NCBI RefSeq assembly: GCF_000474745.1
Contig: NZ_ASJR01000012.1
Coordinates: 1-64,000, forward strand
DNA length: 64,000 nt
Direction of reading: 5' to 3'
From: Chitinivibrio alkaliphilus ACht1
Lineage (GTDB): Bacteria > Fibrobacterota > Chitinivibrionia > Chitinivibrionales > Chitinivibrionaceae
Position 1 is the first letter of the stretch. Each line of letters begins with the position of its first letter. Positions 1 through 64,000 of this stretch are shown one piece after another. The translations under genes and the position numbers were made by a program. The notes under the pieces were generated by a model. That model ran no database searches and was not told the origin of the DNA. It saw nothing but the letters and a program-made list of their open reading frames with translations.

Positions 1-1046
1 TTAATATCGATGATGCTTTTGTGCGTCTGCGTATCCCACCGTGGTAAGCCGCGTACATCATTTTTGCGTATTGAATAGCTGCTTGTCGTGCGTGCTTTCA
101 TCGATATTGTGTCAGGGATAAACGGTTTCTTATGATGTTCTAATAAAAGATCTGATGTAAACCCTTGAGGGTTTGAGATATTAGTAGATAGGATATATCT
201 GTGTAAATCAAGGGTGTCAAAACGTATTGAGTCTGCAAAAGGGAGTGCTATTTGGTCAAATATTGAGTCAGGAAGATGCCGGTCATGAAGCATGCCCTCT
301 TGCACTAGTTGACCATTGAGGGAGTATGATATATCAGCAGCATAAAGGGTATCATCCCCAGAGAATGCAAGACGCCACTTCAAAGAGGTCTTTTCATTTG
401 ACATAATAAAATCTTTAGTATGAAGGGAAAAGGAATCTTTTTCTCCCGGTTTAATTACATCCATGGATTCGGCAAATGTTTGGAATGTGTCAGAATAATG
501 CCTTGTTTCTACTATAAGGGAAATTGAAACAAGTTGCGCAGCAGTTGATTTGTTTTTGACGTGTATCTTTATTGGTGGGGTTTCAAAACAAAAGCGCGCA
601 TATTCAAATTCCTTTGTATGAAAGGGGATGGAAAATTCAGAAATCTTGAGATCTTCATGGTTCTCAAGGTTTGCTGAGTCGGCAGCAAAGAAGTTTTGGA
701 CTTCATCCAACCCTCTCAGTTCAATTGCTTCGGTATATATTTCATGCGTTGTATGTGCCTCAGTAAGATATTGGCGAAGATCAAAAGACCCGGTAAAAGT
801 GTCTTGGTGTTGAAGAGTTACTTGTTCGCCGGTGTCTATGATTTTTGTATTAGTATGAGATACGTCTTGATAAAATTCTGTAATTATGGAGTCAGATTTT
901 TGAGAAATGAAAATAGAATCTTCTATGAGGGGCATTGTGCCAGAGAACTCCCAAAACACCGCATCTTCTTCGGTTGGGAGGGAGCATGAGAAAGCAAATA
1001 AGGTCACAATAAAAGAAAAGAATAACCTACTATAAGTATATCGCAA
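1..1046 (-). CDS. putative lipoprotein, C-terminus cut by window edge
   Basis: Reading the minus strand from position 1046 gives at least 348 open codons that continue past the left edge, so the gene is partial. The likely start is TTG at 1046, giving MRYTYSR, then a hydrophobic stretch and a lipobox-like FAFSC with the acceptor Cys at about residue 19, followed by acidic residues. This is a typical type II signal peptide, so the protein is probably a lipid-anchored envelope protein. The only SD-like sequence is a weak GGGGGT, and there is no ATG near the start. The mature part is rich in Ser, Thr and Asp and looks like beta-strand secreted sequence. I do not recognise a family. Function unknown. 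Confidence 0.7.
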   Translation of the reverse strand, partial: MRYTYSRLFFSFIVTLFAFSCSLPTEEDAVFWEFSGTMPLIEDSIFISQKSDSIITEFYQDVSHTNTKIIDTGEQVTLQHQDTFTGSFDLRQYLTEAHTTHEIYTEAIELRGLDEVQNFFAADSANLENHEDLKISEFSIPFHTKEFEYARFCFETPPIKIHVKNKSTAAQLVSISLIVETRHYSDTFQTFAESMDVIKPGEKDSFSLHTKDFIMSNEKTSLKWRLAFSGDDTLYAADISYSLNGQLVQEGMLHDRHLPDSIFDQIALPFADSIRFDTLDLHRYILSTNISNPQGFTSDLLLEHHKKPFIPDTISMKARTTSSYSIRKNDVRGLPRWDTQTHKSIIDI

Positions 1047-1463
1047 GAACGGACCCCCAAAGAATGTGTGTTCGCAAAAGATACAATTTACGTAGTTGTT
1101 TTGTCAAAAAAGTTTGCAAAATCCCAATAAGTGGTTGTGATTAATACATAGTCATTGATATTTTTATGAGAGCGAGAAATATACCTATGTAGTGTTATCA
1201 ACATTGGTATGTTTTGTGATTCCAAGATTATGTTGAACAAATAAGAGGGGGTGTTGCTCACGGGTGAGCTACAATGTGTTCATATCAGAATGTTTTGTGA
1301 GTTCTGGAAATCCTGTTTTATCTACTGTGTCTTGAACCGTTTGAAGACAAACTGAGGTATTTACCAAACAGTCAGCGTGTATCGTCTGCTATATCAGTTC
1401 TTATGGAATGATGGTATGTGTTTTATGTATCTTCTACTCCAATATAAAAAATTTTGTAGACAC
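1047..1463. other. gene-free stretch
   Basis: About 420 bases between the lipoprotein start and the terminator of the RRM gene. Short open frames here have no plausible composition or ribosome binding site. I see one 14-base inverted repeat, GCTCAC-GG-GTGAGC, at 1256-1269 and otherwise AT-rich sequence. It probably carries the promoter of the minus-strand lipoprotein gene, but I cannot point to convincing -35 and -10 boxes. Confidence 0.5.
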
Positions 1464-1490
1464 AAAAAAAGGAGATCCGAAAGGATCTCC
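1464..1490 (-). terminator. Rho-independent terminator of the RRM gene
   Basis: On the minus strand, 28 bases after the RRM stop codon, GGAGATCC and GGATCTCC form a perfect 8-bp stem with a 4-base loop (1471-1490). A run of seven T follows (1464-1470). This is a textbook intrinsic terminator. Confidence 0.9.
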
Positions 1491-1517
1491 CTATATTTCA
1501 CTATGGAAATAGAATTC

Positions 1518-1784
1518 TTAGCTCCAGCTTTCAGCCCGAGGTCTACGGGGACGAGCCACGTTAACCTTAAGAGGACGTCCGTCTAGTTCTTGATCGTTAA
1601 GGGCGTCAATTGCTGCTTGTCCTTCGTCATCATTCGGCATTTCTACAAATCCAAAACCCTTTGAACGTCCAGACTCTCTGTCTGTGATGATTTTGGCTGA
1701 TTCAACTTCGCCATATGCCATGAATGCATCGCGAAGGTCTTCGTCTTTAACACCCCAAGAGATGTTACCAACATAAATATTCAT
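1518..1784 (-). CDS. small RRM-domain RNA-binding protein
   Basis: An 88-residue protein that is almost entirely one RNA recognition motif. RNP2 is IYVGNI near residue 3 and RNP1 is KGFGFVEM near residue 42, followed by a short basic RPRRPR tail. Single-RRM proteins of this size occur in cyanobacteria, spirochaetes and Fibrobacterota. They bind single-stranded RNA and are often cold-induced, but the target here is unknown. The start is supported by AGGAG 7 bases upstream. The gene has its own terminator, and its roughly 200-base upstream region is long enough for a regulated 5' UTR, so it is probably monocistronic. Confidence 0.92.
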   Translation of the reverse strand: MNIYVGNISWGVKDEDLRDAFMAYGEVESAKIITDRESGRSKGFGFVEMPNDDEGQAAIDALNDQELDGRPLKVNVARPRRPRAESWS

Positions 1785-1985
1785 ACGTAAACTCCTGAAA
1801 CGTACCGTTTGTAAAAAAAATTACACAGGCACACGCTCTATCACGGTACAATACATCGCGTATACCTCTTTGCGATCCTTCGGTGAATATGTTCGTTTTG
1901 GATTTTGAATAATGATCTAGCAAAACATACGTACCATCCAGACACAACTAATATACTCTACGGATGTACAAAGAGATCTTTTTAT

Positions 1986-2585
1986 TTAAAAAAGGTGTTT
2001 TTTATTTTCCTCGCTGTCATGTCCCTTGCCGCCGGTGAAAAGCAAGAACAGAGCACCGCAGACTCCCCCAATAATATGAGCTATTTGAGAAATGCCATCT
2101 GTTTGGAATGCGCGAAGCCCCTCTCCTCCAATGAATATGAGAAAGACGAGTATGAATGAGAGAGGAATGCTTCCTTTCTTAAGATTTACTGCAGAGACGA
2201 GGATGATGTAGAGAAGAACGATTCCGCTTGCCCCATTAATAGCCCCACGGAACAAAAGCAGTTGTATCAAGGAGCTGCTCAGCGCTGTGAGTAGCAGTGC
2301 TCCTAAGATCTTCTTTTCTCCATATCGTGCTTCAAGTACGGGGCCAAGCAGGAGGATGACAAAAAGATTGCCTAAGAGGTGTTCGTAGTCTGCATGCCCA
2401 ATACTATGACTAAAAAGGCGGAGATACTCCCAAGGGTCGTTCCAGGTCATGCTTCCGCTTCTCGAAAAAAACTGGAGGGTTAGGCCGAGTTGGAAATTTG
2501 TTTCCACGACCTGCACAATAAATGCTGTTATGGCAAATACGAGAGTTACAGGGGAGTCAAAGGAGATCTTTATGGCACGTTTCAT
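1986..2585 (-). CDS. rhomboid family intramembrane serine protease
   Basis: A 199-residue integral membrane protein with about six hydrophobic segments. It carries the rhomboid catalytic dyad: Ser120 in GASG at the start of one segment and His170 in AHIIGG in a later one. An HxxxN pair (His69, Asn73), usual in TM2 as the oxyanion region, is also present. Known family members cleave transmembrane substrates within the bilayer. No substrate can be inferred from the neighbours: the gene is divergent from glnN and ends about 200 bases before the RRM gene. Both catalytic residues are intact, so activity is likely. Confidence 0.85.
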   Translation of the reverse strand: MKRAIKISFDSPVTLVFAITAFIVQVVETNFQLGLTLQFFSRSGSMTWNDPWEYLRLFSHSIGHADYEHLLGNLFVILLLGPVLEARYGEKKILGALLLTALSSSLIQLLLFRGAINGASGIVLLYIILVSAVNLKKGSIPLSFILVFLIFIGGEGLRAFQTDGISQIAHIIGGVCGALFLLFTGGKGHDSEENKKHLF

Positions 2586-2694
2586 GGGTCCTCCAAGGGG
2601 TATGTGGTATAAAACAATATAGAAATAATTTTATTCCTATGCCAGGGTGATGTGTATTTTCTTTTTCTCGTGAGAAAATTATTGAAAGTAAGTG

Positions 2695-2709
2695 TGCAGC
2701 CGTGCTGCA
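2695..2709. promoter_or_regulatory. perfect 15-base palindrome upstream of glnN
   Basis: TGCAGC-CGT-GCTGCA is a perfect inverted repeat 48 bases before the glnN start, in the divergent spacer shared with the rhomboid gene. Its position and symmetry suit an operator for a dimeric regulator or a small transcribed hairpin. No regulator family is recognised from the sequence. Confidence 0.35.
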
Positions 2710-2757
2710 TTACATATTTTACTAAGCAATGGCAGTATTTACAATCAGGAGTTTTTG

Positions 2758-4947
2758 ATGTCAAACAGACGGGAAGTTGCAGCACATATTGATAAGTCCC
2801 GCCCCGGACATGTGCGAGAGGTTGAACGGGTTTCCACCTATTATGGCAGCAATACGTTCTCCGAGGATAAAATGCGTAAGCGCGTTCCGGAGAAAGTATT
2901 TACGGCGTTTAAGGAGTGGCAGAACGGCGGCGAACAGATCTGTTCCGCCTTTGCAGATCAAATAGCCCAAGCTATGATGGAATGGGCCCTTGAAAAAGGA
3001 GCAACATCCTATACTCACTGGTTTCAGCCAATGACCGGACTTACGGCAGAAAAACACGACAGTTTTATTTCGCGTAATGGCAAAGCACAGGTGATTGAGC
3101 AGTTTTCTGGAAAGAATCTTATTCTAAGTGAACCCGATGCCTCTTCACTTCCTTCGGGAGGCTTGCGTACAACCTTTGAAGCCCGTGGATATACTGCGTG
3201 GGATCCTTCTTCCCCTGCGTTTATACGAGAAGTTGAGTTTGGTAAAACTCTCTGTATACCCAGTATTTTTGTGTCATATAATGGAGAGGCCCTCGATAAA
3301 AAGCTTCCCTTATTACGGAGTGAGAAGGCCGTGACCCAAGCAGCAGAGCGGCTCTTGCGGATTTTCTCTAAAGATGATGTCTCGGTAAAAACGACCTGTG
3401 GTGCTGAGCAGGAATTCTTCCTTATTGATGAAGGGTATTACCGTCTTCGCCCAGATCTTCAGCTCACGGGAAGAACACTCCTCGGAGCTCCTTCTGCCAA
3501 GGGGCAACAGCTGGAAGATCAATATTTTGGTTCTATTAAAGATCGCGTTCTGAATTTTATGAACGATGTCGAGAAAGAAGCGTATAAACTCGGTATTCCC
3601 ATAACCACGCGTCATAACGAAGTTGCACCAAGTCAGTTTGAATTTGCTCCGATTTTTGAAGACTCTGCCCTTGCAGCAGACCATAATCAGTTACTCATGG
3701 ATATCCTGAAAAAAATTGCACGGAAGCATCGTCTCGTCTGTCTGCTGCACGAAAAACCCTTTGCGGGCGTAAATGGGAGCGGTAAGCACATTAACTGGTC
3801 TTTGGCTGATAGCCGCGGTGGAAATCTCTTAAACCCCGGTTCAACTCCCCACGATAATATTCAGTTTCTTACCTTGCTTACAGGGATTATCTCTGCGGTG
3901 TATACGCATGGTGATATTCTGCGTGCTTCGGTGGCTTCTGCTGGTAATACGCATCGCTTGGGTGCAAACGAGGCACCGCCGGCAATTATGAGCATTTTTC
4001 TTGGAAGTCAATTGAGTAATATTGTTGATGCGATTGTGAATGGCCGCCCTGTGGGTGCAGATGATGATAATCGCATGTCAACGGGAATTTCCTTTATTCC
4101 TGATATAGAACGGGATCAAACGGATCGTAATCGGACATCTCCCTTTGCCTTTACCGGCGCAAAATTTGAGTTTCGAGCTGTGGGGAGTGAAATGAATATC
4201 TCCACCCCTCTTATGGTTATTAATACCATTGTTGCTGAGGGGTTTGATGCTCTTTCCGATGCACTTGAAGCGGCTGGGGAAAATCTTTCGGTTACAGCTA
4301 TCACAGCGGTGCTTCAGAAGTTTCTCCAGGAAAGTAAGGATATCCTCTTTGAAGGGGATAATTATTCCCGTGAGTGGGAGGAAGAGGCGGCACGACGCAA
4401 TTTGCCCAATGTGGTTTCCACGGCAAAAGCCCTTGAGGCATATATCTCGAAAAAAACCATTTCCCTGTTTGAACGCTATGAAGTTTTGAATTCCAGTGAG
4501 CTTCACGCCCGGTATATGATTTGGCTTGAGCTCTATAACAATCTGCTTGTTATTGAAGCAGAAACCCTTGAAGAACTTGTTCAGACTGAGGTGCTCCCCA
4601 CAGCATATAAATTTCAGCGGGAAGTGGGAGAATCGCTCCGCGTACTGCGCGATATGGATCAGGATGACTCTATTCCACTCCCAATTCATGCTGTTGAAGA
4701 TCGTATTGAGATGTTTGCTCATATTACGGAAGACATTTACATCGTGCGCAAACATATTCATAAACTCCGCGATATGTTGAAGATTATTTCTAAAAAAAGT
4801 GATCAAGCAGAGCGTGCCGATTATTTAACCAATGATTTAACGCCGCATTTTGAGCATATCCGTAAACATGTTGATCATCTTGAATCCACCATTGCCGATG
4901 ATCTTTGGGAGTTACCCAAATACCGAGAGATGCTATTTAATTTATAG
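2758..4947 (+). CDS. glnN: glutamine synthetase type III
   Basis: A 729-residue GSIII-type glutamine synthetase, which makes glutamine from glutamate, ammonia and ATP. Length is typical of GSIII (about 700-730) and far above GSI (about 470). Visible motifs include GAEQEFFLI (metal and glutamate site), NEVAPSQFEFAP and GKHINWS, followed by the large family-specific C-terminal region. The ATG at 2758 is chosen because AGGAG lies 6 bases upstream and the protein then begins MSNRREVAAH as in relatives; a longer in-frame extension to 2692 lacks a ribosome binding site. The gene stands alone, with a palindrome upstream and a strong terminator downstream, so it is likely regulated by nitrogen status on its own. 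Confidence 0.97.
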   Translation: MSNRREVAAHIDKSRPGHVREVERVSTYYGSNTFSEDKMRKRVPEKVFTAFKEWQNGGEQICSAFADQIAQAMMEWALEKGATSYTHWFQPMTGLTAEKHDSFISRNGKAQVIEQFSGKNLILSEPDASSLPSGGLRTTFEARGYTAWDPSSPAFIREVEFGKTLCIPSIFVSYNGEALDKKLPLLRSEKAVTQAAERLLRIFSKDDVSVKTTCGAEQEFFLIDEGYYRLRPDLQLTGRTLLGAPSAKGQQLEDQYFGSIKDRVLNFMNDVEKEAYKLGIPITTRHNEVAPSQFEFAPIFEDSALAADHNQLLMDILKKIARKHRLVCLLHEKPFAGVNGSGKHINWSLADSRGGNLLNPGSTPHDNIQFLTLLTGIISAVYTHGDILRASVASAGNTHRLGANEAPPAIMSIFLGSQLSNIVDAIVNGRPVGADDDNRMSTGISFIPDIERDQTDRNRTSPFAFTGAKFEFRAVGSEMNISTPLMVINTIVAEGFDALSDALEAAGENLSVTAITAVLQKFLQESKDILFEGDNYSREWEEEAARRNLPNVVSTAKALEAYISKKTISLFERYEVLNSSELHARYMIWLELYNNLLVIEAETLEELVQTEVLPTAYKFQREVGESLRVLRDMDQDDSIPLPIHAVEDRIEMFAHITEDIYIVRKHIHKLRDMLKIISKKSDQAERADYLTNDLTPHFEHIRKHVDHLESTIADDLWELPKYREMLFNL

Positions 4948-4967
4948 CCTGAAAAGCATATTGCTTT

Positions 4968-4994
4968 GGGGAGAAGATCTTTCTCCCCTTTTTT
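4968..4994 (+). terminator. Rho-independent terminator of glnN
   Basis: GGGGAGAA and TTCTCCCC form an 8-bp stem around a 5-base loop (4968-4988), followed directly by six T. It lies 20 bases after the glnN stop and separates it from the mla operon. Confidence 0.92.
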
Positions 4995-5056
4995 GTATTT
5001 TCAATATATACTTATTGTATTTTAAGAAAATGCTAAAAAGGTAGGGTGGTATCGTC

Positions 5057-6097
5057 ATAGAGTTTCCGCAAAAGTGTACCGCATCGTGGCTTGAAGAGAA
5101 TGCACATTTGTGCAAGCTTCATGACGAGGATGTGTTCCTTGATTTTTCTCAGACGAACCGTATTGATACGGCCGGCCTTGCCTTTGTACGAGTCTTATCT
5201 CAGAATGGGTGTCGAGTACGTGTGCGCAACGCCGGAGAAGAGGTGCGCCCCGCCCTTGAGCGTATGGAGCGGCATTGGCAAGAAAATGACATAGCGGTTT
5301 CGCACGCACAGGCCTTTTCAGAACGTGTATTTCAAAGTGTACGCGCCTTTTTCCATGAGCTTCCGGCAGTATTCTCTATTCTTGTGGAGATGCTCTATTG
5401 GGGAAGTGTGGGTATGTTGTTTCGACGGAATTATCGCAAGGGTGTGCTGTGGGAACAGATGTATCAGTTGGGGTACAAGGCAACATCCATCGTCATAGCT
5501 CTTACATTTTTAATCGGTATTGCCGTGGCTGCTCAATCAATTATACAGATGGAGAAGTTCGGTGCGAGTGTATACACGATGTCCTTAGTTGTCATGGGTA
5601 TGGTGCGTGAACTGGGGCCGCTCATGGTGGCTATTATTTTTGCCGGAAGAACCGGGAGCGCCATTACAGCAGAGATCGCCACCATGTCAGTGCAGGAGGA
5701 GATTGATGCGTTACAAACCATGGGGATTAATCATATTCAGTTTATTGTTGTCCCAAAATTTTGGGCTGCCACGATAACTATACCCTTTTTGACTATTTTA
5801 GGAACAGCCTTCGGAATTCTTGGCGGTGCGGTTATTGCCCGCTGGTTGGGCGGGCAGTCGTGGAGCTTTATTTACACAGAATTTCAAAAATCTCTTATTT
5901 TTCGTGATATTCTGATTAGTCTCATTAAATCCTTTGTCTTTGCGTGGTTGGTTGTATGGGTCGCCTCATATTACGGCTTTACCGTGCGGGGTGGGGCTGA
6001 AGAAGTGGGTAAGAAAACCACCGCTTCGGTGGTTGCTTCGCTCTTTGTTATCATTATTGCCGATGCGCTATTTTCCTTTGTGTATGAGATGTTTTAA
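5057..6097 (+). CDS. mlaE: MlaE-type lipid ABC permease with N-terminal STAS domain
   Basis: Inner-membrane permease of an Mla-type phospholipid transport system. Roughly residues 1-90 form a STAS (MlaB-like) domain, containing VFLDFSQTNRIDTAGLAF. The rest is the MlaE permease with about five membrane segments and the conserved GPLMVAIIFAGRTGSA and MSVQEEIDAL stretches. The start is unusual. The nearest standard codon, TTG at 5108, would delete the first strand and helix of the STAS domain. The same frame upstream, back to a stop at 5042, has no ATG, GTG or TTG. ATA at 5057 has an SD-like AGGGTGG 7 bases before it and is my best guess. It is the first gene of a five-gene operon. Confidence 0.9.
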   Translation: MEFPQKCTASWLEENAHLCKLHDEDVFLDFSQTNRIDTAGLAFVRVLSQNGCRVRVRNAGEEVRPALERMERHWQENDIAVSHAQAFSERVFQSVRAFFHELPAVFSILVEMLYWGSVGMLFRRNYRKGVLWEQMYQLGYKATSIVIALTFLIGIAVAAQSIIQMEKFGASVYTMSLVVMGMVRELGPLMVAIIFAGRTGSAITAEIATMSVQEEIDALQTMGINHIQFIVVPKFWAATITIPFLTILGTAFGILGGAVIARWLGGQSWSFIYTEFQKSLIFRDILISLIKSFVFAWLVVWVASYYGFTVRGGAEEVGKKTTASVVASLFVIIIADALFSFVYEMF

Positions 6098-6098
6098 T

Positions 6099-6902
6099 AT
6101 GAATACAGTGATTGAAGTACAGAACTTACGCGCACAATACGGTGACACTGTGGTACTGCATAATGTGTCGACAACAATTTATGAGTCGGAAATTAAGGTT
6201 ATTTTAGGCACCTCGGGTTGCGGAAAGACAACCTTTTTAAAAAATACCATCGGCTTAATTCAACCTGCAAGCGGGACCGTTCGTATTTTCGGCAAGGAGA
6301 TGGGAGAGCTTGATGAAAAACCAACAGAAAAAATCCTTCGAAATATTGGGATGATGTATCAATATGGGGCACTTCTCGGATCGTTGCGTGTGTGTGACAA
6401 TGTCGCTTTACCCTTACGCATGCATACACGCCTTCCTGAAGCGGTAATTTCAGAGATTGTTCGTGTAAAACTGGAGCAGGTTTCTCTGGGAAGAGCATAT
6501 AATCTTTTTCCAGATGAGCTTTCGGGGGGGATGCGTAAACGTGTTGCCATTGCGCGGGCCCTGGTGATGGATCCGCCCATTCTTTTTTGCGATGAGCCTT
6601 CTGCGGGGCTTGATCCTGTTACGGCTCGCGGTCTTGATGAACTTCTTCTACAGATGAAGGAGGAGTTGCAAATAACTATTGTGGTTATTACCCATGAGAC
6701 AGAGTCGATTCGTCGAATTGCAGACTCAATCCTTTTTTTAGAACGGGGACGAGCTGTCTATGACGGTTCATTGACCGAGGCACTCGCCATGAATGAAGGG
6801 CCGGTGCGGGATTTCTTCGATACGAAATATACCGCAGGAAACACCGGCACACAGAAAAAACAACCGCTTTTTACCTTTGAGGGGTATAATCTATGGCCAT
6901 AA
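6099..6902 (+). CDS. mlaF: MlaF-type ABC transporter ATPase
   Basis: A 267-residue ABC ATPase that powers the MlaE permease. Walker A is GTSGCGKTT (37-45), the signature is LSGGM (141-145) and Walker B is ILFCDEPS (161-168), all intact. ATG at 6099 lies one base after the mlaE stop and begins MNTVIEVQNL, the natural first strand. A longer in-frame extension into mlaE is spurious. Its last 10 bases overlap mlaD, implying translational coupling. Confidence 0.95.
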   Translation: MNTVIEVQNLRAQYGDTVVLHNVSTTIYESEIKVILGTSGCGKTTFLKNTIGLIQPASGTVRIFGKEMGELDEKPTEKILRNIGMMYQYGALLGSLRVCDNVALPLRMHTRLPEAVISEIVRVKLEQVSLGRAYNLFPDELSGGMRKRVAIARALVMDPPILFCDEPSAGLDPVTARGLDELLLQMKEELQITIVVITHETESIRRIADSILFLERGRAVYDGSLTEALAMNEGPVRDFFDTKYTAGNTGTQKKQPLFTFEGYNLWP

Positions 6903-7807
6903 CAGCACTCCAGAAAATGCGACTGATACTTTTCATTGTTCTCATGGGTATCGTCGCCCTTGTATTTATCGGAATAGCCCTCGGTTCACGGTTTGTGACA
7001 GATTATACCACATACTACGCCTATTTTGAAGGGGAGTCACTTTCGGGGCTTTCCCGGGGGGCATCGCTCCAGTTTTATGGAATTCCCATTGGGTATATTG
7101 AGGATATCTCCTATAATGTGGAAGATCTTTCCCGCTTAAAGGTTGAGATTAAGGTACAGGAAGACTTTCCTGTTCGATCTGACATGAAAGCACAGACCGT
7201 GGTGGAGGGGATCACAGGCAAAAAACATGTAAATCTGGTGGGGGGGAGTGACCCTTCAGCCACACGATTATCTCCGGGGGAATATATCCCAACAGAACAG
7301 TCGATTATGTCTCTGTTTACAAATCATGCTGAGGAGCTTCTTGAGCAGGTGAATGTTACTGTGGGGAACATTAATGAGGTTATAACAAATATAGAACGCC
7401 TCACAGGAGATGAGTCGGCCGTAGTAAATATCCTAAAAAACACAGAGGAGATTACCATGGCAATTAATACAGTCACCGATTCTGTGGGGGCTATGGCGCG
7501 TTCTATACAGAGTACTCTCGCCCATACAGAGGAGATTGCCATGAAGGTTGATGCCATGGTTGGAACTGTGACAGAAGAAACAGATATTGCTGGACTAATG
7601 AATAATGTGGACGGTGCACTTGTGGCAATGCGTGATGTGGCGGAGAAATTTTCCATGACGGCAGAGCAAAGCCGCGAGGATATTTCTGAAATAACCCGTT
7701 CTTTCCGTGATGCCTCGGTAAATATTAATATCCTCTCACAACAGTTGCGGGATAATCCCTCTCTCATACTGCGTGGAAGAAATATTCAACGACGGGAGAT
7801 TAACTGA
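6893..7807 (+). CDS. mlaD: MlaD-type MCE lipid-binding protein
   Basis: A 304-residue substrate-binding subunit anchored in the inner membrane by one N-terminal segment (about 9-31). A single MCE domain follows (about 37-120, including GLSRGASLQFYGIPIGYI and the VEGITGKKHVNLVGG strand). The C-terminal 180 residues are predicted helical and coiled-coil-like, as in MCE proteins that extend across the periplasm. MCE proteins form hexameric rings that carry phospholipids between membranes. The start overlaps mlaF and the stop overlaps the next gene as TGATG. Confidence 0.93.
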   Translation: MAITALQKMRLILFIVLMGIVALVFIGIALGSRFVTDYTTYYAYFEGESLSGLSRGASLQFYGIPIGYIEDISYNVEDLSRLKVEIKVQEDFPVRSDMKAQTVVEGITGKKHVNLVGGSDPSATRLSPGEYIPTEQSIMSLFTNHAEELLEQVNVTVGNINEVITNIERLTGDESAVVNILKNTEEITMAINTVTDSVGAMARSIQSTLAHTEEIAMKVDAMVGTVTEETDIAGLMNNVDGALVAMRDVAEKFSMTAEQSREDISEITRSFRDASVNINILSQQLRDNPSLILRGRNIQRREIN

Positions 7808-8439
7808 TGAAACGTATTGCCATATCTTTCTGTGTCTTTCTTCTTTATGCGGGGTGTGCACGCACATTTCAGCAAGAGTTTTTTATTTTAAACTATCGTC
7901 CGCAGCCTCTTGTGGATCGAAATAGTGAAGCCCCTTATCCCTTTTTATTGCGTATTCGACGGTTTGATGTTGAGAAGATTTATCAAACACACAATATTGT
8001 GTACCGGAAAAGTCCGTATCAATTGCAGTATTACGGTTTTCGTCACTGGGCGGTGCACCCTTCCGATATGATGACCGACCTGCTTACATCTCATATTACG
8101 GCTATTAATTTGGTAAATCAGGTGGTACATCGCTTTGATGATGCAGAGAGAATGGCAGATTATGAGCTTTCCGGTCGGGTCGAAGCGATTGAAGAGTATA
8201 ATAGTGAAGATGTCTGGTTTGCTTATTTAAAATACCATATTCGAGTGAAGCGTATCTCCGATGGAAAAACCATTTATTCACGGCATTTTGATTTGCGCAA
8301 ACGAGCTCCTGAAAAGACACCGGAGTCTGTGGTTCGTACTATGTCGCAAATTGCAGATTATACCTTTACCCGCCTCATGGAAGATCTTGACGATCTTTTT
8401 TGGGAAGAGTATCAGAGCCTTGATCGTGAGGAGAGCTGA
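7807..8439 (+). CDS. Mla-associated outer-membrane lipoprotein (PqiC/ABC auxiliary lipoprotein type)
   Basis: A 210-residue lipoprotein: signal peptide MKRIAISFCVFLLYAGC with the lipidated Cys at residue 17. The mature part resembles ABC-type transport auxiliary lipoproteins (PqiC-like), including FLLRIRRFDVEKIYQTHNIVYR near the N-terminus and a HWAVHPSDMMTDLL stretch. Such proteins partner MCE systems at the outer membrane. It overlaps mlaD and the next gene by single bases (TGATG at both ends), so it is a core member of this operon. The family assignment rests on the pattern and the context. Confidence 0.8.
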   Translation: MKRIAISFCVFLLYAGCARTFQQEFFILNYRPQPLVDRNSEAPYPFLLRIRRFDVEKIYQTHNIVYRKSPYQLQYYGFRHWAVHPSDMMTDLLTSHITAINLVNQVVHRFDDAERMADYELSGRVEAIEEYNSEDVWFAYLKYHIRVKRISDGKTIYSRHFDLRKRAPEKTPESVVRTMSQIADYTFTRLMEDLDDLFWEEYQSLDREES

Positions 8440-10223
8440 TGAAAACGATTGTCCTTTTCCTGTATCTTTTGTATTTCAGTACAGGAGGTATAGCAGATGA
8501 GCTTCCCGGAGAAGAACTTGACCCAGATCGATTTTTTCGTCATATCAGTAGCTCTGTGGAGATGGGGAGTGAGAAGGATGATACGTCTCGAACTCCGCGT
8601 GAGCCCCGTGCCCTGCCTCGTTTAAAATGGCTTGATTCAGTGTCTCAGACGTGGGAAGCGCCTCCTCTTTCTGAACAGATTTCAAATGATACCACGGCAA
8701 TTCGCATTGGTATGGGCGCTATATTTGTGCCTTCCATGAGCAAAAGTCCTGAGGATGAGCCCGAAGTATACATTCTGGATGAGTCCGGTGAGGTGGTCGT
8801 TTCTGGCACAACGGGTCGAGGGTATAACCTTGAGCCGGGAACCTATTCTGTAGGAGTGGGTAATATCCCCAAGCGCCCGCTTATTGAGGATGTGGTTGTA
8901 GAAGAATCTAAAATGATTCCGGTTATGCCATCATGGGGCGGGGTTCGCTTTGAGGTGATTAATAAAGATGGTACACCAATACGAGGTGAGTATGACATGG
9001 CGCGTATGGACCCTATGACTCATTTGGGGCGTGGCCGGGGTCGTGATATAACCCTTGCAGAAGGTCTCTCCGTATGGCTTTTACAACCGGGAACATACAA
9101 GGTTGTCTCGCCAGGTATGAGCTTTAACACAATTACAAATTTCATTACCTTTCGTGTCAAACCCGGTGAGTTTATGAATTATACTCTCGTGCAGGAAGAA
9201 GCAACATCAACCATTGTCGGAGGTGGGATTCTCGGCACAGGAGACCGTGATGATACGAGGTCTGCCTGGCGCCACTCTCTTAATTTCGGGGGAAGCGCCG
9301 ATTTAAGCCAGACGAATAATCATCTTCGTGATAGTGTTCATACCAGCCTTGGTTTGTCTCTTATTTTCTACGATCGTAGTTATTATACAAGTGAACAGAT
9401 CACCTTGGATAATCTCTTAAAATTTGATGTGTCCTTAGCTGTGAATCGAGATGAACTTGATAATCTTACCTTGACCACGGTCCTCGATGAAATGCGTTTC
9501 AACACCATCTTTACGTATAAACTCTACGAGCGTTTCGGCCCGTATGGTCGTGGAGAATATGTCTCTGGATTTGTACCATCCCGTGTGTATGCCAACAATG
9601 ATGGGCGTGATGCTGACGAAAAGCATTTCTTTCTCCTCTATGATGAGCGTTTTGACACCCTTGATACGGTGGAGCCACGAGAAATAGACAGTCTTTCTGA
9701 AAGTTATCAGAGTAAGCCTGCGTTTTCCCCTTTGACAATTCAAGGGGGCATTGGAGGAAATGTTCAATTGTTTCGAACTCCCGTTATCAATACGCGGGTG
9801 CTTACGGGGTTTGGTATTACCTATGAACGCCGATGGGATGAGTTAGGAACACTTTCTGACACGGAATATGAGGTACTTGATTCGTCCAGCACCTTTTATG
9901 AACAATATTTAGATAGAACTCCCCATACCATCCTCTATAATATTGATACAGAACGGTTTAATACCGGTCCTGAAGTTATGTTACAAAACACCTTGAATCT
10001 GGGAGCGGTGGCATCGGTGACCACGGAGTTTCGTGCCTTTGCTCCGGTTGATCGTTTTCGACGTCCGGATATTACCTTGAGCAATTTATTCAGTTTGCAC
10101 TTATTGGGAAATCTTGTTCTTGATTATGACTACACGTATCGCCGTGTTCGGGCTGATGAAGAAGAGTTACGAACTCGCTTTTCCCGACATCGGGTTCTAC
10201 TCAGATTTTCTCTTTCTCGGTAG
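8439..10223 (+). CDS. outer-membrane beta-barrel protein of the Mla operon
   Basis: A 594-residue secreted protein with a signal peptide (about 1-19). Residues 20-90 look low-complexity, then come small beta domains with GTYSVGVG and GTYKVVS repeats (about 90-250). From about 285 to the end, alternating polar and hydrophobic strands with aromatic ends suggest an outer-membrane barrel. The last strand ends LLRFSLSR. It overlaps the lipoprotein gene by one base, so it is translated as part of the Mla operon. A reasonable inference is that it is the outer-membrane component for lipid exchange, in place of MlaA, which is not found in the window. I do not recognise a named family. Confidence 0.8.
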   Translation: MKTIVLFLYLLYFSTGGIADELPGEELDPDRFFRHISSSVEMGSEKDDTSRTPREPRALPRLKWLDSVSQTWEAPPLSEQISNDTTAIRIGMGAIFVPSMSKSPEDEPEVYILDESGEVVVSGTTGRGYNLEPGTYSVGVGNIPKRPLIEDVVVEESKMIPVMPSWGGVRFEVINKDGTPIRGEYDMARMDPMTHLGRGRGRDITLAEGLSVWLLQPGTYKVVSPGMSFNTITNFITFRVKPGEFMNYTLVQEEATSTIVGGGILGTGDRDDTRSAWRHSLNFGGSADLSQTNNHLRDSVHTSLGLSLIFYDRSYYTSEQITLDNLLKFDVSLAVNRDELDNLTLTTVLDEMRFNTIFTYKLYERFGPYGRGEYVSGFVPSRVYANNDGRDADEKHFFLLYDERFDTLDTVEPREIDSLSESYQSKPAFSPLTIQGGIGGNVQLFRTPVINTRVLTGFGITYERRWDELGTLSDTEYEVLDSSSTFYEQYLDRTPHTILYNIDTERFNTGPEVMLQNTLNLGAVASVTTEFRAFAPVDRFRRPDITLSNLFSLHLLGNLVLDYDYTYRRVRADEEELRTRFSRHRVLLRFSLSR

Positions 10224-10260
10224 AAGCTGAAAAAATATATATTGGTTGTACAGATTATCT

Positions 10261-10316
10261 CCTGCGGCAAGGATGTTCTGAGCTTAGGGAGTACTCATTA
10301 ATACTACTGCCGCAGG
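10261..10316 (+). promoter_or_regulatory. long stem-loop in the hydG leader
   Basis: CCTGCGGCA (10261-10269) pairs perfectly with TGCCGCAGG (10308-10316) around 38 bases that contain a possible inner AGTA/TACT hairpin. Next come a short AAGG/CCTT hairpin, seven T (10334-10340) and immediately the hydG SD at 10341. It could be the terminator of the Mla operon, or an attenuator or protein-binding leader of hydG. No known riboswitch class is recognised. Confidence 0.4.
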
Positions 10317-10352
10317 TTGTATAAGGGTACACCTTTTTTTGGAGTAGCATGT

Positions 10353-11843
10353 ATGGGTAGAGTAAAAGAGTGGGTTGATCAGGTTATTCGGCCTGAAGAG
10401 ATATCCCGATATTTAGAATCAGACGGTAACGATTTTATCCGCGATACAGAAATTGAGCAAACCCTTAGGGAAAATGCTTCGCCGGATCCGGCCTATATCC
10501 GTGATATTATCGCCAAATCAAAATCCCTGGAAACCTTATTACCTCGGGAGACAGCAGCCCTCCTCAATGTAACCGACCCGGAACTCATTGAAGAAATGAA
10601 AGAAGCTGCCATGGCCATCAAGCGCCATGTTTATGATAATCGGGTTGTTACTTTTGCCCCTCTGTATATGTCCAGTACCTGTGTCAATAACTGTACCTAC
10701 TGCTCATTTCGAGAAGAGAATGCAGACACGGTTCGCCGTGTATTGCGTTTAGACGAGGTTGAGCGAGAAATACAGACCCTTGCTGGTGAAATCGGGCATA
10801 AACGGCTTATTGTGGTTTACGGTGAACATCCAGATTCAGATGTTTCCTATATTGCAGAAACGGTGAAGGCCATTTATGGTGCAAAATACCCAACACGAAA
10901 AGGGTACGGGCAGATACGTCGAGTGAATATTAATGCCGCTCCCCTTTCTATTGCAGACCTTTCGACTCTGAAAGATGTTGGTATTGGTACCTACCAAGTG
11001 TTTCAAGAGACCTATCATCATGAAACGTATGCCCGTGTGCATCCCGCAAATACCTTGAAGGGAAATTATGCTTGGCGACTGTATGCCATGGATCGGGCCA
11101 TGGAAGCTGGTATCGATGATGTCGGTATCGGGGCGCTCTTTGGTCTCTACAACTGGAAATTTGAAGTTATGGGACTTCTTGCGCACACCCGTCATTTAGA
11201 AGACCGTTATGGTGTTGGGCCACACACCATTAGTTTTCCCCGGTTAGAACCAGCCAATAATGCACCGGGAATTGCGGAAAGTTCCCCCTATCATGTGACA
11301 GATCATGAGTTTGTACGAGCAGTCTTAGCACTTCGGCTGTCTGTTCCTTACACAGGAATGATATTAACGGCTCGTGAAGATGCTGCTTTACGTGATGCGG
11401 TCATTCCTTTAGGGATCACCCAGACTGATGCCTCAACACGAATTGGCTTGGGGGCGTATGCGCAGAAAGATACAGCCCAAGAAGCACATCGGCAACAGTT
11501 TATTTTGGGTGATACCCGTTCCTTGGATGAAGTTGTGCGTGCCCTTGCCAAGCAGGGTATGATTACTTCTTTCTGTACAGCGGGATACCGTTGTGGGAGA
11601 ACGGGGGAGAAGATTATGGATGCTTTGAAGAGTGGCCATGAAGGGCAGTTTTGTAAACTCAATGCGATTATCACGTATCGGGAATGGCTTGATGATTTTG
11701 GTTCAGAGGAAACGCGGCGTATTGCCGAGCCAATTATAAAAGAGGAAATACGCGAAGTGAAACGAAAGAATCCTGCCATGTATAAGGCTCTAATATCGTA
11801 TTATGAAAAAACAAAAGAGGGTGCTCGGGATCTTTACTTTTAG
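10353..11843 (+). CDS. hydG: HydG-type radical SAM tyrosine lyase with altered C-terminal cluster motif
   Basis: A 496-residue HydG-family enzyme. In [FeFe]-hydrogenase maturation HydG cleaves tyrosine to supply CO and CN for the H-cluster. The radical SAM motif CVNNCTYC gives Cys110, Cys114 and Cys117, and the HydG-typical TYQVFQETYH is present. The C-terminal auxiliary-cluster motif, normally CX2CX22C, reads CTAGYRCGRTG...C: Cys408 and Cys434 are in place, the middle Cys is Gly411, and a new Cys414 lies three residues on. ATG at 10353 has GGAG 8 bases upstream. No hydE, hydF or hydrogenase gene is nearby, so a diverged role is possible. It overlaps the convergent next gene by 4 bases. Confidence 0.88.
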   Translation: MGRVKEWVDQVIRPEEISRYLESDGNDFIRDTEIEQTLRENASPDPAYIRDIIAKSKSLETLLPRETAALLNVTDPELIEEMKEAAMAIKRHVYDNRVVTFAPLYMSSTCVNNCTYCSFREENADTVRRVLRLDEVEREIQTLAGEIGHKRLIVVYGEHPDSDVSYIAETVKAIYGAKYPTRKGYGQIRRVNINAAPLSIADLSTLKDVGIGTYQVFQETYHHETYARVHPANTLKGNYAWRLYAMDRAMEAGIDDVGIGALFGLYNWKFEVMGLLAHTRHLEDRYGVGPHTISFPRLEPANNAPGIAESSPYHVTDHEFVRAVLALRLSVPYTGMILTAREDAALRDAVIPLGITQTDASTRIGLGAYAQKDTAQEAHRQQFILGDTRSLDEVVRALAKQGMITSFCTAGYRCGRTGEKIMDALKSGHEGQFCKLNAIITYREWLDDFGSEETRRIAEPIIKEEIREVKRKNPAMYKALISYYEKTKEGARDLYF

Positions 11844-13096
11844 AGTTTTCCCTCATAGATATGGTCTCCGGCTTGGTGGAGCTTTTGCTGCACATTTTCC
11901 AAGGTTGGCTGATTTGTCGTCAGAACCGGTATGTATTCGCCGAATTCCTTACGAAGACCTTGCATGATGCTCCCCACATTGGCGGCCTTAGTTACGGCAT
12001 GTACCTGAATAGGGTTTGTTTTTGATGTAGGGTCAAGAAGCACGAGAAAGTTTGTAATGCGCTCATCTTTTTTAAGATAGTCTACCAAGGGGGATCGGGG
12101 GTGAGTGCTTTGGCATTCTTCCGACGGGGTAACTGTCTCTGTTACGGCAACTTCTCTTTGCCATATCGCAGAAGGGGAGATTTGTAACCGCGGGGAGGTG
12201 CGTCCGCAGGCACAGGGAGTTGTGGTAATTGCACCATGAACTCCTGTTTTACAGCGCAGAAGGGGGAACCCTTGTATACCAAAGGGGGTAATAACAATCT
12301 CGCCTGTCTCTCCTTCTGGTAAAAGAGCGCCTTCCGGAGAAACAATTTCAAAATACCCGAGTTCCGGATGGATGTGAAACCCCGTTTTCTCTGGGCATTG
12401 AGCGATAAAGGTTGAACAGAGCGGGAAGTGGATAATTTCTATAGCTGAGTCCCCGTGAAGTTGTTCATATTCTTTTCTCCATTTTAACGGAGCGAATATA
12501 TCGTGAAGAACAATTGTGCGTAGTTTCTTCATGGGAAGATGTTGGGCATAGGCGTGGAGCGTCTGTGTTGTCCCGATAAAGGCATTTGCTGAAAATTGTT
12601 TTGCCAAGGCGATACTTTTCTGTGTGGGCTTCACGGAGAGACGCAGGGTGTTCGTATGAAGCGATTCCAAGGCTTTCATGGTTGAAATACCGAGAGAGTT
12701 TCCTTCTTCAATAGAGAGGGCTTGTAGGACACGATCTTCCTGTTCAATACCATTCATATGGAGAAAGAGCGAGAGGTCGTAGGCGCGCCGATCGACATCG
12801 GATGTGTCAAGCATGAGCAAGATGGGTGCTTTTTCTGCCTTGTGTTCTATACAGATTGATTCCCGTACCGAACCATACTGAGGATACTCTTGTTCCAGAA
12901 GTGTTACCGCCTCTGCATGGCTCATGCAGGGGAACTCTTCGGGGAGTGTTCCCTGTGCAAGGAACGAGCGCATTTTTGAGTTATGGGAATAGCGTTCCCG
13001 CATGTGGGTGATATGGTTTCCAAAGGCACGCATGCTCCGCTCTTGTATTTCATTGTACGAGAGGAGGTCCCAGGAGAAGTGTGGTTTAAATGTCAT
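11840..13096 (-). CDS. PaaK-like adenylate-forming protein, probably degenerate
   Basis: A 418-residue protein resembling phenylacetate-CoA ligases (PaaK family of AMP-forming enzymes). The N-terminal helix around SYNEIQERSMRAF, the GETGEIVITPFG core and CACGRTSPRL, followed by a C-terminal small domain, fit that family. The expected Ser/Thr/Gly-rich P-loop (TSGTTGxP type) is absent: the corresponding part reads LLMLDTSDVDRRAY. The ATP-binding core therefore looks lost or rebuilt. It may be an inactive ligase-like binding protein or use different chemistry. SD GAGGG lies 7 bases before ATG 13096. It is convergent with hydG and lies 75 bases downstream of the argF-KaiC operon on the same strand. 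Confidence 0.7.
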   Translation of the reverse strand: MTFKPHFSWDLLSYNEIQERSMRAFGNHITHMRERYSHNSKMRSFLAQGTLPEEFPCMSHAEAVTLLEQEYPQYGSVRESICIEHKAEKAPILLMLDTSDVDRRAYDLSLFLHMNGIEQEDRVLQALSIEEGNSLGISTMKALESLHTNTLRLSVKPTQKSIALAKQFSANAFIGTTQTLHAYAQHLPMKKLRTIVLHDIFAPLKWRKEYEQLHGDSAIEIIHFPLCSTFIAQCPEKTGFHIHPELGYFEIVSPEGALLPEGETGEIVITPFGIQGFPLLRCKTGVHGAITTTPCACGRTSPRLQISPSAIWQREVAVTETVTPSEECQSTHPRSPLVDYLKKDERITNFLVLLDPTSKTNPIQVHAVTKAANVGSIMQGLRKEFGEYIPVLTTNQPTLENVQQKLHQAGDHIYEGKL

Positions 13097-13171
13097 TGGC
13101 AGCCCTCATAGCAGGAGGTTTCTTTGGAGCAGTATATCATAAAAGAAGGCAAAGAGTGATGAAGAACTGTA

Positions 13172-13546
13172 TTATTCAGAAAATAGTTTCTTCACACTGT
13201 CTATGAGTTGTTGTTTGCCAAAGGGTTTTGTGATATAGGCATCGGCACGCATGACATGAAGCCCTACTACGGCATCAAACTCTTCAGATTTTGCCGTAAC
13301 AATTGCCACCGGTATTGTGGAAAAGTCGGGGTCACTCCGTAGTTTTTTATAGAGTTCCCATCCACTCATTTGGGGCATGGTGAGGTCAAGAAGAATCGCC
13401 TGAGGGTTGCATTTTCGTGCTTCTTCAAGTGCGTTCAGAGGATTACTTACAGAGTATACATCAAAGTTTTCCGTCTCAAGGACCATGGTCATGATCTCTG
13501 TAATATCTTCATCATCTTCCACAATGAGAATTCGCTTTTTTATCAT
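13172..13546 (-). CDS. stand-alone response-regulator receiver protein
   Basis: A 124-residue CheY-like receiver domain without an output domain. The acidic pocket (Glu10, Asp11, Asp12), phospho-acceptor Asp54 in LLDLTMP, switch Thr84 and Lys107 in TKPFG are all present. It is the last gene of the argF-KaiC-TM-TM operon, starting 4 bases after the preceding stop. No histidine kinase lies in the operon, so its kinase must be elsewhere. It probably acts through protein contacts, perhaps with the KaiC-like ATPase encoded three genes upstream; that link is inference from the operon only. Confidence 0.9.
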   Translation of the reverse strand: MIKKRILIVEDDEDITEIMTMVLETENFDVYSVSNPLNALEEARKCNPQAILLDLTMPQMSGWELYKKLRSDPDFSTIPVAIVTAKSEEFDAVVGLHVMRADAYITKPFGKQQLIDSVKKLFSE

Positions 13547-13549
13547 AGA

Positions 13550-13843
13550 CTAACCTCGCATATCTTCGTTAAAGAGCCAGCTCCAGTAGCGTACCGCTAC
13601 GGGCAGTGAAAGTAGGGATGAAGCTCCTCGTATACCAAGGGCTATAAGATGAACACGTTCCATGCCGTCCACACCCTTTGCAAATATACTCAAGAGGGAC
13701 GCTATTGTGATCAGGAAGGCGGAAAAATAGAATAGTTTATAATGTGGTTGTATCATCAGGGCTTCGCCAATACGGCGACTAAGGTAGGCGATTACAAAAA
13801 GAAGCGCCACAAAACTGAGATCAAGGAGGTATATCATATCCAT
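13550..13843 (-). CDS. small three-helix membrane protein
   Basis: A 97-residue protein with about three hydrophobic segments (roughly 5-25, 38-56, 65-85) and a positively charged YLSRRIGEA loop. It is not recognised as a named family. It lies 2 bases after the next membrane gene and 3 bases before the receiver gene. With its neighbour of equal length it may form a small membrane complex serving as sensor or anchor for the KaiC-like protein. That role is inferred from the gene order. Confidence 0.75.
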   Translation of the reverse strand: MDMIYLLDLSFVALLFVIAYLSRRIGEALMIQPHYKLFYFSAFLITIASLLSIFAKGVDGMERVHLIALGIRGASSLLSLPVAVRYWSWLFNEDMRG

Positions 13844-13845
13844 AG

Positions 13846-14139
13846 TTACTTCCGAATCTGTTTCATGGTGTAATACAAGACAATGCCGTTCCAGAGTGAA
13901 AGAATGGCTCCCACGGCAAGTAAGAAGGAGGTTCCGTGTTGCGCAAGGGGGGTGCCTATGAAGTTAAGGGCCATGGCAGCAATAAGGCAGACCATGGCAA
14001 TAAGGAAGCCACGGGTAAACGTTGCTGAATCCAGCTTCTTTTTATAAAATTGTGCGATCCCATACAGAAACCCCTGTATTCCTACAATAGAAAGAAGGTA
14101 CAGGGACTCAAAGAGCAGGGGTAGTGTGAGTGTTTCCAT
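13846..14139 (-). CDS. small three-helix membrane protein
   Basis: A 97-residue protein with about three hydrophobic segments (roughly 8-28, 44-62, 68-88) and a basic FYKKK loop after the first. It has the same length and topology as the following gene, but I see no clear sequence identity between them. The start lies 5 bases after the KaiC-like stop. Family not recognised. Membership of the operon argF-KaiC-TM-TM-REC is clear from the spacing. Confidence 0.75.
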   Translation of the reverse strand: METLTLPLLFESLYLLSIVGIQGFLYGIAQFYKKKLDSATFTRGFLIAMVCLIAAMALNFIGTPLAQHGTSFLLAVGAILSLWNGIVLYYTMKQIRK

Positions 14140-14144
14140 GGGTA

Positions 14145-14918
14145 CTACTTTTTTCCGAATACGTTCATGAAGGCTTCTTGCGGTTTTCGGTGGGTGATAC
14201 CGCTCATAATCCCCTCATGGCCTTCAAAAGTCTCTTCGACTTCAATTCCCGTAGGGGTAATTGCATACTGGCGAATATCCTTGTCGTGTTGACTTCCGCG
14301 CATTTTTAAAATAAGTAAGGCTTTACGAATGGCACTTTCAACCTCAACGTAGCGAAGAAGAATATACGTATCAACCACAAAGGGGGTTTTGCTGGTGATG
14401 CTATTTGGAACCTGTCCCAGTAAGGCATCGTTTTCCTTCAAAAGAACTGAGGTAACCCCTTCTCTTTTAAGGGCGTTAATAAATCGCCGCTCAATATCGC
14501 GTACCTCATAATGGTCTCGCGTGAGATATTCAAAGTGGGTCATACTGTCTATGGCAACCCGTTTAACATCGTACTCTTCAATGAGGGAGACGAAATCTCC
14601 TTCAGGATTTTCAATTTCATGGAGGGTTGTTTCTGGATCTGAGAAGATGACCCGTAACATACCCTCTTTCTCAAGGGCTCGTAGATCCCAACCCAATTCA
14701 AGGGCGTCATGGTAGAATTGTTGCGGAAACTCCTCAAAGGTAATGATAAGACCCGGTTCATTGTATTTTACAATGCCATTATAGATAAACTGCATTGCCA
14801 AGGTTGTTTTTCCCGTCCCGGGTGCTCCTTCAATGAGATTTGCAGACCCCGCAATAAGACCACCGCTGATCATATTGTCAAAGGCTTGAATCCCTGTTTT
14901 TGCTCGGTGAGAACTCAT
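14145..14918 (-). CDS. KaiC-like single-domain RecA-fold ATPase
   Basis: A 257-residue protein with one KaiC/RadA-type ATPase domain. Walker A is GAPGTGKTT (31-39), the catalytic glutamate pair lies in ITFEEF (Glu62, Glu63) and Walker B is VAIDS (121-125). The C-terminus adds about 30 residues beyond the core. Clock KaiC has two such domains, and single-domain relatives are usually signalling ATPases of unknown output. The ATG overlaps the argF stop as ATGA, so translation is coupled to an arginine-biosynthesis gene. Two membrane proteins and a receiver follow at 2-5 base spacing. Confidence 0.88.
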   Translation of the reverse strand: MSSHRAKTGIQAFDNMISGGLIAGSANLIEGAPGTGKTTLAMQFIYNGIVKYNEPGLIITFEEFPQQFYHDALELGWDLRALEKEGMLRVIFSDPETTLHEIENPEGDFVSLIEEYDVKRVAIDSMTHFEYLTRDHYEVRDIERRFINALKREGVTSVLLKENDALLGQVPNSITSKTPFVVDTYILLRYVEVESAIRKALLILKMRGSQHDKDIRQYAITPTGIEVEETFEGHEGIMSGITHRKPQEAFMNVFGKK

Positions 14919-15841
14919 TGGTGTGCCTCAAGGAGAAAGGTGATAATTGATTTATGTGCATGGAGGCGGTTTTCTGCCTCATCAAACACAATGGATCGTC
15001 CACTATCTATAATGTCTGCAGAGACTTCGTCTCCACGGTGAGCTGGGAGGCAGTGCGAGAAGAGAGCATGATCTGGCGCATGCTTCATGAGTTCTGCGTT
15101 TACTTGGTAGGGTGCAAAGATTGTGTTTCTGTCTTGAGCTTCATCTTCCTGTCCCATGCTGGCCCACACATCGGTATAGACAAGGTCGGCGTGAGATACT
15201 GCTTGAGTGGGAGAGGTGGTAAGGTGAATTTTTCCGCCACTTTGGCGACACAGAGATTGTGCTTTTTCCACGGCGGATTTTGGCGGCTCATAGCCGGGGG
15301 GAGTACAGATGGTTATTGTATGCCCAGTAAGGGCGGCATAAAACATGTGAGAGACGCAAACGTTATTTCCGTCACCGATGTATGCCATGTGTATGGTCTC
15401 ACCCCGAAAGTGTTCCCGCAGAGTAAGCCCAAGGGCAATTGATTGACACGGATGATACTCGTCGGTTAAGGCATTAATGACGGGGATATGCGCACTTTGT
15501 GCAAGTTTTTCCACGGCCTGGTGAGAAAAGGTTCGCACCACAAGCAGGTGCACCCAGCGGTCTAAATTTTTGGCCATGTCCTCAATGGATTCACGCTCTC
15601 CAAGACGGCCGGTGTTTGCGGCCATACTTAGAGCATTTCCTCCAAGCTCAAATATGCCTGTTTCAAAGGTGATTTTTGTTCGCAGGGATGGCTTGTCGAA
15701 AATGAGTACTGCACTTCTTCCACCGAAAATCTCTTTTTGTTCACCCGTGTAACGATCTTTCTTAAGCGTTTCAGCCATGGTGACAATTTCAGTGATTTCA
15801 GCGGGTGAAAAGTTTTGCAGGGTTAAAAAATCTCTTTTCAT
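14915..15841 (-). CDS. argF: ornithine carbamoyltransferase
   Basis: A 308-residue cytosolic enzyme that makes citrulline from ornithine and carbamoyl phosphate in arginine synthesis. KPSLRTK (carbamoyl-phosphate loop, SxRT type), the HPCQSIAL stretch and the ornithine-loop HCLPAHRG are clear. Length is normal for ArgF. It heads the operon that continues into the KaiC-like gene with a 4-base overlap. argH lies 3 kb away in another operon and argG is not in the window. The divergent spacer to spoVG holds its promoter, but no clear ARG box is visible. Confidence 0.96.
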   Translation of the reverse strand: MKRDFLTLQNFSPAEITEIVTMAETLKKDRYTGEQKEIFGGRSAVLIFDKPSLRTKITFETGIFELGGNALSMAANTGRLGERESIEDMAKNLDRWVHLLVVRTFSHQAVEKLAQSAHIPVINALTDEYHPCQSIALGLTLREHFRGETIHMAYIGDGNNVCVSHMFYAALTGHTITICTPPGYEPPKSAVEKAQSLCRQSGGKIHLTTSPTQAVSHADLVYTDVWASMGQEDEAQDRNTIFAPYQVNAELMKHAPDHALFSHCLPAHRGDEVSADIIDSGRSIVFDEAENRLHAHKSIITFLLEAHQ

Positions 15842-16002
15842 AAATCCTTGCTTCCTTTAAAATATAAATATACGTTAAATGTGGTTGTTTAACAAGGTTC
15901 ATTCCCCACTTTTTCATAGGGCAAGAATGAAAAACAGGCAGGCGCAAGAGTATCCTATTATATTAAATCTATGTTCATTTAACATATTGAGCGGAGGATC
16001 CT

Positions 16003-16317
16003 GTGGATATCACCGAAGTGAAAGTTATGCCGAGACAAAAGGATGGGAAACTTCTTGCCTTTGCAAACATCGTATTTGACGATGCTTTTGTTGTTCGTGG
16101 GATAAAGGTTATTGCCGGAAATAAGGGGCTCTTTATTTCTATGCCGAGCAGGAAGGGTAAAACAGGAAAATATCAAGATGTTGCGCACCCCATAAATAAT
16201 GATATGCGCATGGCTATTCAACGCGCCGTTCTCGATGCCTATGAAGAGGCTGCCGCAGAAGAAAATGGGCAGGTATCCGAGGGAAATGAAGTATCTGTGG
16301 AGTATCAAGAAGAGTAA
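16003..16317 (+). CDS. spoVG: SpoVG family nucleic-acid-binding regulator
   Basis: A 104-residue SpoVG-type protein beginning MDITEVKV, with FANIVFDDAFVVRGIKVI, a GLFISMPSRK motif and an acidic C-terminal tail. SpoVG proteins bind RNA and DNA and act as pleiotropic regulators in spirochaetes and Firmicutes, including non-sporulating species. The start is GTG at 16003 with GGAGGAT 4 bases upstream. Its place before rplY/ctc and pth echoes the spoVG-gcaD-prs-ctc-pth order of Bacillus, with the middle genes missing and a tRNA in their place. Confidence 0.95.
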   Translation: MDITEVKVMPRQKDGKLLAFANIVFDDAFVVRGIKVIAGNKGLFISMPSRKGKTGKYQDVAHPINNDMRMAIQRAVLDAYEEAAAEENGQVSEGNEVSVEYQEE

Positions 16318-16330
16318 AAAAGTTTTTTTC

Positions 16331-16360
16331 TTGACATTATTGCGTTTCCTGTTTTATATT
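16331..16360 (+). promoter_or_regulatory. sigma-70 type promoter of tRNA-Gln
   Basis: A consensus -35 TTGACA (16331-16336) is followed after 17 bases by TTATAT (16354-16359), with TATATT one base further. It lies about 40 bases before the tRNA. No terminator is visible between the tRNA and rplY, so it may drive rplY and pth as well. Confidence 0.75.
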
Positions 16361-16401
16361 ATGGTCACACAAGGGTGGAGAGCCCGATGTTTGAAAAGTA
16401 C

Positions 16402-16478
16402 TGGGGTATAGTCAAGTGGCTTAAGACACATGGTTTTGGTCCATGCATTCGGGGGTTCGAATCCTCCTACCCCAGCCA
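16402..16478 (+). tRNA. tRNA-Gln (anticodon TTG)
   Basis: A 77-base cloverleaf. Acceptor TGGGGTA pairs with TACCCCA, the anticodon stem CATGG/CCATG encloses the loop TTTTGGT with anticodon TTG at its centre, the T-arm is GGGGG-TTCGAAT-CCTCC, and the discriminator G is followed by an encoded CCA. An unpaired-style U at position 1 is typical of bacterial tRNA-Gln. Confidence 0.97.
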
Positions 16479-16548
16479 TCTTTTCTCTTTCTTATATTCT
16501 CAATCCAATTAATTTATTTGCGCTTTCTTTTTTGTGAGGAGGAAACAG

Positions 16549-17103
16549 TTGGAGACTATTACGCTGACTGCCCGTGCGCGAAACGGTACAGGAAAAAGTT
16601 ACAACCGTAAATTACGGAATTCCGGATGGATTCCCGCTACGTTTTATGGTTACGGTGTTGAAGCTCTTACAATCGAAGTCGATTACAAAGAGTTTGCAAA
16701 GCTGGTAGAACAAAAACGTCACAACAATTTCATCGAACTGAAGGGCGAAGGTATCCCCGGAAATTCTGTGGCTGTGGTTCGCGAGTTTGATAATGATCCC
16801 ATTAAACTCGATCGATACTACAATATCGATTTTCAAAAAGTCGTTGAGGGACGTCCCGTGACAACCTTTGCTAAGCTGAACCTTGTAGGTACCAGTGAAG
16901 GGGTTATTCAAGGGGGTATTCTCAACCAAGCGGCGTACATTGTGCGGATCACCGGAGCTCCCGAGCATCTTGTTAGAGAACTTGCCCTTGATATTGCACC
17001 TTTGAAAGCTAAGGGTGATACGATCTCTGCAACGGCCCTTGAGCTTCCTGAAGGAGTGTCTCTTGCGGGATCTCAAAATCAGGTTTTAGCTCGTTTATTC
17101 TAA
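16549..17103 (+). CDS. rplY: 50S ribosomal protein L25 / general stress protein Ctc
   Basis: A 184-residue L25 of the long Ctc type: an N-terminal 5S-rRNA-binding L25 domain (about 1-90, with SGWIPATFYGYG) and a C-terminal TL5-like beta domain. The start is TTG at 16549 because AGGAGG ends 5 bases upstream and the protein then begins with the typical ETITLTARAR. An in-frame GTG at 16534 would put the SD inside the gene. Followed after 12 bases by pth, as in many bacteria. Confidence 0.95.
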   Translation: METITLTARARNGTGKSYNRKLRNSGWIPATFYGYGVEALTIEVDYKEFAKLVEQKRHNNFIELKGEGIPGNSVAVVREFDNDPIKLDRYYNIDFQKVVEGRPVTTFAKLNLVGTSEGVIQGGILNQAAYIVRITGAPEHLVRELALDIAPLKAKGDTISATALELPEGVSLAGSQNQVLARLF

Positions 17104-17115
17104 GGCGTATTTCCC

Positions 17116-17685
17116 TTGTCTGATTTACGACATGTCCTTGTGGGCATAGGTAATCCAGGAAAACAATATGAATGCACTCGGCATAATGCAGGCTTTATGG
17201 TGCTTGACACTTTGCGAAGCCATCCCTTCTTCCCGTCATGGGAAGAGCAAGAGTGTGGGTTTTCTCGGGTTTGGAAGTCTCATGAGCGGGGAGTTCTTAT
17301 CGTTCAGCCTGAGACCTATGTGAATCGGACTGGTGTAGCTTTGGCTGAACTGCTTGAAAAATACGATGTTTCTGTGGAGAATCTCCTTGTGCTGGTGGAT
17401 GATTTTAATCTTCCCCTTGGAACAATACGATTTCGCAGAAGCGGAGGTGATGGCGGTCATAATGGCTTGAAATCCTTAATAGAATATGTTGGTGAGTGTT
17501 TTGCCCGTTTACGAATAGGTATCGGCCCGGTGCCGGTGTCACAGACTGTGGTTGATTTCGTGCTTGGGGAATTTTCTCCAGATGAAACCGACTGTATGGT
17601 AAAAACGCAGAAGCGTGCCGCAGAGGCGTGTACCGTATATTTCGATCAGGGCATCGACAGGACGATGAATAGATATAATTGTTAA
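17116..17685 (+). CDS. pth: peptidyl-tRNA hydrolase
   Basis: A 189-residue Pth, which recycles peptidyl-tRNA by hydrolysing the ester bond. The catalytic site is visible: Asn13 in GIGNPG, His23 in TRHNAGF, the LVDDFNLPLG loop with the catalytic Asp, and GGHNGLKS. The start is TTG at 17116, so both rplY and pth use TTG. AAGG about 10 bases upstream is a modest SD. Length is normal. Confidence 0.96.
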   Translation: MSDLRHVLVGIGNPGKQYECTRHNAGFMVLDTLRSHPFFPSWEEQECGFSRVWKSHERGVLIVQPETYVNRTGVALAELLEKYDVSVENLLVLVDDFNLPLGTIRFRRSGGDGGHNGLKSLIEYVGECFARLRIGIGPVPVSQTVVDFVLGEFSPDETDCMVKTQKRAAEACTVYFDQGIDRTMNRYNC

Positions 17686-17686
17686 A

Positions 17687-17710
17687 AATATTTTCCGTTT
17701 CGGAAATATT
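17687..17710 (+). promoter_or_regulatory. rpsF leader hairpin, candidate S6:S18 site
   Basis: AATATTT pairs with AAATATT, with an inner CCG/CGG pair around TTT, ending 2 bases before the rpsF SD (GGAGG, 17713-17717). Many bacteria carry an S6:S18-binding element with an essential CCG in this leader, and this hairpin presents a CCG in the right place. Autoregulation is inferred by analogy, and I have not matched the full consensus. Confidence 0.4.
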
Positions 17711-17724
17711 GTGGAGGAAATAGA

Positions 17725-18090
17725 ATGAAAAAATATGAAACTGTTATGGTTTTTGACGGCGCCCTGCCCGAAGAGACCATTGCAAAGGAGCAGCAAGGAA
17801 TTGAAGGGCTTATCAAAAAAGAGTGTTCCCTTGTTACTGTTGACGTATGGGGTAAGAAAACCCTTGCGTATCCGATAAATGATAAAAAAAGTGGATTTTA
17901 CTGCCTGTTTGTATATGAGTACGATAAAGATGCAAATGCGCTGATCAATGACTCTGTACGGTATAACGATAATGTTCTTCGTACCATGACTGTTATTGCT
18001 GATGACTCTCCCGTGGTAGCGCAGAAGAGCGAGAGTGGTGCTGTTGCAGCTCCAACAAGTGATGATTCCGGATCTGAAGGAGAAGAATAA
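17725..18090 (+). CDS. rpsF: 30S ribosomal protein S6
   Basis: A 121-residue S6 beginning [11 protein letters not shown], with [19 protein letters not shown] in the core and a Ser/Glu-rich acidic tail beyond the usual domain (about 95-121). GGAGG lies 7 bases upstream. The stop overlaps the rpsR start as TAATG. There is no ssb gene between rpsF and rpsR. Confidence 0.97.
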
Positions 18091-18311
18091 TGCCAAGAAA
18101 AAGAAAAGTATGCATGTTTTGCGAGGACAAGATTGTTCCTTCCTATAAAAATGTAGAAAATTTGAAGTCAAAGATCACATCTCGCGGTAAGATTTTCCCC
18201 CGTAGAATTACCGGTGTGTGCGCAACTCATCAAAGAATATTGGCACGTGAAATTAAACGAGCCAGACAGCTTGCCCTGTTGCCTTTTGTTGCAGAGAATA
18301 TTAATAAGTAG
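18090..18311 (+). CDS. rpsR: 30S ribosomal protein S18
   Basis: A 73-residue S18 with [26 protein letters not shown] and a basic C-terminus. Three cysteines (CMFC near the start and VCATH) are arranged like the zinc-binding form of S18. It is translationally coupled to rpsF and followed by rplI after 17 bases. Confidence 0.97.
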
Positions 18312-18328
18312 GGTTAAGGAGAGACATA

Positions 18329-18781
18329 ATGAAGATTATCTTAATAAAAGATTACCCGAGACTGGGTAGCAAAAATGATGTGGTTGAGGTAAAGCGGGGA
18401 TATGCACGAAACTATCTTATTCCCGAAGGAATTGCCGTAATGGCAACCAAGGGGAATTTACGGCATGCCGAAGAGATGAAAAAATATTCTCATAAGCATG
18501 AAGAGCGTGCCATTGCCCTTGCACAGGAAAATGCGGAAAAAGTAGCTGGTCTGACCGTAACATTACAGCGAAATGCAAAAGCAGAGAGCGAAAGAATTTA
18601 CGGTTCGGTTTCTTCTGTTGATATCGCAGAGGCATTACAGGCTGAGGGGATTGACGTTCATCATTCCTCCGTTCTTATTCCAGAGCGAATCAAGAATCTC
18701 GGTGTGTATGATATTACGGTTAAGCTGCATAAAAGTATTGAGGCGACTCTGAAACTCTGGGTTGTACGCGAAGAGGAGTAA
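18329..18781 (+). CDS. rplI: 50S ribosomal protein L9
   Basis: A 150-residue L9: the N-terminal RNA-binding domain has KRGYARNYLIP, followed by the long connecting helix (about 42-75) and the C-terminal domain with RIYGSVSSVDIAEAL. A normal SD (AAGGAGAG) precedes ATG 18329. The last gene of the ribosomal operon, followed by a terminator. Confidence 0.97.
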   Translation: MKIILIKDYPRLGSKNDVVEVKRGYARNYLIPEGIAVMATKGNLRHAEEMKKYSHKHEERAIALAQENAEKVAGLTVTLQRNAKAESERIYGSVSSVDIAEALQAEGIDVHHSSVLIPERIKNLGVYDITVKLHKSIEATLKLWVVREEE

Positions 18782-18804
18782 GGGTGAGTCGATTTCTGTA
18801 TCGA

Positions 18805-18837
18805 GGGGTGTCTGCCAATGCAGGCAGCCCTTTTTTT
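18805..18837 (+). terminator. Rho-independent terminator after rplI
   Basis: GGGGTGTCTGC pairs with GCAGGCAGCCC (one mismatch, one G-T) around CAAT at 18805-18830, followed by seven T. It separates the ribosomal operon from argH. Confidence 0.85.
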
Positions 18838-18868
18838 CGTTTGATCAGAGTAAAAAGGAGAAAGAGTC

Positions 18869-20257
18869 ATGGCAGAACAGAAAAATAAAATGTGGGATGG
18901 GCGCTTTTCACGGCCTTCAGCAGAGCTAATGGAGCGGTTTAACAACTCTCTTCCCATTGACCAACGCTTAATTGAAGAGGATATTCGCGGTTCAAAGGCA
19001 TGGGCCGGTGGGCTTTTGAAAGAGGGCGTTCTCACAGCAGAAGAGTTTACCCTGATCTGTTCCGGCTTAGATTCAATTTCAGCACGATACCGTGCTGGAG
19101 AAGAGCTTTTTACTGCTTCCGATGAAGATATTCATATGGCCGTGGAGCGACTTCTTGGCGATGAGATTGGGGAGGTTGCGGCAAAACTACATACGGGGCG
19201 ATCGCGCAATGATCAAGTGGCGACCGATTTTCGTCTGTACGTTAAAAATAGTGTGGCAACTTTGGTGAATAGCCTTACCCGGGTGCAGAAGGTTCTTCTT
19301 ACCATGGCAGAACGTGACAGAGATGTGATAATTCCAGGATATACGCATTATCAACAGGCACAACCCGTTGCACTTTCTCATTATTGGCTCTCATTCTTTT
19401 TTATTTTAGATCGTGAAAAAAAACGACTTCATGCAGCCTCTGAAGGGGCTGATATATTGCCTCTTGGTTCAGGGGCCATTGCAGGAAGTGGCTTTGCCGT
19501 AGACCGGAGTGCCTTAGCTGAAGAGCTTGGTTTTTCGCGGATCACCGATAACTCTATGGATGGGGTTGCCGCTCGTGACTTTGTTCTCGAAGCACTTCAC
19601 GCCATAGCATCTTTGGGAATAACCATAAGTCGCTATGCAGAAGATCTCATTGTCTGGTCCACCTATGAATTTGGCTTTATAGAGCTTGATGATCAGTGGT
19701 CAACGGGGTCTTCCATGATGCCGCAGAAAAAAAATCCCGATTCTTTGGAATTGATTCGGGGAAAATCAGGACGATTCTTGGGTAATTATACCCGTTTTGC
19801 CACGACCCTTAAGGGCATAGGGTTAACCTACTTTAAGGATTTGCAGGAAGATAAAGAGCCCTTTATTGATAGCTATGAGGAAATGAACCTTGTACTTTCT
19901 GTGTGTGAGCATGTTCTTGGAACACTGGCGGTACGGAAAGAGGCTATTGCCGAAAAATTAAATCCCTTTTTGCTTGCCACAGACGTGGCAGACTACCTTG
20001 TGCGCAAGGGGGTTCCCTTTCGAAAATGTCACCATATTGTGGGACGTCTCGTTGGAGATTGTATTGCCCGCGGGGTAGAGCTGACCGATCTGAGCGTAGA
20101 AGCGCTGCGTGAATACTCTCCCCATTTTGGCGAGGATGTGCAGGCTCTCTTTTCGTGGGAGACAGCCTTGAAAGGGAGAGATATTTATGGCGGGACTGGC
20201 CCAGGCAGTGTGGAGAAGCAGCTTGCAAAAGCGCGTGAACTCCTCAATAACGCATGA
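18869..20257 (+). CDS. argH: argininosuccinate lyase
   Basis: A 462-residue cytosolic enzyme cleaving argininosuccinate to arginine and fumarate, the last step of arginine synthesis. It has KLHTGRSRNDQVATD, GYTHYQQAQP with the catalytic His, and the fumarase/aspartase signature GSSMMPQKKNPD around residue 285. AAGGAG precedes ATG 18869. It is followed by a small FlgM-like gene and rsmE and is not in the argF operon. Confidence 0.97.
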   Translation: MAEQKNKMWDGRFSRPSAELMERFNNSLPIDQRLIEEDIRGSKAWAGGLLKEGVLTAEEFTLICSGLDSISARYRAGEELFTASDEDIHMAVERLLGDEIGEVAAKLHTGRSRNDQVATDFRLYVKNSVATLVNSLTRVQKVLLTMAERDRDVIIPGYTHYQQAQPVALSHYWLSFFFILDREKKRLHAASEGADILPLGSGAIAGSGFAVDRSALAEELGFSRITDNSMDGVAARDFVLEALHAIASLGITISRYAEDLIVWSTYEFGFIELDDQWSTGSSMMPQKKNPDSLELIRGKSGRFLGNYTRFATTLKGIGLTYFKDLQEDKEPFIDSYEEMNLVLSVCEHVLGTLAVRKEAIAEKLNPFLLATDVADYLVRKGVPFRKCHHIVGRLVGDCIARGVELTDLSVEALREYSPHFGEDVQALFSWETALKGRDIYGGTGPGSVEKQLAKARELLNNA

Positions 20258-20369
20258 TACAGGGAGCAGTGCTTGTCTCTTTGCGTGGCATTCTCTTCCT
20301 TTACCCTTAAGGTTTGTCGTCCATGAACCGACAAAAAGGAGAGAGAGTGGCACGAACAAGGATGTTATC

Positions 20370-20573
20370 ATGTCAAATATTAACCCCAGGACGGGGAAAC
20401 GTAAGGGGCGCTTTTTATGGAAAGGCGATCCCCATGATCGCGCTCGAGAAATTGAAGAAATACGCCGGAGAGTCAGCTCCGGGTATTACTCTTCTAATAA
20501 GGTAATGAACGGGTTGGTAGAAGATCTTGCTCCTCAAATGAGTGACAGTATTGGTATGGAGATGTATGGATAA
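20370..20573 (+). CDS. small FlgM-like protein (putative anti-sigma-28 factor)
   Basis: A 67-residue protein: a basic N-terminus (NPRTGKRKGRFLW), then AREIEEIRRRVSSGYYSSNKVM, which resembles the FlgM C-terminal helix pattern (IxxIRxxVxSGxY), the part that binds sigma-28. FlgM is usually about 90 residues, so this is short. ATG at 20370 has AAGGA 8 bases upstream; a longer in-frame version overlapping argH has no support. The stop overlaps the rsmE start. No flagellar gene is nearby, so it could instead be an unrelated small helical protein. Confidence 0.55.
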   Translation: MSNINPRTGKRKGRFLWKGDPHDRAREIEEIRRRVSSGYYSSNKVMNGLVEDLAPQMSDSIGMEMYG

Positions 20574-21309
20574 GGCACAGCGCTTTGCAGAGTTTCTTTT
20601 TCTTGCACATGAAGCAGACGGGGAGGTGTTTCTCCTTGATTCGGTTGAGACAGAACATGCCGTAAAGGTGTTGCGTTTTGCTGAAGGAGACCCTATTCAG
20701 GCAACAGATGGAGCGGGGATGATATTCTCCGGTGTTGTTTCAAAAATAAAAAAGGGTACAGCCCTCTGCACCGTTCAGGAATGTAGAACTGTTCCTCCTC
20801 CTTCTGTACGTATTGATGCGTATATTGGGATACCGGAAAAGAATCGCTTTGAGCTTCTCTGTGAGGCTCTTCCGCCTTTGGGGGTACAAAAAATTATTCC
20901 TTTTTATGGGGAAAATTCTAAAAAGCATTGGTGGTCTGCAGGTTGGAAGTCTGCCATTCGTCGGTATGAGCGTCTTATCCGGTCATCGGTAAAACAGTCT
21001 CACAATCCGTATATTACAGAGATTTCTGCTCCGGTTGCTTTCGATTCTCTGCGAGAATCCACCCGCGCACATGAACACTATATCGCTTCTTTTGATGGAG
21101 AGCGGGGGAGCAGGCTACAAACACTTCACGGGCAAGCTTCTTCGCATTGTGCTCTCATTGTTGGCCCCCCCGAGGGATTTTCCCCAAGAGAGGTGGAGCA
21201 GCTTCAGATCTTTCGGAGAGCGTCCTTTCTCTCCTTGGGAAAGTATCGATTACGTACAGAAATAGCCGCAGTTGCTGCTGCTGAATTAGTATCTCACATC
21301 GTCTCCTGA
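20566..21309 (+). CDS. rsmE: 16S rRNA m3U1498 methyltransferase
   Basis: A 247-residue RsmE (SPOUT fold) methylating U1498 of 16S rRNA. It shows the family pattern: an N-terminal PUA-like part with HAVKVLRFAEGD, KNRFELLCEALPPLGVQKIIPF, RSSVKQSHN, the SAM-binding IVGPPEGFSPREV and the knot end LSLGKYRLRTEIAAVAA. The start is ATG at 20566 (GGAG 4 bases upstream), overlapping the previous stop by 8 bases. The conserved C-terminal motif proves the frame up to 21309, which matters for the convergent gene that runs into it. Confidence 0.95.
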   Translation: MDKAQRFAEFLFLAHEADGEVFLLDSVETEHAVKVLRFAEGDPIQATDGAGMIFSGVVSKIKKGTALCTVQECRTVPPPSVRIDAYIGIPEKNRFELLCEALPPLGVQKIIPFYGENSKKHWWSAGWKSAIRRYERLIRSSVKQSHNPYITEISAPVAFDSLRESTRAHEHYIASFDGERGSRLQTLHGQASSHCALIVGPPEGFSPREVEQLQIFRRASFLSLGKYRLRTEIAAVAAAELVSHIVS

Positions 21310-23452
21310 TTTTTTTTGCCTGTTTTTCTGCATACTGCAGGGCATCTGCTTCTGAGATAAGGTCTGCTAAGCAGTTGTGCGCATTTTCTTCGGTGATAGG
21401 AAGTATGCCTATACTACAAGATATTGTATAGGGAGTGTCGTGGGTTTGAGAAAAGGTATCAAGCTCGTGTTGAATCCTCTTTCGTACTTCCTTTGCCCCC
21501 TTTGTGGTGTGAAGAAACAGTACAAACTCATCTCCTCCGTATCGTCCAAGTATATCCGCATCACGTATGCTTCGGCGTAAGACTTGGGCGAGATTGCAAA
21601 TAGCTGCATCGCCCTGTTCATGCCCGAGAGTATCGTTGATTACTTTCAGATTATCCATATCAAGAAACAGAAGGGCCGCGGTGCTTTTATCGCGCTGAAT
21701 TCGTAACAAGTGTGCTTCAACAAGGTTGAAAAATCCCCTTCGATTATACAGAGAAGTGAGACTGTCTTTTACGGCTAACTCGTGAATCTCCTCTATCATG
21801 TGGGTTTCTTGTAAAGCAGTTGATATAGAGATACGTAGGGTTTCGTATACGTTGATAGGATGGTGTTTTTGATATGGTATAAGCAATATACCAAACTGCT
21901 CTTGTCCATGAAAGAGGGGAAGAGTGAGACGATGAACATACTTTCCCACGTCAGTATTTTGTACTGTTTCAAAAAATGAAGAAAAGGCGATACGTGGAGC
22001 AGGGATTGGAGAGTATTCTCGTGTGTGGGGATACTCCCATGGCAGGGTGATATATTCAGGAGGGCGCCATTCATCACCGTGGCGTATGGGCGTTTCGTAG
22101 AGCCCAAGAATAGCGCCGGGAATTTGTAACTCATCGAAGGTTTTGCCCAGTTTTTGGTAAAAATCTTCTGTACCGAAGGAGGTTAGTATTTCATGCGTTG
22201 CAATACGAATTTCCCATTGGCGGGTATTTTGTTCTTCGATAGTTCGTTGTTTATTGTTGAGTTCCATGTTTTTTACAATCATGAGGGCATCAAAGAGAAG
22301 GGTATGTAGTCTCTCCTGCTCAAAATACTCTGCAGCAACAGAGGGGATTTCTTGGGATAATAAGCGAAAAAGAGTATACCACGGCGCGTAATTATGACTT
22401 ATTTGATCATATTCAATTAAGTACTTGCTGAGCAGAAAAATAAAAGAATGGTGCCTGTCAGGGTGAAAGGCGTGGCGAAGAGTTTCATACCATTCATGTA
22501 CCGTGGACGTATCCAGATGGTGCTCGGCGAAAAGAAGGTTGAGTGAGGATGCAGGAGGAGAAGGTGTTTGGTCTGTGGTTCCATGAAATATGCATCCGCA
22601 TGATTGGCGCAGAGTGAGGGTGCAGGGAATGAGATAGTTGTGAGGCGCGGCATCAGATATTATTTCTGAATGTAGCTGTTGTGCGCCAAGGGAGCCAATT
22701 TCTAAGAACGGTTGTGTTACCGTACTGATAGATGGAGAAACCAGTCCGGATAAAGCTATGTCATCAAAACCGGTCACGGCAATATCATGGGGAACGGTGA
22801 AGCCTTGGTAGTACAGCTCTTCAATAGCACCAAGGGCCGTAAAGTCATCTGCGCATACCACGGCATCAAAGCTAATATTCTGCTTTAGTAAAGAGGCGAT
22901 GGCGTGATGCCCCGACTTTTTTGAGAATGAGCCTGGGATAATCCGCTCTTCCTGAGACGGTATTCCCAGCTCCAGTAGAGTATCTTTGTATGCGGAAAGA
23001 CGCTCCATCGCCTCGGGATGAGTTGAAGGGCCTGTAATACAGACAAACTTTCGTTTACCGTGTTGCTCGTAAAGATGCTGAATCATGGCACGTATGCCAC
23101 TGCGGTTTTCAACGCATACACTACTGACGCCGGGAACGCGCATGGAAAGGGACACCACCGGTTTCTGAGTAACTGAATGGCAGTACTCTATGGCTTTTTG
23201 CGGTGATTCGCCATCTGCAACAGAGCCTGCAAAAATGAGGTACCCATCGAAACAGGAACTTGATTTTATGAGATCAAAAATAACATCATAGTGGCATTCA
23301 AAGGTGCCTAAATGGCCTTGAACAGTACCAATGAAAAGGGTGGTCTCTATGCGATGTGTATTGCAATAGGACTCAATGCCTTTCCACATTTGGTGTTGGC
23401 AATTCTCTTCCAGAGATGAAACAACAATAGCAAAATGGAGTTTTTTCTCCAC
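21155..23452 (-). CDS. LacI-type sensor diguanylate cyclase
   Basis: A 765-residue protein as read. Residues 1-285 form a LacI/GalR-type periplasmic-binding fold (FAIVVSSLEEN, VVCADDFTALGAI, IAVTGFDDIALSG, QPFLEIGSLGAQQL) with neither a helix-turn-helix nor a signal peptide, so the sensor is cytoplasmic. A linker with a possible GAF-like part (about 420-570) leads to a GGDEF domain with GGDEF (639-643) intact and an RDAD inhibitory site 5 residues before it. It should make c-di-GMP in response to a small ligand. The final 50 residues overlap rsmE antisense and look unnatural. One added base in the A8 run (T8 at 21310-21317) would end the protein at 21294 as AKKNQETM. Confidence 0.9.
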   Translation of the reverse strand: MEKKLHFAIVVSSLEENCQHQMWKGIESYCNTHRIETTLFIGTVQGHLGTFECHYDVIFDLIKSSSCFDGYLIFAGSVADGESPQKAIEYCHSVTQKPVVSLSMRVPGVSSVCVENRSGIRAMIQHLYEQHGKRKFVCITGPSTHPEAMERLSAYKDTLLELGIPSQEERIIPGSFSKKSGHHAIASLLKQNISFDAVVCADDFTALGAIEELYYQGFTVPHDIAVTGFDDIALSGLVSPSISTVTQPFLEIGSLGAQQLHSEIISDAAPHNYLIPCTLTLRQSCGCIFHGTTDQTPSPPASSLNLLFAEHHLDTSTVHEWYETLRHAFHPDRHHSFIFLLSKYLIEYDQISHNYAPWYTLFRLLSQEIPSVAAEYFEQERLHTLLFDALMIVKNMELNNKQRTIEEQNTRQWEIRIATHEILTSFGTEDFYQKLGKTFDELQIPGAILGLYETPIRHGDEWRPPEYITLPWEYPHTREYSPIPAPRIAFSSFFETVQNTDVGKYVHRLTLPLFHGQEQFGILLIPYQKHHPINVYETLRISISTALQETHMIEEIHELAVKDSLTSLYNRRGFFNLVEAHLLRIQRDKSTAALLFLDMDNLKVINDTLGHEQGDAAICNLAQVLRRSIRDADILGRYGGDEFVLFLHTTKGAKEVRKRIQHELDTFSQTHDTPYTISCSIGILPITEENAHNCLADLISEADALQYAEKQAKKIRRRCEILIQQQQLRLFLYVIDTFPRRERTLSERSEAAPPLLGKIPRGGQQ

Positions 23453-23513
23453 TATACACCCCCACCGATGAATAGGTTGTTCTTAGTATATCATAGGGTG
23501 AAGAATGGGCAAT

Positions 23514-23541
23514 AAAAAAGCACGGAAAAATTCCGTGCTTT
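23514..23541 (-). terminator. Rho-independent terminator of the gene at 23566
   Basis: On the minus strand AAAGCACGGAA pairs with TTCCGTGCTTT around a 3-base loop (23517-23541), and the T run continues to 23514. It lies 25 bases after the stop of the outer-membrane protein gene and before the cyclase gene. Confidence 0.9.
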
Positions 23542-23565
23542 GTATCATATCACGTAATTTTTGTT

Positions 23566-24426
23566 TTAGAAACCGATTTGGAGGCCGGCGTTAAGAAGCA
23601 ATCCGTTTGTGTCAGTCTCATAGTCATCATTATTGAAAACCACATGGTATTTTCCATCTACGTAAACACCGAGAGGAATAACGGGAGGACTAACAGAGAG
23701 GCCCAGAAGAAAGTGCATACCCATTTTGGGTTCTTTGGCGCCATCGGTAATCTCATCAAGAATGTCATCCCGTGCTGCTGAAGGATTCGATTGGACTAAC
23801 TCTTGCAGATCATCTATATCTCCCACGGCATCTTCAATGAGATCGGCTGAAAGAACAGGGGTTTCAAAATGAAGGGAGGGGCCAATCCCAATCTGCGGTG
23901 AAATAATGGGAAGTCTCATATCCCGTTTTATGGTAAGGTCTAAATGAAGTTTCCCGTAGGGCGTCTCGTCGATACCAAAATAGCTTCCGTCATCAAGGAC
24001 AAGTTCCTCATAAAGGTCATCCCGCGGAGAATCTCCCCCGTAGGCGAGAATTTCTTCAGGGTTAATGTAAGAAATAGAGCCGTCATAGAGCCACGTTCCA
24101 AAGTTCATGGATAGCTCCACCGCAAAGGGTACAAGGGGTGGGTCAACATATACTTTACCCCCGAAATTAATCGGACTTCGTTCAAAATTTGCAATAGAGA
24201 TATAGGCTGGGTGCAGATCGGCGAAGTCACCAAGATTATCTTGAGAAATACCCAAATCAGCAAGAAAGTCCAGGTCGGTTGATTCCCCTAGAGAGTTGCC
24301 CCACGCAGTTTCCGTATCATCCAAGGCTGTAGAGAAATCAAAGCCCCAGTGTAATCCTGCGCCGACAAAGGCCATGGCGTGGCTCGAAATAAGTAGAAGG
24401 GCACAAAGAATCTTTGAAATGGTCAT
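23566..24426 (-). CDS. secreted outer-membrane-type protein
   Basis: A 286-residue protein with a signal peptide (MTISKILCALLLISSHAMA) and a mature part of alternating strands ending GLLLNAGLQIGF, a Phe-terminated final strand typical of outer-membrane barrels. The middle is acidic and helical (about 195-235). ATG at 24426 follows AAGGAG; a 10-residue longer start lacks a ribosome binding site. Family not recognised. It is monocistronic with its own terminator and divergent from the polysaccharide export operon. A link to polysaccharide export is possible but rests only on position. Confidence 0.75.
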   Translation of the reverse strand: MTISKILCALLLISSHAMAFVGAGLHWGFDFSTALDDTETAWGNSLGESTDLDFLADLGISQDNLGDFADLHPAYISIANFERSPINFGGKVYVDPPLVPFAVELSMNFGTWLYDGSISYINPEEILAYGGDSPRDDLYEELVLDDGSYFGIDETPYGKLHLDLTIKRDMRLPIISPQIGIGPSLHFETPVLSADLIEDAVGDIDDLQELVQSNPSAARDDILDEITDGAKEPKMGMHFLLGLSVSPPVIPLGVYVDGKYHVVFNNDDYETDTNGLLLNAGLQIGF

Positions 24427-24456
24427 GGTATACTCCTTGAATTTTTGTTTCAACAC

Positions 24457-24529
24457 TAAATATATTATACATATGATATAATAAAATAATTATTTTGTTG
24501 CGTGTTTTAAAAAATAGATTTGGATTATC
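24457..24529. promoter_or_regulatory. AT-rich divergent promoter region
   Basis: The 73 bases between the outer-membrane protein gene and the exporter gene are nearly all A and T. A perfect TATAAT lies on the minus strand at 24469-24464, 38 bases from that gene's start, but I find no good -35 box. The plus-strand promoter is not evident. Confidence 0.35.
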
Positions 24530-26131
24530 ATGAAGTTCACGCTCCTTTGGTCTATTCTACTCGTCTGTTTTATTTCTGCTCAGTCATTATCACCGGTTCA
24601 GCATTCTGCTGATCTTCCTGATTATCAGTCATTTTCACCGGCGGTTGGGGGACAACGGAGTAGTGACATCGAACGTATTTCTGCCGATGTTGATATCCGA
24701 GATGATTTGTATGTTCTTGGATCTGGTGATCGTCTGAAAGCGTATATCTGGGGAGCCGATGAACAAACGCTCTCCTTACGTGTGACCCACAACGGGCTGG
24801 TAATTATACCTACTGTTGGGGCAATAGAGGTAGCATCCCGTACTTTCATTGAGGCCCAAAAAGAGATTCGACGAGAATTACAGCGGGTCTATCGAACGGA
24901 CCGAATTGATATTGTTCTTGATGAAGTAAAAACAATACAGGTTCCCGTCTTCGGCGAAGTCGAAAAAGAAGAGACGCATGTTGTTTCGGGGGCAACGCGA
25001 CTTTCGGCATTAATTCAAGAACTGGAGCTCTCATCACGGGCGTCCAAGCGAACCGTGGAAGTGCGCAATAGTGTGCGGGGTACACAAAATAGCTATGATG
25101 TCCTTGCGGTTACACGCGGTATAGATGAGGCAGAGGATCCCTATTTGCTCAGCGGAGATCAGGTTTTTATACGTCCCGTACATCAGTATATGTCAGTTAC
25201 GGGAGCGGTACAAAACCCCGGAACATATCCCTATATTTCTGGTGAAACAGTCCGAGATGCATTATACTTAAGTGGCGGTTTTACCCGTGAAGCGGATAGT
25301 AGCAGTGTTCTATTGGTGCGGTTTGTCGATGACAAAGACTCACTGATTCATACCTCCCTTGATTATGCTGTCCTTGATAGTATTGTTCTTGAACGTGATG
25401 ACCGCTTGGTTGTACAAAGACGTCATCGCTATCGGGAGCACCGCTATGTAACAATCTCAGGAGAGGTGAATTCGCCGGGAAAATATCCGATTCGTGATGA
25501 TCAAACCCGTCTTTCTGAGGTTATCGATCAAGCCGGAGGGCTTACGGAGAAAGCATACTTAAGTGGAAGCGGTATTGTCCGACAAAATTTTATTGATGCG
25601 GGGCGGGCAGAATATGAACGTTTGAGTAACTTGGTCTATTCAGAACTCTCTCCGGCGGAGAGAAATTATTTGCGGTATCGCAAATCAACCTCAAATTCCC
25701 GTCTCAGCATAGATTTTAACACACTCTTTCAAGAAGATGATTTAGAAGGAATATACGATGTGGTATTACGGAATAAAGACTCTATACATATCGCGCAACG
25801 AGCTCTCACGGTAAATGTGATGGGAGCAGTTGTTCGTCCTGGCTTGGTGAAATATCAAGAAGGGGCAGATCTGAGTTACTACATTGATGTTGCCGGAGGC
25901 TACACCGAAGATGCACGTCGTCGTCGTACGAAAGTTGTAAAGGGAGGCACTGAAAACTGGCTTGACCCCAGTGACGTTGATGAGATAGAAATGGGTGACG
26001 CAATCTGGGTTCCTGAACGTGAGTACGTTGATCGTGTTGAAGCGGCAAAGGATATTCTCACAATCCTCGGGGGGATTGCTACTATTGTTACCGCCTCTAT
26101 TACGGTAATGAGATACCTTGATGATAACTAA
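24530..26131 (+). CDS. polysaccharide export protein, OPX/Wza-like with SLBB domains
   Basis: A 533-residue outer-membrane polysaccharide export protein. A signal peptide (about 1-18) is followed by a Poly_export domain (about 60-135, with YVLGSGDRLKAYIWG). Then come at least three SLBB repeats, recognisable by VTGAVQNPGTYPY, ISGEVNSPGKYPI and VMGAVVRPGLVKY. A hydrophobic C-terminal helix (about 505-525) is followed by charged residues. There is no lipobox. Such proteins form the channel by which capsule or exopolysaccharide crosses the outer membrane. It starts the Wza-Wzz-Wzy-flippase operon. Confidence 0.92.
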   Translation: MKFTLLWSILLVCFISAQSLSPVQHSADLPDYQSFSPAVGGQRSSDIERISADVDIRDDLYVLGSGDRLKAYIWGADEQTLSLRVTHNGLVIIPTVGAIEVASRTFIEAQKEIRRELQRVYRTDRIDIVLDEVKTIQVPVFGEVEKEETHVVSGATRLSALIQELELSSRASKRTVEVRNSVRGTQNSYDVLAVTRGIDEAEDPYLLSGDQVFIRPVHQYMSVTGAVQNPGTYPYISGETVRDALYLSGGFTREADSSSVLLVRFVDDKDSLIHTSLDYAVLDSIVLERDDRLVVQRRHRYREHRYVTISGEVNSPGKYPIRDDQTRLSEVIDQAGGLTEKAYLSGSGIVRQNFIDAGRAEYERLSNLVYSELSPAERNYLRYRKSTSNSRLSIDFNTLFQEDDLEGIYDVVLRNKDSIHIAQRALTVNVMGAVVRPGLVKYQEGADLSYYIDVAGGYTEDARRRRTKVVKGGTENWLDPSDVDEIEMGDAIWVPEREYVDRVEAAKDILTILGGIATIVTASITVMRYLDDN

Positions 26132-26152
26132 GACATCGTTGAAAGGCATGCA

Positions 26153-27343
26153 ATGAAAACCGAACTATCACTTCTCGATATTCTGATTATTCTTGGGAGA
26201 AAAAAGGTCTCCTTGCTACTGCACTTTTTATGTATTTCTCTCATTGCTATCGGTATCTCCTTTCTTTTTACTGAGTGGTATAAATCAGAGGTTACCTTTG
26301 TCCCTCGTAGTCGTCGCTCCGGAAATAACCTTATGATGGGGCTCGCAGGGAATGTGGGGGGAGAAATTCTGGGAGATATCCCTCTTAGGCCACGGCATTA
26401 TTCAGAGATTCTTCGTTCACGTGAACTGAGAGAAACGGTGATACAGGAATTCAATTTGATAGAAGTGTACGAAATTTCAGAACGGCCGAACTCTCTCGAT
26501 CTCGCACTCGAACGTCTCGCATCCCATGTAGAAATTCACGAGATTGAAGAGGGCGGGCTTGGTGTAACCGATGTTCTTGCCGTAAAAATTGTCGTGGAAG
26601 ATCAAGACCCTCACCGTGCTGCAGATATGGCTAATTTTATGTATCAGCAGTTACAAAAACGGGTGGTCTCTTTTATTGGAGAAGATCACGAGGCTGTGCT
26701 CTCATACCTTCGCAGAGAGTTGGCGAGAAAAGAATCTGATTTAACCGCATACCGCCAGAAATTGAAAGAGTTTCAACAGGAGCATAAGGTATACCAGATT
26801 TCATCTCAGATAGAGGCATTAATTTCAGAAATTAGCGCATACCAAGCTAAGGCAGGAGGCTTGGAGGTTGAGATTCGCGCGCGAAGTAGAAACCAAAATC
26901 CTTCCCACCCATCGATCCAACAGCTTCGTCATAAACGTACGGAATATCTGCGTCGTATAGAGCGTATTCAGGATGAAAAGGCCGATGGCTTTGGGTGGCC
27001 TCTTCAAGAAAGTATTCAATTGACTCATACCCTCATTGATTTAAGCCGTGAGGTAGAAACGACAGAAAAAATAATTGGTTTAATAAAAGAGCAGATCTTG
27101 CAGGCAGAGTTGCGTAAGTCCCGTGATTTTGCCGATTTCTTTACGGTTGACCGGGCCCGTCCAGCTCAGTGGAAACATCGCCCCAGTAAAGCACTTATTG
27201 TTATCGTACTTACCTTTGTTTATATGAGTGTTACCGTATTGCTCACCGTAGGGCGTGCTGTTACACGTGAGCAAATGAGCAAGGATGCTGTGTTTCAGCA
27301 AAAAGTTCGTGATTGTAAGAAGGCTTTCTTTGGAAAAGAGTAG
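26153..27343 (+). CDS. Wzz/chain-length determinant family protein
   Basis: A 396-residue inner-membrane co-polymerase. TM1 lies near 20-40 and TM2 near 345-365, flanking a periplasmic domain with coiled-coil helices (about 185-310). The GGEILGDIPLRPRHYSEILRSRELRE stretch near the N-terminus is typical of the Wzz domain. There is no C-terminal tyrosine kinase domain, so the cytoplasmic tail is short. It sets polymer length together with the exporter and polymerase. It starts 21 bases after the exporter stop and overlaps the next gene. Confidence 0.9.
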   Translation: MKTELSLLDILIILGRKKVSLLLHFLCISLIAIGISFLFTEWYKSEVTFVPRSRRSGNNLMMGLAGNVGGEILGDIPLRPRHYSEILRSRELRETVIQEFNLIEVYEISERPNSLDLALERLASHVEIHEIEEGGLGVTDVLAVKIVVEDQDPHRAADMANFMYQQLQKRVVSFIGEDHEAVLSYLRRELARKESDLTAYRQKLKEFQQEHKVYQISSQIEALISEISAYQAKAGGLEVEIRARSRNQNPSHPSIQQLRHKRTEYLRRIERIQDEKADGFGWPLQESIQLTHTLIDLSREVETTEKIIGLIKEQILQAELRKSRDFADFFTVDRARPAQWKHRPSKALIVIVLTFVYMSVTVLLTVGRAVTREQMSKDAVFQQKVRDCKKAFFGKE

Positions 27344-28601
27344 TTCTCGATTCGATTTCTTTCTGCGGTGTCTTGACGTATTCACGCTTCGCACGCTCCT
27401 CTTTTTCTACATTCTCATATCGGGCGCGATTTCCATGTCGCTTATTCCCAGAGAAATACGTATGACCTTTCATATGCCCGTTATGGGTGTTGCCGTCTTT
27501 TTCTATCTGATTCACCTTGTGCAAAACAGAGCAGTCGTTCCCCTTACAAAGTATCATGTATTAATGTTTGCCTATCTTACCATTATTTTTATTTCCCTGG
27601 TTGTCAACAGAGCACCCCTGTCAATGATTTTCTGGGGAATGGATTATGTCTCCGATGTACTGATTATGGGGTTTATTATCAGTTTGGTATTGAGAAAGCG
27701 TGACTTCAACCGCATATTCTCCTTACTTACGATCTATGCATTGGTAAGTGTTTTTACCGGTTTGTTTGATATCATTACGGGAATATCTCTCCCTTTGTTT
27801 CGTAATTCAGGGCTTTTTGCTGATCGTAATTTAGCTGTTCGGTTTTATACCTTTGTTTCCATGTATCAGTTTTTTACCTTAATTCGTGCATATGAAAACA
27901 ATAGGGTTCGGAAAAGAACTATCCTTATTTTGCTTGTTATTTTGGCACACGTGATTCTTCTTATGTCTCGAGGCGGCTATGCTATATATGGAATGGCCAT
28001 GCTTGCGGTAACTATTATATCGGGAAATAAACGCATTTTCTATATAGTGCTGTGTATATTGCCTGTATTTCTTGCGCTTGTGGCGATTATGACGCTCCAG
28101 CGGATTCAACAAGATCGTATGGATATTGTTAACTACTCTGACCTTACCCGTGTTTCTCTTATGCGGGCAGGAATTAATATGATAGAAGATAATACTCTTT
28201 TCGGTGTTGGGTATCGTCGTTTTGCAGAACTTTATTTTAAATATTATGATATTAACCTTCCTACAGCTCAAATTGTACATGTCATACATAATATCTACAT
28301 TGGTATGTGGGCCGAGATCGGTATCTTTGGTCTTATGGTATATCTTATGTTGAATTTTGGCCTTATCCATCATCATTTGGCCCGAATTAGGCGTGGCTAC
28401 AAAGCGAAAGATCCCCATGCTGTTTTAGGTATTTCTCTTCTTATATTTATGTTACACGGAATTATTTATCATAGCTTTGATAACGATTCATCCTATTGGA
28501 TAATATTGGCACTATCAATTATATATTATGATCCTCCCTTGAAAAAACGAGTGTATCAACCACCACAGAAACAGGGGGAGCTGAGAATACACAGGGCGTA
28601 A
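27330..28601 (+). CDS. O-antigen ligase/Wzy-type polymerase
   Basis: About 423 residues and 10-12 hydrophobic segments, with a long periplasmic loop (about 245-300) carrying the Wzy_C/WaaL-type features: VSLMRAGINMIEDNTLFGVGYRRF and HNIYIGMWAEIGIFGL. Family members polymerise or ligate lipid-linked glycans at the periplasmic face. The start is taken as TTG at 27330, overlapping the Wzz stop by 14 bases; an earlier in-frame start at 27285 is possible but would overlap more deeply. Confidence 0.88.
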   Translation: MEKSSSRFDFFLRCLDVFTLRTLLFFYILISGAISMSLIPREIRMTFHMPVMGVAVFFYLIHLVQNRAVVPLTKYHVLMFAYLTIIFISLVVNRAPLSMIFWGMDYVSDVLIMGFIISLVLRKRDFNRIFSLLTIYALVSVFTGLFDIITGISLPLFRNSGLFADRNLAVRFYTFVSMYQFFTLIRAYENNRVRKRTILILLVILAHVILLMSRGGYAIYGMAMLAVTIISGNKRIFYIVLCILPVFLALVAIMTLQRIQQDRMDIVNYSDLTRVSLMRAGINMIEDNTLFGVGYRRFAELYFKYYDINLPTAQIVHVIHNIYIGMWAEIGIFGLMVYLMLNFGLIHHHLARIRRGYKAKDPHAVLGISLLIFMLHGIIYHSFDNDSSYWIILALSIIYYDPPLKKRVYQPPQKQGELRIHRA

Positions 28602-28647
28602 AACGTAGTATTAACTGGTAATGTAGCTACTTCCATATTTTTAGAAG

Positions 28648-29289
28648 ATGGCTGTAATGGTAAAAAATATTTTGGGTACCTCCTTTTTTCAACTGCTGAG
28701 TATCGTTCTCAAATTCCTCTTTGGCGTTTTTATGGCCTACACCTTTGGCGCGTCAGATGAGATGGATTCATATGTTGTTTCCATAACGATTATTACCCTC
28801 ATATACACCTTGTTAACAAATATTCAGCCGAAGGCCTTAATTCCGTATATACAGGGAATAGGTACGAAGGAAAAGAAGAGTGCAGTGTCGGCCATTATAT
28901 CCTTTAATATAAAAGGATTTATGATAATCTCCCTTGTGGTCTGGCTTTGTTCACCATTTTTGATACGTATATTTGCCCCGGGCCTTGCTTCCTCACCTTC
29001 CTATCTAGCATCTCAACTATTACGAATATCTTCAGTGTATCTTTTTATATCAAGTTTTGTAGCCTTGGGCAATGCCCTCATAGAAATGAATCTTCGCGCA
29101 CCCTTTGCTGCGCGTATCAGGCTCTACCAGACAACCTTGCTCCTGCTACTTGTACTCCTGCTTTCACAATATATCGGGATTTTCTCACTCCCCACAGCGC
29201 ACGTATTTTCTATGCTTCTCATAATCCCTTTTTATTTTCCTTTTTTAAAAGTAGGGGGTATCAATTATTCTCCCCTTTACCAACAATGA
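28648..29289 (+). pseudogene. MurJ/Wzx-like lipid-linked glycan flippase, N-terminal part (frame break)
   Basis: The first 200 or so residues of a MOP-superfamily flippase (MviN/MurJ type): GTSFFQLLSIVLKFLFGVF and a FGASDEMDSY-like motif in TM1-2, then about six membrane segments. The frame stops at 29289, but the homologous protein clearly continues in the -1 frame from 29247. The switch point is TTTTTTA (29241-29247) in the phase T-TTT-TTA, a classic slippery heptamer, and adding one T also repairs the gene. Together the parts give about 510 residues, normal for the family. It could be a real pseudogene, a contingency locus, a programmed frameshift or a base-call error. Confidence 0.8.
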
Positions 29290-30176
29290 ATTCCTATGTA
29301 CGAGGCTATATTGCCTTTCTTGCTCCCATTTTTGTGGGACGTCTTCTCATGCGTCTAATTAAAATCAGTGATGTGTTTTTAGCGTCATTCATGGAAGAGG
29401 GGGCCGTATCGTATCTTAGTTATGCCACACGAATTACTGGTAATTTAGATCAACTGTACGTGGGGATACTTGTGGTGTATTTTCCCATAATTTCTCAACG
29501 AGCAAATGATTCAGAACAACAGAAAGGCCATGCTGATACAATCTTTGAAGGCTTTGAACTCCTCTTTCTTGCGTCATTTTCCGTGGCGCTCTTTTTGACA
29601 GTCTTTGCCCCCGATATTGTGCGCCTTCTTTTTCAGCGCGGAGCCTTTCTGCCTAAAGACACGGCGGTTGTGGCAAATATTCTTCGCTTTTACAGTCTCA
29701 TGATGGTATGTGCCCCCCTGGGTAGTTATTTTGCAAACGCCTATTACAGCTCCCACCAACCCCGTCGGGCAACCTATTATTCAGTTATTGCCTCTGTCCT
29801 CAATGTTGTTCTCAATGTTATATTTTTCATCTTCTGGGGAGTATACGGTATTGCCGCGGCATCTTCCCTAGCTTTCCTTACGGGATTTTTTCTCCAATCA
29901 TACAACCTACACAAGGTAAATGAAAATATTATCTTTTCCTCCATGCTGTGGGGCATTGAAAAAATTTGTTTTGTGGCATGTCTCAGCATGCTTCCGGTGT
30001 ACCTTCTAAGCATTCATATTAATACTGAGACAACAGTGGGTACTCTATGGCAGCTGGGGATACTCTTTGCTCTCTATGGGATTGGTATTCTTTTACTTAC
30101 TATACTCTTTCGCTTAAGAACAGGTTTGCGTCTTCGTACTTTCCTCGAGGAAACCCTGGGGAAAAGATTTAAGTGA
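29247..30176 (+). pseudogene. MurJ/Wzx-like flippase, C-terminal part
   Basis: The continuation of the flippase in the -1 frame, from KSRGYQLFSPLPTMNSYV onward, with about eight membrane segments. FQRGAFLPKDTAVVANILRFYS is the hallmark MurJ/MviN region. If translated separately it could begin at ATG 29286, but there is no ribosome binding site and half a flippase would not work. It ends 8 bases inside the convergent GT32 gene. Confidence 0.8.
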
Positions 30177-30948
30177 TAGTTTTGAGTAAATACGCAAAGA
30201 GAGACTTTTCTGAGTAATTATTGATGCTATCCTTCGCCTGTGATCTCCGTATGTGTTCATTCCAGAGGTGCACAGCATAGGCATCGCCAATCATGCCGGG
30301 ATAATGAGCAAAGGTGTCATCGAAGATGTGGCGCCACGACGCTGCCGGTACAGGGTAATGGGCTGTATAGGGTTCTCCCCGGTCCATAAGGTCAAAATAT
30401 CGCAGGGCCTTTCCAAATCCAATTGGTCCTCCCGATTCTCCCCAGCCAACATTTGCCCGATTGTTGCCCAGAATATAGCGTATGGCTTTTTTGACACGTG
30501 TGCGGGGTGAATCATAGGGTAAAAATCTATTGGGGTGTTCACAGGCATTTACCATGAAGCGCGGGAGGGCATGTTTTTTGGGGAATTTTAAATACCCTAT
30601 ACTTGGTACGCCGAACTCTTCGCAGCCAAATTGGATATCGGGGGTTTTCTTAAATCGCTTGAGGCCGATAAGGTCCATATCAACCCAAATTCCACCCTGT
30701 TCATAGAGGAGTTTCCAGCGAAACCAGTCGGCAAAGAGAGCGACACTACCCGTACGGGATGTAAATATGGCATCTTCGGGGAGGATGGTCTTTGCATCAC
30801 AGATTGTTGTGTTTTCGGGAATGTTCTGCACCGTATCGTAGATGTAGAGCTTAAATTCGTATCCCAGGGCAAGATAGGATTTAATACAGAGCTGCTCTAT
30901 TAAGGAGAGTTTCCTTCCGATCCACAGAGATTGTATGGCCGTTGTCAT
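30169..30948 (-). CDS. GT32-type glycosyltransferase
   Basis: A 259-residue cytoplasmic sugar transferase with the DXD-containing motif YEQGGIWVDMDLIGLK (about 82-97). It begins IQSLWIGRKLSLIEQLCIKSYLALGYEFKLY, the pattern of capsular polysaccharide synthesis and Och1-like (GT32) enzymes. The donor and acceptor are unknown. It follows the TagF-like gene after 12 bases on the same strand, so it belongs to the minus-strand polymer-synthesis operon. Confidence 0.88.
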   Translation of the reverse strand: MTTAIQSLWIGRKLSLIEQLCIKSYLALGYEFKLYIYDTVQNIPENTTICDAKTILPEDAIFTSRTGSVALFADWFRWKLLYEQGGIWVDMDLIGLKRFKKTPDIQFGCEEFGVPSIGYLKFPKKHALPRFMVNACEHPNRFLPYDSPRTRVKKAIRYILGNNRANVGWGESGGPIGFGKALRYFDLMDRGEPYTAHYPVPAASWRHIFDDTFAHYPGMIGDAYAVHLWNEHIRRSQAKDSINNYSEKSLFAYLLKTIT

Positions 30949-30960
30949 GCTGGTATTCCT

Positions 30961-32097
30961 TTATAAGATAGATATGATTTCATGGAATATGCGGTCACAA
31001 TTATTGGTATCACGGTATTGAAAGAAGGAGTCAACCCGTTGTAAATAGGTGTCCTCCATGGCACATCCATGGTTGATCTGTTTCTCAATTTCCCGTATCA
31101 ACTCCTCTTCCAGGGAAATGATCTTTCCAAATCCGTCAGTGTGATGGTCAAAATAGCTGGGGGCATAGTGTACAGGGTCGAACATATAATAGATCATCGG
31201 TTTTTTCATATAAGCAAAGTCAAAAAACACACTGGAAAAATCGGTGATAAGCAGTTGTGATTCCCGTAATAGTGTTGGAACATCACTCTCATGTGCGTTT
31301 TCTATGTGAATGTGTGGTGAAGCAGTGTGGAAATTTGAGAGATAGCGCTGCATTTTATAGTGAGGATAGAAGATAAAATCGAAGTGATGGGTTTCAAGAA
31401 GTGTATGGAGGTCACTGTTTTGGAGAAAACTCTGTATGCGTTTGAAATAGTTTGTGGTGCAAAACTCTTTTTGAGAAATCCATTTGTTGTGGAAAAAGGT
31501 TGGTGAGACAAAGGTATTTCGCCAGCTGGGCATAAAGACAATCTGTTTTTTTGTTGTAACCCCGTGGAGATTGTCGTAGCGGGCAAAGCCCGTAAGGACG
31601 ATTTCCCCCTGTGTATATCCATATTCAGGTTGGTTTAAGGCATCAAACTCTTGTTTTGCCGCAGTGGTAATAAGATCGTTATGGGTTTTTTTCTTTGAAA
31701 AGGAGGAGCTCATGTCGTGATGGGTAATCCCGTGTTGCAGGAAGATGGCCTTCTTCTGATCTTTACGATCAAAGAGGAGTTTATACAATTTGTAGCTCCA
31801 GGGCTGGATATGCCACATATGGGCCGAAATAATTGCCGTGGAGAGTATGAAGGCGAGTTTGTGTTCCGGGGACATAAATTCGATGGGATCTCCAAGGGCG
31901 GCTACTTTTTCATAGTGAAGGGTGTTTTTCTTTGATATGACAAAAAAAACAGGAATATCAGGGTGCTCTCTTCTCATATGCTGAAAGAAGGCAAAGCCAT
32001 TATCATTTGCCGCGGTGCCGTTGTCAGAAATAAGCCAAGCCTTGCGAAAACGCTTTCTCTTTGGGTGGATATGCGCAATAAGTATATAGAGCGTCAT
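30961..32097 (-). CDS. CDP-glycerol glycerophosphotransferase-like (TagF/TagB family)
   Basis: 378 residues from the first ATG. The family pattern is clear: AWLISDNG near the start, FLQHGITHHD, a VFMPSWR stretch, LLITDFSSVFFDFAYMKKPMIYY and an acidic C-terminus. Known members transfer polyol phosphates from CDP-polyols. The open frame continues upstream to a stop at 32184 and encodes family-like residues (SKKILYRLPVWIYELTE). An AGAGAGG SD lies 5 bases before ATT at 32163, so translation may begin at that AUU. No ATG, GTG or TTG occurs in the extension. Confidence 0.85.
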   Translation of the reverse strand: MTLYILIAHIHPKRKRFRKAWLISDNGTAANDNGFAFFQHMRREHPDIPVFFVISKKNTLHYEKVAALGDPIEFMSPEHKLAFILSTAIISAHMWHIQPWSYKLYKLLFDRKDQKKAIFLQHGITHHDMSSSFSKKKTHNDLITTAAKQEFDALNQPEYGYTQGEIVLTGFARYDNLHGVTTKKQIVFMPSWRNTFVSPTFFHNKWISQKEFCTTNYFKRIQSFLQNSDLHTLLETHHFDFIFYPHYKMQRYLSNFHTASPHIHIENAHESDVPTLLRESQLLITDFSSVFFDFAYMKKPMIYYMFDPVHYAPSYFDHHTDGFGKIISLEEELIREIEKQINHGCAMEDTYLQRVDSFFQYRDTNNCDRIFHEIISIL

Positions 32098-32181
32098 TTC
32101 CGTGAGCTCATATATCCATACGGGAAGTCGATAGAGTATCTTTTTCGAGGTGCGGATAAAAATAAAAGCCTCTCTTTTTAC

Positions 32182-32940
32182 TTATTTCACAGTTCTATAT
32201 ACACGTTCGCAGCAGTGTCTATCTACGTGGGCAAAAAAATCGGGGGTTTTTCGAAGACATCCTGACTGTACTGCATCGTCAATTCTCTCCATAAGCTCTT
32301 CAGGGCTTGTGGCAACACTTTCTTCGACATAGGGGGGGCGTATGTACCAGAAATCTTGGTCTGGTTTATAAAAAATAACCCGGTTGCCTTTGTAGATAAA
32401 ATCCCAGGAAACGCTGGAGTTGTCTGTAATAAGCAGGGATGACCGTTGAATGTACTGGGCGAGGTTATCCGTTATGACAGACCCCCCCCGGGGTATATGA
32501 ATACGCTCTTTCATCATGTTGTGGATGGCCACATGGATTGTATACCCGTACTGTTTCAGGTGTTCTTGGGAAAGAGTTGAGAGAATGTCATTAATCTTTT
32601 TCTCATACTCTTTTTTCGGACTGTGGGTGAGAAATACGAGGATCTCCGTATTGATACTTTGCTCCAAATTATCCCATCGGGGAAGACCGGTAAACTGCAT
32701 CTTTTCACGGGGGATGCCCATCTGTTCAACCACGGTAGCCTCTTTCTCTGCGCTGACGCAAAAGATATCGATGGTTCCGTTGAGGGAGCGTACATAGTTC
32801 TGAATTGTGAATGATAATCCTTCTCCTCGGGTAATTCCGATAACACCGTGCTGAATGAAGACTTTTGTAGGGGTTGTGCAGGCATTTACCACGGGGGGAA
32901 CTTTATGCAAGCAGGGAAGTATATCGGAAAAACTATGGGA
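32182..32940 (-). pseudogene. TagB/TagF-like transferase, C-terminal part (frame break)
   Basis: The C-terminal two thirds of a second CDP-glycerol glycerophosphotransferase-like protein: SHSFSDILPCLHK, VFIQHGVIGI, GLPRWDN and SLLITDNSSVSWDFIYKGNRVIFY. The reading frame joins the N-terminal part (32886-33233) by a -1 shift in a run of seven T (minus strand 32946-32940; a second T7 run lies at 32968-32962). An isolated start at 32910 would miss the conserved SHSFSD stretch. It is followed by the other TagF-like gene. Confidence 0.8.
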
Positions 32941-33233
32941 AAAAAAGACGCCGCGCGATTGAAAAAAAGGATAAAGCTTTTCCAGCTGCCTCGTTTTACA
33001 TGATCTGGCTGTCCGCTGTTTCTGTTTTCAATGAAGTAGACCGCTTTATCCTCAGCCTTTAGGTAGGTGTAGAGAGCAATGGCATTATCACTGCGAACCT
33101 CTCCGTAGGTAGAGCCTACAAGATAGAGCTCTCTTTTCGGTGTGCTTAGGGTATATATCCGCGCCAGGCAATACTTCACCATGCTGGTAATAAGTACAAG
33201 CATATCCCTCAGCAGTTTCACTTTTCTTCTCAA
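32886..33233 (-). pseudogene. TagB/TagF-like transferase, N-terminal part
   Basis: The first part of the split gene. TTG at 33233 with GGAGG 7 bases upstream begins a hydrophobic and basic N-terminus, then RELYLVGSTYGEVRSDNAIALYTYL and AVYFIENRNSG, the standard N-terminal domain of TagB/TagF-like enzymes. The frame runs into unrelated residues after the T7 runs and stops at 32886. Joined to the C-terminal part it gives about 350 residues, normal for the family. Confidence 0.78.
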
Positions 33234-33401
33234 CTCAATGCCTCCACGTATAATTCACAGCACCATGCTGCGGATTTGTACCGTGTACGTAAATCAGTGA
33301 AATATACTTTATGGCATAGATCCATAGATATTCTCAAAGTGCTCCCAAGCCCCCGCCGTTTGTCTCTTTTTCATGATACATATTCAGGTATGCACGGGAG
33401 C

Positions 33402-35057
33402 TCAGAAGGTGAATACTCCTTGGAGTGTAAGAAAAACACCGTCATCTGAATGATAACCCACGGTGGAATGCATCTCATAGAACTGGTACGGTAAGAGGTT
33501 CCAGGTGAGGGAGTAGGTTTGTTCGCTTTCCGGATTTTTAAGAAAGGTCTTTGTGTCGGAATCGGCGGAGAGGTCTGGCCGTACATGGTCTGCCATATAC
33601 TCAGTGATGTAGATATGGTTGATATGCCCGCCACGATAGGTTTGGTCCGTACGGGTATTGGTAAAATTGAGAAAGAAACGATGTTTTTCAGAAAGCCCTG
33701 TTTCCACCGCAAGGTGTAGTTGGTCACTATTGGGGCCGGCTTCTGCACCAATACTTTTGCCAAAATGGGTATGGCGATGACTTGCCCCCTTAAAGTGAGT
33801 ATAGACCCATGGTTCAACCCGTGCGTACTCAAAGAAGAACAGGAGATCACGGGGAAAGAGATCTGTGTAGTAAGTGCCGCCCACGGTGAAGGCCCATTTA
33901 TTGCGCCAGTCATCGCTGAAAAGGGTGAAGGGGTTGCTGAGGTCATCCAGGAGAAACTCTCCATAGAGGGTGAGGGGGCCGGGAAAGCGAACGAGGGCAT
34001 CCATGGAGATGGTGACCTTGTCCCGGTCTCCGTTAAGGTGTTCAGCAAAAACAAAGGGGACGAAGGGAACCATATAAATTCCTTCAAAAGAGCGATCGTA
34101 CGGATAAGCCCGTGGATTTATATGGTGTTGCTGTGGTCCCTCCGGTGTCTCGTGCGCCTCAAAAAACTCACTGGTTTCTTTGCCATAATCGGGGAGGGAG
34201 CCATAGACAATGGCTTCATTAAATCCAAGGACAATGCGGTCATCCCGCAGGGTAAAATCAAACCGGTGATAATGGATGAATTTATCATATCGGCGCAGGC
34301 TGTTCAGCTTTCCCGCCATATGAACGTAGCGTAGATTTTTGAAACGCATGTCAGCCTGCATATAGAGCATGGGAGCTGAGGCAGTATTAAGAATGAGGGG
34401 GGTAAATTGGGCTGGACCACTGCTTAGATAATCAACACCGAATTCCCAACTCAGCCATGGGTGGGTGTGAAAGGAAATACCTGCACGAAATACATCGGAG
34501 GTGCGAATGTTGCTACTTCCTTCTGGGTTGAAAAGATTATAGGGTATTCCCCTGTAGGGATAGTAATGGCCATGACCCCAAGTGGTGTCTGTATCAAATT
34601 CTGTGAGGATACTAATATCAGAATAGTAGGAAAAGCCTTGGATATTGCCATGGAGCTGCGGATTTATCGTACCTCGCCCGAGGAGACGAGGAGAATCAGG
34701 TTGAGTAATATGGGCTGTGCCGTGGTTGAGAAAATTCAGGTGTAGGGCAGAACCTGCGGTATCTGATGTTGTATGGATGGTGCGTTTCCTCAAAATTCGG
34801 TCCCGGAGATTTGAAATAAGGTGCGTATCCTGTGGCGAATCTGATTGTTCAAGGACAGCATCTAAAAACGTAATGAGGGACTGTTTTCCCATGGGGCGGC
34901 TGAAAAAATCACGGGGAAGCGGAGTGTCATACCTGTTTGAAAAATGTATCAGGCGCAGAGCTGTTTCTTCGCTGAGATGTATTTGGTAGTCACTCTCTTT
35001 TCCCGAAAGAGGAGCGAGAGCAACAAGAGCCATGATGAACAGAAATACAACCTTCAC
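33402..35057 (-). CDS. Wzi-like capsule assembly outer-membrane barrel
   Basis: A 551-residue secreted protein with signal peptide (about 1-19) and a short helical N-terminal part (about 20-95). A long run of amphipathic strands follows, ending GVFLTLQGVFTF with C-terminal Phe. The pattern (SWEFGVDYLSSGPAQFTPL, DRIVLGFNEAIVYG, LSNPFTLFSDDWRNKW) fits the capsule assembly protein Wzi family, which organises surface polysaccharide. Its place beside polymer-synthesis genes supports that. About 170 bases separate it from the upstream end of the split TagB-like gene. Confidence 0.85.
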   Translation of the reverse strand: MKVVFLFIMALVALAPLSGKESDYQIHLSEETALRLIHFSNRYDTPLPRDFFSRPMGKQSLITFLDAVLEQSDSPQDTHLISNLRDRILRKRTIHTTSDTAGSALHLNFLNHGTAHITQPDSPRLLGRGTINPQLHGNIQGFSYYSDISILTEFDTDTTWGHGHYYPYRGIPYNLFNPEGSSNIRTSDVFRAGISFHTHPWLSWEFGVDYLSSGPAQFTPLILNTASAPMLYMQADMRFKNLRYVHMAGKLNSLRRYDKFIHYHRFDFTLRDDRIVLGFNEAIVYGSLPDYGKETSEFFEAHETPEGPQQHHINPRAYPYDRSFEGIYMVPFVPFVFAEHLNGDRDKVTISMDALVRFPGPLTLYGEFLLDDLSNPFTLFSDDWRNKWAFTVGGTYYTDLFPRDLLFFFEYARVEPWVYTHFKGASHRHTHFGKSIGAEAGPNSDQLHLAVETGLSEKHRFFLNFTNTRTDQTYRGGHINHIYITEYMADHVRPDLSADSDTKTFLKNPESEQTYSLTWNLLPYQFYEMHSTVGYHSDDGVFLTLQGVFTF

Positions 35058-35068
35058 TGCATCCTCCC

Positions 35069-35767
35069 CTAAATACTGGTATAGATAGCTTTAGCCGCTG
35101 CCCGAGGGTCATTGGCTTGGGTGATAGCCCGGCCGATAACCAGCATGGTCGCCCCTGCTGCAATTGCTCCTGCTGGTGTGGCGACCCGTTTCTGGTCTCC
35201 CGCGGCAACCCCGGCGGGGCGTATGCCCGGTGTAACTACTTCAAACCCTTCTTGAAGATGGGGCCGTACTGCCCCAAGATCGGCGGCGGAACATACCATC
35301 CCTGCAAGACCAGCTTTCTGCCCGAGGCGGGCAAGATGGACCACCTGCTCGCTGAGGCTGAGACGGATATTGAGTTCTGAGGAAAGGGTTTCTTCGTCAA
35401 TACTGGTTAGGACGGTAACCCCGAGAAGGCGTGGAGCCGTGGGCTGGGACTGGGCTGCTTCAACGGCGGCGTGCATCATGGCCACTCCGCCCGATGTATG
35501 GAGTGTAAGGTAGTCAACGCCCAGCTGCGAGGCAGAAATTACGGCTTTTGCCACAGTGTTGGGTATATCGTGGAGTTTCATGTCGAGGAAAATCTGTGCC
35601 CCCGCTTCTTTTACCGGGCGAAGAATGGCCGGACCGAAGCGTATGAACTGCTCAAACCCAATTTTGTAGATCCCAACGTAGGGATGAGTTTGAGCAATTA
35701 GGGAATCTACAGCCTCGGGGGTTGAGATGTTATCAAGGGCTAGGGCGATTTTCTGTTTCTTCTCCAT
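35069..35767 (-). CDS. pyrF: orotidine 5'-phosphate decarboxylase
   Basis: A 232-residue TIM-barrel enzyme making UMP from OMP in pyrimidine synthesis. The active-site LDMKLHDIPNT gives Asp62, Lys64 and Asp67, and the phosphate site TPGIRP and the VIGRAI end are intact. ATG at 35767 is chosen because the protein then begins MEKKQKIALALD and GAGG lies 6 bases upstream; a 51-residue extension is spurious. It overlaps the upstream methyltransferase by 35 bases, so the two are coupled. Confidence 0.95.
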   Translation of the reverse strand: MEKKQKIALALDNISTPEAVDSLIAQTHPYVGIYKIGFEQFIRFGPAILRPVKEAGAQIFLDMKLHDIPNTVAKAVISASQLGVDYLTLHTSGGVAMMHAAVEAAQSQPTAPRLLGVTVLTSIDEETLSSELNIRLSLSEQVVHLARLGQKAGLAGMVCSAADLGAVRPHLQEGFEVVTPGIRPAGVAAGDQKRVATPAGAIAAGATMLVIGRAITQANDPRAAAKAIYTSI

Positions 35768-36305
35768 GGGGGGCCTCATGGGTAAAATGATAGATGTACA
35801 CGGGACTTCTAAAAATATCCTGTGCGTAGATTTTTTTAAAGTGTTTTTTGTGGTATACGCCAAAGGTGTGACAAATGAGGGTAAACGAGATATCTCTGTC
35901 GGGGGATATCCACGCCTCAAGGCGTCGCATTACCGAGGGGGTGAGATAGGCAAAAAGACAATCTCCTTCTTCTATGGAGTGCTGAAAAAAAGAGCCGAAC
36001 CGTAGATGTACGCCCCGATATAAGAGAGTGCGAAGACGGGAAATACCGTAGGGAAGCAGGGAGTGTTCGTATCCCCATACCTCCATGGATGGCCTGTGTC
36101 GCTGCACAGCGTGAACCATGCCTCCCCAGCCGCTGCCGAGATCGACAAATCGGGTTGAGTGAGAGGGTATGGCCTGAAGAATTTCTCTTCGCACTGAGCA
36201 CGATGTGGGAAGGGGCGGGCTGTCACCACGTATGGTGGTGATGATCAAGGAGAAGGCTCCAAAAAGCGTGGCGAAGAGCAGCAGATATGCGGCAAGGCTC
36301 CCCAT
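35733..36305 (-). CDS. membrane-anchored SAM-dependent methyltransferase
   Basis: A 190-residue protein with one N-terminal membrane segment (about 4-24) and then a class I methyltransferase core: motif I FVDLGSGWGGM (about 53-63), a GYEHS acidic motif II and an AYLTPSVM motif IV-like stretch. It belongs to small membrane-anchored methyltransferases of unknown substrate. ATG 36305 follows the previous stop directly (TAAG-ATG). It overlaps pyrF and lies in a minus-strand chain of four genes. Confidence 0.8.
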   Translation of the reverse strand: MGSLAAYLLLFATLFGAFSLIITTIRGDSPPLPTSCSVRREILQAIPSHSTRFVDLGSGWGGMVHAVQRHRPSMEVWGYEHSLLPYGISRLRTLLYRGVHLRFGSFFQHSIEEGDCLFAYLTPSVMRRLEAWISPDRDISFTLICHTFGVYHKKHFKKIYAQDIFRSPVYIYHFTHEAPHGEETENRPSP

Positions 36306-36306
36306 C

Positions 36307-36933
36307 TTACTTCTGCACCGCCTGGGCAATATCTTCTGTACAGGCGGGCACGGCAATACGCATGGCCATGCGGGTTAGCCAGCGGGGAATACGTGTATCA
36401 GGTACGGCGTAGAGAACAAGACCAAGGCGGGTGTGGTCTGTGCCGCGGGAGTCGATGATCCAACGAAGCTGAAACTCCTTGTTTTCAACGGTGACAAGCC
36501 CTTCTTCCTCCTCGCGCCAGAGATCATTGAGATGCTCGTCCCGATTTTGCCGAAAGGTAATGGCTACATACTCTGTCTCATGGCGATCCACCTTTTCAAT
36601 GATAGACCAATACCGGAAGAAGAGTTTTCCCAGTTCAAAAAAGTAGAGAGGTGGTTCCTCTTCAAGGGCAATGCAGCGTTTCAGCCAGGAGAAGAGTGTG
36701 TCATAGGTGTGGTAGGCTTCTACATGGGCAAGGACGGTGTCACGGGGGGCGGCGATGGTGCGAAAGGAGTAGGAAAAAAATGTTTCCGGTCTCGTTTCTA
36801 CAACCCGTCCTGCCCGGGTGTCATCCGTGGCATGCAGAGCTTCCTCTATTTCATCGGAGAAGGGAGTAAAAAGGTCTCCTCCGAAGAGCCACAGGGGAAG
36901 AACAATTAGGAGAAAAATTCCTTTATTCATCAT
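36307..36933 (-). CDS. secreted START-like domain protein
   Basis: A 208-residue protein with signal peptide (about 1-19). The mature part looks like a START/SRPBCC lipid-binding fold: RWIIDSRGTDHTRLGLVLYAVPDTRIPRWLTRMAMRIAVP matches the usual last strands and C-terminal helix. A hydrophobic ligand is likely but unknown. It overlaps the upstream solute-binding gene by 11 bases and runs directly into the methyltransferase gene. Confidence 0.7.
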   Translation of the reverse strand: MMNKGIFLLIVLPLWLFGGDLFTPFSDEIEEALHATDDTRAGRVVETRPETFFSYSFRTIAAPRDTVLAHVEAYHTYDTLFSWLKRCIALEEEPPLYFFELGKLFFRYWSIIEKVDRHETEYVAITFRQNRDEHLNDLWREEEEGLVTVENKEFQLRWIIDSRGTDHTRLGLVLYAVPDTRIPRWLTRMAMRIAVPACTEDIAQAVQK

Positions 36934-38035
36934 CGTTTCGGCGATAGATATTTCCAGTTTCTTGAAGGACTAAATCGTCTTGTATGGCCAAATAGAGAGG
37001 GAGGGAAAAGAGGGTCTTTTGTCGAAATGACTGGATTCGTTCATCTTCCGTACGCCGGCCTTGAAACCAGTAGTCCGCCAGAAAAACATCTGCCCTGTCA
37101 CGGGACAGAAAACTGCGGTCAACGCGCCCCACCTGTATCATGTGGGTCCCATCCATGCGTTCTCTGGATCGATTCTCCTGGGGAATCAGCCGTGTCTGTA
37201 TTCCCCGCTGCTGGAGCTGGAAGGAAAGGGCGACGGCCGTGGCGTAGGTGAGGGGGTCAAAGGAGCTGTAGAGCAGTTCCACTGGAGCTTGGGGGGGAAT
37301 ACCGTGAGGTGAGGCGAGGATGTATGGCAGAGGTGTTTCACGGGGGAGTATGCGGTCGAGATTTTCTCCTCGCTGTGACAATTGATCTAAGAGAGGTTCT
37401 GAGCGAACTACTCCCCAGAGAAATTCCCGTTCTTCCTGTGAAAGGCCGTCCCCAAAGGAGAGAAAGAGTATGGCCTCGTCTATCTGCTCCACCTGTTGTG
37501 GGCCAATCCGGCGTTTCATGGCATCAATATTGTCATCTTGATACAGAAGGGTTGCATCAACTCGGTTGAGCGAGAGGGCAATAAGGGGGTCGTACTGCTC
37601 CTGATATTCAAGGCGAATTTCTGCCGCGTAGGGAGGCTGTGTCGTATCAGCGATGGTATACACAATGTTTTTTCCTTCCAGACTACTTCTGTAGCGGTTT
37701 TGCAGTCCGGGAAGATAGGTTATGAGAGCGGGGGCAAAGCCGTGTCGTTTTGGCTCGGTAAGTTGGAGTGTTATGCTGTCATGTGCACCGGGGCGCAGGC
37801 CCGTAATTCGTCCTTGTGTGGAAATATCTTCTATTCCCGTAAGCATGCCAAGAAGGGCCTGAGCGAGGGGGGGGTCTTTTTGAAAGAGCCTGTTCCAGAG
37901 GCTTACCAACTCAATGGTATTGCTCTCTGTGAGAAGATGATGAGAAAAGGAGAGGTGCACCTCCCGGCCATTTTGTGTTATATTGATGTCATCCGAAGCG
38001 GGAGCACTAAGACTTTGGAAAAGGGAGAGGGGGGA
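36923..38035 (-). pseudogene. extracellular solute-binding lipoprotein, C-terminal part (frame break)
   Basis: About 370 residues in frame from 38035. Joined across the break to the lipoprotein N-terminus (37978-38442), it reads SPLSLFQSLSAPASDDINI and then VHLSFSHHLLTESNTIELVSLWNRLF. The order of segments resembles a family 5 peptide-type solute-binding protein, but it is diverged and shorter than usual (about 505 residues in total), so the ligand is unknown. The break is a run of seven T followed by six C on the minus strand (38041-38029), repaired by one extra T. An isolated start at 37960 would leave a secreted protein without a signal. Confidence 0.6.
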
Positions 38036-38442
38036 AAAAAAGGGGTGGCAATGCGGATATGTGCTGTGGTATCAAAGCGGTGCGTCGTGTCTTCCCTGTC
38101 CCTGACAGAATCTTTTTCGGGAAGAAGCTCAAGAAACTCCGCTTCATCGAGAATGGTAAGGGTGTCGTAGTCTGCTCGGGAGATAAAGAGAGTATCCTGC
38201 CCCATTTTCCATTGTTCCCACATGGCGGGAGATATGGCCTCCTCCATGCGAGAAAGAAAGGCGTGCATGGTACTTTGAGAGTCAAAAAAGAGCCGAAGAT
38301 TGGGATAGGTATGCTCATCTTCAGGAGGTAGCTCTGCATAGGTGGGTTCCACCTCTGGATCGGTACGAGTCAGTTCTACCGTATCCTTGGTACAGGAGAT
38401 ACTTACCAGAAGGAGGAACATAGAGAATAGTACGGGTTTCAC
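37978..38442 (-). pseudogene. solute-binding lipoprotein, N-terminal part
   Basis: GTG at 38442 with GGGAGA upstream begins MKPVLFSMFLLLVSISC, a lipoprotein signal with Cys17, followed by an acidic linker and a region with paired strands and helices up to HIRIATPFF. After the T7 run at 38041-38035 the frame degenerates and stops at 37978. It is the first half of the gene continued at 38035. Confidence 0.65.
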
Positions 38443-38691
38443 AGAGATCTCCCTGAAAAAAAAGAGCAGTGATGGTAAAATATTTCATCGGGGGGAGAAG
38501 AGAAAAGAAATCCGTAATTATTATGCAGATGAGCGGCCTCGGGGCAGTGTGGGAAAAATGTGACAGTGTTGCACGCCATGGCATGGGGGTATAGGTGGTT
38601 TTTTTTCTCAAGTATATAAAATTTGGGCAACGTAATATGTATGCAGTATATTACTACATGGGTATAACAAGTTTTTATGTGAGGAGAATCT

Positions 38692-40761
38692 ATGGTACTG
38701 TTTTTTTCTTTGGTTTTGATGGTTTCTATGACAACATGGGCTGTGCCGGTTCATGACTCCTATGGTGGTGCGGTGGGCTATTCCATGGACAGCGAAGGGG
38801 GGCGTTCTAATGGGGGGGGGTCTCCTGCAACGGAGGAAGATTCTCTCATACATACTTTTCTGGCTGACGGCAGAGAATACACCCTCAAACTAGAACGATA
38901 TTCCATACGGGGAGAACAGTTTGAGGTCATTGTGGAAGAGGAGTCGGGAGAGCGTACCTCCTACACCCCGGGGCCGTCCCGCACGTATTTCGGCACCGTA
39001 GCAGGTGATCCATACGGATCTGCTGCGGCCATTGTAATGGCCGATGGTTCGGTTCATGCACGGGTGTATCTCAAGGGTGGAGCCACCCTCTTTGTGGTGG
39101 ATGATTCGGTGGTGCAGCGCCGTGGCTGGGAAGCTGCAGAGTTTACCTTTCCCGCCACCAATATGGCCCAGTATCGTGATAAATCTTCCACGGATGAGGT
39201 GTACTCCTTTATACTTGCCGTGGATGCTTCTTATGACTATTATCAAGACTTCTCCACTTCACAGGAGGTTGTGGACTATATTGAGTTTAGCCTTGCGGCG
39301 GTACACACTCTCTATGTGAGAGATGCCATGCTTGCTCCGCGTCTTGGGCAAATCTTGCTGCGGACTTCGCAGGATCACTGTCCCTATGAAGGGCTTGATC
39401 AAGGAGACGTCTTAAGTACCCTGCGAGATATTTGGGGAGATGCCGCGAGTGCCCCTTCCTTTACCAATGTTGCCTACGTTTCATCCCGCTGGGCAGGTAT
39501 GGCGTATATGCCGGGTATAGCCTCCATTAATTCCGGGGGAAACGACGGCTATTTTGATGTGATTTTTCGTCATGAACTGGGGCATAACTGGGGCGCGGCT
39601 GATTGGCATGCCGGTAGCAGTGACGGGGGCGTGCCCGAAGGGGCAACAATTATGAGCGGTAACTCCTTTGGACGTATCAGTGGCCCCACGGTACACACCT
39701 TCTTATCACATCGGGATACCTATTTTTCAGATCGCCACGTTCATCCGGTGGGCCTAGAGGAACGCATTTCCTATCCCCCCTATGCCATGCTTGGCCTGTA
39801 CGAAATAATGGAGGGTACAACTGTCTTTGAGCTTGACCCGACGGAAAATGATCATGATGCGAATGGAGACTCCTTGTTCCTTGTTTCTTTCGATTCAACA
39901 ACGGCCAAGGGCTTGTCTATCACTTCTTCTGACGCAGGGCTTCCCCAAATTAACCTGGGGGACACCCCTTGGGGGACGGAGGATTTCTTTTTCTACGAAA
40001 TAGAAAATAGTCGCGGGCTTCGTGATCGAGGAGTTGTCTACTTTCGTGTTGCTCCTCCCTACAAACGCATCCCTCGGGAGCGACTCTCCATAGAATCGGT
40101 GAGTAGCTATCAGCCCGGCAGTGGCGATGCTTCCCACGTACTGGACGGTGATCTTAGTACAATCTGGCACTCACAGTGGGGCGATAATCCGCCACCCCAT
40201 GATATTGTTCTCGCCGTAGATTCTCTGTATACTGTGGGAGGCCTTGAGTATACCCCGCGTCAAGAGGGAGTTAACGGGCGTATTCTTTCCTATGAGGTGT
40301 ATGCAAGTGTCGATGGAGAAACGTGGGGAGACCCCCTTGTTGTGGGAGAGTGGGGGAATACCGCTGGGGTGAAAAATGCATATTTCCCAACCCTTGAAGA
40401 GGCTCGATACATTCGTCTGCGTTCCCTGGAGGGCACGAACAATAATTCCTCGGCCGCGGATATCGGTATTTGGTACATGCCCGATGACACGGACGATCCC
40501 GTATCATTACAGAAATATGAACAGTCCCGGGACAGGGTGCAGATTGCGGTTGGACAAGACAGGCTCTTCCTCTCCCGTCCTTTTTCTGAAACGGTGCAGG
40601 GCACTGTCCGTACCCCATCGGGACGAACAGTCTATTCTTTTACTGTATCAGCAGGAGCGTCCCAGATCGACCTTCCTTCAGGAATGCTTTCACGCGGGGT
40701 GTATCTTATTTCTCTTGATACACCTCAGGGACACACGATCTCCCGACTCATAACTCCCTAA
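38692..40761 (+). CDS. secreted metzincin-type metalloprotease with C-terminal sorting domain
   Basis: A 689-residue protein: signal peptide (about 1-17), a pro-region (to about 160), then a zinc protease domain with HELGHNWGAADWH (His294, Glu295, His298, with Asp304 or His306 as third ligand) and a following TIMSGNSFG Met-turn. A Cadherin-like segment (about 375-460) is followed by an F5/8-type-C/CBM32-like domain (about 465-605, with ASHVLDGDLSTIWHS). The last 75 residues (GTVRTPSGRTVYSF...GVYLISL...ISRLITP) look like a type IX secretion C-terminal sorting domain. Probably exported and cleaves protein or glycoprotein outside the cell. GAGGAG precedes ATG. It stands alone with its own terminator. 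Confidence 0.88.
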   Translation: MVLFFSLVLMVSMTTWAVPVHDSYGGAVGYSMDSEGGRSNGGGSPATEEDSLIHTFLADGREYTLKLERYSIRGEQFEVIVEEESGERTSYTPGPSRTYFGTVAGDPYGSAAAIVMADGSVHARVYLKGGATLFVVDDSVVQRRGWEAAEFTFPATNMAQYRDKSSTDEVYSFILAVDASYDYYQDFSTSQEVVDYIEFSLAAVHTLYVRDAMLAPRLGQILLRTSQDHCPYEGLDQGDVLSTLRDIWGDAASAPSFTNVAYVSSRWAGMAYMPGIASINSGGNDGYFDVIFRHELGHNWGAADWHAGSSDGGVPEGATIMSGNSFGRISGPTVHTFLSHRDTYFSDRHVHPVGLEERISYPPYAMLGLYEIMEGTTVFELDPTENDHDANGDSLFLVSFDSTTAKGLSITSSDAGLPQINLGDTPWGTEDFFFYEIENSRGLRDRGVVYFRVAPPYKRIPRERLSIESVSSYQPGSGDASHVLDGDLSTIWHSQWGDNPPPHDIVLAVDSLYTVGGLEYTPRQEGVNGRILSYEVYASVDGETWGDPLVVGEWGNTAGVKNAYFPTLEEARYIRLRSLEGTNNNSSAADIGIWYMPDDTDDPVSLQKYEQSRDRVQIAVGQDRLFLSRPFSETVQGTVRTPSGRTVYSFTVSAGASQIDLPSGMLSRGVYLISLDTPQGHTISRLITP

Positions 40762-40791
40762 GGACGTGGGTACTGGTGCATATTTCGTCTT

Positions 40792-40822
40792 GGCCTCGTT
40801 GTAAACGAGGCCTTAATTTTTT
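40792..40822 (+). terminator. Rho-independent terminator of the metalloprotease gene
   Basis: GGCCTCGTT pairs perfectly with AACGAGGCC around a 3-base loop (40792-40812), followed by TTAATTTTTT. It lies 31 bases after the stop. Confidence 0.9.
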
Positions 40823-41561
40823 CTTCAGCTCCCGCCTTGTGTGTACACGAGGCACACCAGCCCCTTTGATGCATCTAACTTATGTCTGTGGTGAAAAAAA
40901 TGCACTTACCAAGAGCCTCGGAAACAAGACGGGATATCCTAAAAAAACACGGTATCGACGGTTCTTGTATGTCCTATGCCATTTTCTTTTGTTGGTGCAT
41001 TAGAACTTTTAGCTTCTTCGATGATTGCTGATCATTTTTTTCCGAATCGCTCACAATCAAGAAAATGTTTGTGAACTCCATTATACGATATCGATAGAAG
41101 AAACTATTTCAGGAAAAAAAGATCATCGGTCATTATCACCCTGAGAAAATAACAAGCCAATATAAAAACAATAAGGTTTGGAACGAACCACGAAATACTT
41201 ATGAATAACCTTCAATGTATCCACCGTTTAAGAATGTTCGTGTACCCCCTCATACAAACATCTTCTGAAGCAGGCAGCGCTTCTACTCTTTGCGCTCATC
41301 CAGCTCTTTTTCCAGGTCGGTGTCGTTGATTGAGACCCTCCCGCAAATGGTGGACATATAGTTAAAAATGGGGATGTAACTCTCCAGTGTCAGCCAGCAA
41401 AGACAATACGATGTTTTTCAACAAGCCGTATATAAAACAAGAGCATCTTGAAACGGTACTATCGATTGTTTCATTGGAACCCTCTAAATGCGCAGTGAGC
41501 CGTAAACCAGGTTTGTGCAGTGATTATTCAATCCGTTCTGTTATGTATAGAGTCGGTTTTG
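40823..41561. other. gene-free stretch, possibly decayed coding sequence
   Basis: About 740 bases between the metalloprotease terminator and the leucine-rich-repeat gene. Open frames are short (under 75 codons), lack ribosome binding sites and show no family pattern. A weak hairpin ATGAT-TGCTG-ATCAT followed by six T lies at 41021-41041. The base mix is less AT-skewed than a plain promoter spacer, so a decayed gene or mobile element is possible, but I cannot identify one. Confidence 0.5.
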
Positions 41562-42560
41562 TTATGAATTGATCAATGGTAGGATATTCACGCAAGGGTT
41601 TTGGGATACATCAATACCGAGAATGGATGGCATTTTTGTAATGGTTTTGGGTAGTTGTGTTAGTTCATTATTCGATAGATAGAGATAGGTTAAGCGCTTC
41701 ATTGTATACACGTCAGGTGGTAGCAACTGCAACCTATTGGAATAGATTGAGAGGATTTCTAATTCTGGCAGGCCTATCAGTTCTGGGGGAAAGGAGGTAT
41801 AGGAATTGTTTGAAATATTTAACCGTCTTAGTGCTTTGAGGTTTCTAAACTCTTCCGGCAATTCATATAATTGATTTCCAAAAAGAGAAAGTTCTTGAAG
41901 ATTGACAAGCCCCGCAATTTCAGGTGGTAGTTCTGTGATATTCAGAGAGTTTAGATTAAGAGTAGTAAGATTCTTGAGAGACCAGATATTTGACGGGAGC
42001 ACGAGGTTATCATTCTCTGCCAAAGAGAGAACTTCCAACTTCTGCAGAGCGCCAATTTCTTGGGATATTTCCGTGATTTTTCCATAAGAGAGTCGTAGTA
42101 TCACAAGATTACGGAGATTCTCGATTCCCGACGGTATTGATCCTATGGTATTGGTATGAAGTGTGAGGGTTTCAAGGTTTTGTAGGGAGAGAATCTCCCC
42201 GGGAAAGGAGGTGAAAGAATTATTATCTAAATACAATTCGGTAAGCGTGGTAAGTGAACTCATTTCAGAGGGAAGTTTGCCTAATCTGTTCGATGAGATG
42301 TCTAATTTTCTCAGATGCGAGAGATTTGATATAGTATGAGGAAGGGCGGATATTCTGTTTGATGCAAGGGATAGGTTCGTCAATGCCCTAAGGTCTCCGA
42401 TTTCTTCGGGTAACTCCGTAAGTATATTGCGATTGTGAGGTGAAGAGATACTTCCTGCTCCCCGCATTGCGGGTGCTCCAAATCCTGTTTGAAACGGGGG
42501 GAGTGCATCATGCCTCCTAGTATCGTTGCCCTTGGTACCATTTGAAAGGTCCAGCTTTTT
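41562..42560 (-). pseudogene. leucine-rich repeat protein, repeat region (broken gene)
   Basis: About 330 residues, almost all tandem leucine-rich repeats of about 23 residues with the pattern LxxLxLxxNxLxxLPxEIxxL; I count about eleven to twelve. Examples are LTELYLDNNSFTSFPGEIL and LTYLYLSNNELTQLPKTI. The open frame with an ATG starts at 42467, but repeat-like residues (KKLDLSNGTKGN) begin earlier. The signal peptide lies in the part upstream. The LPxEI type is typical of bacterial surface and effector LRR proteins that bind other proteins. No terminator is evident after it. Confidence 0.8.
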
Positions 42561-42569
42561 GAAGTGATT

Positions 42570-42899
42570 TCAAGTTGGCCATATCTCTCGGAAGAGTGGA
42601 AATACCAGCCTTGGAAGTATCAGTGCTTCGACGCGTCCCAGAGAGTTAATAGAGACGCCTTCCCACGTCGTGATGGGAGTTGTAACATCCAATGATTCGA
42701 GAACGCTTGGTGTTGTATCATTGGGAAAAAGAAAACATCTTACTGATGATGTTTGCGTTTCGTTTCCCCTATTTTCAGTTTGAATTGCCACCAATGCTAA
42801 GGAGTCCCCTTGGCGACTATCGATATTCTGCCCATAGACTGCAGATCCAATCAGCAAAAACAGCAGGCAGATCTGTATTATAGGAATGTTTCCATGCAT
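42570..42899 (-). pseudogene. leucine-rich repeat protein, N-terminal part with signal peptide
   Basis: 109 residues: signal peptide MHGNIPIIQICLLFLLIGSAVYG, a short mature part, then TTWEGVSINSLGRVEALIL, the usual lead into an LRR domain. The next repeat (SKAGISTLPRDMANLKSLQK) is readable only in another frame between about 42615 and 42560, before the original frame returns. The gene therefore carries two opposite one-base changes (a T missing near 42616 and an A extra near 42562) plus the TGA at 42570. Repaired, it would be a secreted LRR protein of about 445 residues. Confidence 0.7.
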
Positions 42900-43253
42900 G
42901 ATAATTCCTTTCTCGTAGATGGATTATATATATACCGTTGCAGATTATGATCACTGGAAGTAGTCATGCGTAGCGCATGGGGAGTATATATCATCACAGG
43001 ACTTTGAAAAATGGGAGGAGTAGTTGTACACATTGACCTGCTCCTCCTTTGTCTGGTTAGATATACTGCGTATCCGTAGGTAAGATACATGATGTATACT
43101 TATCCCAGTATATACCATGGTGGTAAGAATTAAAAATTCTCTGTTTCAAGGGCGGGGGCATCTTTAACTGGCGGTGCTCTCGTGATTATTTGCGACGAAA
43201 AATTATCGGTAGGGGAAAAGTAACCGTGTGAGGATGACTCACCTATCAGTACC
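42900..43253. other. gene-free stretch with small inverted repeats
   Basis: About 350 bases between the LRR gene start and the parvulin terminator. It contains a perfect 15-base palindrome CATGCG-TAG-CGCATG (42965-42979), a GGAGGAG/CTCCTCC pair (43014-43020 and 43041-43047) and GTGAG/CTCAC (43228-43242). No open frame looks coding. It probably holds the promoter of the LRR gene; I see no known riboswitch. Confidence 0.45.
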
Positions 43254-43286
43254 TAAAAAAAAGAACTCCCGGAATGGGGAGTTCTT
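43254..43286 (-). terminator. Rho-independent terminator of the parvulin gene
   Basis: On the minus strand AAGAACTCCCC pairs with GGGAGTTCTT (43261-43286), followed by a run of T to 43254. It begins 24 bases after the parvulin stop. Confidence 0.88.
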
Positions 43287-43309
43287 GTATGAGCCTTGAT
43301 ACCCTCTTC

Positions 43310-44155
43310 TTAGGCATAGGTCACGGTATATTTTTTGCGAAGCTCCTTAATCAGCTCTGCAATAATCTCTTGGCTTTTTTGCCGGGTGAGAAACTCTTTA
43401 ATTTGATCCTTTGCCTCTTCAAAGGAAAGATCCTTTGATGGCCGGTGATCTGTCTTTTTGATAATATGGTATCCAAAGGGAGTTTCTACGGGAGCACTCA
43501 CTTCACCAATAGAAAGATCGAGCACTGCTTTTTCAAAGGCAGGGACCATTTGGCCCGTCCCAAACCACTCTAAATCACCACCCTTTTTTCCAGAAGGACA
43601 GTCTGAGTGCTCTTGCGCCATCTCATCAAAGGAGGCACCGGCATCTATTTTTCCATGGATCTCTTCGGCAGTCTCACGAGGCCGTTCTGTATCTGAAGAG
43701 ATGAGGATGTGTTGAGCGCGGAGGGCTTCACCGCTTTTCATACGCTCCTTATTTTGCTCATAAAAGGCGTGTAAGTCATCCTCCGTAAGGGAGAGCTTTT
43801 GTTGTACCTCATCTTCGGCGGTAAGTTGGCCAGACATGTCACGGCGCATGTTTTCTGCAATGGTATCCACCGTTACATCACTGTCTGCAAGCATTTCAAC
43901 AACTTTCTCTTTGCCGCCATATTGTGCATAGAGCTGTTCCATTTGGCGCTCTACCATTTCATCGGTAACGCTGAGGTTACGATGAATGCTCTCTTCCTGA
44001 AGTAAGCTGTTTTCGATAAGGTTTTCAAGAAGCATGTTCCGCTCTTCTTCTGTCACGGATTCTTTCTTATTTTGCTGCTTAAAGGCTTGTTCCATGCGAT
44101 CAAGATCGTCACGGGTAATTTCTCGGTTCTCTACCCAAGCTACTGCTTCTGCCAT
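43310..44155 (-). CDS. parvulin-type peptidyl-prolyl isomerase, SurA/PrsA-like
   Basis: A 281-residue protein: an N-terminal helical chaperone part (about 1-140) and one parvulin domain (about 145-240) with ALRAQHILIS, FDEMAQEHSDCPSGKKGGDLEWFGTGQMVPAFEKAV and PFGYHIIKK. It catalyses proline cis-trans isomerisation and chaperones unfolded proteins. The N-terminus (MAEAVAWVENREITR) has no signal peptide and no membrane segment, which is unusual for this architecture; it may act in the cytoplasm like a trigger factor, or the true start is missed. Own terminator downstream. Confidence 0.92.
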   Translation of the reverse strand: MAEAVAWVENREITRDDLDRMEQAFKQQNKKESVTEEERNMLLENLIENSLLQEESIHRNLSVTDEMVERQMEQLYAQYGGKEKVVEMLADSDVTVDTIAENMRRDMSGQLTAEDEVQQKLSLTEDDLHAFYEQNKERMKSGEALRAQHILISSDTERPRETAEEIHGKIDAGASFDEMAQEHSDCPSGKKGGDLEWFGTGQMVPAFEKAVLDLSIGEVSAPVETPFGYHIIKKTDHRPSKDLSFEEAKDQIKEFLTRQKSQEIIAELIKELRKKYTVTYA

Positions 44156-44280
44156 TTTTCATCCTTTATTGAAACAAAGACACGTGGCAAAAAGATATGT
44201 TCTGTGCAAAAGAAAGACTCAGGAAATTACAAAAAAGAGGAAATTGTGCAGGGAGAAGAACGTCGCGAATGTGTAGGGCT

Positions 44281-44646
44281 TTAGAGTTCCGCAATTGTTT
44301 CTATAAATTCACGATACCCAAAAGGTTTTATCAGGTATCCTGCAACACCGTGGAGCATGGCGCGGGAGATGCGATCGAAGTCTTCGGGGCTGTCCGCGGC
44401 AGAACTAATGATGATTTGTGCGTCAGGATACACCGATAAGAGATCCATGGCCGCCTCGTCGCCGCTGATATAGGGCATGTGCAAATCAATGACCGTAAGA
44501 TCTGGGGTGTGTTCCTCGTAAAGTCGTACGAGGCTTTGGCCATCCGTACCGAAGGAGATGGCAACGGAGGGAAAATATTTTTGAAAGTATGATTTGAGTA
44601 CCGTGCGTTGCACAGAACTGTCATCAATCAGTAGTACCGATTTCAT
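44281..44646 (-). CDS. stand-alone response-regulator receiver protein
   Basis: A 121-residue CheY-like receiver: IDDSSVQR with the acidic pair, VIDLHMP with the phospho-acceptor Asp, IISSA with the switch Ser and LIKPFG with the conserved Lys. There is no output domain. ATG 44646 begins MKSVLLIDD; a 7-residue longer start is not supported. It lies between the FNT channel gene and the parvulin gene with gaps of about 85 and 125 bases, so it is probably transcribed alone. Kinase partner unknown. Confidence 0.9.
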   Translation of the reverse strand: MKSVLLIDDSSVQRTVLKSYFQKYFPSVAISFGTDGQSLVRLYEEHTPDLTVIDLHMPYISGDEAAMDLLSVYPDAQIIISSAADSPEDFDRISRAMLHGVAGYLIKPFGYREFIETIAEL

Positions 44647-44732
44647 TGTCGCCCCGAAAAAGAACAATATAGTATATTTTCGGATACCCTGTGAAAATAG
44701 TATGCCTTTTTATTTCTTCCCTGTGGACATTT

Positions 44733-45500
44733 TTACCGTGTCCGTGGAAGAAGGCATATAGAGTAGGCTCCAGCAATACAGAGACCACCCAGTATATTGC
44801 CCAGAGTAACGGGGATGAGATTTGCCATGCATTGTTTTGTTGTCAGTAAGTCGCTGTTAATCAGTGGGATAAGAAATATTGGCATGTTTGCTATGCTGTG
44901 TTCGAAACGAGCCACCATAAAGGCGAAGACAGCCCAGTAGAGAAGCAGAATTTTTGCGGTCTCATAGTTTGTTCTCGCTGCTGCCCACACACCGAGACAG
45001 ATACAGATATTACAGAGGATGCCTCGAAAAAAGAGGGGAAGGAAGGTATAGTGTGCCTTGTTAGAGGCCAGTTGTTCAATAGCACTCAAGGATTCATGAC
45101 CTGGTAAAAAGAGCCCGGCTTGCTGTATGAGCAGAGCCGTAAGGATGACACCCGCAGCGTTTGCCAGATAACAGACGGTGCAGAGGTAGATGCTTCTTGG
45201 CAGAGAGATTTGTTTGTGCAGATAGGTAATTCCCACGGCTAGGATTGTGCTTGTAAAGAGTTCCGCTCCGGCGATTACAATGAAGGAGAGCGCAAAGGGA
45301 AAGATAAGCAGGGGAAGAAAGCTTTGGAGAGGAGACGAAGCGGGCACCATGGCAGTGGCAGAAAAGCTTACGGCAATACCCATGGTGATGTACATACCAG
45401 CGAGCATGGCGTATATCCAGTAGCTGAGGGGGCTTTCTTGGAGAAGTGCTGCTTTTGTTTTACCGCTTTGGGTGAAGTAGTGGAGGGTTTCCTGATACAC
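44733..45500 (-). CDS. formate/nitrite transporter family channel
   Basis: A 255-residue inner-membrane protein with six hydrophobic segments and the FNT signatures GAELFTS (second segment pair), FRGILCNICICLGVW and FEHSIANM, the last carrying the central-pore His. Family members move formate, nitrite or hydrosulfide as a pentameric channel. Formate is a natural guess for a fermenter, but the sequence alone does not settle it. Monocistronic by spacing, after ftsX. Confidence 0.92.
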   Translation of the reverse strand: MYQETLHYFTQSGKTKAALLQESPLSYWIYAMLAGMYITMGIAVSFSATAMVPASSPLQSFLPLLIFPFALSFIVIAGAELFTSTILAVGITYLHKQISLPRSIYLCTVCYLANAAGVILTALLIQQAGLFLPGHESLSAIEQLASNKAHYTFLPLFFRGILCNICICLGVWAAARTNYETAKILLLYWAVFAFMVARFEHSIANMPIFLIPLINSDLLTTKQCMANLIPVTLGNILGGLCIAGAYSICLLPRTR

Positions 45501-45553
45501 GAAGCTATTCCTTAAAAAAAGGAAAATACATTATGTGAAAAAGATAACAAAAA

Positions 45554-46396
45554 CTATTGTGTTATTTTCGAAAGGGCGGTCATGCTACCTAATACGCCCG
45601 TGCAGGCCCCGAAAATAAGCATGGCTGCCGCCAGAAAGTTATCAAACCAAAGGAGATATTCCATGGGAAGAAGGGTGGTGCGTATTCCTTGCAGAGCAAG
45701 CCACGCCGCCGCTGCTCCGAGGGTTCCTTGGAGGAGCCCCTCGATAATAAAGGGCATGCGAATATACCAGTATGAGGCACCAAGGTACTCCATATTAATT
45801 ACTAAGTCTTTGCGGGCATAGATGGTGAGTTTTACCGTATTGGCAATGGTAAAAAACAGGGCGGGAAAGATAATGGCAAAGGCTCCCAGCAGCACTCGGG
45901 TGATACGCCCTTGAAACTCCTCAAGGGTGCGAAGCCACTCTTGCGCGTAGTGGATCGATTCAACTTCCGGAAAATCATGAATCTGTTGTGCCAGTTCTTC
46001 CGGTGCAATGGAGGCATCTACGCTGGAGATGTAGAGAGCAGGGGGGAAGGGGTTTTGGTCGAGGTCTTCCACGAACTCGTCTCCCCATAGCGAAGTAAAC
46101 CGCGTATACTCTTCACTGCGGGAAGAAAAACGGACCGTGCCGATCTCATCCAATTGGCGAAGCTCTTGTGCGAGATCTTTGCCTGTTTCATCGGAGGTCT
46201 CCGGAGTAAAGAAAACGGAGATAAGCGGCTCCTGCTGTTGCAGAGAAACCCACGAGTGAAGGTTGTATAGACTGAGAAGAATCGCCGTGAGCAAGAAGAT
46301 GGTAACGGCAACGGTAATAATAGACACGACCGTAACCATCTTCGCTTCACGGAGTGAGCGGAATGCTTCAACAATACAGTACCGCAGTTTATTCAT
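45554..46396 (-). CDS. ftsX: cell-division ABC-type permease FtsX
   Basis: A 280-residue FtsX: TM1 near 22-45, a periplasmic loop (about 50-160) and three further segments (about 165-190, 215-240, 250-275). RYCIVEAFRSLREAKMVTVVSIITVAVTIFLL at the N-terminus and the YLGASYWYIRMPFIIEGLLQGTLGA stretch are diagnostic. FtsEX controls septal peptidoglycan hydrolases. ftsE is not adjacent, which is unusual. It starts 5 bases after the upstream LpoA-like gene and ends the envelope operon. Confidence 0.93.
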   Translation of the reverse strand: MNKLRYCIVEAFRSLREAKMVTVVSIITVAVTIFLLTAILLSLYNLHSWVSLQQQEPLISVFFTPETSDETGKDLAQELRQLDEIGTVRFSSRSEEYTRFTSLWGDEFVEDLDQNPFPPALYISSVDASIAPEELAQQIHDFPEVESIHYAQEWLRTLEEFQGRITRVLLGAFAIIFPALFFTIANTVKLTIYARKDLVINMEYLGASYWYIRMPFIIEGLLQGTLGAAAAWLALQGIRTTLLPMEYLLWFDNFLAAAMLIFGACTGVLGSMTALSKITQ

Positions 46397-46401
46397 TATG
46401 C

Positions 46402-48150
46402 CTAATCAATGCGGATAAACTCACGATTTCCCACTCGCTTTATCATGACGGCGGTATTTCGTCCGCTTTCAGGATCAACAGATATAATGCCGGAGAGGCC
46501 GTTATACCCGCGTGTATAGGCAAGATGGCTTTGCACATCCTCCACATTTCTTCCCCGTTGCATTCCTTCAAAGATGAGGTGAACTGCATCGTAGGTCAGG
46601 GGAACAACAAGGCGTTGTGGCGATTCTCCAAACTGTTCTTCATAAGAAGCGGTGAAGCGATCCCAGCGGTCACGCTCTTCAGTAAGGCTGTAATCGGTGG
46701 AGAAAATCATATCTCGCACATAATCACCCCCATCCAGAATGAGATTATTGCTGTCCCAACTATTTGTTCCGAGAACTTGAGTTTGAATTTTATAAAAGGG
46801 TACTTGCGCAGCCAGCTTTACCGCATTTGATACGGATGAGGGCATGAAGAGTCCTCCGAAATTTACGGTTGAGTCTTCCACAAATTCTTCAACAAAGGTT
46901 CGCTCACGAGAGGTCAGCTCATCTTCTTTGTCTTTTCCCAGCTCCTGAAGAGCGAAGAACCGTTTAATTTCATGAAACTGTTCTCGATGATCGCTGGCGG
47001 AAGGAGAGAAATGCTCTGTATGGAGTATGGAACCACCCATGCGTTCAACTTCGTCAATAAAATACTCTGTCACAATGTTGCCGTAGGAAGTAAGCTCTGA
47101 GAGAACAACGAAGTCGTAGATTGAGAGTTGTTCCACGGAATAGCGAGCGATACGCTCGGCAATTACCTGCGGGGTAATATTCAACTGAAAGATATTTTCC
47201 CCCAGTTCTGCCAAGCCCCCATCGGTGGCCGTGGGGCTAATAAGAAGAATATCGGGATGATCCATGAGCATAGCCGCAGCAAGGGTTGCGCGGTCACTCA
47301 TGAGGGGGCCAATAATAACGTCTGTATCATCTTCAATCAAGCGACGCATTTTTCGCGCTGTGGTAACACTGTTGCTTGCGTTATCAAGAATTGTTACGGA
47401 TATGTCAGAACCGGTCTCTTCGGTAATTGAATGAAGGGCAAGTTCCACTGCTTGCTCTGCATGTCTTCCCAGGATACTGTCACTGCCGGTGCGGGGAATA
47501 AGAAGGGCCAGGGAGAGCGTGCTGCGCGGTGCACGGTCTGCCGGTGGTGCTTCGGTGCCAATAACTAAGCTCGTGTCATAGGCACTTTCTTCATACCTTC
47601 GCATAAATTCGCGCAAGGCATCTTGCGCCTTGGCGTGATCAACGCTTTTGGTGTGGATAGCTTGATAGAATGTGACGGTTTCCGTGAGGGCGGGGGCAAG
47701 GTCATCATGGGAGATTGCGCGAACCTCTTCTGGGTGAAGATACTGCTCCAGAAGGCGTTCCACATTTGTAATGAGAATCTCCATACGACGTGTCTCGGGA
47801 TCGACTCGTTTTGCCGCATCATTAAATGCTTCAAAGGCATCCGTAAAGAGGGTTCGCTTGGCAGCACCAATTCCTTTTAAATAGGCAACCCGGGCCATTT
47901 CCGGTGTGTCGGAATGCTCTGCTTCAAAGCGCTTTGTAAGGCTGTCGAAAGCGGCGTACTGTTCCTGTTGCAGCAGGCTTTCAAGAAGAAGCGCGTGAAT
48001 CTGTGGATCTGCCGCATCTTCCAATGCCGTTTCGGCAGTTTCTTGGGCTGTGGCATAGGAGCCATCGCTGAGATGTTGGCGAATAGTTGCGGCCATATCG
48101 TCGGCGATAAGTGAAAAAACAATCAGACAAACAAAGAGGACAGACTTCAT
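46402..48150 (-). CDS. LpoA-like protein: TPR region plus periplasmic type I binding domain
   Basis: A 582-residue secreted protein: signal peptide (about 1-17), helical TPR-like repeats (about 20-190) and then a type I periplasmic-binding fold (about 210-575, with LSLALLIPRTG, DVIIGPLMSDRATLAAAMLMDHPDILLISPTATDG and LTYDAVHLIFEGM). This domain order matches the penicillin-binding-protein activator LpoA and branched-chain amino-acid receptor relatives. The signal lacks a lipobox Cys. Co-transcription with ftsX and a penicillin-binding protein supports a wall-synthesis role over amino-acid uptake. Confidence 0.82.
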   Translation of the reverse strand: MKSVLFVCLIVFSLIADDMAATIRQHLSDGSYATAQETAETALEDAADPQIHALLLESLLQQEQYAAFDSLTKRFEAEHSDTPEMARVAYLKGIGAAKRTLFTDAFEAFNDAAKRVDPETRRMEILITNVERLLEQYLHPEEVRAISHDDLAPALTETVTFYQAIHTKSVDHAKAQDALREFMRRYEESAYDTSLVIGTEAPPADRAPRSTLSLALLIPRTGSDSILGRHAEQAVELALHSITEETGSDISVTILDNASNSVTTARKMRRLIEDDTDVIIGPLMSDRATLAAAMLMDHPDILLISPTATDGGLAELGENIFQLNITPQVIAERIARYSVEQLSIYDFVVLSELTSYGNIVTEYFIDEVERMGGSILHTEHFSPSASDHREQFHEIKRFFALQELGKDKEDELTSRERTFVEEFVEDSTVNFGGLFMPSSVSNAVKLAAQVPFYKIQTQVLGTNSWDSNNLILDGGDYVRDMIFSTDYSLTEERDRWDRFTASYEEQFGESPQRLVVPLTYDAVHLIFEGMQRGRNVEDVQSHLAYTRGYNGLSGIISVDPESGRNTAVMIKRVGNREFIRID

Positions 48151-48215
48151 GAGTTACCCTTTCATTATGATGGTACCATTTCTGTAATATATCTTTCTGA
48201 GCAATGCATATTCTT

Positions 48216-50357
48216 CTAATTTTCCCCGGGCATTTTGAAATTTGTTAGATGGTCACTTACGGAGTAGGTATATGTAGGATATTCGTAGAACGGGTTTCGT
48301 GGCTCAGTTTCACAGAGCCGGTATCCGAAAATATCCTTGTATTCGTGTGGATCTTCCCCCATGGTCTCAAGTTCTTGCAAATATTCCAAAAGAGATTTTG
48401 ACTCCACAATAATCACCCGCCCCATGTTCTCTGTTATGGGGCTGTGCACACGGTTGTGGTCGTGATCAAAATCAAGAATGCGTCGGCCATCGTCAGTAAA
48501 CCCAACCGTACGAAAGGTAAGGCTTTTTCCCACCCCGGGAAGATTAAGCACGCTGCGATCAACAGCAATAAAGGGGAGATCTTTTTGCTTCATGTAGGCC
48601 TGGGCCTCTTCGGCCATGTTTGTGGTGCGAGTGACGAGAAAGGACAGATCGTCCTTGGTATAGCCAAAACTCTTCTCTTCCATCTTCTCCTGCACGATTC
48701 GTGCGTTTGTGGCGAAATTCTCTTTATTCTCAAAAAAACCTTTCACGGAGAAGGTATAGTACGGGATTACCCCGCACTCATTCAGGGTTTTACGAAGTTT
48801 TGCCGTATGACCCCGTCGTGATGCCGCGGCCGTAAATACTTGCTGATTGGTAATATACCAGCCAGTTTCAGAGAGATTCTGCACGGCCTGTTCTGCTTCG
48901 GGGGTAATTTCCATGGCTGATTCAAAATGTGTTTGAATTACACATTGGTCAATACCAAGGGCGGTTGCCTCTGTTTTAAACCAGCGAAGGGTATCACATA
49001 GTTCTGTGTCTACCCGTTGTGGAAGATAGACCGGAAGCCGTGTTCCTAAACGGATACGGCTAATCTCTGCAAAATTCCGCTTCAGGGCGGCATTCTTTTC
49101 TTTTTTCCGCTGAGCCATTTCCAATACGCGGGTAAGAATGTATCGCAAGGTGCGATTTTTGCTCATGAGAGCATCACCTCCGGTAATAAGGATATCCCGC
49201 AATTGCGAATCTTCCTCATAGTAGTTCAGCAGACACTCAAGTTTATCTTTCCACGACTGTTTCGGTGCCAGTTTTGAAAGATCAAAATTGAGGTCGCCGC
49301 TTTGAAACCCGTACATTCGTTGACATGAAGAACATAATCCTCCACAGGCTCGTCCGATGGTTTCCGGTATTAATATAGCAACTTCAGGATAGCGTCGGTG
49401 AATATTATGGGAGGGAAGAAGCCAACCGGCGGCGTTTGGTTTGCCTATTTCTACGCTGTCTTCTTTTTCCCATGCTCGAATATGCCCAAACTCTTCGTTG
49501 AGATTTTCACTGTAGAAAATGTACTGTCTGATCGCAAGGTCATCCCCAAGATCCTGTTGGTTACCGCAATTAAGCAGAGAGAGGTAGTAAGGGTTGACAA
49601 AAATGGGGATCCCCCGTTCTTCGGCCTCTCTCATAATGCGGGCTGTTTTTGTATCGAGGGAGTTTCCCAAAAGAGAGAAGAGGCGTGCCGTATCCCGCAC
49701 GGCAAAGGCAAGGTGAAAGGCAGAGGTTTTCCACCATTGTTCTACCTGAGCGATTCGCTCTTGTCGCGACAGGGATGGATCAAAGGCATATTTTTGGGGA
49801 CATTCCCCGCGTTCAATTTCATCGGTAATGGCAGCGATAATACGTGCCTTGTTTTCTCTTCGGCGAGCAATAATGTGGTCATCAAGACCGGTGGGATGTC
49901 TATCCATCCATTCATGAAGGTGGTCGCGTCCTACTGTGTCAGGGCTGTTATGTCCGCCGGCTTGTTCAAAGAGATGACGCAACTCTTGCCAAAGAGCTCT
50001 GCTTAACTTGTTCTTTTTTTCCAGGGTATCCCAAAAACACTTCAAGGGTGTACTGGTGATGGTTTCGCGATAGTTCCCATCAAAAAAAGACTCTCCTTCG
50101 TTTTCAAGAAGGTGGTAGAGGGTAATACACCCATAATCTTGCCAGCTGAGGTTTTGAAAGGCTGCATACCCAACGGTATGATATCTGCTGTAGGAGAGAG
50201 CATGGGGATTGGAGGAAAAATAGGTGTCCACATAATCCTGGAGAAGCATCTTGAATTCCGTGTAGGAGTCTGCCTGAGAGACAATATCAGAGAGATAGGG
50301 CAGGGTGGTAACCCAGGAGGAAATCTCTTTGTGTGTACTCATTTTTGTAATATCCAT
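48216..50357 (-). CDS. large KamA-family radical SAM protein
   Basis: A 713-residue relative of lysine 2,3-aminomutase. The cluster motif CGGLCSSC (CX3CX2C) sits near residue 338, about 210 residues later than in ordinary KamA (about 416 residues total), so there is a long unassigned N-terminal region. DILITGGDALMS, RIRLGTRLPVYLPQRV and LPGVGKS (site of the PLP lysine) are KamA-like. ATG 50357 has GGAG 7 bases upstream; ATG 50363 is too close to it. The reaction is unknown: a beta-amino acid, perhaps an osmolyte or a modified lysine on a protein. It sits between era and the LpoA-like gene. Confidence 0.85.
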   Translation of the reverse strand: MDITKMSTHKEISSWVTTLPYLSDIVSQADSYTEFKMLLQDYVDTYFSSNPHALSYSRYHTVGYAAFQNLSWQDYGCITLYHLLENEGESFFDGNYRETITSTPLKCFWDTLEKKNKLSRALWQELRHLFEQAGGHNSPDTVGRDHLHEWMDRHPTGLDDHIIARRRENKARIIAAITDEIERGECPQKYAFDPSLSRQERIAQVEQWWKTSAFHLAFAVRDTARLFSLLGNSLDTKTARIMREAEERGIPIFVNPYYLSLLNCGNQQDLGDDLAIRQYIFYSENLNEEFGHIRAWEKEDSVEIGKPNAAGWLLPSHNIHRRYPEVAILIPETIGRACGGLCSSCQRMYGFQSGDLNFDLSKLAPKQSWKDKLECLLNYYEEDSQLRDILITGGDALMSKNRTLRYILTRVLEMAQRKKEKNAALKRNFAEISRIRLGTRLPVYLPQRVDTELCDTLRWFKTEATALGIDQCVIQTHFESAMEITPEAEQAVQNLSETGWYITNQQVFTAAASRRGHTAKLRKTLNECGVIPYYTFSVKGFFENKENFATNARIVQEKMEEKSFGYTKDDLSFLVTRTTNMAEEAQAYMKQKDLPFIAVDRSVLNLPGVGKSLTFRTVGFTDDGRRILDFDHDHNRVHSPITENMGRVIIVESKSLLEYLQELETMGEDPHEYKDIFGYRLCETEPRNPFYEYPTYTYSVSDHLTNFKMPGEN

Positions 50358-50398
50358 ATTCATTCTCCGTACTAAAATGATTGGCGCACCAATCGGTT

Positions 50399-51316
50399 CT
50401 ACTCAATAAAGCCAAATTCATTCAGTTGAGAGGCGTTATCTCGCCAATGGGGTGTTACCTTAACAAAGAGCTGGTATTGTACTTTCTCACCGGTGAGTTT
50501 ACGCATTCTCCACTCAGCCTGACGACGGATCTTTCCTATGGTCGTTCCCTTATTTCCAATCAAGATGGCTTTTTGTCCCTTTGTTTCCACATGAATGTCT
50601 GCGTTAATATGGTGTACCCCTTCCTCCTCCGTATAAGAGGTGATTTCAACGTGGGAGGCGTGCGGAACTTCACGATAGGTAAGCCCAATAATTTGTAGAC
50701 GAACATATTCAGCGGCAAAATAGCGTAAGTGTGCATCCGTAATCTCATCGGGAGAAAAGTAGCGTGGTCCCTCGGGAATAAAGGGCCGGAGAAAGTCGAC
50801 AAAAACGTCCCGTGCATCCGGTGCTTTTGCACTCACCATAAGACGAGGGCACTCTGTAAGACCGGGGTAATCTGCAAGAAAGGCCGCAATACGCTCTTCA
50901 ACTTCTGGAAGTGTGAAGAGATCGACCTTGTTGAATATGAGAACAACTTGCTTTGATGTACGCGCTTTTTCTGCAAGCGCTGCAAGATGAGCCTCTTCGG
51001 CCCCTGCTTTTCTCGAGATATCAATAAGATAGCAGACGATGGTAATACCTTCATCATGAAGCATAGAAAGGCCATATTGAGATATGCTTTTATTAAGGCG
51101 ATGCTTTCCCATGTGGATTCCTGGGGTATCCACAAAAACTATTTGGAGGTCCTCTTCTGTGTAGACACCATTCATATTTTTTTGTGTCGTTTGGGGCAGG
51201 GGCGATACAATGGCAAGGTTTTCCTCGAGCACTGCATTCAACAGGGTTGATTTACCACTGTTGGGACGCCCTATGAGAGCAATAAAGGCAGATTTGAAAG
51301 AGTGAGAGTCACTCAT
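50399..51316 (-). CDS. era: GTPase Era
   Basis: A 305-residue Era, which binds 16S rRNA and helps 30S assembly. G1 is GRPNSGKST, G3 is DTPG, G4 is NKVD and G5 is SAKA, with a C-terminal KH domain (about 205-300; GNKGTTIGKI). ATG 51316 begins MSDSHSFKSAFIALIG with AAGGAT upstream. It overlaps the penicillin-binding-protein gene by 8 bases. Confidence 0.96.
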   Translation of the reverse strand: MSDSHSFKSAFIALIGRPNSGKSTLLNAVLEENLAIVSPLPQTTQKNMNGVYTEEDLQIVFVDTPGIHMGKHRLNKSISQYGLSMLHDEGITIVCYLIDISRKAGAEEAHLAALAEKARTSKQVVLIFNKVDLFTLPEVEERIAAFLADYPGLTECPRLMVSAKAPDARDVFVDFLRPFIPEGPRYFSPDEITDAHLRYFAAEYVRLQIIGLTYREVPHASHVEITSYTEEEGVHHINADIHVETKGQKAILIGNKGTTIGKIRRQAEWRMRKLTGEKVQYQLFVKVTPHWRDNASQLNEFGFIE

Positions 51317-52760
51317 GAGCAGTATCCTTTTGTTCATGTTGTACTTGTTCTTGCAGATTCATGACATGGCGTCGCATAAGTTCTGCACCAATATAGGAAG
51401 ATCGTCCCTGCCAACGTGGGGGTTTTATCATTACCACAGCGCAGGCAACATTTTGTTCTACATCATCTTCATCAAGAAGATAGCCCACAAACCAGTCAAC
51501 GAGGCCATACCCGGCCATGGTGAGCGTTCCGGTTTTTCCGCCGTAATGAAAGTCCCTAAATCGGGGGGAGTCTCGTACAAAGGTAAAGGCGCTCGTGGCT
51601 GTGCCATAGCGTGAAACATCCTTCATCATCTCATTTAATGGAGGGTAGTTTTTTGCCTTAAATGCTCTTCTCCAGTAACTGTCTGAGCGGGCGTAAACCT
51701 GTTTTTCTGTTTCAAGGTCTATTACGGAATCAACAATGGTTGGAGTAAGCATTATTCCCTGGTTTGCAATAGCTCCGGCCATAAGAGCCCCATGAATGGG
51801 AGAGATGGTATTTGTATAGGAGAATCCCGAGGCTGCTTGCGCAATCTCAAGATTTGTTTGTGGATAGTGGAAGACGCTTGTGTCTACGGGAAGCATGAAG
51901 GGGATTTTGGTATTAAACCCGAAGTTTTGAGCGTATGTATAGAGATTGTTTGCTCCTAATTCAAAAATACCCATGGTGCCAAAGACTGGGTTTATCGATT
52001 CGGCAAAGGCACGTCTGAGGCTAATATCAATTCCAGCACTGAGGTGTTGCTGAAGCTGATCCTCCTCAAGGGTATATTTATCACCATGATATCGAAGTAC
52101 ATGTTGTTCGGTATGCCCCAATATTTCTACAGCAGCTGTTGCGGTGACTATTTTTGCAATGGATGCTGCTGGGATGGACGCATTTGTATATACGGGGGTA
52201 GAGAATTCGCTCATTGATTCCGGATTATCCGGGTTTTCGTAACTGGAAAGTGAAAGGATACGCCCGGTCTTGGGTTGAAAGAGAACCACTGCACCGAAAC
52301 GGGGGCGATAACTTTCCATGAAACTTTTCCCTAATCGATTAAGGCGTGGTTTCATACTGTAGTGTACTATCATAGAGCGATCTTGCCAGACGAGAGTGTC
52401 CGGGGTGCCCGTAAAATCCTGTGATGCTGATTTCAGCAATTGTGGCAGATCATCATGGGTAAGGGAAAACGATGGTGGCAGTGTGGCAGAGGTATCAAGG
52501 GCTACTTCCTGCGTTGGTACAGTGTCGGATGGCTCGGTTGTGTCAGGGCGTGCATCGTCCTTGACAGGCGTTTGGTCTGCTCTCTTGGGAGGTTCCACCT
52601 CTCCTCTAAAACTGGGGATAATGACCCTGGAAAAGAAAAAGCTCACGAGTATTAGAAAGAGAACCAGGCGAATACGCCCCTTTTGGGGAGGGCCTGAAGA
52701 ACCGTTTCTTTTTCCGTACCGACGATGTTTATATGGAGTGTGTCCATAGTTTTTTGTCAT
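51309..52760 (-). CDS. penicillin-binding transpeptidase
   Basis: A 483-residue membrane-anchored transpeptidase: a basic N-terminus, one membrane segment (about 30-47), a Pro/Thr/Asp-rich linker and a catalytic domain with SIAK (Ser200, Lys203), SIN (255-257) and KTGT (409-412). There is no recognisable PBP2/PBP3 dimerisation domain, so it is shorter than those (about 570 or more). It cross-links peptidoglycan. ATG overlaps the glycosyltransferase stop (ATGA), giving the order GT2-PBP-era. Confidence 0.92.
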   Translation of the reverse strand: MTKNYGHTPYKHRRYGKRNGSSGPPQKGRIRLVLFLILVSFFFSRVIIPSFRGEVEPPKRADQTPVKDDARPDTTEPSDTVPTQEVALDTSATLPPSFSLTHDDLPQLLKSASQDFTGTPDTLVWQDRSMIVHYSMKPRLNRLGKSFMESYRPRFGAVVLFQPKTGRILSLSSYENPDNPESMSEFSTPVYTNASIPAASIAKIVTATAAVEILGHTEQHVLRYHGDKYTLEEDQLQQHLSAGIDISLRRAFAESINPVFGTMGIFELGANNLYTYAQNFGFNTKIPFMLPVDTSVFHYPQTNLEIAQAASGFSYTNTISPIHGALMAGAIANQGIMLTPTIVDSVIDLETEKQVYARSDSYWRRAFKAKNYPPLNEMMKDVSRYGTATSAFTFVRDSPRFRDFHYGGKTGTLTMAGYGLVDWFVGYLLDEDDVEQNVACAVVMIKPPRWQGRSSYIGAELMRRHVMNLQEQVQHEQKDTAHE

Positions 52761-53692
52761 ACCAACTCCTCACTGCTTCGGTCTTTTATCATGGGAGCAC
52801 GTTTTTTCCCCATATGAATAAAAAGCTCACCAAGAAGCCCCAGGGAAAAAAATTGGACAGCCACAATAATGGCTGTTACCGCAAAGAGAATAATGGGGCG
52901 GACATGCAGGGGAGAGCCAGAAAACCATTGAATGCCAAAGTACGTAAGTATTGATCCGCCAATGGCGAAAAGTATCAGGCTGAATATGCCGAAAAAATGG
53001 AGGGGGCTCGTCATATATTTGCGAAGGAATATAAGGGTTATAAGATCAAAGAAGCCGTTGATGAATCTATCTGCGCCAAATTTTGTTTTGCCGTATTTTC
53101 GTTTATGATGGGGAACGGGTATCTCCGTAACTGAGAAGCCGTTCCAATGAGCAAGAAGGGGAAGGAACCGGTGGCGTTCTCCATACACATCCAAGGAACG
53201 AGCCGCTTCTCGGGTATAGGCCTTAAATCCGCAGTTAAAATCATGAAGGCGGATTTTTCCAAAAAGGGAGGTGATGCGATTAAACACTTTTGAAGGGAGA
53301 TTCTTAGAAAGAAAGGGATCTTTTCGGTGTTGCTTCCAGCCGGAAACAACATCCCACCCCTCCGAGATTGCGTCAATGAAGTCTGGAATTGCCGCAGGAT
53401 CATCTTGTAGATCAGCATCCATGGTGATAATAATATCCCCCGTGGCGTGACTGAAGCCGGCGTTTAGGGCTGCGGATTTACCCTGGTTTCGTCCCAGGGA
53501 AATATAGTGTATTTCCCTGGGACATGCTCTATGAAGTTTCTGAATAATTTGTAACGAGGAATCGGTACTGCCATCATCTACAAAGAGAATCTCCAGATCG
53601 TAGCTGTGTTCGTGTGCAACAGTACGGATCTTCTCCGTGAGGGGAGTAAGACTTGCTTCTTCGTTAAAGAGAGGTATGACAACTGTTATCAT
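52757..53692 (-). CDS. GT2 polyprenyl-phosphate glycosyltransferase
   Basis: A 311-residue family 2 glycosyltransferase of the DPM1/ArnC type: VVIPLFNEEASL, LFVDDGSTDSS, ITMDADLQDDP with the metal site, HDFNCGFKAYTREA, and two C-terminal membrane segments (about 228-250 and 262-290). It loads a sugar onto a polyprenyl phosphate at the inner membrane. First gene of the envelope operon. Confidence 0.92.
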   Translation of the reverse strand: MITVVIPLFNEEASLTPLTEKIRTVAHEHSYDLEILFVDDGSTDSSLQIIQKLHRACPREIHYISLGRNQGKSAALNAGFSHATGDIIITMDADLQDDPAAIPDFIDAISEGWDVVSGWKQHRKDPFLSKNLPSKVFNRITSLFGKIRLHDFNCGFKAYTREAARSLDVYGERHRFLPLLAHWNGFSVTEIPVPHHKRKYGKTKFGADRFINGFFDLITLIFLRKYMTSPLHFFGIFSLILFAIGGSILTYFGIQWFSGSPLHVRPIILFAVTAIIVAVQFFSLGLLGELFIHMGKKRAPMIKDRSSEELV

Positions 53693-53706
53693 GGCAAATC
53701 CAATAT

Positions 53707-53740
53707 AAAAGGGGGGTAAAAATATACATTTTTTACCCCC
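53707..53740 (-). terminator. probable terminator of tex
   Basis: GGGGGTAAAAA (53712-53722) and TTTTTACCCCC (53730-53740) form an 11-bp perfect stem, followed on the minus strand by TTTTATA. It lies about 40 bases after the tex stop and just before the GT2 gene. Confidence 0.75.
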
Positions 53741-53778
53741 GGAATATCAGCACTTACAGGTATTCGGTACTGTTTTTC

Positions 53779-55950
53779 TTATTTGTTGAAGAAACTTACC
53801 AGATCTTCCAGCTGTGTTTGAGAGGGCCGAACCTTTCGTGGCGCATTCTCAACCTGCTTCATGGAGAGAGAGATTCGTTTTTTCCGTTTATCTACCTCTA
53901 CAACTTTCACACGCACAGGGTCACCCACGCTCACCACTTGATCAGGAGTCTCAATATACTCATTGGCCAATTCAGAAATGTGAACCAATCCATCGGAGTA
54001 GGAGTTGATATCCACAAAGGCACCGAAATTAGTAATATTGGTTACTTTTCCGTCGAGAATCGCTCCTTCTCGCAACTCGTTGATTCGCAAGGGTCGCGCC
54101 GGCTTACTGGAAAGAGAAATGTATCGTTTTGCCACCTTCAACTGGTTTGCAATATTTTGTTGAATAAAATCTTCAACCCTGCTGTCGTCAGCATGGAAAT
54201 CCTGAAGTAAGGCGGTGGTGCGAATAAGTTTTTCCGGAGTAACACCCAATTCGTCACAGACCGACTGTACCAAGCCGAATTCTTCAGGATGAACGGTCGA
54301 TTTATCCAAGGGGTTATCTGACTCTGGAAAAACGATATAACCGGATATGTTATTGTATTGCACTGCGTCCAAACAGTCGAGATCTTTCAAGTCTTGTTTG
54401 GATGAGATCCGTTTTTGCTGTTTTGCACGGCGAAGTTCACGCAGCTGAGACTCATCAAGTTCGAGACTGGTGAGAAGATAGTCGTTGGCTCCATTTATTT
54501 GAATACCGTATTCAAGGGCTGCAGCAACATAGAGGTCGTCAATTAATTCACCAATGACAGAACAGTCCAGAAGTTTTTCCTGCGGATGTATTGAAAAGCA
54601 GTGCGCCCCAACTTTACTAATAACAGCAAAGGGTTTCATCACGGAGAGAGCGTACGCTAAATTTTTAGAAATCTCCTCTGAGAGGCCTTCGGTCTCTTCA
54701 ATAAAATAGGCAGATTTCATGAGTGCGCTGGTTTTTGTTGTTAGAGGAACGCGTTCAACTTCCGGTTTTGATACTGTTACCTTCGATGTTTGATCAATTA
54801 CGGACTCTACATATTCCCCATGGTCATTGTTTAAAACAGCAATGCGGTTGGGGTGGTAGAGAGTAAAGAGTTGTTTGATCTTTTTTGATACAAAGGGACG
54901 TCCGTATTGCCGGATCGTTTCTCTGGTGCAGCGTAGCATACTTCCTAAGCTGTCTACCACAAGAATGTCAAGGGCATCTTCGGAGTAAGCCGAGGCAAAG
55001 AGAAGTGTTTTTTTCGTGCTCTTGGCATACTCTTCAACCATGGGACGAAGGTCCCGTTTCATCTCCTTTATCAGCTCATTTTCAGCCTGCTCATAGTAAT
55101 GATCCTTCACACTGGTTTCCACCATGGGATAAATAAGGCGGTTCCACGCATCTTCCAAGGATTCCATAATGAGCTGATCTTCTTCTGGAGCTGCATCTTC
55201 CCAAAAATGTTCCTTCATCAACTCCATGACATGAATGGGAGGAAGCGCTACTTTTACTTTAATATCACCAGCTTCTTCATCCTTTCGCAGATCAAGGATT
55301 TCCTTGCTCTCAAGGTCTGAGAAAAGCATGTTCTCATCGGTGTATTTATCATATTTCTTCTTTGCTTTCTTTTTAAAATGAAGGGAGACCATTCCTTCAT
55401 CTTCTGCAAAATCGCGGAGCATAATACGAACTTCTTCGTCAAAGCCGTAACGTTCTGCCAGGATATCCACAACACCTTTGCGAACATCATCGGTTGATTT
55501 GAGCTCTTCATCAGGGCGAAGGTACTCCTGGGCTGCAGCGTCAAAGTCAGTACATTCTCCACGGTGAATCTGGTCTGCAAGAGGTTGCAAGCCACGCTCA
55601 AGGGCAACACGACCCTTGGTGCGCACATTTGTTCTATGTCCGATGTAGACGTCTTCAATTTCTGCTTCGGAAATACTATAAATGATTTTTTCTTCATTTT
55701 CCTCATCGAGAAGTTCAGCCTTTTCCAGGACAGAACGGGCTCGGTCACGTAAGGTGACAAGCTCTTCCTGTTTGCGGAGAAATCGGTATATCTCAGAGAG
55801 TATATCCGTCGTCACAAAGGCTGATACGGTGGGAACGTAGTTCCGTACAAAATATTTCGAGTTTCCCTCGGTATAGAGCGTACAAATTTCTTCGGCAACT
55901 TCGTAAGGAAGCTCCCAGTTATCCTCTATATAGCCAGCAAATTCAACCAT
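53779..55950 (-). CDS. tex: Tex-family S1 RNA-binding protein
   Basis: A 723-residue Tex-like protein. An N-terminal helical Tex domain (about 10-190), a YqgF-like RNase-H fold (about 315-430, with LLFASAYSEDALDILVVDSLG), helix-hairpin-helix repeats (about 470-610) and a C-terminal S1 domain (about 637-705, with GKVTNITNFGAFVDI and GLVHISELA). The YqgF part is diverged from the common Tex sequence. Family members bind structured RNA and affect transcription and toxin expression. AAGGA lies 6 bases before ATG 55950. Confidence 0.88.
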   Translation of the reverse strand: MVEFAGYIEDNWELPYEVAEEICTLYTEGNSKYFVRNYVPTVSAFVTTDILSEIYRFLRKQEELVTLRDRARSVLEKAELLDEENEEKIIYSISEAEIEDVYIGHRTNVRTKGRVALERGLQPLADQIHRGECTDFDAAAQEYLRPDEELKSTDDVRKGVVDILAERYGFDEEVRIMLRDFAEDEGMVSLHFKKKAKKKYDKYTDENMLFSDLESKEILDLRKDEEAGDIKVKVALPPIHVMELMKEHFWEDAAPEEDQLIMESLEDAWNRLIYPMVETSVKDHYYEQAENELIKEMKRDLRPMVEEYAKSTKKTLLFASAYSEDALDILVVDSLGSMLRCTRETIRQYGRPFVSKKIKQLFTLYHPNRIAVLNNDHGEYVESVIDQTSKVTVSKPEVERVPLTTKTSALMKSAYFIEETEGLSEEISKNLAYALSVMKPFAVISKVGAHCFSIHPQEKLLDCSVIGELIDDLYVAAALEYGIQINGANDYLLTSLELDESQLRELRRAKQQKRISSKQDLKDLDCLDAVQYNNISGYIVFPESDNPLDKSTVHPEEFGLVQSVCDELGVTPEKLIRTTALLQDFHADDSRVEDFIQQNIANQLKVAKRYISLSSKPARPLRINELREGAILDGKVTNITNFGAFVDINSYSDGLVHISELANEYIETPDQVVSVGDPVRVKVVEVDKRKKRISLSMKQVENAPRKVRPSQTQLEDLVSFFNK

Positions 55951-56102
55951 TTAGGTCCTTTTTTGTAGATTTATATTTCGTTTGTTTGTTCATTATTTGA
56001 TTATGAAGAGTCGTTTTGTAGAGCGGTGAGTGCATTTTTGACGCGGTCCACCCTTATTTATCTCCCGTGCAAAATACAATACATGGCAATAGCCTGTCAA
56101 AT

Positions 56103-56741
56103 TTATTTTCTAAAACATCCTTTGAGACGATAGATGGTGCTTCCCCGGGCACTCCACTTCTCCTCGTATTCTGTTCGGATATTATCTTCCGGCTCTTGCG
56201 CGTGAAGATCAAGGCAAATCTCATCCAGTGTCATACCGAAACGGTGCATTTCCAAAAGAGAGAATTCAAAGAGGGGCCGATTGTCTGTTTTAAAGATAAG
56301 CTCTCCCTTGGGGGAGAGAACTTCCTTATAGCGCGAAAGAAATCTGGTGTGGGTCAGTCGTCTCTTTGCATGGCGTTTTTTATGCCATGGGTCGCTAAAG
56401 TTAAGATAGATAGTATCGATTTGGCCGGGAGCAAATACATCTGTTAGGTTGCGAGCATCCATCTTAATAAAGCGGAGATTGGGAAGGGCCAGGGCGAGTG
56501 TTTTCTCCAAACAGCGAATAAGGATTGAGTCGAATCGTTCCATACCCAAAAAATTGATATGGGGAAAGCGATGAGCCATTCCCGCAAGAAATGCCCCCTT
56601 ACCGCTACCGATTTCTAAATGAAGCGGGCCTGATTGGGGAAAAAACGAGGGTGCATGAAAGGTTGTATCCGGGTTCATGCAGACAAGGGTGGGATGTTGT
56701 GCCAGAACGTCCGGGGCGTGTTTAATATTTCTTTGACGCAT
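56103..56741 (-). CDS. trmB: tRNA (guanine-N7)-methyltransferase
   Basis: A 212-residue TrmB that makes m7G46 in tRNA. LHLEIGSGKGAFL is the SAM motif, and LNFSDPWHKKRHAKRRLT and FKTDNRPLFEFS are family hallmarks. The last gene of the chain tal, two DUF5683-like genes, the Lpd-like gene and trmB, starting 7 bases after the Lpd-like stop. Confidence 0.95.
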   Translation of the reverse strand: MRQRNIKHAPDVLAQHPTLVCMNPDTTFHAPSFFPQSGPLHLEIGSGKGAFLAGMAHRFPHINFLGMERFDSILIRCLEKTLALALPNLRFIKMDARNLTDVFAPGQIDTIYLNFSDPWHKKRHAKRRLTHTRFLSRYKEVLSPKGELIFKTDNRPLFEFSLLEMHRFGMTLDEICLDLHAQEPEDNIRTEYEEKWSARGSTIYRLKGCFRK

Positions 56742-56748
56742 GATCTTC

Positions 56749-58101
56749 CTACGGGGTCAGTAAGGGTTTGAAAATTTCTCCCATGGTGGGGTGTGGTAAT
56801 ATAAGATTTTGTATCTGTCTCGGGGGAATTTTTAACTGTACAATCATGGTGGCGGCAGTACAGAGCTCGCTGACTCCAGCCCCAACCATTTGTATGCCGA
56901 GAACTTCCTCTCTGTTTTCAGAAAAGATCGCGCGGGCGGTTCCACTCATGGGGTAAAATTCTGCGGAAAACTTCCCCGTATGTCCCAGGGGAATATCTCG
57001 GGTATAGCAGGAAATATTGCGGCGTTGTGCCTCTTCTTGGGTGAGTCCTACCGCGAACACTTCCGGTGTTGTGTAGAGTATTTTGGGAATAGGGTATCCA
57101 TAATGGGGGAGCGGGGCATCACGCAACAGGGCTGCACATGTTTCTGCGTCTGCAATTGCACCGTGGGCGGTCATCTCTGCGCCGACAACATCGCCAAGAA
57201 GAAAGATTTTGCTTTCCCTGTTTTTTTGTCCATGGGGAGCGATTAAGGGAGAATGGGGGGGGAGGCGGCGAAGGGCATCCATGGAGGGGGTCCTCCCGCA
57301 GCAGCATAGAAGGATATCTGCAGGTACAGTGGTTTGTCCTTCCGGTCCAATACACGTAACGGAGGTGTTCCGGGCTGCCGTAATTTCTGTGGAGAGGGAG
57401 ATGGTAATATTTTGCGCGCGTAGTGCCGAAAATAGGCGTCTGCGAAGGGGGCGGTCAAAGCAGGCAAGGGCGGTGTCCGATTTCTCGATAACATGTACCG
57501 TGTAGCCCAAGGATGTGTAGATTTGGGCGAGTTCAAGACCGGCAAAGGATGCTCCCGCAATTACCACCTGTGTTCCTACATTTTTCGGCGGGGGGGCAAA
57601 ATAGGATTCTCCCGGTTGATATCCCGTATATTTTGAGGTGTCGAAGGGGATTGTCAAGGTGCTTCCCGTGGCAACGGCGAGGTGTATTCCGTGGTAGTAG
57701 TTTCCGGTATCAGTGACAACACAGACCCCCTTATCAGATTCATTCAGATACTCACCACGTGAGTTACTGAGGGTGACTCCTGCGGTTTTGAGACGATGTT
57801 CCAGTCCCTTGCGTAACTGGGATAGTATGGTGTTGCTTCGCTCATGGGGGCACGAAAAGTCTGGAAGGGGGTGAGAGGGAAGTCCCAAATTTTGGGCAAT
57901 GAGACTCGTGCGCGCATAGGAGAGAAATGTTGTGGAGGGAATACAGCCTCGGTTGAGACAGAGGCCGCCCAGGTCTCCTCCTGTAAAGAGCATTACAGAG
58001 TTTCCCCTCTCTGCGGCGGCAAGGGCTAAGGTGTAGCCGGCTGGTCCGGCACCGAGGATAAGGAGATCGGCGGGATCTTTTTCAGAAAAGAAAGGTGCCA
58101 C
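56749..58101 (-). CDS. dihydrolipoamide-dehydrogenase-like flavoprotein disulfide reductase
   Basis: A 450-residue FAD/NAD(P) oxidoreductase. FAD motif LLILGAGPAGYTLALAAAERG, redox disulfide GGLCLNRGCIPS (CX4C), NAD motif VVIAGASFAGLELAQIYTSLG, second FAD motif IFLLGDVVG and a C-terminal HPTMGE His/Glu pair. It resembles E3 (Lpd) or a related reductase. No lipoyl-enzyme complex genes are nearby, so the disulfide substrate is uncertain. GTG 58101 is preferred (AGG upstream, MAPFFSEKDPADLL follows); a longer start would overlap the upstream gene by over 120 bases. Confidence 0.88.
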   Translation of the reverse strand: MAPFFSEKDPADLLILGAGPAGYTLALAAAERGNSVMLFTGGDLGGLCLNRGCIPSTTFLSYARTSLIAQNLGLPSHPLPDFSCPHERSNTILSQLRKGLEHRLKTAGVTLSNSRGEYLNESDKGVCVVTDTGNYYHGIHLAVATGSTLTIPFDTSKYTGYQPGESYFAPPPKNVGTQVVIAGASFAGLELAQIYTSLGYTVHVIEKSDTALACFDRPLRRRLFSALRAQNITISLSTEITAARNTSVTCIGPEGQTTVPADILLCCCGRTPSMDALRRLPPHSPLIAPHGQKNRESKIFLLGDVVGAEMTAHGAIADAETCAALLRDAPLPHYGYPIPKILYTTPEVFAVGLTQEEAQRRNISCYTRDIPLGHTGKFSAEFYPMSGTARAIFSENREEVLGIQMVGAGVSELCTAATMIVQLKIPPRQIQNLILPHPTMGEIFKPLLTP

Positions 58102-58789
58102 GGATACCTGTCTCGTTGTGAGTAACTGAGTAGGTGGGATGTATCTGTAACTGAGAAAAACGCTGCGTATTATAGTTTCGGGCTGAAATACGCGAATCGA
58201 TAAAGGCAATGAGTCGGTTTAGGGCCATCCCCCCTAAAAACAGGGCCCAGGCATCCTCCCATTGATCTGCAGAATCACGCAGATCGGTATAGCGCTCTTG
58301 GTTGGCCCGTGATGACCAACGCCATTCGTGATCGGGATCGGTAATTTTACGATCAAAAGAGCGGCCTTGTTCAAGGGCGATATTATAGTCATCGCTACTT
58401 TCAAAGATGCTCATGTAGAGCCAGTAATTATTATCGCGATCAAAATCCGCCTTTGTCCCCGCTTCTCGTTCTGCCAAGGCAAAGGCGTTATCCATGGTAC
58501 GGTTTGAGGTGCGCCGCGAATAGATCATGCCCGTAAGCACCACCGCTTCCACGGCAAAGTAGAGAGCTGCTCGTCGGTGATCTTCCACGTAGAGGTGTCC
58601 CGTACCGGGCACTGCCATGCTCATAAAGGCTGCGCCCCACTCACTTTTCATATCGGGATGATCTTCTCCCGTAATGTCAATGGTAACGTCGTCCCCATTG
58701 TCCTGTTCCATCTCAATACGGAGTTCGTCAGTTCCCCAGAGAGGGAGCACAAGAAGGTAGACACAGAGAAGAGGTTTTAGAAACGCCAT
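58082..58789 (-). CDS. DUF5683-like membrane protein
   Basis: A 235-residue protein: signal peptide (about 1-19), then SMAVPGTGHLYVEDHRRAALYFAVEAVVLTGM, the PGxGxxY-type pattern of DUF5683-like proteins with one or two membrane segments, and a C-terminal segment ending in Phe. Function unknown; probably envelope-associated. It overlaps the upstream paralogue by 13 bases and the Lpd-like gene by about 20. Confidence 0.78.
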   Translation of the reverse strand: MAFLKPLLCVYLLVLPLWGTDELRIEMEQDNGDDVTIDITGEDHPDMKSEWGAAFMSMAVPGTGHLYVEDHRRAALYFAVEAVVLTGMIYSRRTSNRTMDNAFALAEREAGTKADFDRDNNYWLYMSIFESSDDYNIALEQGRSFDRKITDPDHEWRWSSRANQERYTDLRDSADQWEDAWALFLGGMALNRLIAFIDSRISARNYNTQRFSQLQIHPTYSVTHNETGIRGTFLF

Positions 58790-60036
58790 GCAACCCCCGC
58801 TTCTGTGGTAAGCCCCCCATGCACATTACGATACATACTACTGGTAAGATGCACTGCATCGAAGAGACGTTCATCCTCAGCGGGTCTTCGTTGCGCTGAC
58901 AGGAGGCGTCGATTATGTCGTCGTGCACTAATAAAGGCATCGGTAGCAGACACGACATGATTTACGAGAATTCCAATAACAAAGGTTGTGCTGTAATCGG
59001 AGTAGTCTTGGCTCTTATCAAGCATAGAAAGATAGCGCTGTTGCGTAGATGCTGTCCCGAAGGGAGCTTCCAAACGATTCTCTCCCTCAGGGCGGTAATA
59101 AATAATATCGTACGCTTCTGCTCCTTCATAGGTCACATCCCCGTCTGCAATACGAACCTCCGTGGCTCCATCCCAGCCCTGTATCATGAGCGGGTTTGCC
59201 ACACCGAAATCACGGTCATAGGGATCTCTCTTGAAGGATTCCCATAACTCATCAAAGGATTCAACATCACCATATCCCAAACCGGCAACATTAAGATATT
59301 CGTAGAGATCTACGTCACCCTGAAACTCGCCGAGCTCTTCAAGGTTTGCGTAAAAGGTTCGTACGTCATCTTCTTCAAAGTGTTCGTCTAGATAGGCGTG
59401 AGCACGATCACGTTCATCATCGCTGTCACGGCTAAACTTTATTGCTCCGGCAATGAGAGCTATTTCCACAGCGCCATAAGCAGCAACTTTCCAGTTTCGT
59501 TCTACGTAGGCTTGCCCGAGCCCTGGAAGAGCCAGAGAGTAGAGCATGGCCCGTTGTGGTGAGCGATACTCTTCTATGTTTTCTGAAAAACTCACGACCC
59601 GCTCATCCTCAGTCTCTGTGGCTGTACGACTGCGACGTTGTTGGGGGGAAAGTTCCTCGGAGGCCTGCTTTTCTGTAGTGTCCGAAGAAGGATCTTCTTC
59701 AGAATCATCACGTGTGCGTCGTTGTGCTCCTGGCCCTCCCATGGCACCAATGGGCCCGCCCGATGGCCCTCCAGGGCCCCGTTGTTGCTCTTCAACTTCT
59801 TCCTGCGCTTCCTCTTGCACCTCCTCTTCTTCAGTGGATGGAGTCTCATCCTCTGTTTCAGCGGCCTGTTCTTCGATGCGGAATTCACGTCTGATAAGGC
59901 GCATTTCTTCTTCTGTCAAGGAGTCATCGATGCTTTCATTGAGCGTATCAGCCTGGGCATCTCTGTTACCCACGGGCTCGGCATTAATGAACAGAGGAAG
60001 AAGTATGAGAAAGAGCAGGTATCGTTTTGGGCTCAT
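58777..60036 (-). CDS. DUF5683-like protein with acidic low-complexity N-terminus
   Basis: A 419-residue protein: signal peptide (about 1-19), a Glu/Gln-rich low-complexity stretch (about 45-150, including QRGPGGPSGGPIG) and then AMLYSLALPGLGQAYVERNWKVAAYGAVEIALIAG, the same core as the gene downstream. The C-terminal VVSATDAFISARRHNRR matches the AFIDSRISARNYN of the partner, so the two arose by duplication. The acidic stretch fits a halophilic or alkaliphilic periplasm, but that is only suggestive. Function unknown. Confidence 0.78.
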   Translation of the reverse strand: MSPKRYLLFLILLPLFINAEPVGNRDAQADTLNESIDDSLTEEEMRLIRREFRIEEQAAETEDETPSTEEEEVQEEAQEEVEEQQRGPGGPSGGPIGAMGGPGAQRRTRDDSEEDPSSDTTEKQASEELSPQQRRSRTATETEDERVVSFSENIEEYRSPQRAMLYSLALPGLGQAYVERNWKVAAYGAVEIALIAGAIKFSRDSDDERDRAHAYLDEHFEEDDVRTFYANLEELGEFQGDVDLYEYLNVAGLGYGDVESFDELWESFKRDPYDRDFGVANPLMIQGWDGATEVRIADGDVTYEGAEAYDIIYYRPEGENRLEAPFGTASTQQRYLSMLDKSQDYSDYSTTFVIGILVNHVVSATDAFISARRHNRRLLSAQRRPAEDERLFDAVHLTSSMYRNVHGGLTTEAGVAWRF

Positions 60037-60048
60037 GGTTCCGCCTTG

Positions 60049-60999
60049 TTAGATTCGGTAGAGGGTCCTAATTTGTGTTTCAAAACTGCGCGTATCAGCA
60101 GCAAAGGCTCGAATGCCCTGAGAAAGTTTTTCTACGGCCATGGGGTCTTCGTTCATGCGCCAGCGAAAATCTGCCTCGTCAAGGCTCAGTTTCTCCTCTT
60201 GGCATCCTTGCGCACCCTGCGGAGAGAGTTCGCGCTGTACGGGGGTTGACTCCTTTTTCAACTCACCAAGAAGCTTCGGTGAAATTGTGAGAAGATCACA
60301 CCCGGCTAATCCATAAATTTGCCCTACATTTCGAAAGCTTGCTCCCATGACTTCGGTTGTGTATCCGTATTTCTTGTAATAATTATAAATGCGTGTTACG
60401 GAGCGCACACCCGGGTCTTCCAAAGGAGTATAGGAGGTATTTTCTGTGTTTGCGATATACCAGTCGTAGATCCGTCCCACAAAGGGAGATATCAGCTGTG
60501 CTCCGGCTTCGGCACATGCCACTGCTTGGGCAAAGTTGAAAATGAGGGTCATGTTACAGGAAATGCCCTCCTGCTCAAGGATGCGAGCAGCTGCAATGCC
60601 TTCCCATGTGGCTGCTATTTTTATCAGGATTCGTTCCTGTGAGACTCCGGCATCTTTATAGAGTGCGATAATACGACGTGCACGGTTGAGGGTTTCTTCT
60701 GTTGAAAAGGAGAGGCGAGCGTCTACTTCTGTGGAAACACGCCCTGAGATGTATGACAGAATTTCCGTGCCGAAGTTTACGGCCATCTTATCGAAAATAA
60801 GATCAAGACCTCCTTCGGTTTTTTTGCTATATTCTACGGCATCATCTACCAAGGATTTGTATTCCGGCAGCTGTGCGGCTTTTAAGAGCAGACTGGGATT
60901 TGTCGTGGCATCGGTGGGACGATATTTTCGTATTTCTGAAATTTCCCCGGTGTCGGCCACAACGGTGGTTATTTCTTTAAGATATTCCAGTTGATTCAT
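60049..60999 (-). CDS. tal: transaldolase
   Basis: A 316-residue TalB-type transaldolase of the pentose phosphate pathway. [12 protein letters not shown], Schiff-base Lys127 in [23 protein letters not shown] and [11 protein letters not shown] are intact. Length equals that of E. coli TalB. AAGGAGTG precedes ATG 60999. It lies 12 bases before the first DUF5683-like gene and may head that operon. Confidence 0.96.
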
Positions 61000-61111
61000 G
61001 GGACACTCCTTTTCCGTTTTATCGTAAAATAGTTTATGGAACGAGGAGTTTAATGAAATTGTCTAAAGGTCGAATGGGGGTATGGGGAGAGTGGTGCCTC
61101 TCCCCTCGATC

Positions 61112-62842
61112 TTATCCAACAATCATATGGATATTGTTTTCAAAGGCACGAACCTTCTTTTCTACGATACCCTTCAAGGTGCTTAGGGGCAAGCCCGATT
61201 CGAAGGTTGATATGTAGAATTTTATCTTCGGCTCTGTGCCGGAGGGGCGTGCGGTGATTACGGAGCCATCTTTGAGGCGGTATTGGATAACGTTTGATGC
61301 GGGCAGAGTGAGTGATTTTTCCTTTGTATTGGTGGTAAGATCATGCACTTCTCCTGTAAGGTAATCACGAACTTCTGATACCATAATTCCAGCAAGTTTA
61401 TGAGGAATATCTTCACGCATCTCACGCATAATTCGTTCCATCTTTTCTGTACCGGCTTTCCCTTCAAATTGCTTATTAATAAGAAATTCTTGATAGTACC
61501 CGTATTCTTCCCATATTTCGTTGAGTCTATCCAGCAGCGTTTTTCCCTGCTCCCGATGGTACAGTGCAAGCTCGGCAGTCATGGTTGCAGCGGAAACGGC
61601 ATCTTTGTCACGAACTGCCGTGCCCACAAGATATCCGTAGCTTTCTTCTCCGCCACAGAGGTATTCATAGCCTTCAGCGCCGGTTTCAAACTCCTTAATT
61701 TTTTGTCCAATGTATTTAAACCCCGTAAGTACATCAAAACAGGTGGCTCCGTAGGATTCTGCAACCTTTCGTTGAAGCTCCGTAGTGACAATGGTTTTTA
61801 CAAAGGCTGGTTTCTCCGGCATTGTTCCTAACTCTTTCCTGCTGGAGAAGATGTAGTCAGCCAGAAGTACACCGAGTTGGTTCCCCGTAATGAGGTGAAA
61901 TGTACCCTCCGCATCGGGTACCGCAATACCCAGGCGATCTGCGTCTGGATCGGTTGCCATGAGGAGATCTGCTTGTTTTTCTTGTGCCAAGGCAAGACCC
62001 ATTTGCAACGCTTCCTCTTCTTCTGGATTGGGTTTCTTTACCGTGGGGAAGTCTCCGTTTGGTTCACGTTGTTCTTCAACAAATACCACGGAAACTCCCA
62101 TTTCAGAAAGGGCACGCTCAAGAGGCATCTTTCCTGCTCCGTGAAGGGGAGAATAGACCACGGTTAAGTCTTTACCTTTCTCAGCCATAAGCTCTGGACG
62201 AAGAGAAAGGCCTTTTACCATTTCGATATAGGGTTCATCAATTTCCGCATCAATTAAGGTGATCGTATCTTCTGCATCATCACCGGTAATGATATCCGTC
62301 GCGTTGTTTGCATAAGCAACAATTTTTTCATCATGGGGAGCTGTTACTTGGCATCCGTCACTCCAGTAAACCTTGTAGCCATTATATTGTGCGGGGTTAT
62401 GACTGGCTGTTATGACAATGCCGGCGGTGGTTTTGAGCTGACGTACGGCAAATGAAAGCTCTGGAACGGGGCGAAGGCTTGAGAAAAGGTATACCTGTAT
62501 GCCATTTCCCGCAAGTGTCTTTGCGGCTTCCTTTGCAAAAATATCAGAATAGTTGCGGCTGTCATAGGCAATAACCACAGAGCCTTCACTGGTGGTTTCA
62601 GTAATATATTGGGCAAGTCCTTGGGTTGCTTTCTTGATCGTATAGGTATTGAGGCGGTTGTATCCTCCCCCAATAATACCACGTAACCCGCCCGTGCCGA
62701 AGGTAAGGCTTGTATAAAATCGCTCGTCAAGTTCTGCATAATCCTCACGAGAAAGCAGTTCTTCCACTTCTTGACGAAATTGGGGATGCTGCTCCAGTTG
62801 GATATACCGTTGCGCTTCTTCTTTTAAACGTGCTGTATCCAT
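61112..62842 (-). CDS. phosphoglucomutase/phosphomannomutase
   Basis: A 576-residue alpha-D-phosphohexomutase of the PgcA/PGM2-like group. TASHNP with phospho-Ser147, metal loop DPDADR, sugar loop GGEESYGY and phosphate loop RPSGTEPK are all intact. It interconverts glucose 1- and 6-phosphate and so supplies UDP-glucose for polysaccharide. GAGGAG precedes ATG 62842. A GGGGAGAG/CTCTCCCC hairpin at 61084-61105 follows the stop but lacks a T run. Confidence 0.95.
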   Translation of the reverse strand: MDTARLKEEAQRYIQLEQHPQFRQEVEELLSREDYAELDERFYTSLTFGTGGLRGIIGGGYNRLNTYTIKKATQGLAQYITETTSEGSVVIAYDSRNYSDIFAKEAAKTLAGNGIQVYLFSSLRPVPELSFAVRQLKTTAGIVITASHNPAQYNGYKVYWSDGCQVTAPHDEKIVAYANNATDIITGDDAEDTITLIDAEIDEPYIEMVKGLSLRPELMAEKGKDLTVVYSPLHGAGKMPLERALSEMGVSVVFVEEQREPNGDFPTVKKPNPEEEEALQMGLALAQEKQADLLMATDPDADRLGIAVPDAEGTFHLITGNQLGVLLADYIFSSRKELGTMPEKPAFVKTIVTTELQRKVAESYGATCFDVLTGFKYIGQKIKEFETGAEGYEYLCGGEESYGYLVGTAVRDKDAVSAATMTAELALYHREQGKTLLDRLNEIWEEYGYYQEFLINKQFEGKAGTEKMERIMREMREDIPHKLAGIMVSEVRDYLTGEVHDLTTNTKEKSLTLPASNVIQYRLKDGSVITARPSGTEPKIKFYISTFESGLPLSTLKGIVEKKVRAFENNIHMIVG

Positions 62843-63036
62843 TGTGTAACTCCTCTGTCACTAGTAGCTTTGAATTGTCTTATGCCGGCTTAATGTATTG
62901 CCCTACAGTATAGTATAGATATTGCCACGGGGCAAGGTAAATAATATAATTATGATATCCTTATAAGATTTCAGCATGTTTTATCTGCAGGGGATATATA
63001 ATGTATTTTTTTGAAAACTCAGCGGGTTGAGGCGAT

Positions 63037-64000
63037 ATGACAGACTCTGATTATATGATGTGTGCGTTACGTGAAGCATGGTCCGTAAAAGGATTTACTG
63101 CACCAAACCCTGCCGTAGGAGCAGTGATTGTAAAAGATGGTACTATTCTCGCCCGTGGGGCAACGGCTCCTCCGGGAGGAGACCATGCAGAGGTTGCTGC
63201 CCTTGCAAAAGCAGGGGCTGCGAGCCACGGGGCAACAATGTACGTAACCCTTGAGCCGTGCAGTCACTGGGGAAGAACTCCACCCTGTAGCGATGCCATA
63301 ATTCGTGCGGGTATTACGCGGGTTGTATATGCTGTGGAAGATCCAAATCCCCAGGTTTCAGGGCGAGGAGGAGCCCAGTTACGTGCCGCGGGCATTGCGG
63401 TTACCGTGGGAGTTGGGCGGGAAGAAGCCCAACGGATCAATGAAGATTTCTTCTATAGTATTTCTTCCCATAAGCCATGGGTAAGTGTTAAATTAGCCCT
63501 CACCCTTGATGGGGCAATAGCAGATTCATGGGGTGTTTCAAAATGGATTACGGGCACCGAAGCACGGCAGCGAGTACATGAATTGCGCGGGTATCATCGG
63601 GCCATTGCCGTGGGAGCCAAAACCCTTCAGGCTGATAATCCAAAACTTACTGTCCGCCATGGTGGGGGTACAGACCCAGTGCGCATAGTCTTTTCGTCCA
63701 CTGACGAAATAGATAGGGCAAGCTATTTCTACCGACATTCACGAGAGGTTCAAAGTATTCTTGTGGTTAACAATAGTGCTTATTCTGCGGGGATCTCCCA
63801 AAAAGAAGGGATACATCGTTGGTATACTGGGTGTGATGACCGCCGGGAAGGTATTCAGCGGTTTCTCTCTCTGGCGTGGTCTGAGGGCATTGATTCACTT
63901 TTTGTAGAAGGGGGGAGTGGTCTTGTCGGGTCGTTCCTCGAAGCACGAGCCGTAAATCGAGTATATCTCTTTTATGCGCCACAAATCTTAGGGGGTGGTC
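63037..64000 (+). CDS. ribD: riboflavin deaminase/reductase RibD, C-terminus cut by window edge
   Basis: At least 321 codons, open to the right edge. ATG 63037 has GAGG 4 bases upstream. The N-terminal deaminase domain (about 1-145) has APNPAVGAVIV, the HAEVAAL zinc/catalytic motif and PCSHWGRTPPC. The reductase domain follows (about 145 on, with VSVKLALTLDGAIAD, GVSKWITG and FVEGGSGLV). RibD carries out two steps of riboflavin synthesis. No FMN riboswitch is visible in the 190 bases upstream. The rest of the rib genes may lie beyond the edge. Confidence 0.95.
   Translation, partial: MTDSDYMMCALREAWSVKGFTAPNPAVGAVIVKDGTILARGATAPPGGDHAEVAALAKAGAASHGATMYVTLEPCSHWGRTPPCSDAIIRAGITRVVYAVEDPNPQVSGRGGAQLRAAGIAVTVGVGREEAQRINEDFFYSISSHKPWVSVKLALTLDGAIADSWGVSKWITGTEARQRVHELRGYHRAIAVGAKTLQADNPKLTVRHGGGTDPVRIVFSSTDEIDRASYFYRHSREVQSILVVNNSAYSAGISQKEGIHRWYTGCDDRREGIQRFLSLAWSEGIDSLFVEGGSGLVGSFLEARAVNRVYLFYAPQILGGG

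Follow-up and report, generated by a model that had tools for sequence, protein, structure and literature searches.

KaiC-family ATPases are common in bacteria outside the cyanobacteria, though their roles there are mostly unknown. In the cyanobacterial clock (KaiABC-SasA-RpaA), KaiC has histidine kinase and receiver partners, and the locus described here, which lies in a 64,000-nucleotide stretch of Chitinivibrio alkaliphilus ACht1 DNA that was analysed as a whole (the window), is alike in this general outline. The two also share the KaiC fold, the Walker motifs and the catalytic glutamate pair, but the present module is without KaiB, has one KaiC domain with no serine/threonine acceptor pair, and includes membrane partners. 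ArlH (FlaH) of the archaellum is likewise a KaiC-like ATPase at a membrane platform, a platform that we infer for the present module; unlike ArlH, the KaiC studied here falls far below the ArlH cut-off and has no recognizable ArlI or ArlJ neighbours.

Archaeal KaiC-like ATPases have been put forward as hubs of signal transduction (Makarova, Galperin and Koonin 2017, via PMC5847659), and they are linked with receivers and other signalling proteins as in our locus, the fusion of a receiver (REC) domain to KaiC being given there as restricted to Methanosarcinaceae (PMC5847659). The CirA protein of Haloferax volcanii, a KaiC homologue, acts on the transcriptional regulation of motility and shape; CirA/CirD are archaeal, and the accessible text describes no membrane partner of the type reported below (PMC13286277). 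KaiC homologues in Chloroflexi are also on record (PMC5520375). KaiC-centred signalling is therefore already a known idea in archaea (PMC5847659). What appears to be new is a bacterial module in which a KaiC with a characteristic C-terminal tail is combined with two conserved small membrane proteins, TMa and TMb, and these two proteins themselves. No description of the module or of TMa and TMb was found in the open-licence literature.

Layout of the locus and its ATPase

The first-pass annotation, made from the sequence of the window, had reported five packed minus-strand genes between 13172 and 15841. The open reading frames are as claimed, with intergenic gaps of 5, 2 and 3 bases (KaiC/TMa, TMa/TMb and TMb/REC, respectively) and 4 bases (ATGA) shared by the argF stop and the KaiC start codon. 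The features of the region are as follows.

14915-15841, minus strand: ArgF (ornithine carbamoyltransferase; PF02729 and PF00185), probable upstream operon companion, outside the module proper
14145-14918, minus strand: single-domain KaiC-family ATPase of 257 residues (PF06745) with a candidate docking-type tail at its C-terminus, KPQEAFMNVFGKK
13846-14139, minus strand: TMa, 97-residue membrane protein with three helices (alignments and AlphaFold2); conserved LIARFYxxK where helix 1 ends on the inner side
13550-13843, minus strand: TMb, 97-residue membrane protein with three helices (alignments and AlphaFold2); conserved loop LSxRLGxxxKxxPYYR and conserved end YWxWLxxE
13172-13546, minus strand: stand-alone receiver (REC) of 124 residues without an output domain (PF00072); phospho-Asp in ILLDLTMP
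11840-13096, minus strand: PaaK/FlxY-like adenylating enzyme, apparently degenerate, downstream companion (NCBIfam NF045666, E 6.8e-22; no Pfam match)
10317-11843, plus strand: HydG, [FeFe]-hydrogenase maturase (TIGR03955, 448.7 bits; cut-off 312)

The HydG gene is convergent with the argF-KaiC-TMa-TMb-REC operon. A promoter and terminator scan returned no more sites than were found in shuffled sequences.

The KaiC-like protein matched PF06745 with an E-value of 9.6e-54 (182.6 bits; cut-off 26.6). Its Walker A motif GAPGTGKTT (G31-T39), catalytic glutamate pair E62-E63 and Walker B residue D124, all noted at first pass, are invariant in an alignment of 24 sequences from relatives, and its mean column identity in the relatives' alignments is 78%, as against 44% for TMa and 47% for TMb. 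Circadian KaiC proteins are its closest solved relatives, so that a Kai-type timer or proto-clock had to be considered. However, the protein has a single domain where circadian KaiC has two, and it scored 153 with the circ_KaiC model, for which the cut-off is 546. Moreover, the phospho-acceptors S431/T432 of circadian KaiC align with P179/F180, F180 being invariant among the 24 sequences, and KaiB (PF07689) was found neither in the genome of the window nor in its family (41 genomes searched). Since both KaiB and the KaiC-type phospho-acceptors are missing, we rejected a Kai clock, and any timer of this kind appears extremely improbable. The invariant Walker A, E62-E63 and D124 residues, taken together with the replaced acceptors and the lack of KaiB, suggest instead that the ATPase should bind and hydrolyse ATP without an autophosphorylation cycle of the KaiC type.

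KaiB itself does occur in eight of the 41 genomes searched, with two copies in three of them (L214 and L215 among the examples), and in several genomes its coordinates are close to those of separate two-domain KaiC genes. From gene content and position, we take these pairs to be Kai-like systems of Fibrobacterota that are independent of the KaiC-TMa-TMb module.

The resemblance to ArlH raises a different alternative, namely that KaiC acts here as ArlH does in the archaellum and that TMa and TMb are parts of an assembly or motor platform and not of a signalling device. The KaiC homologue ArlH exerts control over the ATPase ArlI, the partner of the membrane protein ArlJ (PMC12488501), and the module adjoins chemotaxis-type genes in Actinomycetota. 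Yet the ArlH/FlaH models gave only 46 and 48 bits with the present ATPase, against cut-offs of 215 and 194; neither a motor ATPase nor a pilin or ArlJ-like gene could be recognized in the loci read; and the partners that recur are receivers, histidine kinases and a protein resembling helix–turn–helix (HTH) regulators. We consider a motor platform unlikely.

The small membrane proteins and the KaiC tail

The first-pass description of two 97-residue three-helix proteins agrees with AlphaFold2 models built from alignments of relatives, in which both TMa (pLDDT 88.8) and TMb (pLDDT 93.4) form three helices. Neither protein had a Pfam or NCBIfam match above cut-off, the best matches lying below it, and a Foldseek comparison of the models with the PDB gave nothing at E ≤ 0.001. 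A relationship of TMa to a fragment of SecY was discarded: the Pfam match (E 0.0026) is below cut-off, occurs in only one of 50 members and is accompanied by stray matches to MFS and further families of membrane proteins, which points to an artefact of hydrophobicity. A profile comparison of TMa with TMb (hhalign) gave a weak alignment over helices 1-2 with a probability of 79%; this likeness may reflect an old duplication, making the two distant paralogues, or a common hydrophobic composition.

In both families positively charged residues follow helix 1 and lie at the end of helix 3 and the C-terminus, a placement that predicts an N-out/C-in topology. With this orientation the best conserved residues (L21, S22, G26, Y35, Y86, W87 and W89 in TMb; I28, F31, Y32 and M92 in TMa) all lie on the inner side; the loops on the outside are short and variable. 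Such a pattern fits better with a docking platform than with a ligand-binding receptor.

KaiC proteins that adjoin TMa and TMb end in a short F-x-x-[A/V]-F segment, KPQEAFMNVFGKK in the window, MADSFVEAFVKR in Chloroflexota and EIDAFVEVFGKK in Actinomycetota. The motif was present in all 95 distinct TM-adjacent KaiC sequences, in none of the 24 two-domain KaiC proteins from the same genome scan and in none of eight members of the single-domain clade that lack TM neighbours; these counts are of a motif first noticed in the same data, and many of the sequences counted are related. A stricter pattern had missed two of 112 loci and was loosened once to the present form. Where one genome carries KaiC paralogues (G168, G651 and Actinomycetota), the presence of the tail tracks that of the TM neighbours. 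When the association was placed on the tree, only two independent changes were found and both agree with it, a number with which a sign test cannot reach significance. Binding of the KaiC tail to TMa/TMb is thus a strong lead from sequence comparison, but not a proof.

Conservation in Fibrobacterota and the argF link

The first-pass proposal of a signalling or scaffold module depended on the genes being neighbours in related genomes and on the small membrane proteins being conserved. Of 39 genomes sampled from the window's order, 35 have KaiC at 61-72% identity (one match being a fragment), and almost every locus read there has the genes in the order argF-KaiC-TMa-TMb-REC. A second Fibrobacterota lineage, whose KaiC is 55% identical, has the same arrangement, and both TMa and TMb are conserved in relatives as well as in other phyla. 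The module is evidently co-inherited, and since nearly all carriers keep its order and other phyla have the set as well, the gene set is not a chance association.

The receiver of the window matched PF00072 (E 1.5e-25), and the aspartate recognized at first pass is kept in relatives, most of which have at the same place receivers that are 47-58% identical to it; the gene is missing from the site in two genomes (G002 and G004). In most relatives a second receiver follows the first and is itself followed by a UvrA-like gene, recognized by sequence and not by a profile. Both are replaced in the window's family by the adenylating-enzyme-like gene, which is found at the same place in L036, L037, L056 and L057 and only in this family. 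The relatives' copies match FlxY_rubin with E-values of about 1e-124; the much lower score of the window copy and its lack of a Pfam match make it look degenerate.

From the coupling to argF the first-pass annotation had suggested a tie to arginine or carbamoyl-phosphate status, in other words a KaiC complex that reads or tunes arginine synthesis through ArgF. The window ArgF matches both ornithine carbamoyltransferase domains (PF02729 and PF00185) and is the only ArgF-like copy in its genome, the other match being 27% identical. In addition, argF is immediately adjacent to KaiC in nearly all Chitinispirillia loci with a contig reaching upstream and in every one of the seven loci read from the second Fibrobacterota lineage. 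Since most Fibrobacterota loci that were read have argF next to KaiC, co-transcription of the module with argF is probable in this phylum. However, no Chloroflexota or Actinomycetota locus had argF next to the module, and in G005 and G037 the module lies at the same place beside spoVG without it. Together with G011, these two genomes retain KaiC-TMa-TMb-REC-REC and have a divergent ArgF elsewhere (30-41% identical); in G011, where the contig ends just upstream of KaiC, loss of argF from the site is our deduction. Nor is the argF/KaiC overlap conserved, the gap in relatives varying from about −11 to 117 bases. The four-gene set KaiC-TMa-TMb-REC occurs in Fibrobacterota both with and without argF beside it. 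Coupling to arginine was rejected as the general function, and arginine or carbamoyl-phosphate sensing seems very unlikely. Judged by gene neighbourhoods, argF is a dispensable companion specific to Fibrobacterota and not a part of the module.

Recurrence in other phyla and proposed function

In one scan of 85,000 species genomes, KaiC proteins of this type were found at 48-59% identity in Anaerolineae and relatives (Chloroflexota) and at 47-48% in Actinomycetota. In Anaerolineae, secA and then an HTH-like protein of 125 residues precede KaiC, TMa and TMb; a histidine kinase sometimes comes next, and an adenosine deaminase-like gene follows. The secA and deaminase genes were identified by reading the sequence, and the HTH assignment rests on weak matches. 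Some Chloroflexota modules include a multi-GAF histidine kinase. In one class of Actinomycetota the order is KaiC-REC-TMa-TMb-PAS histidine kinase; a histidine kinase adjoins the module in all 15 complete loci (PAS-HisKA-HATPase in the two scanned), and the receiver is of the same type as that of Fibrobacterota (REC1 profile, E about 1e-40). TMb was found in 16 of 31 genomes of this class, in 67 of 298 sampled Anaerolineae genomes and in three of 251 genomes drawn across Chloroflexota. A search of ten genomes with other KaiC matches (FCPU426, Bacilli, Clostridia, Armatimonadota and others) yielded no TMb, which counts as weak evidence.

At six Chloroflexota loci (L192, L193, L204, L206, L207 and L209) TMa and TMb lie beside a secA-like gene with no adjoining KaiC, most of them with the HTH-like protein. 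KaiC of the module type was not found in genomes G418, G606, G668 and G555. The retention of the HTH-like protein with TMa-TMb after loss of KaiC in some Chloroflexota suggests that the TM pair touches this protein directly or is the primary sensor. Taken with the missing receiver in G002 and G004, the absence of KaiC in some Chloroflexota also indicates that no single partner is indispensable.

The same retention could mean that the system arose as a membrane tether for an HTH-like regulator, which KaiC would release in an ATP-dependent manner, and that the receiver replaced this regulator in Fibrobacterota. In nearly all Chloroflexota the HTH-like protein is next to KaiC, as it also is in Actinomycetota paralogues, where one KaiC belongs to a TMa/TMb module and another stands beside the HTH-like protein without TM genes. 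Against this origin, a search of Fibrobacterota found no such HTH-like protein, and the HTH fold itself is weakly supported; we give a tether of this kind a small but appreciable chance.

KaiC, TMa and TMb form the conserved unit, accompanied by a stand-alone receiver in two phyla, by histidine kinases in two and by the HTH-like protein in one. That the same parts recur in shuffled order and between different flanks in three phyla is the main evidence, and strong evidence, that KaiC, TMa, TMb and their partners work together, and the set has the appearance of an undescribed membrane-bound signalling device. We put a probability of roughly 55% on a KaiC-family ATPase whose tail docks it on a membrane platform of two proteins and which is connected to a His-Asp relay. 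KaiC would form an ATP-driven ring whose tails dock on the inner face of the TMa-TMb platform, the face indicated by the conserved inner loop and helix ends and by the short, variable outer loops. Either the membrane or the platform would set the ring's ATP/ADP state, and the partner would read it. In the window this partner would be the receiver, phosphorylated by a putative histidine kinase encoded elsewhere; in Chloroflexota it would be the HTH-like protein, which would be retained on the membrane or set free from it; and in Fibrobacterota argF would contribute transcription, not function. The nucleotide state of the ring would most likely be passed in this manner to the His-Asp relay or to a DNA-binding partner, although we infer both the direction of flow and the identity of the signal.

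It is possible, and we propose it only tentatively, that the module represents a new class of membrane signalling complex in bacteria: a tail-docked KaiC ring on two dedicated three-helix proteins would be an ATP-driven switch responding to membrane state, with receiver, histidine kinase or HTH-like outputs that differ by phylum. Its occurrence in three deep phyla provides concrete candidates for KaiC binding partners in TMa and TMb, and deletion of the tail would be a specific and cheap mutation for the coupling of KaiC to the membrane and to two-component signalling.

In the Actinomycetota loci L165-L170 dnaX-like and chemotaxis-type genes flank the module, and a gene for a peptidoglycan-binding-like protein comes after it, as recognized from the sequence.
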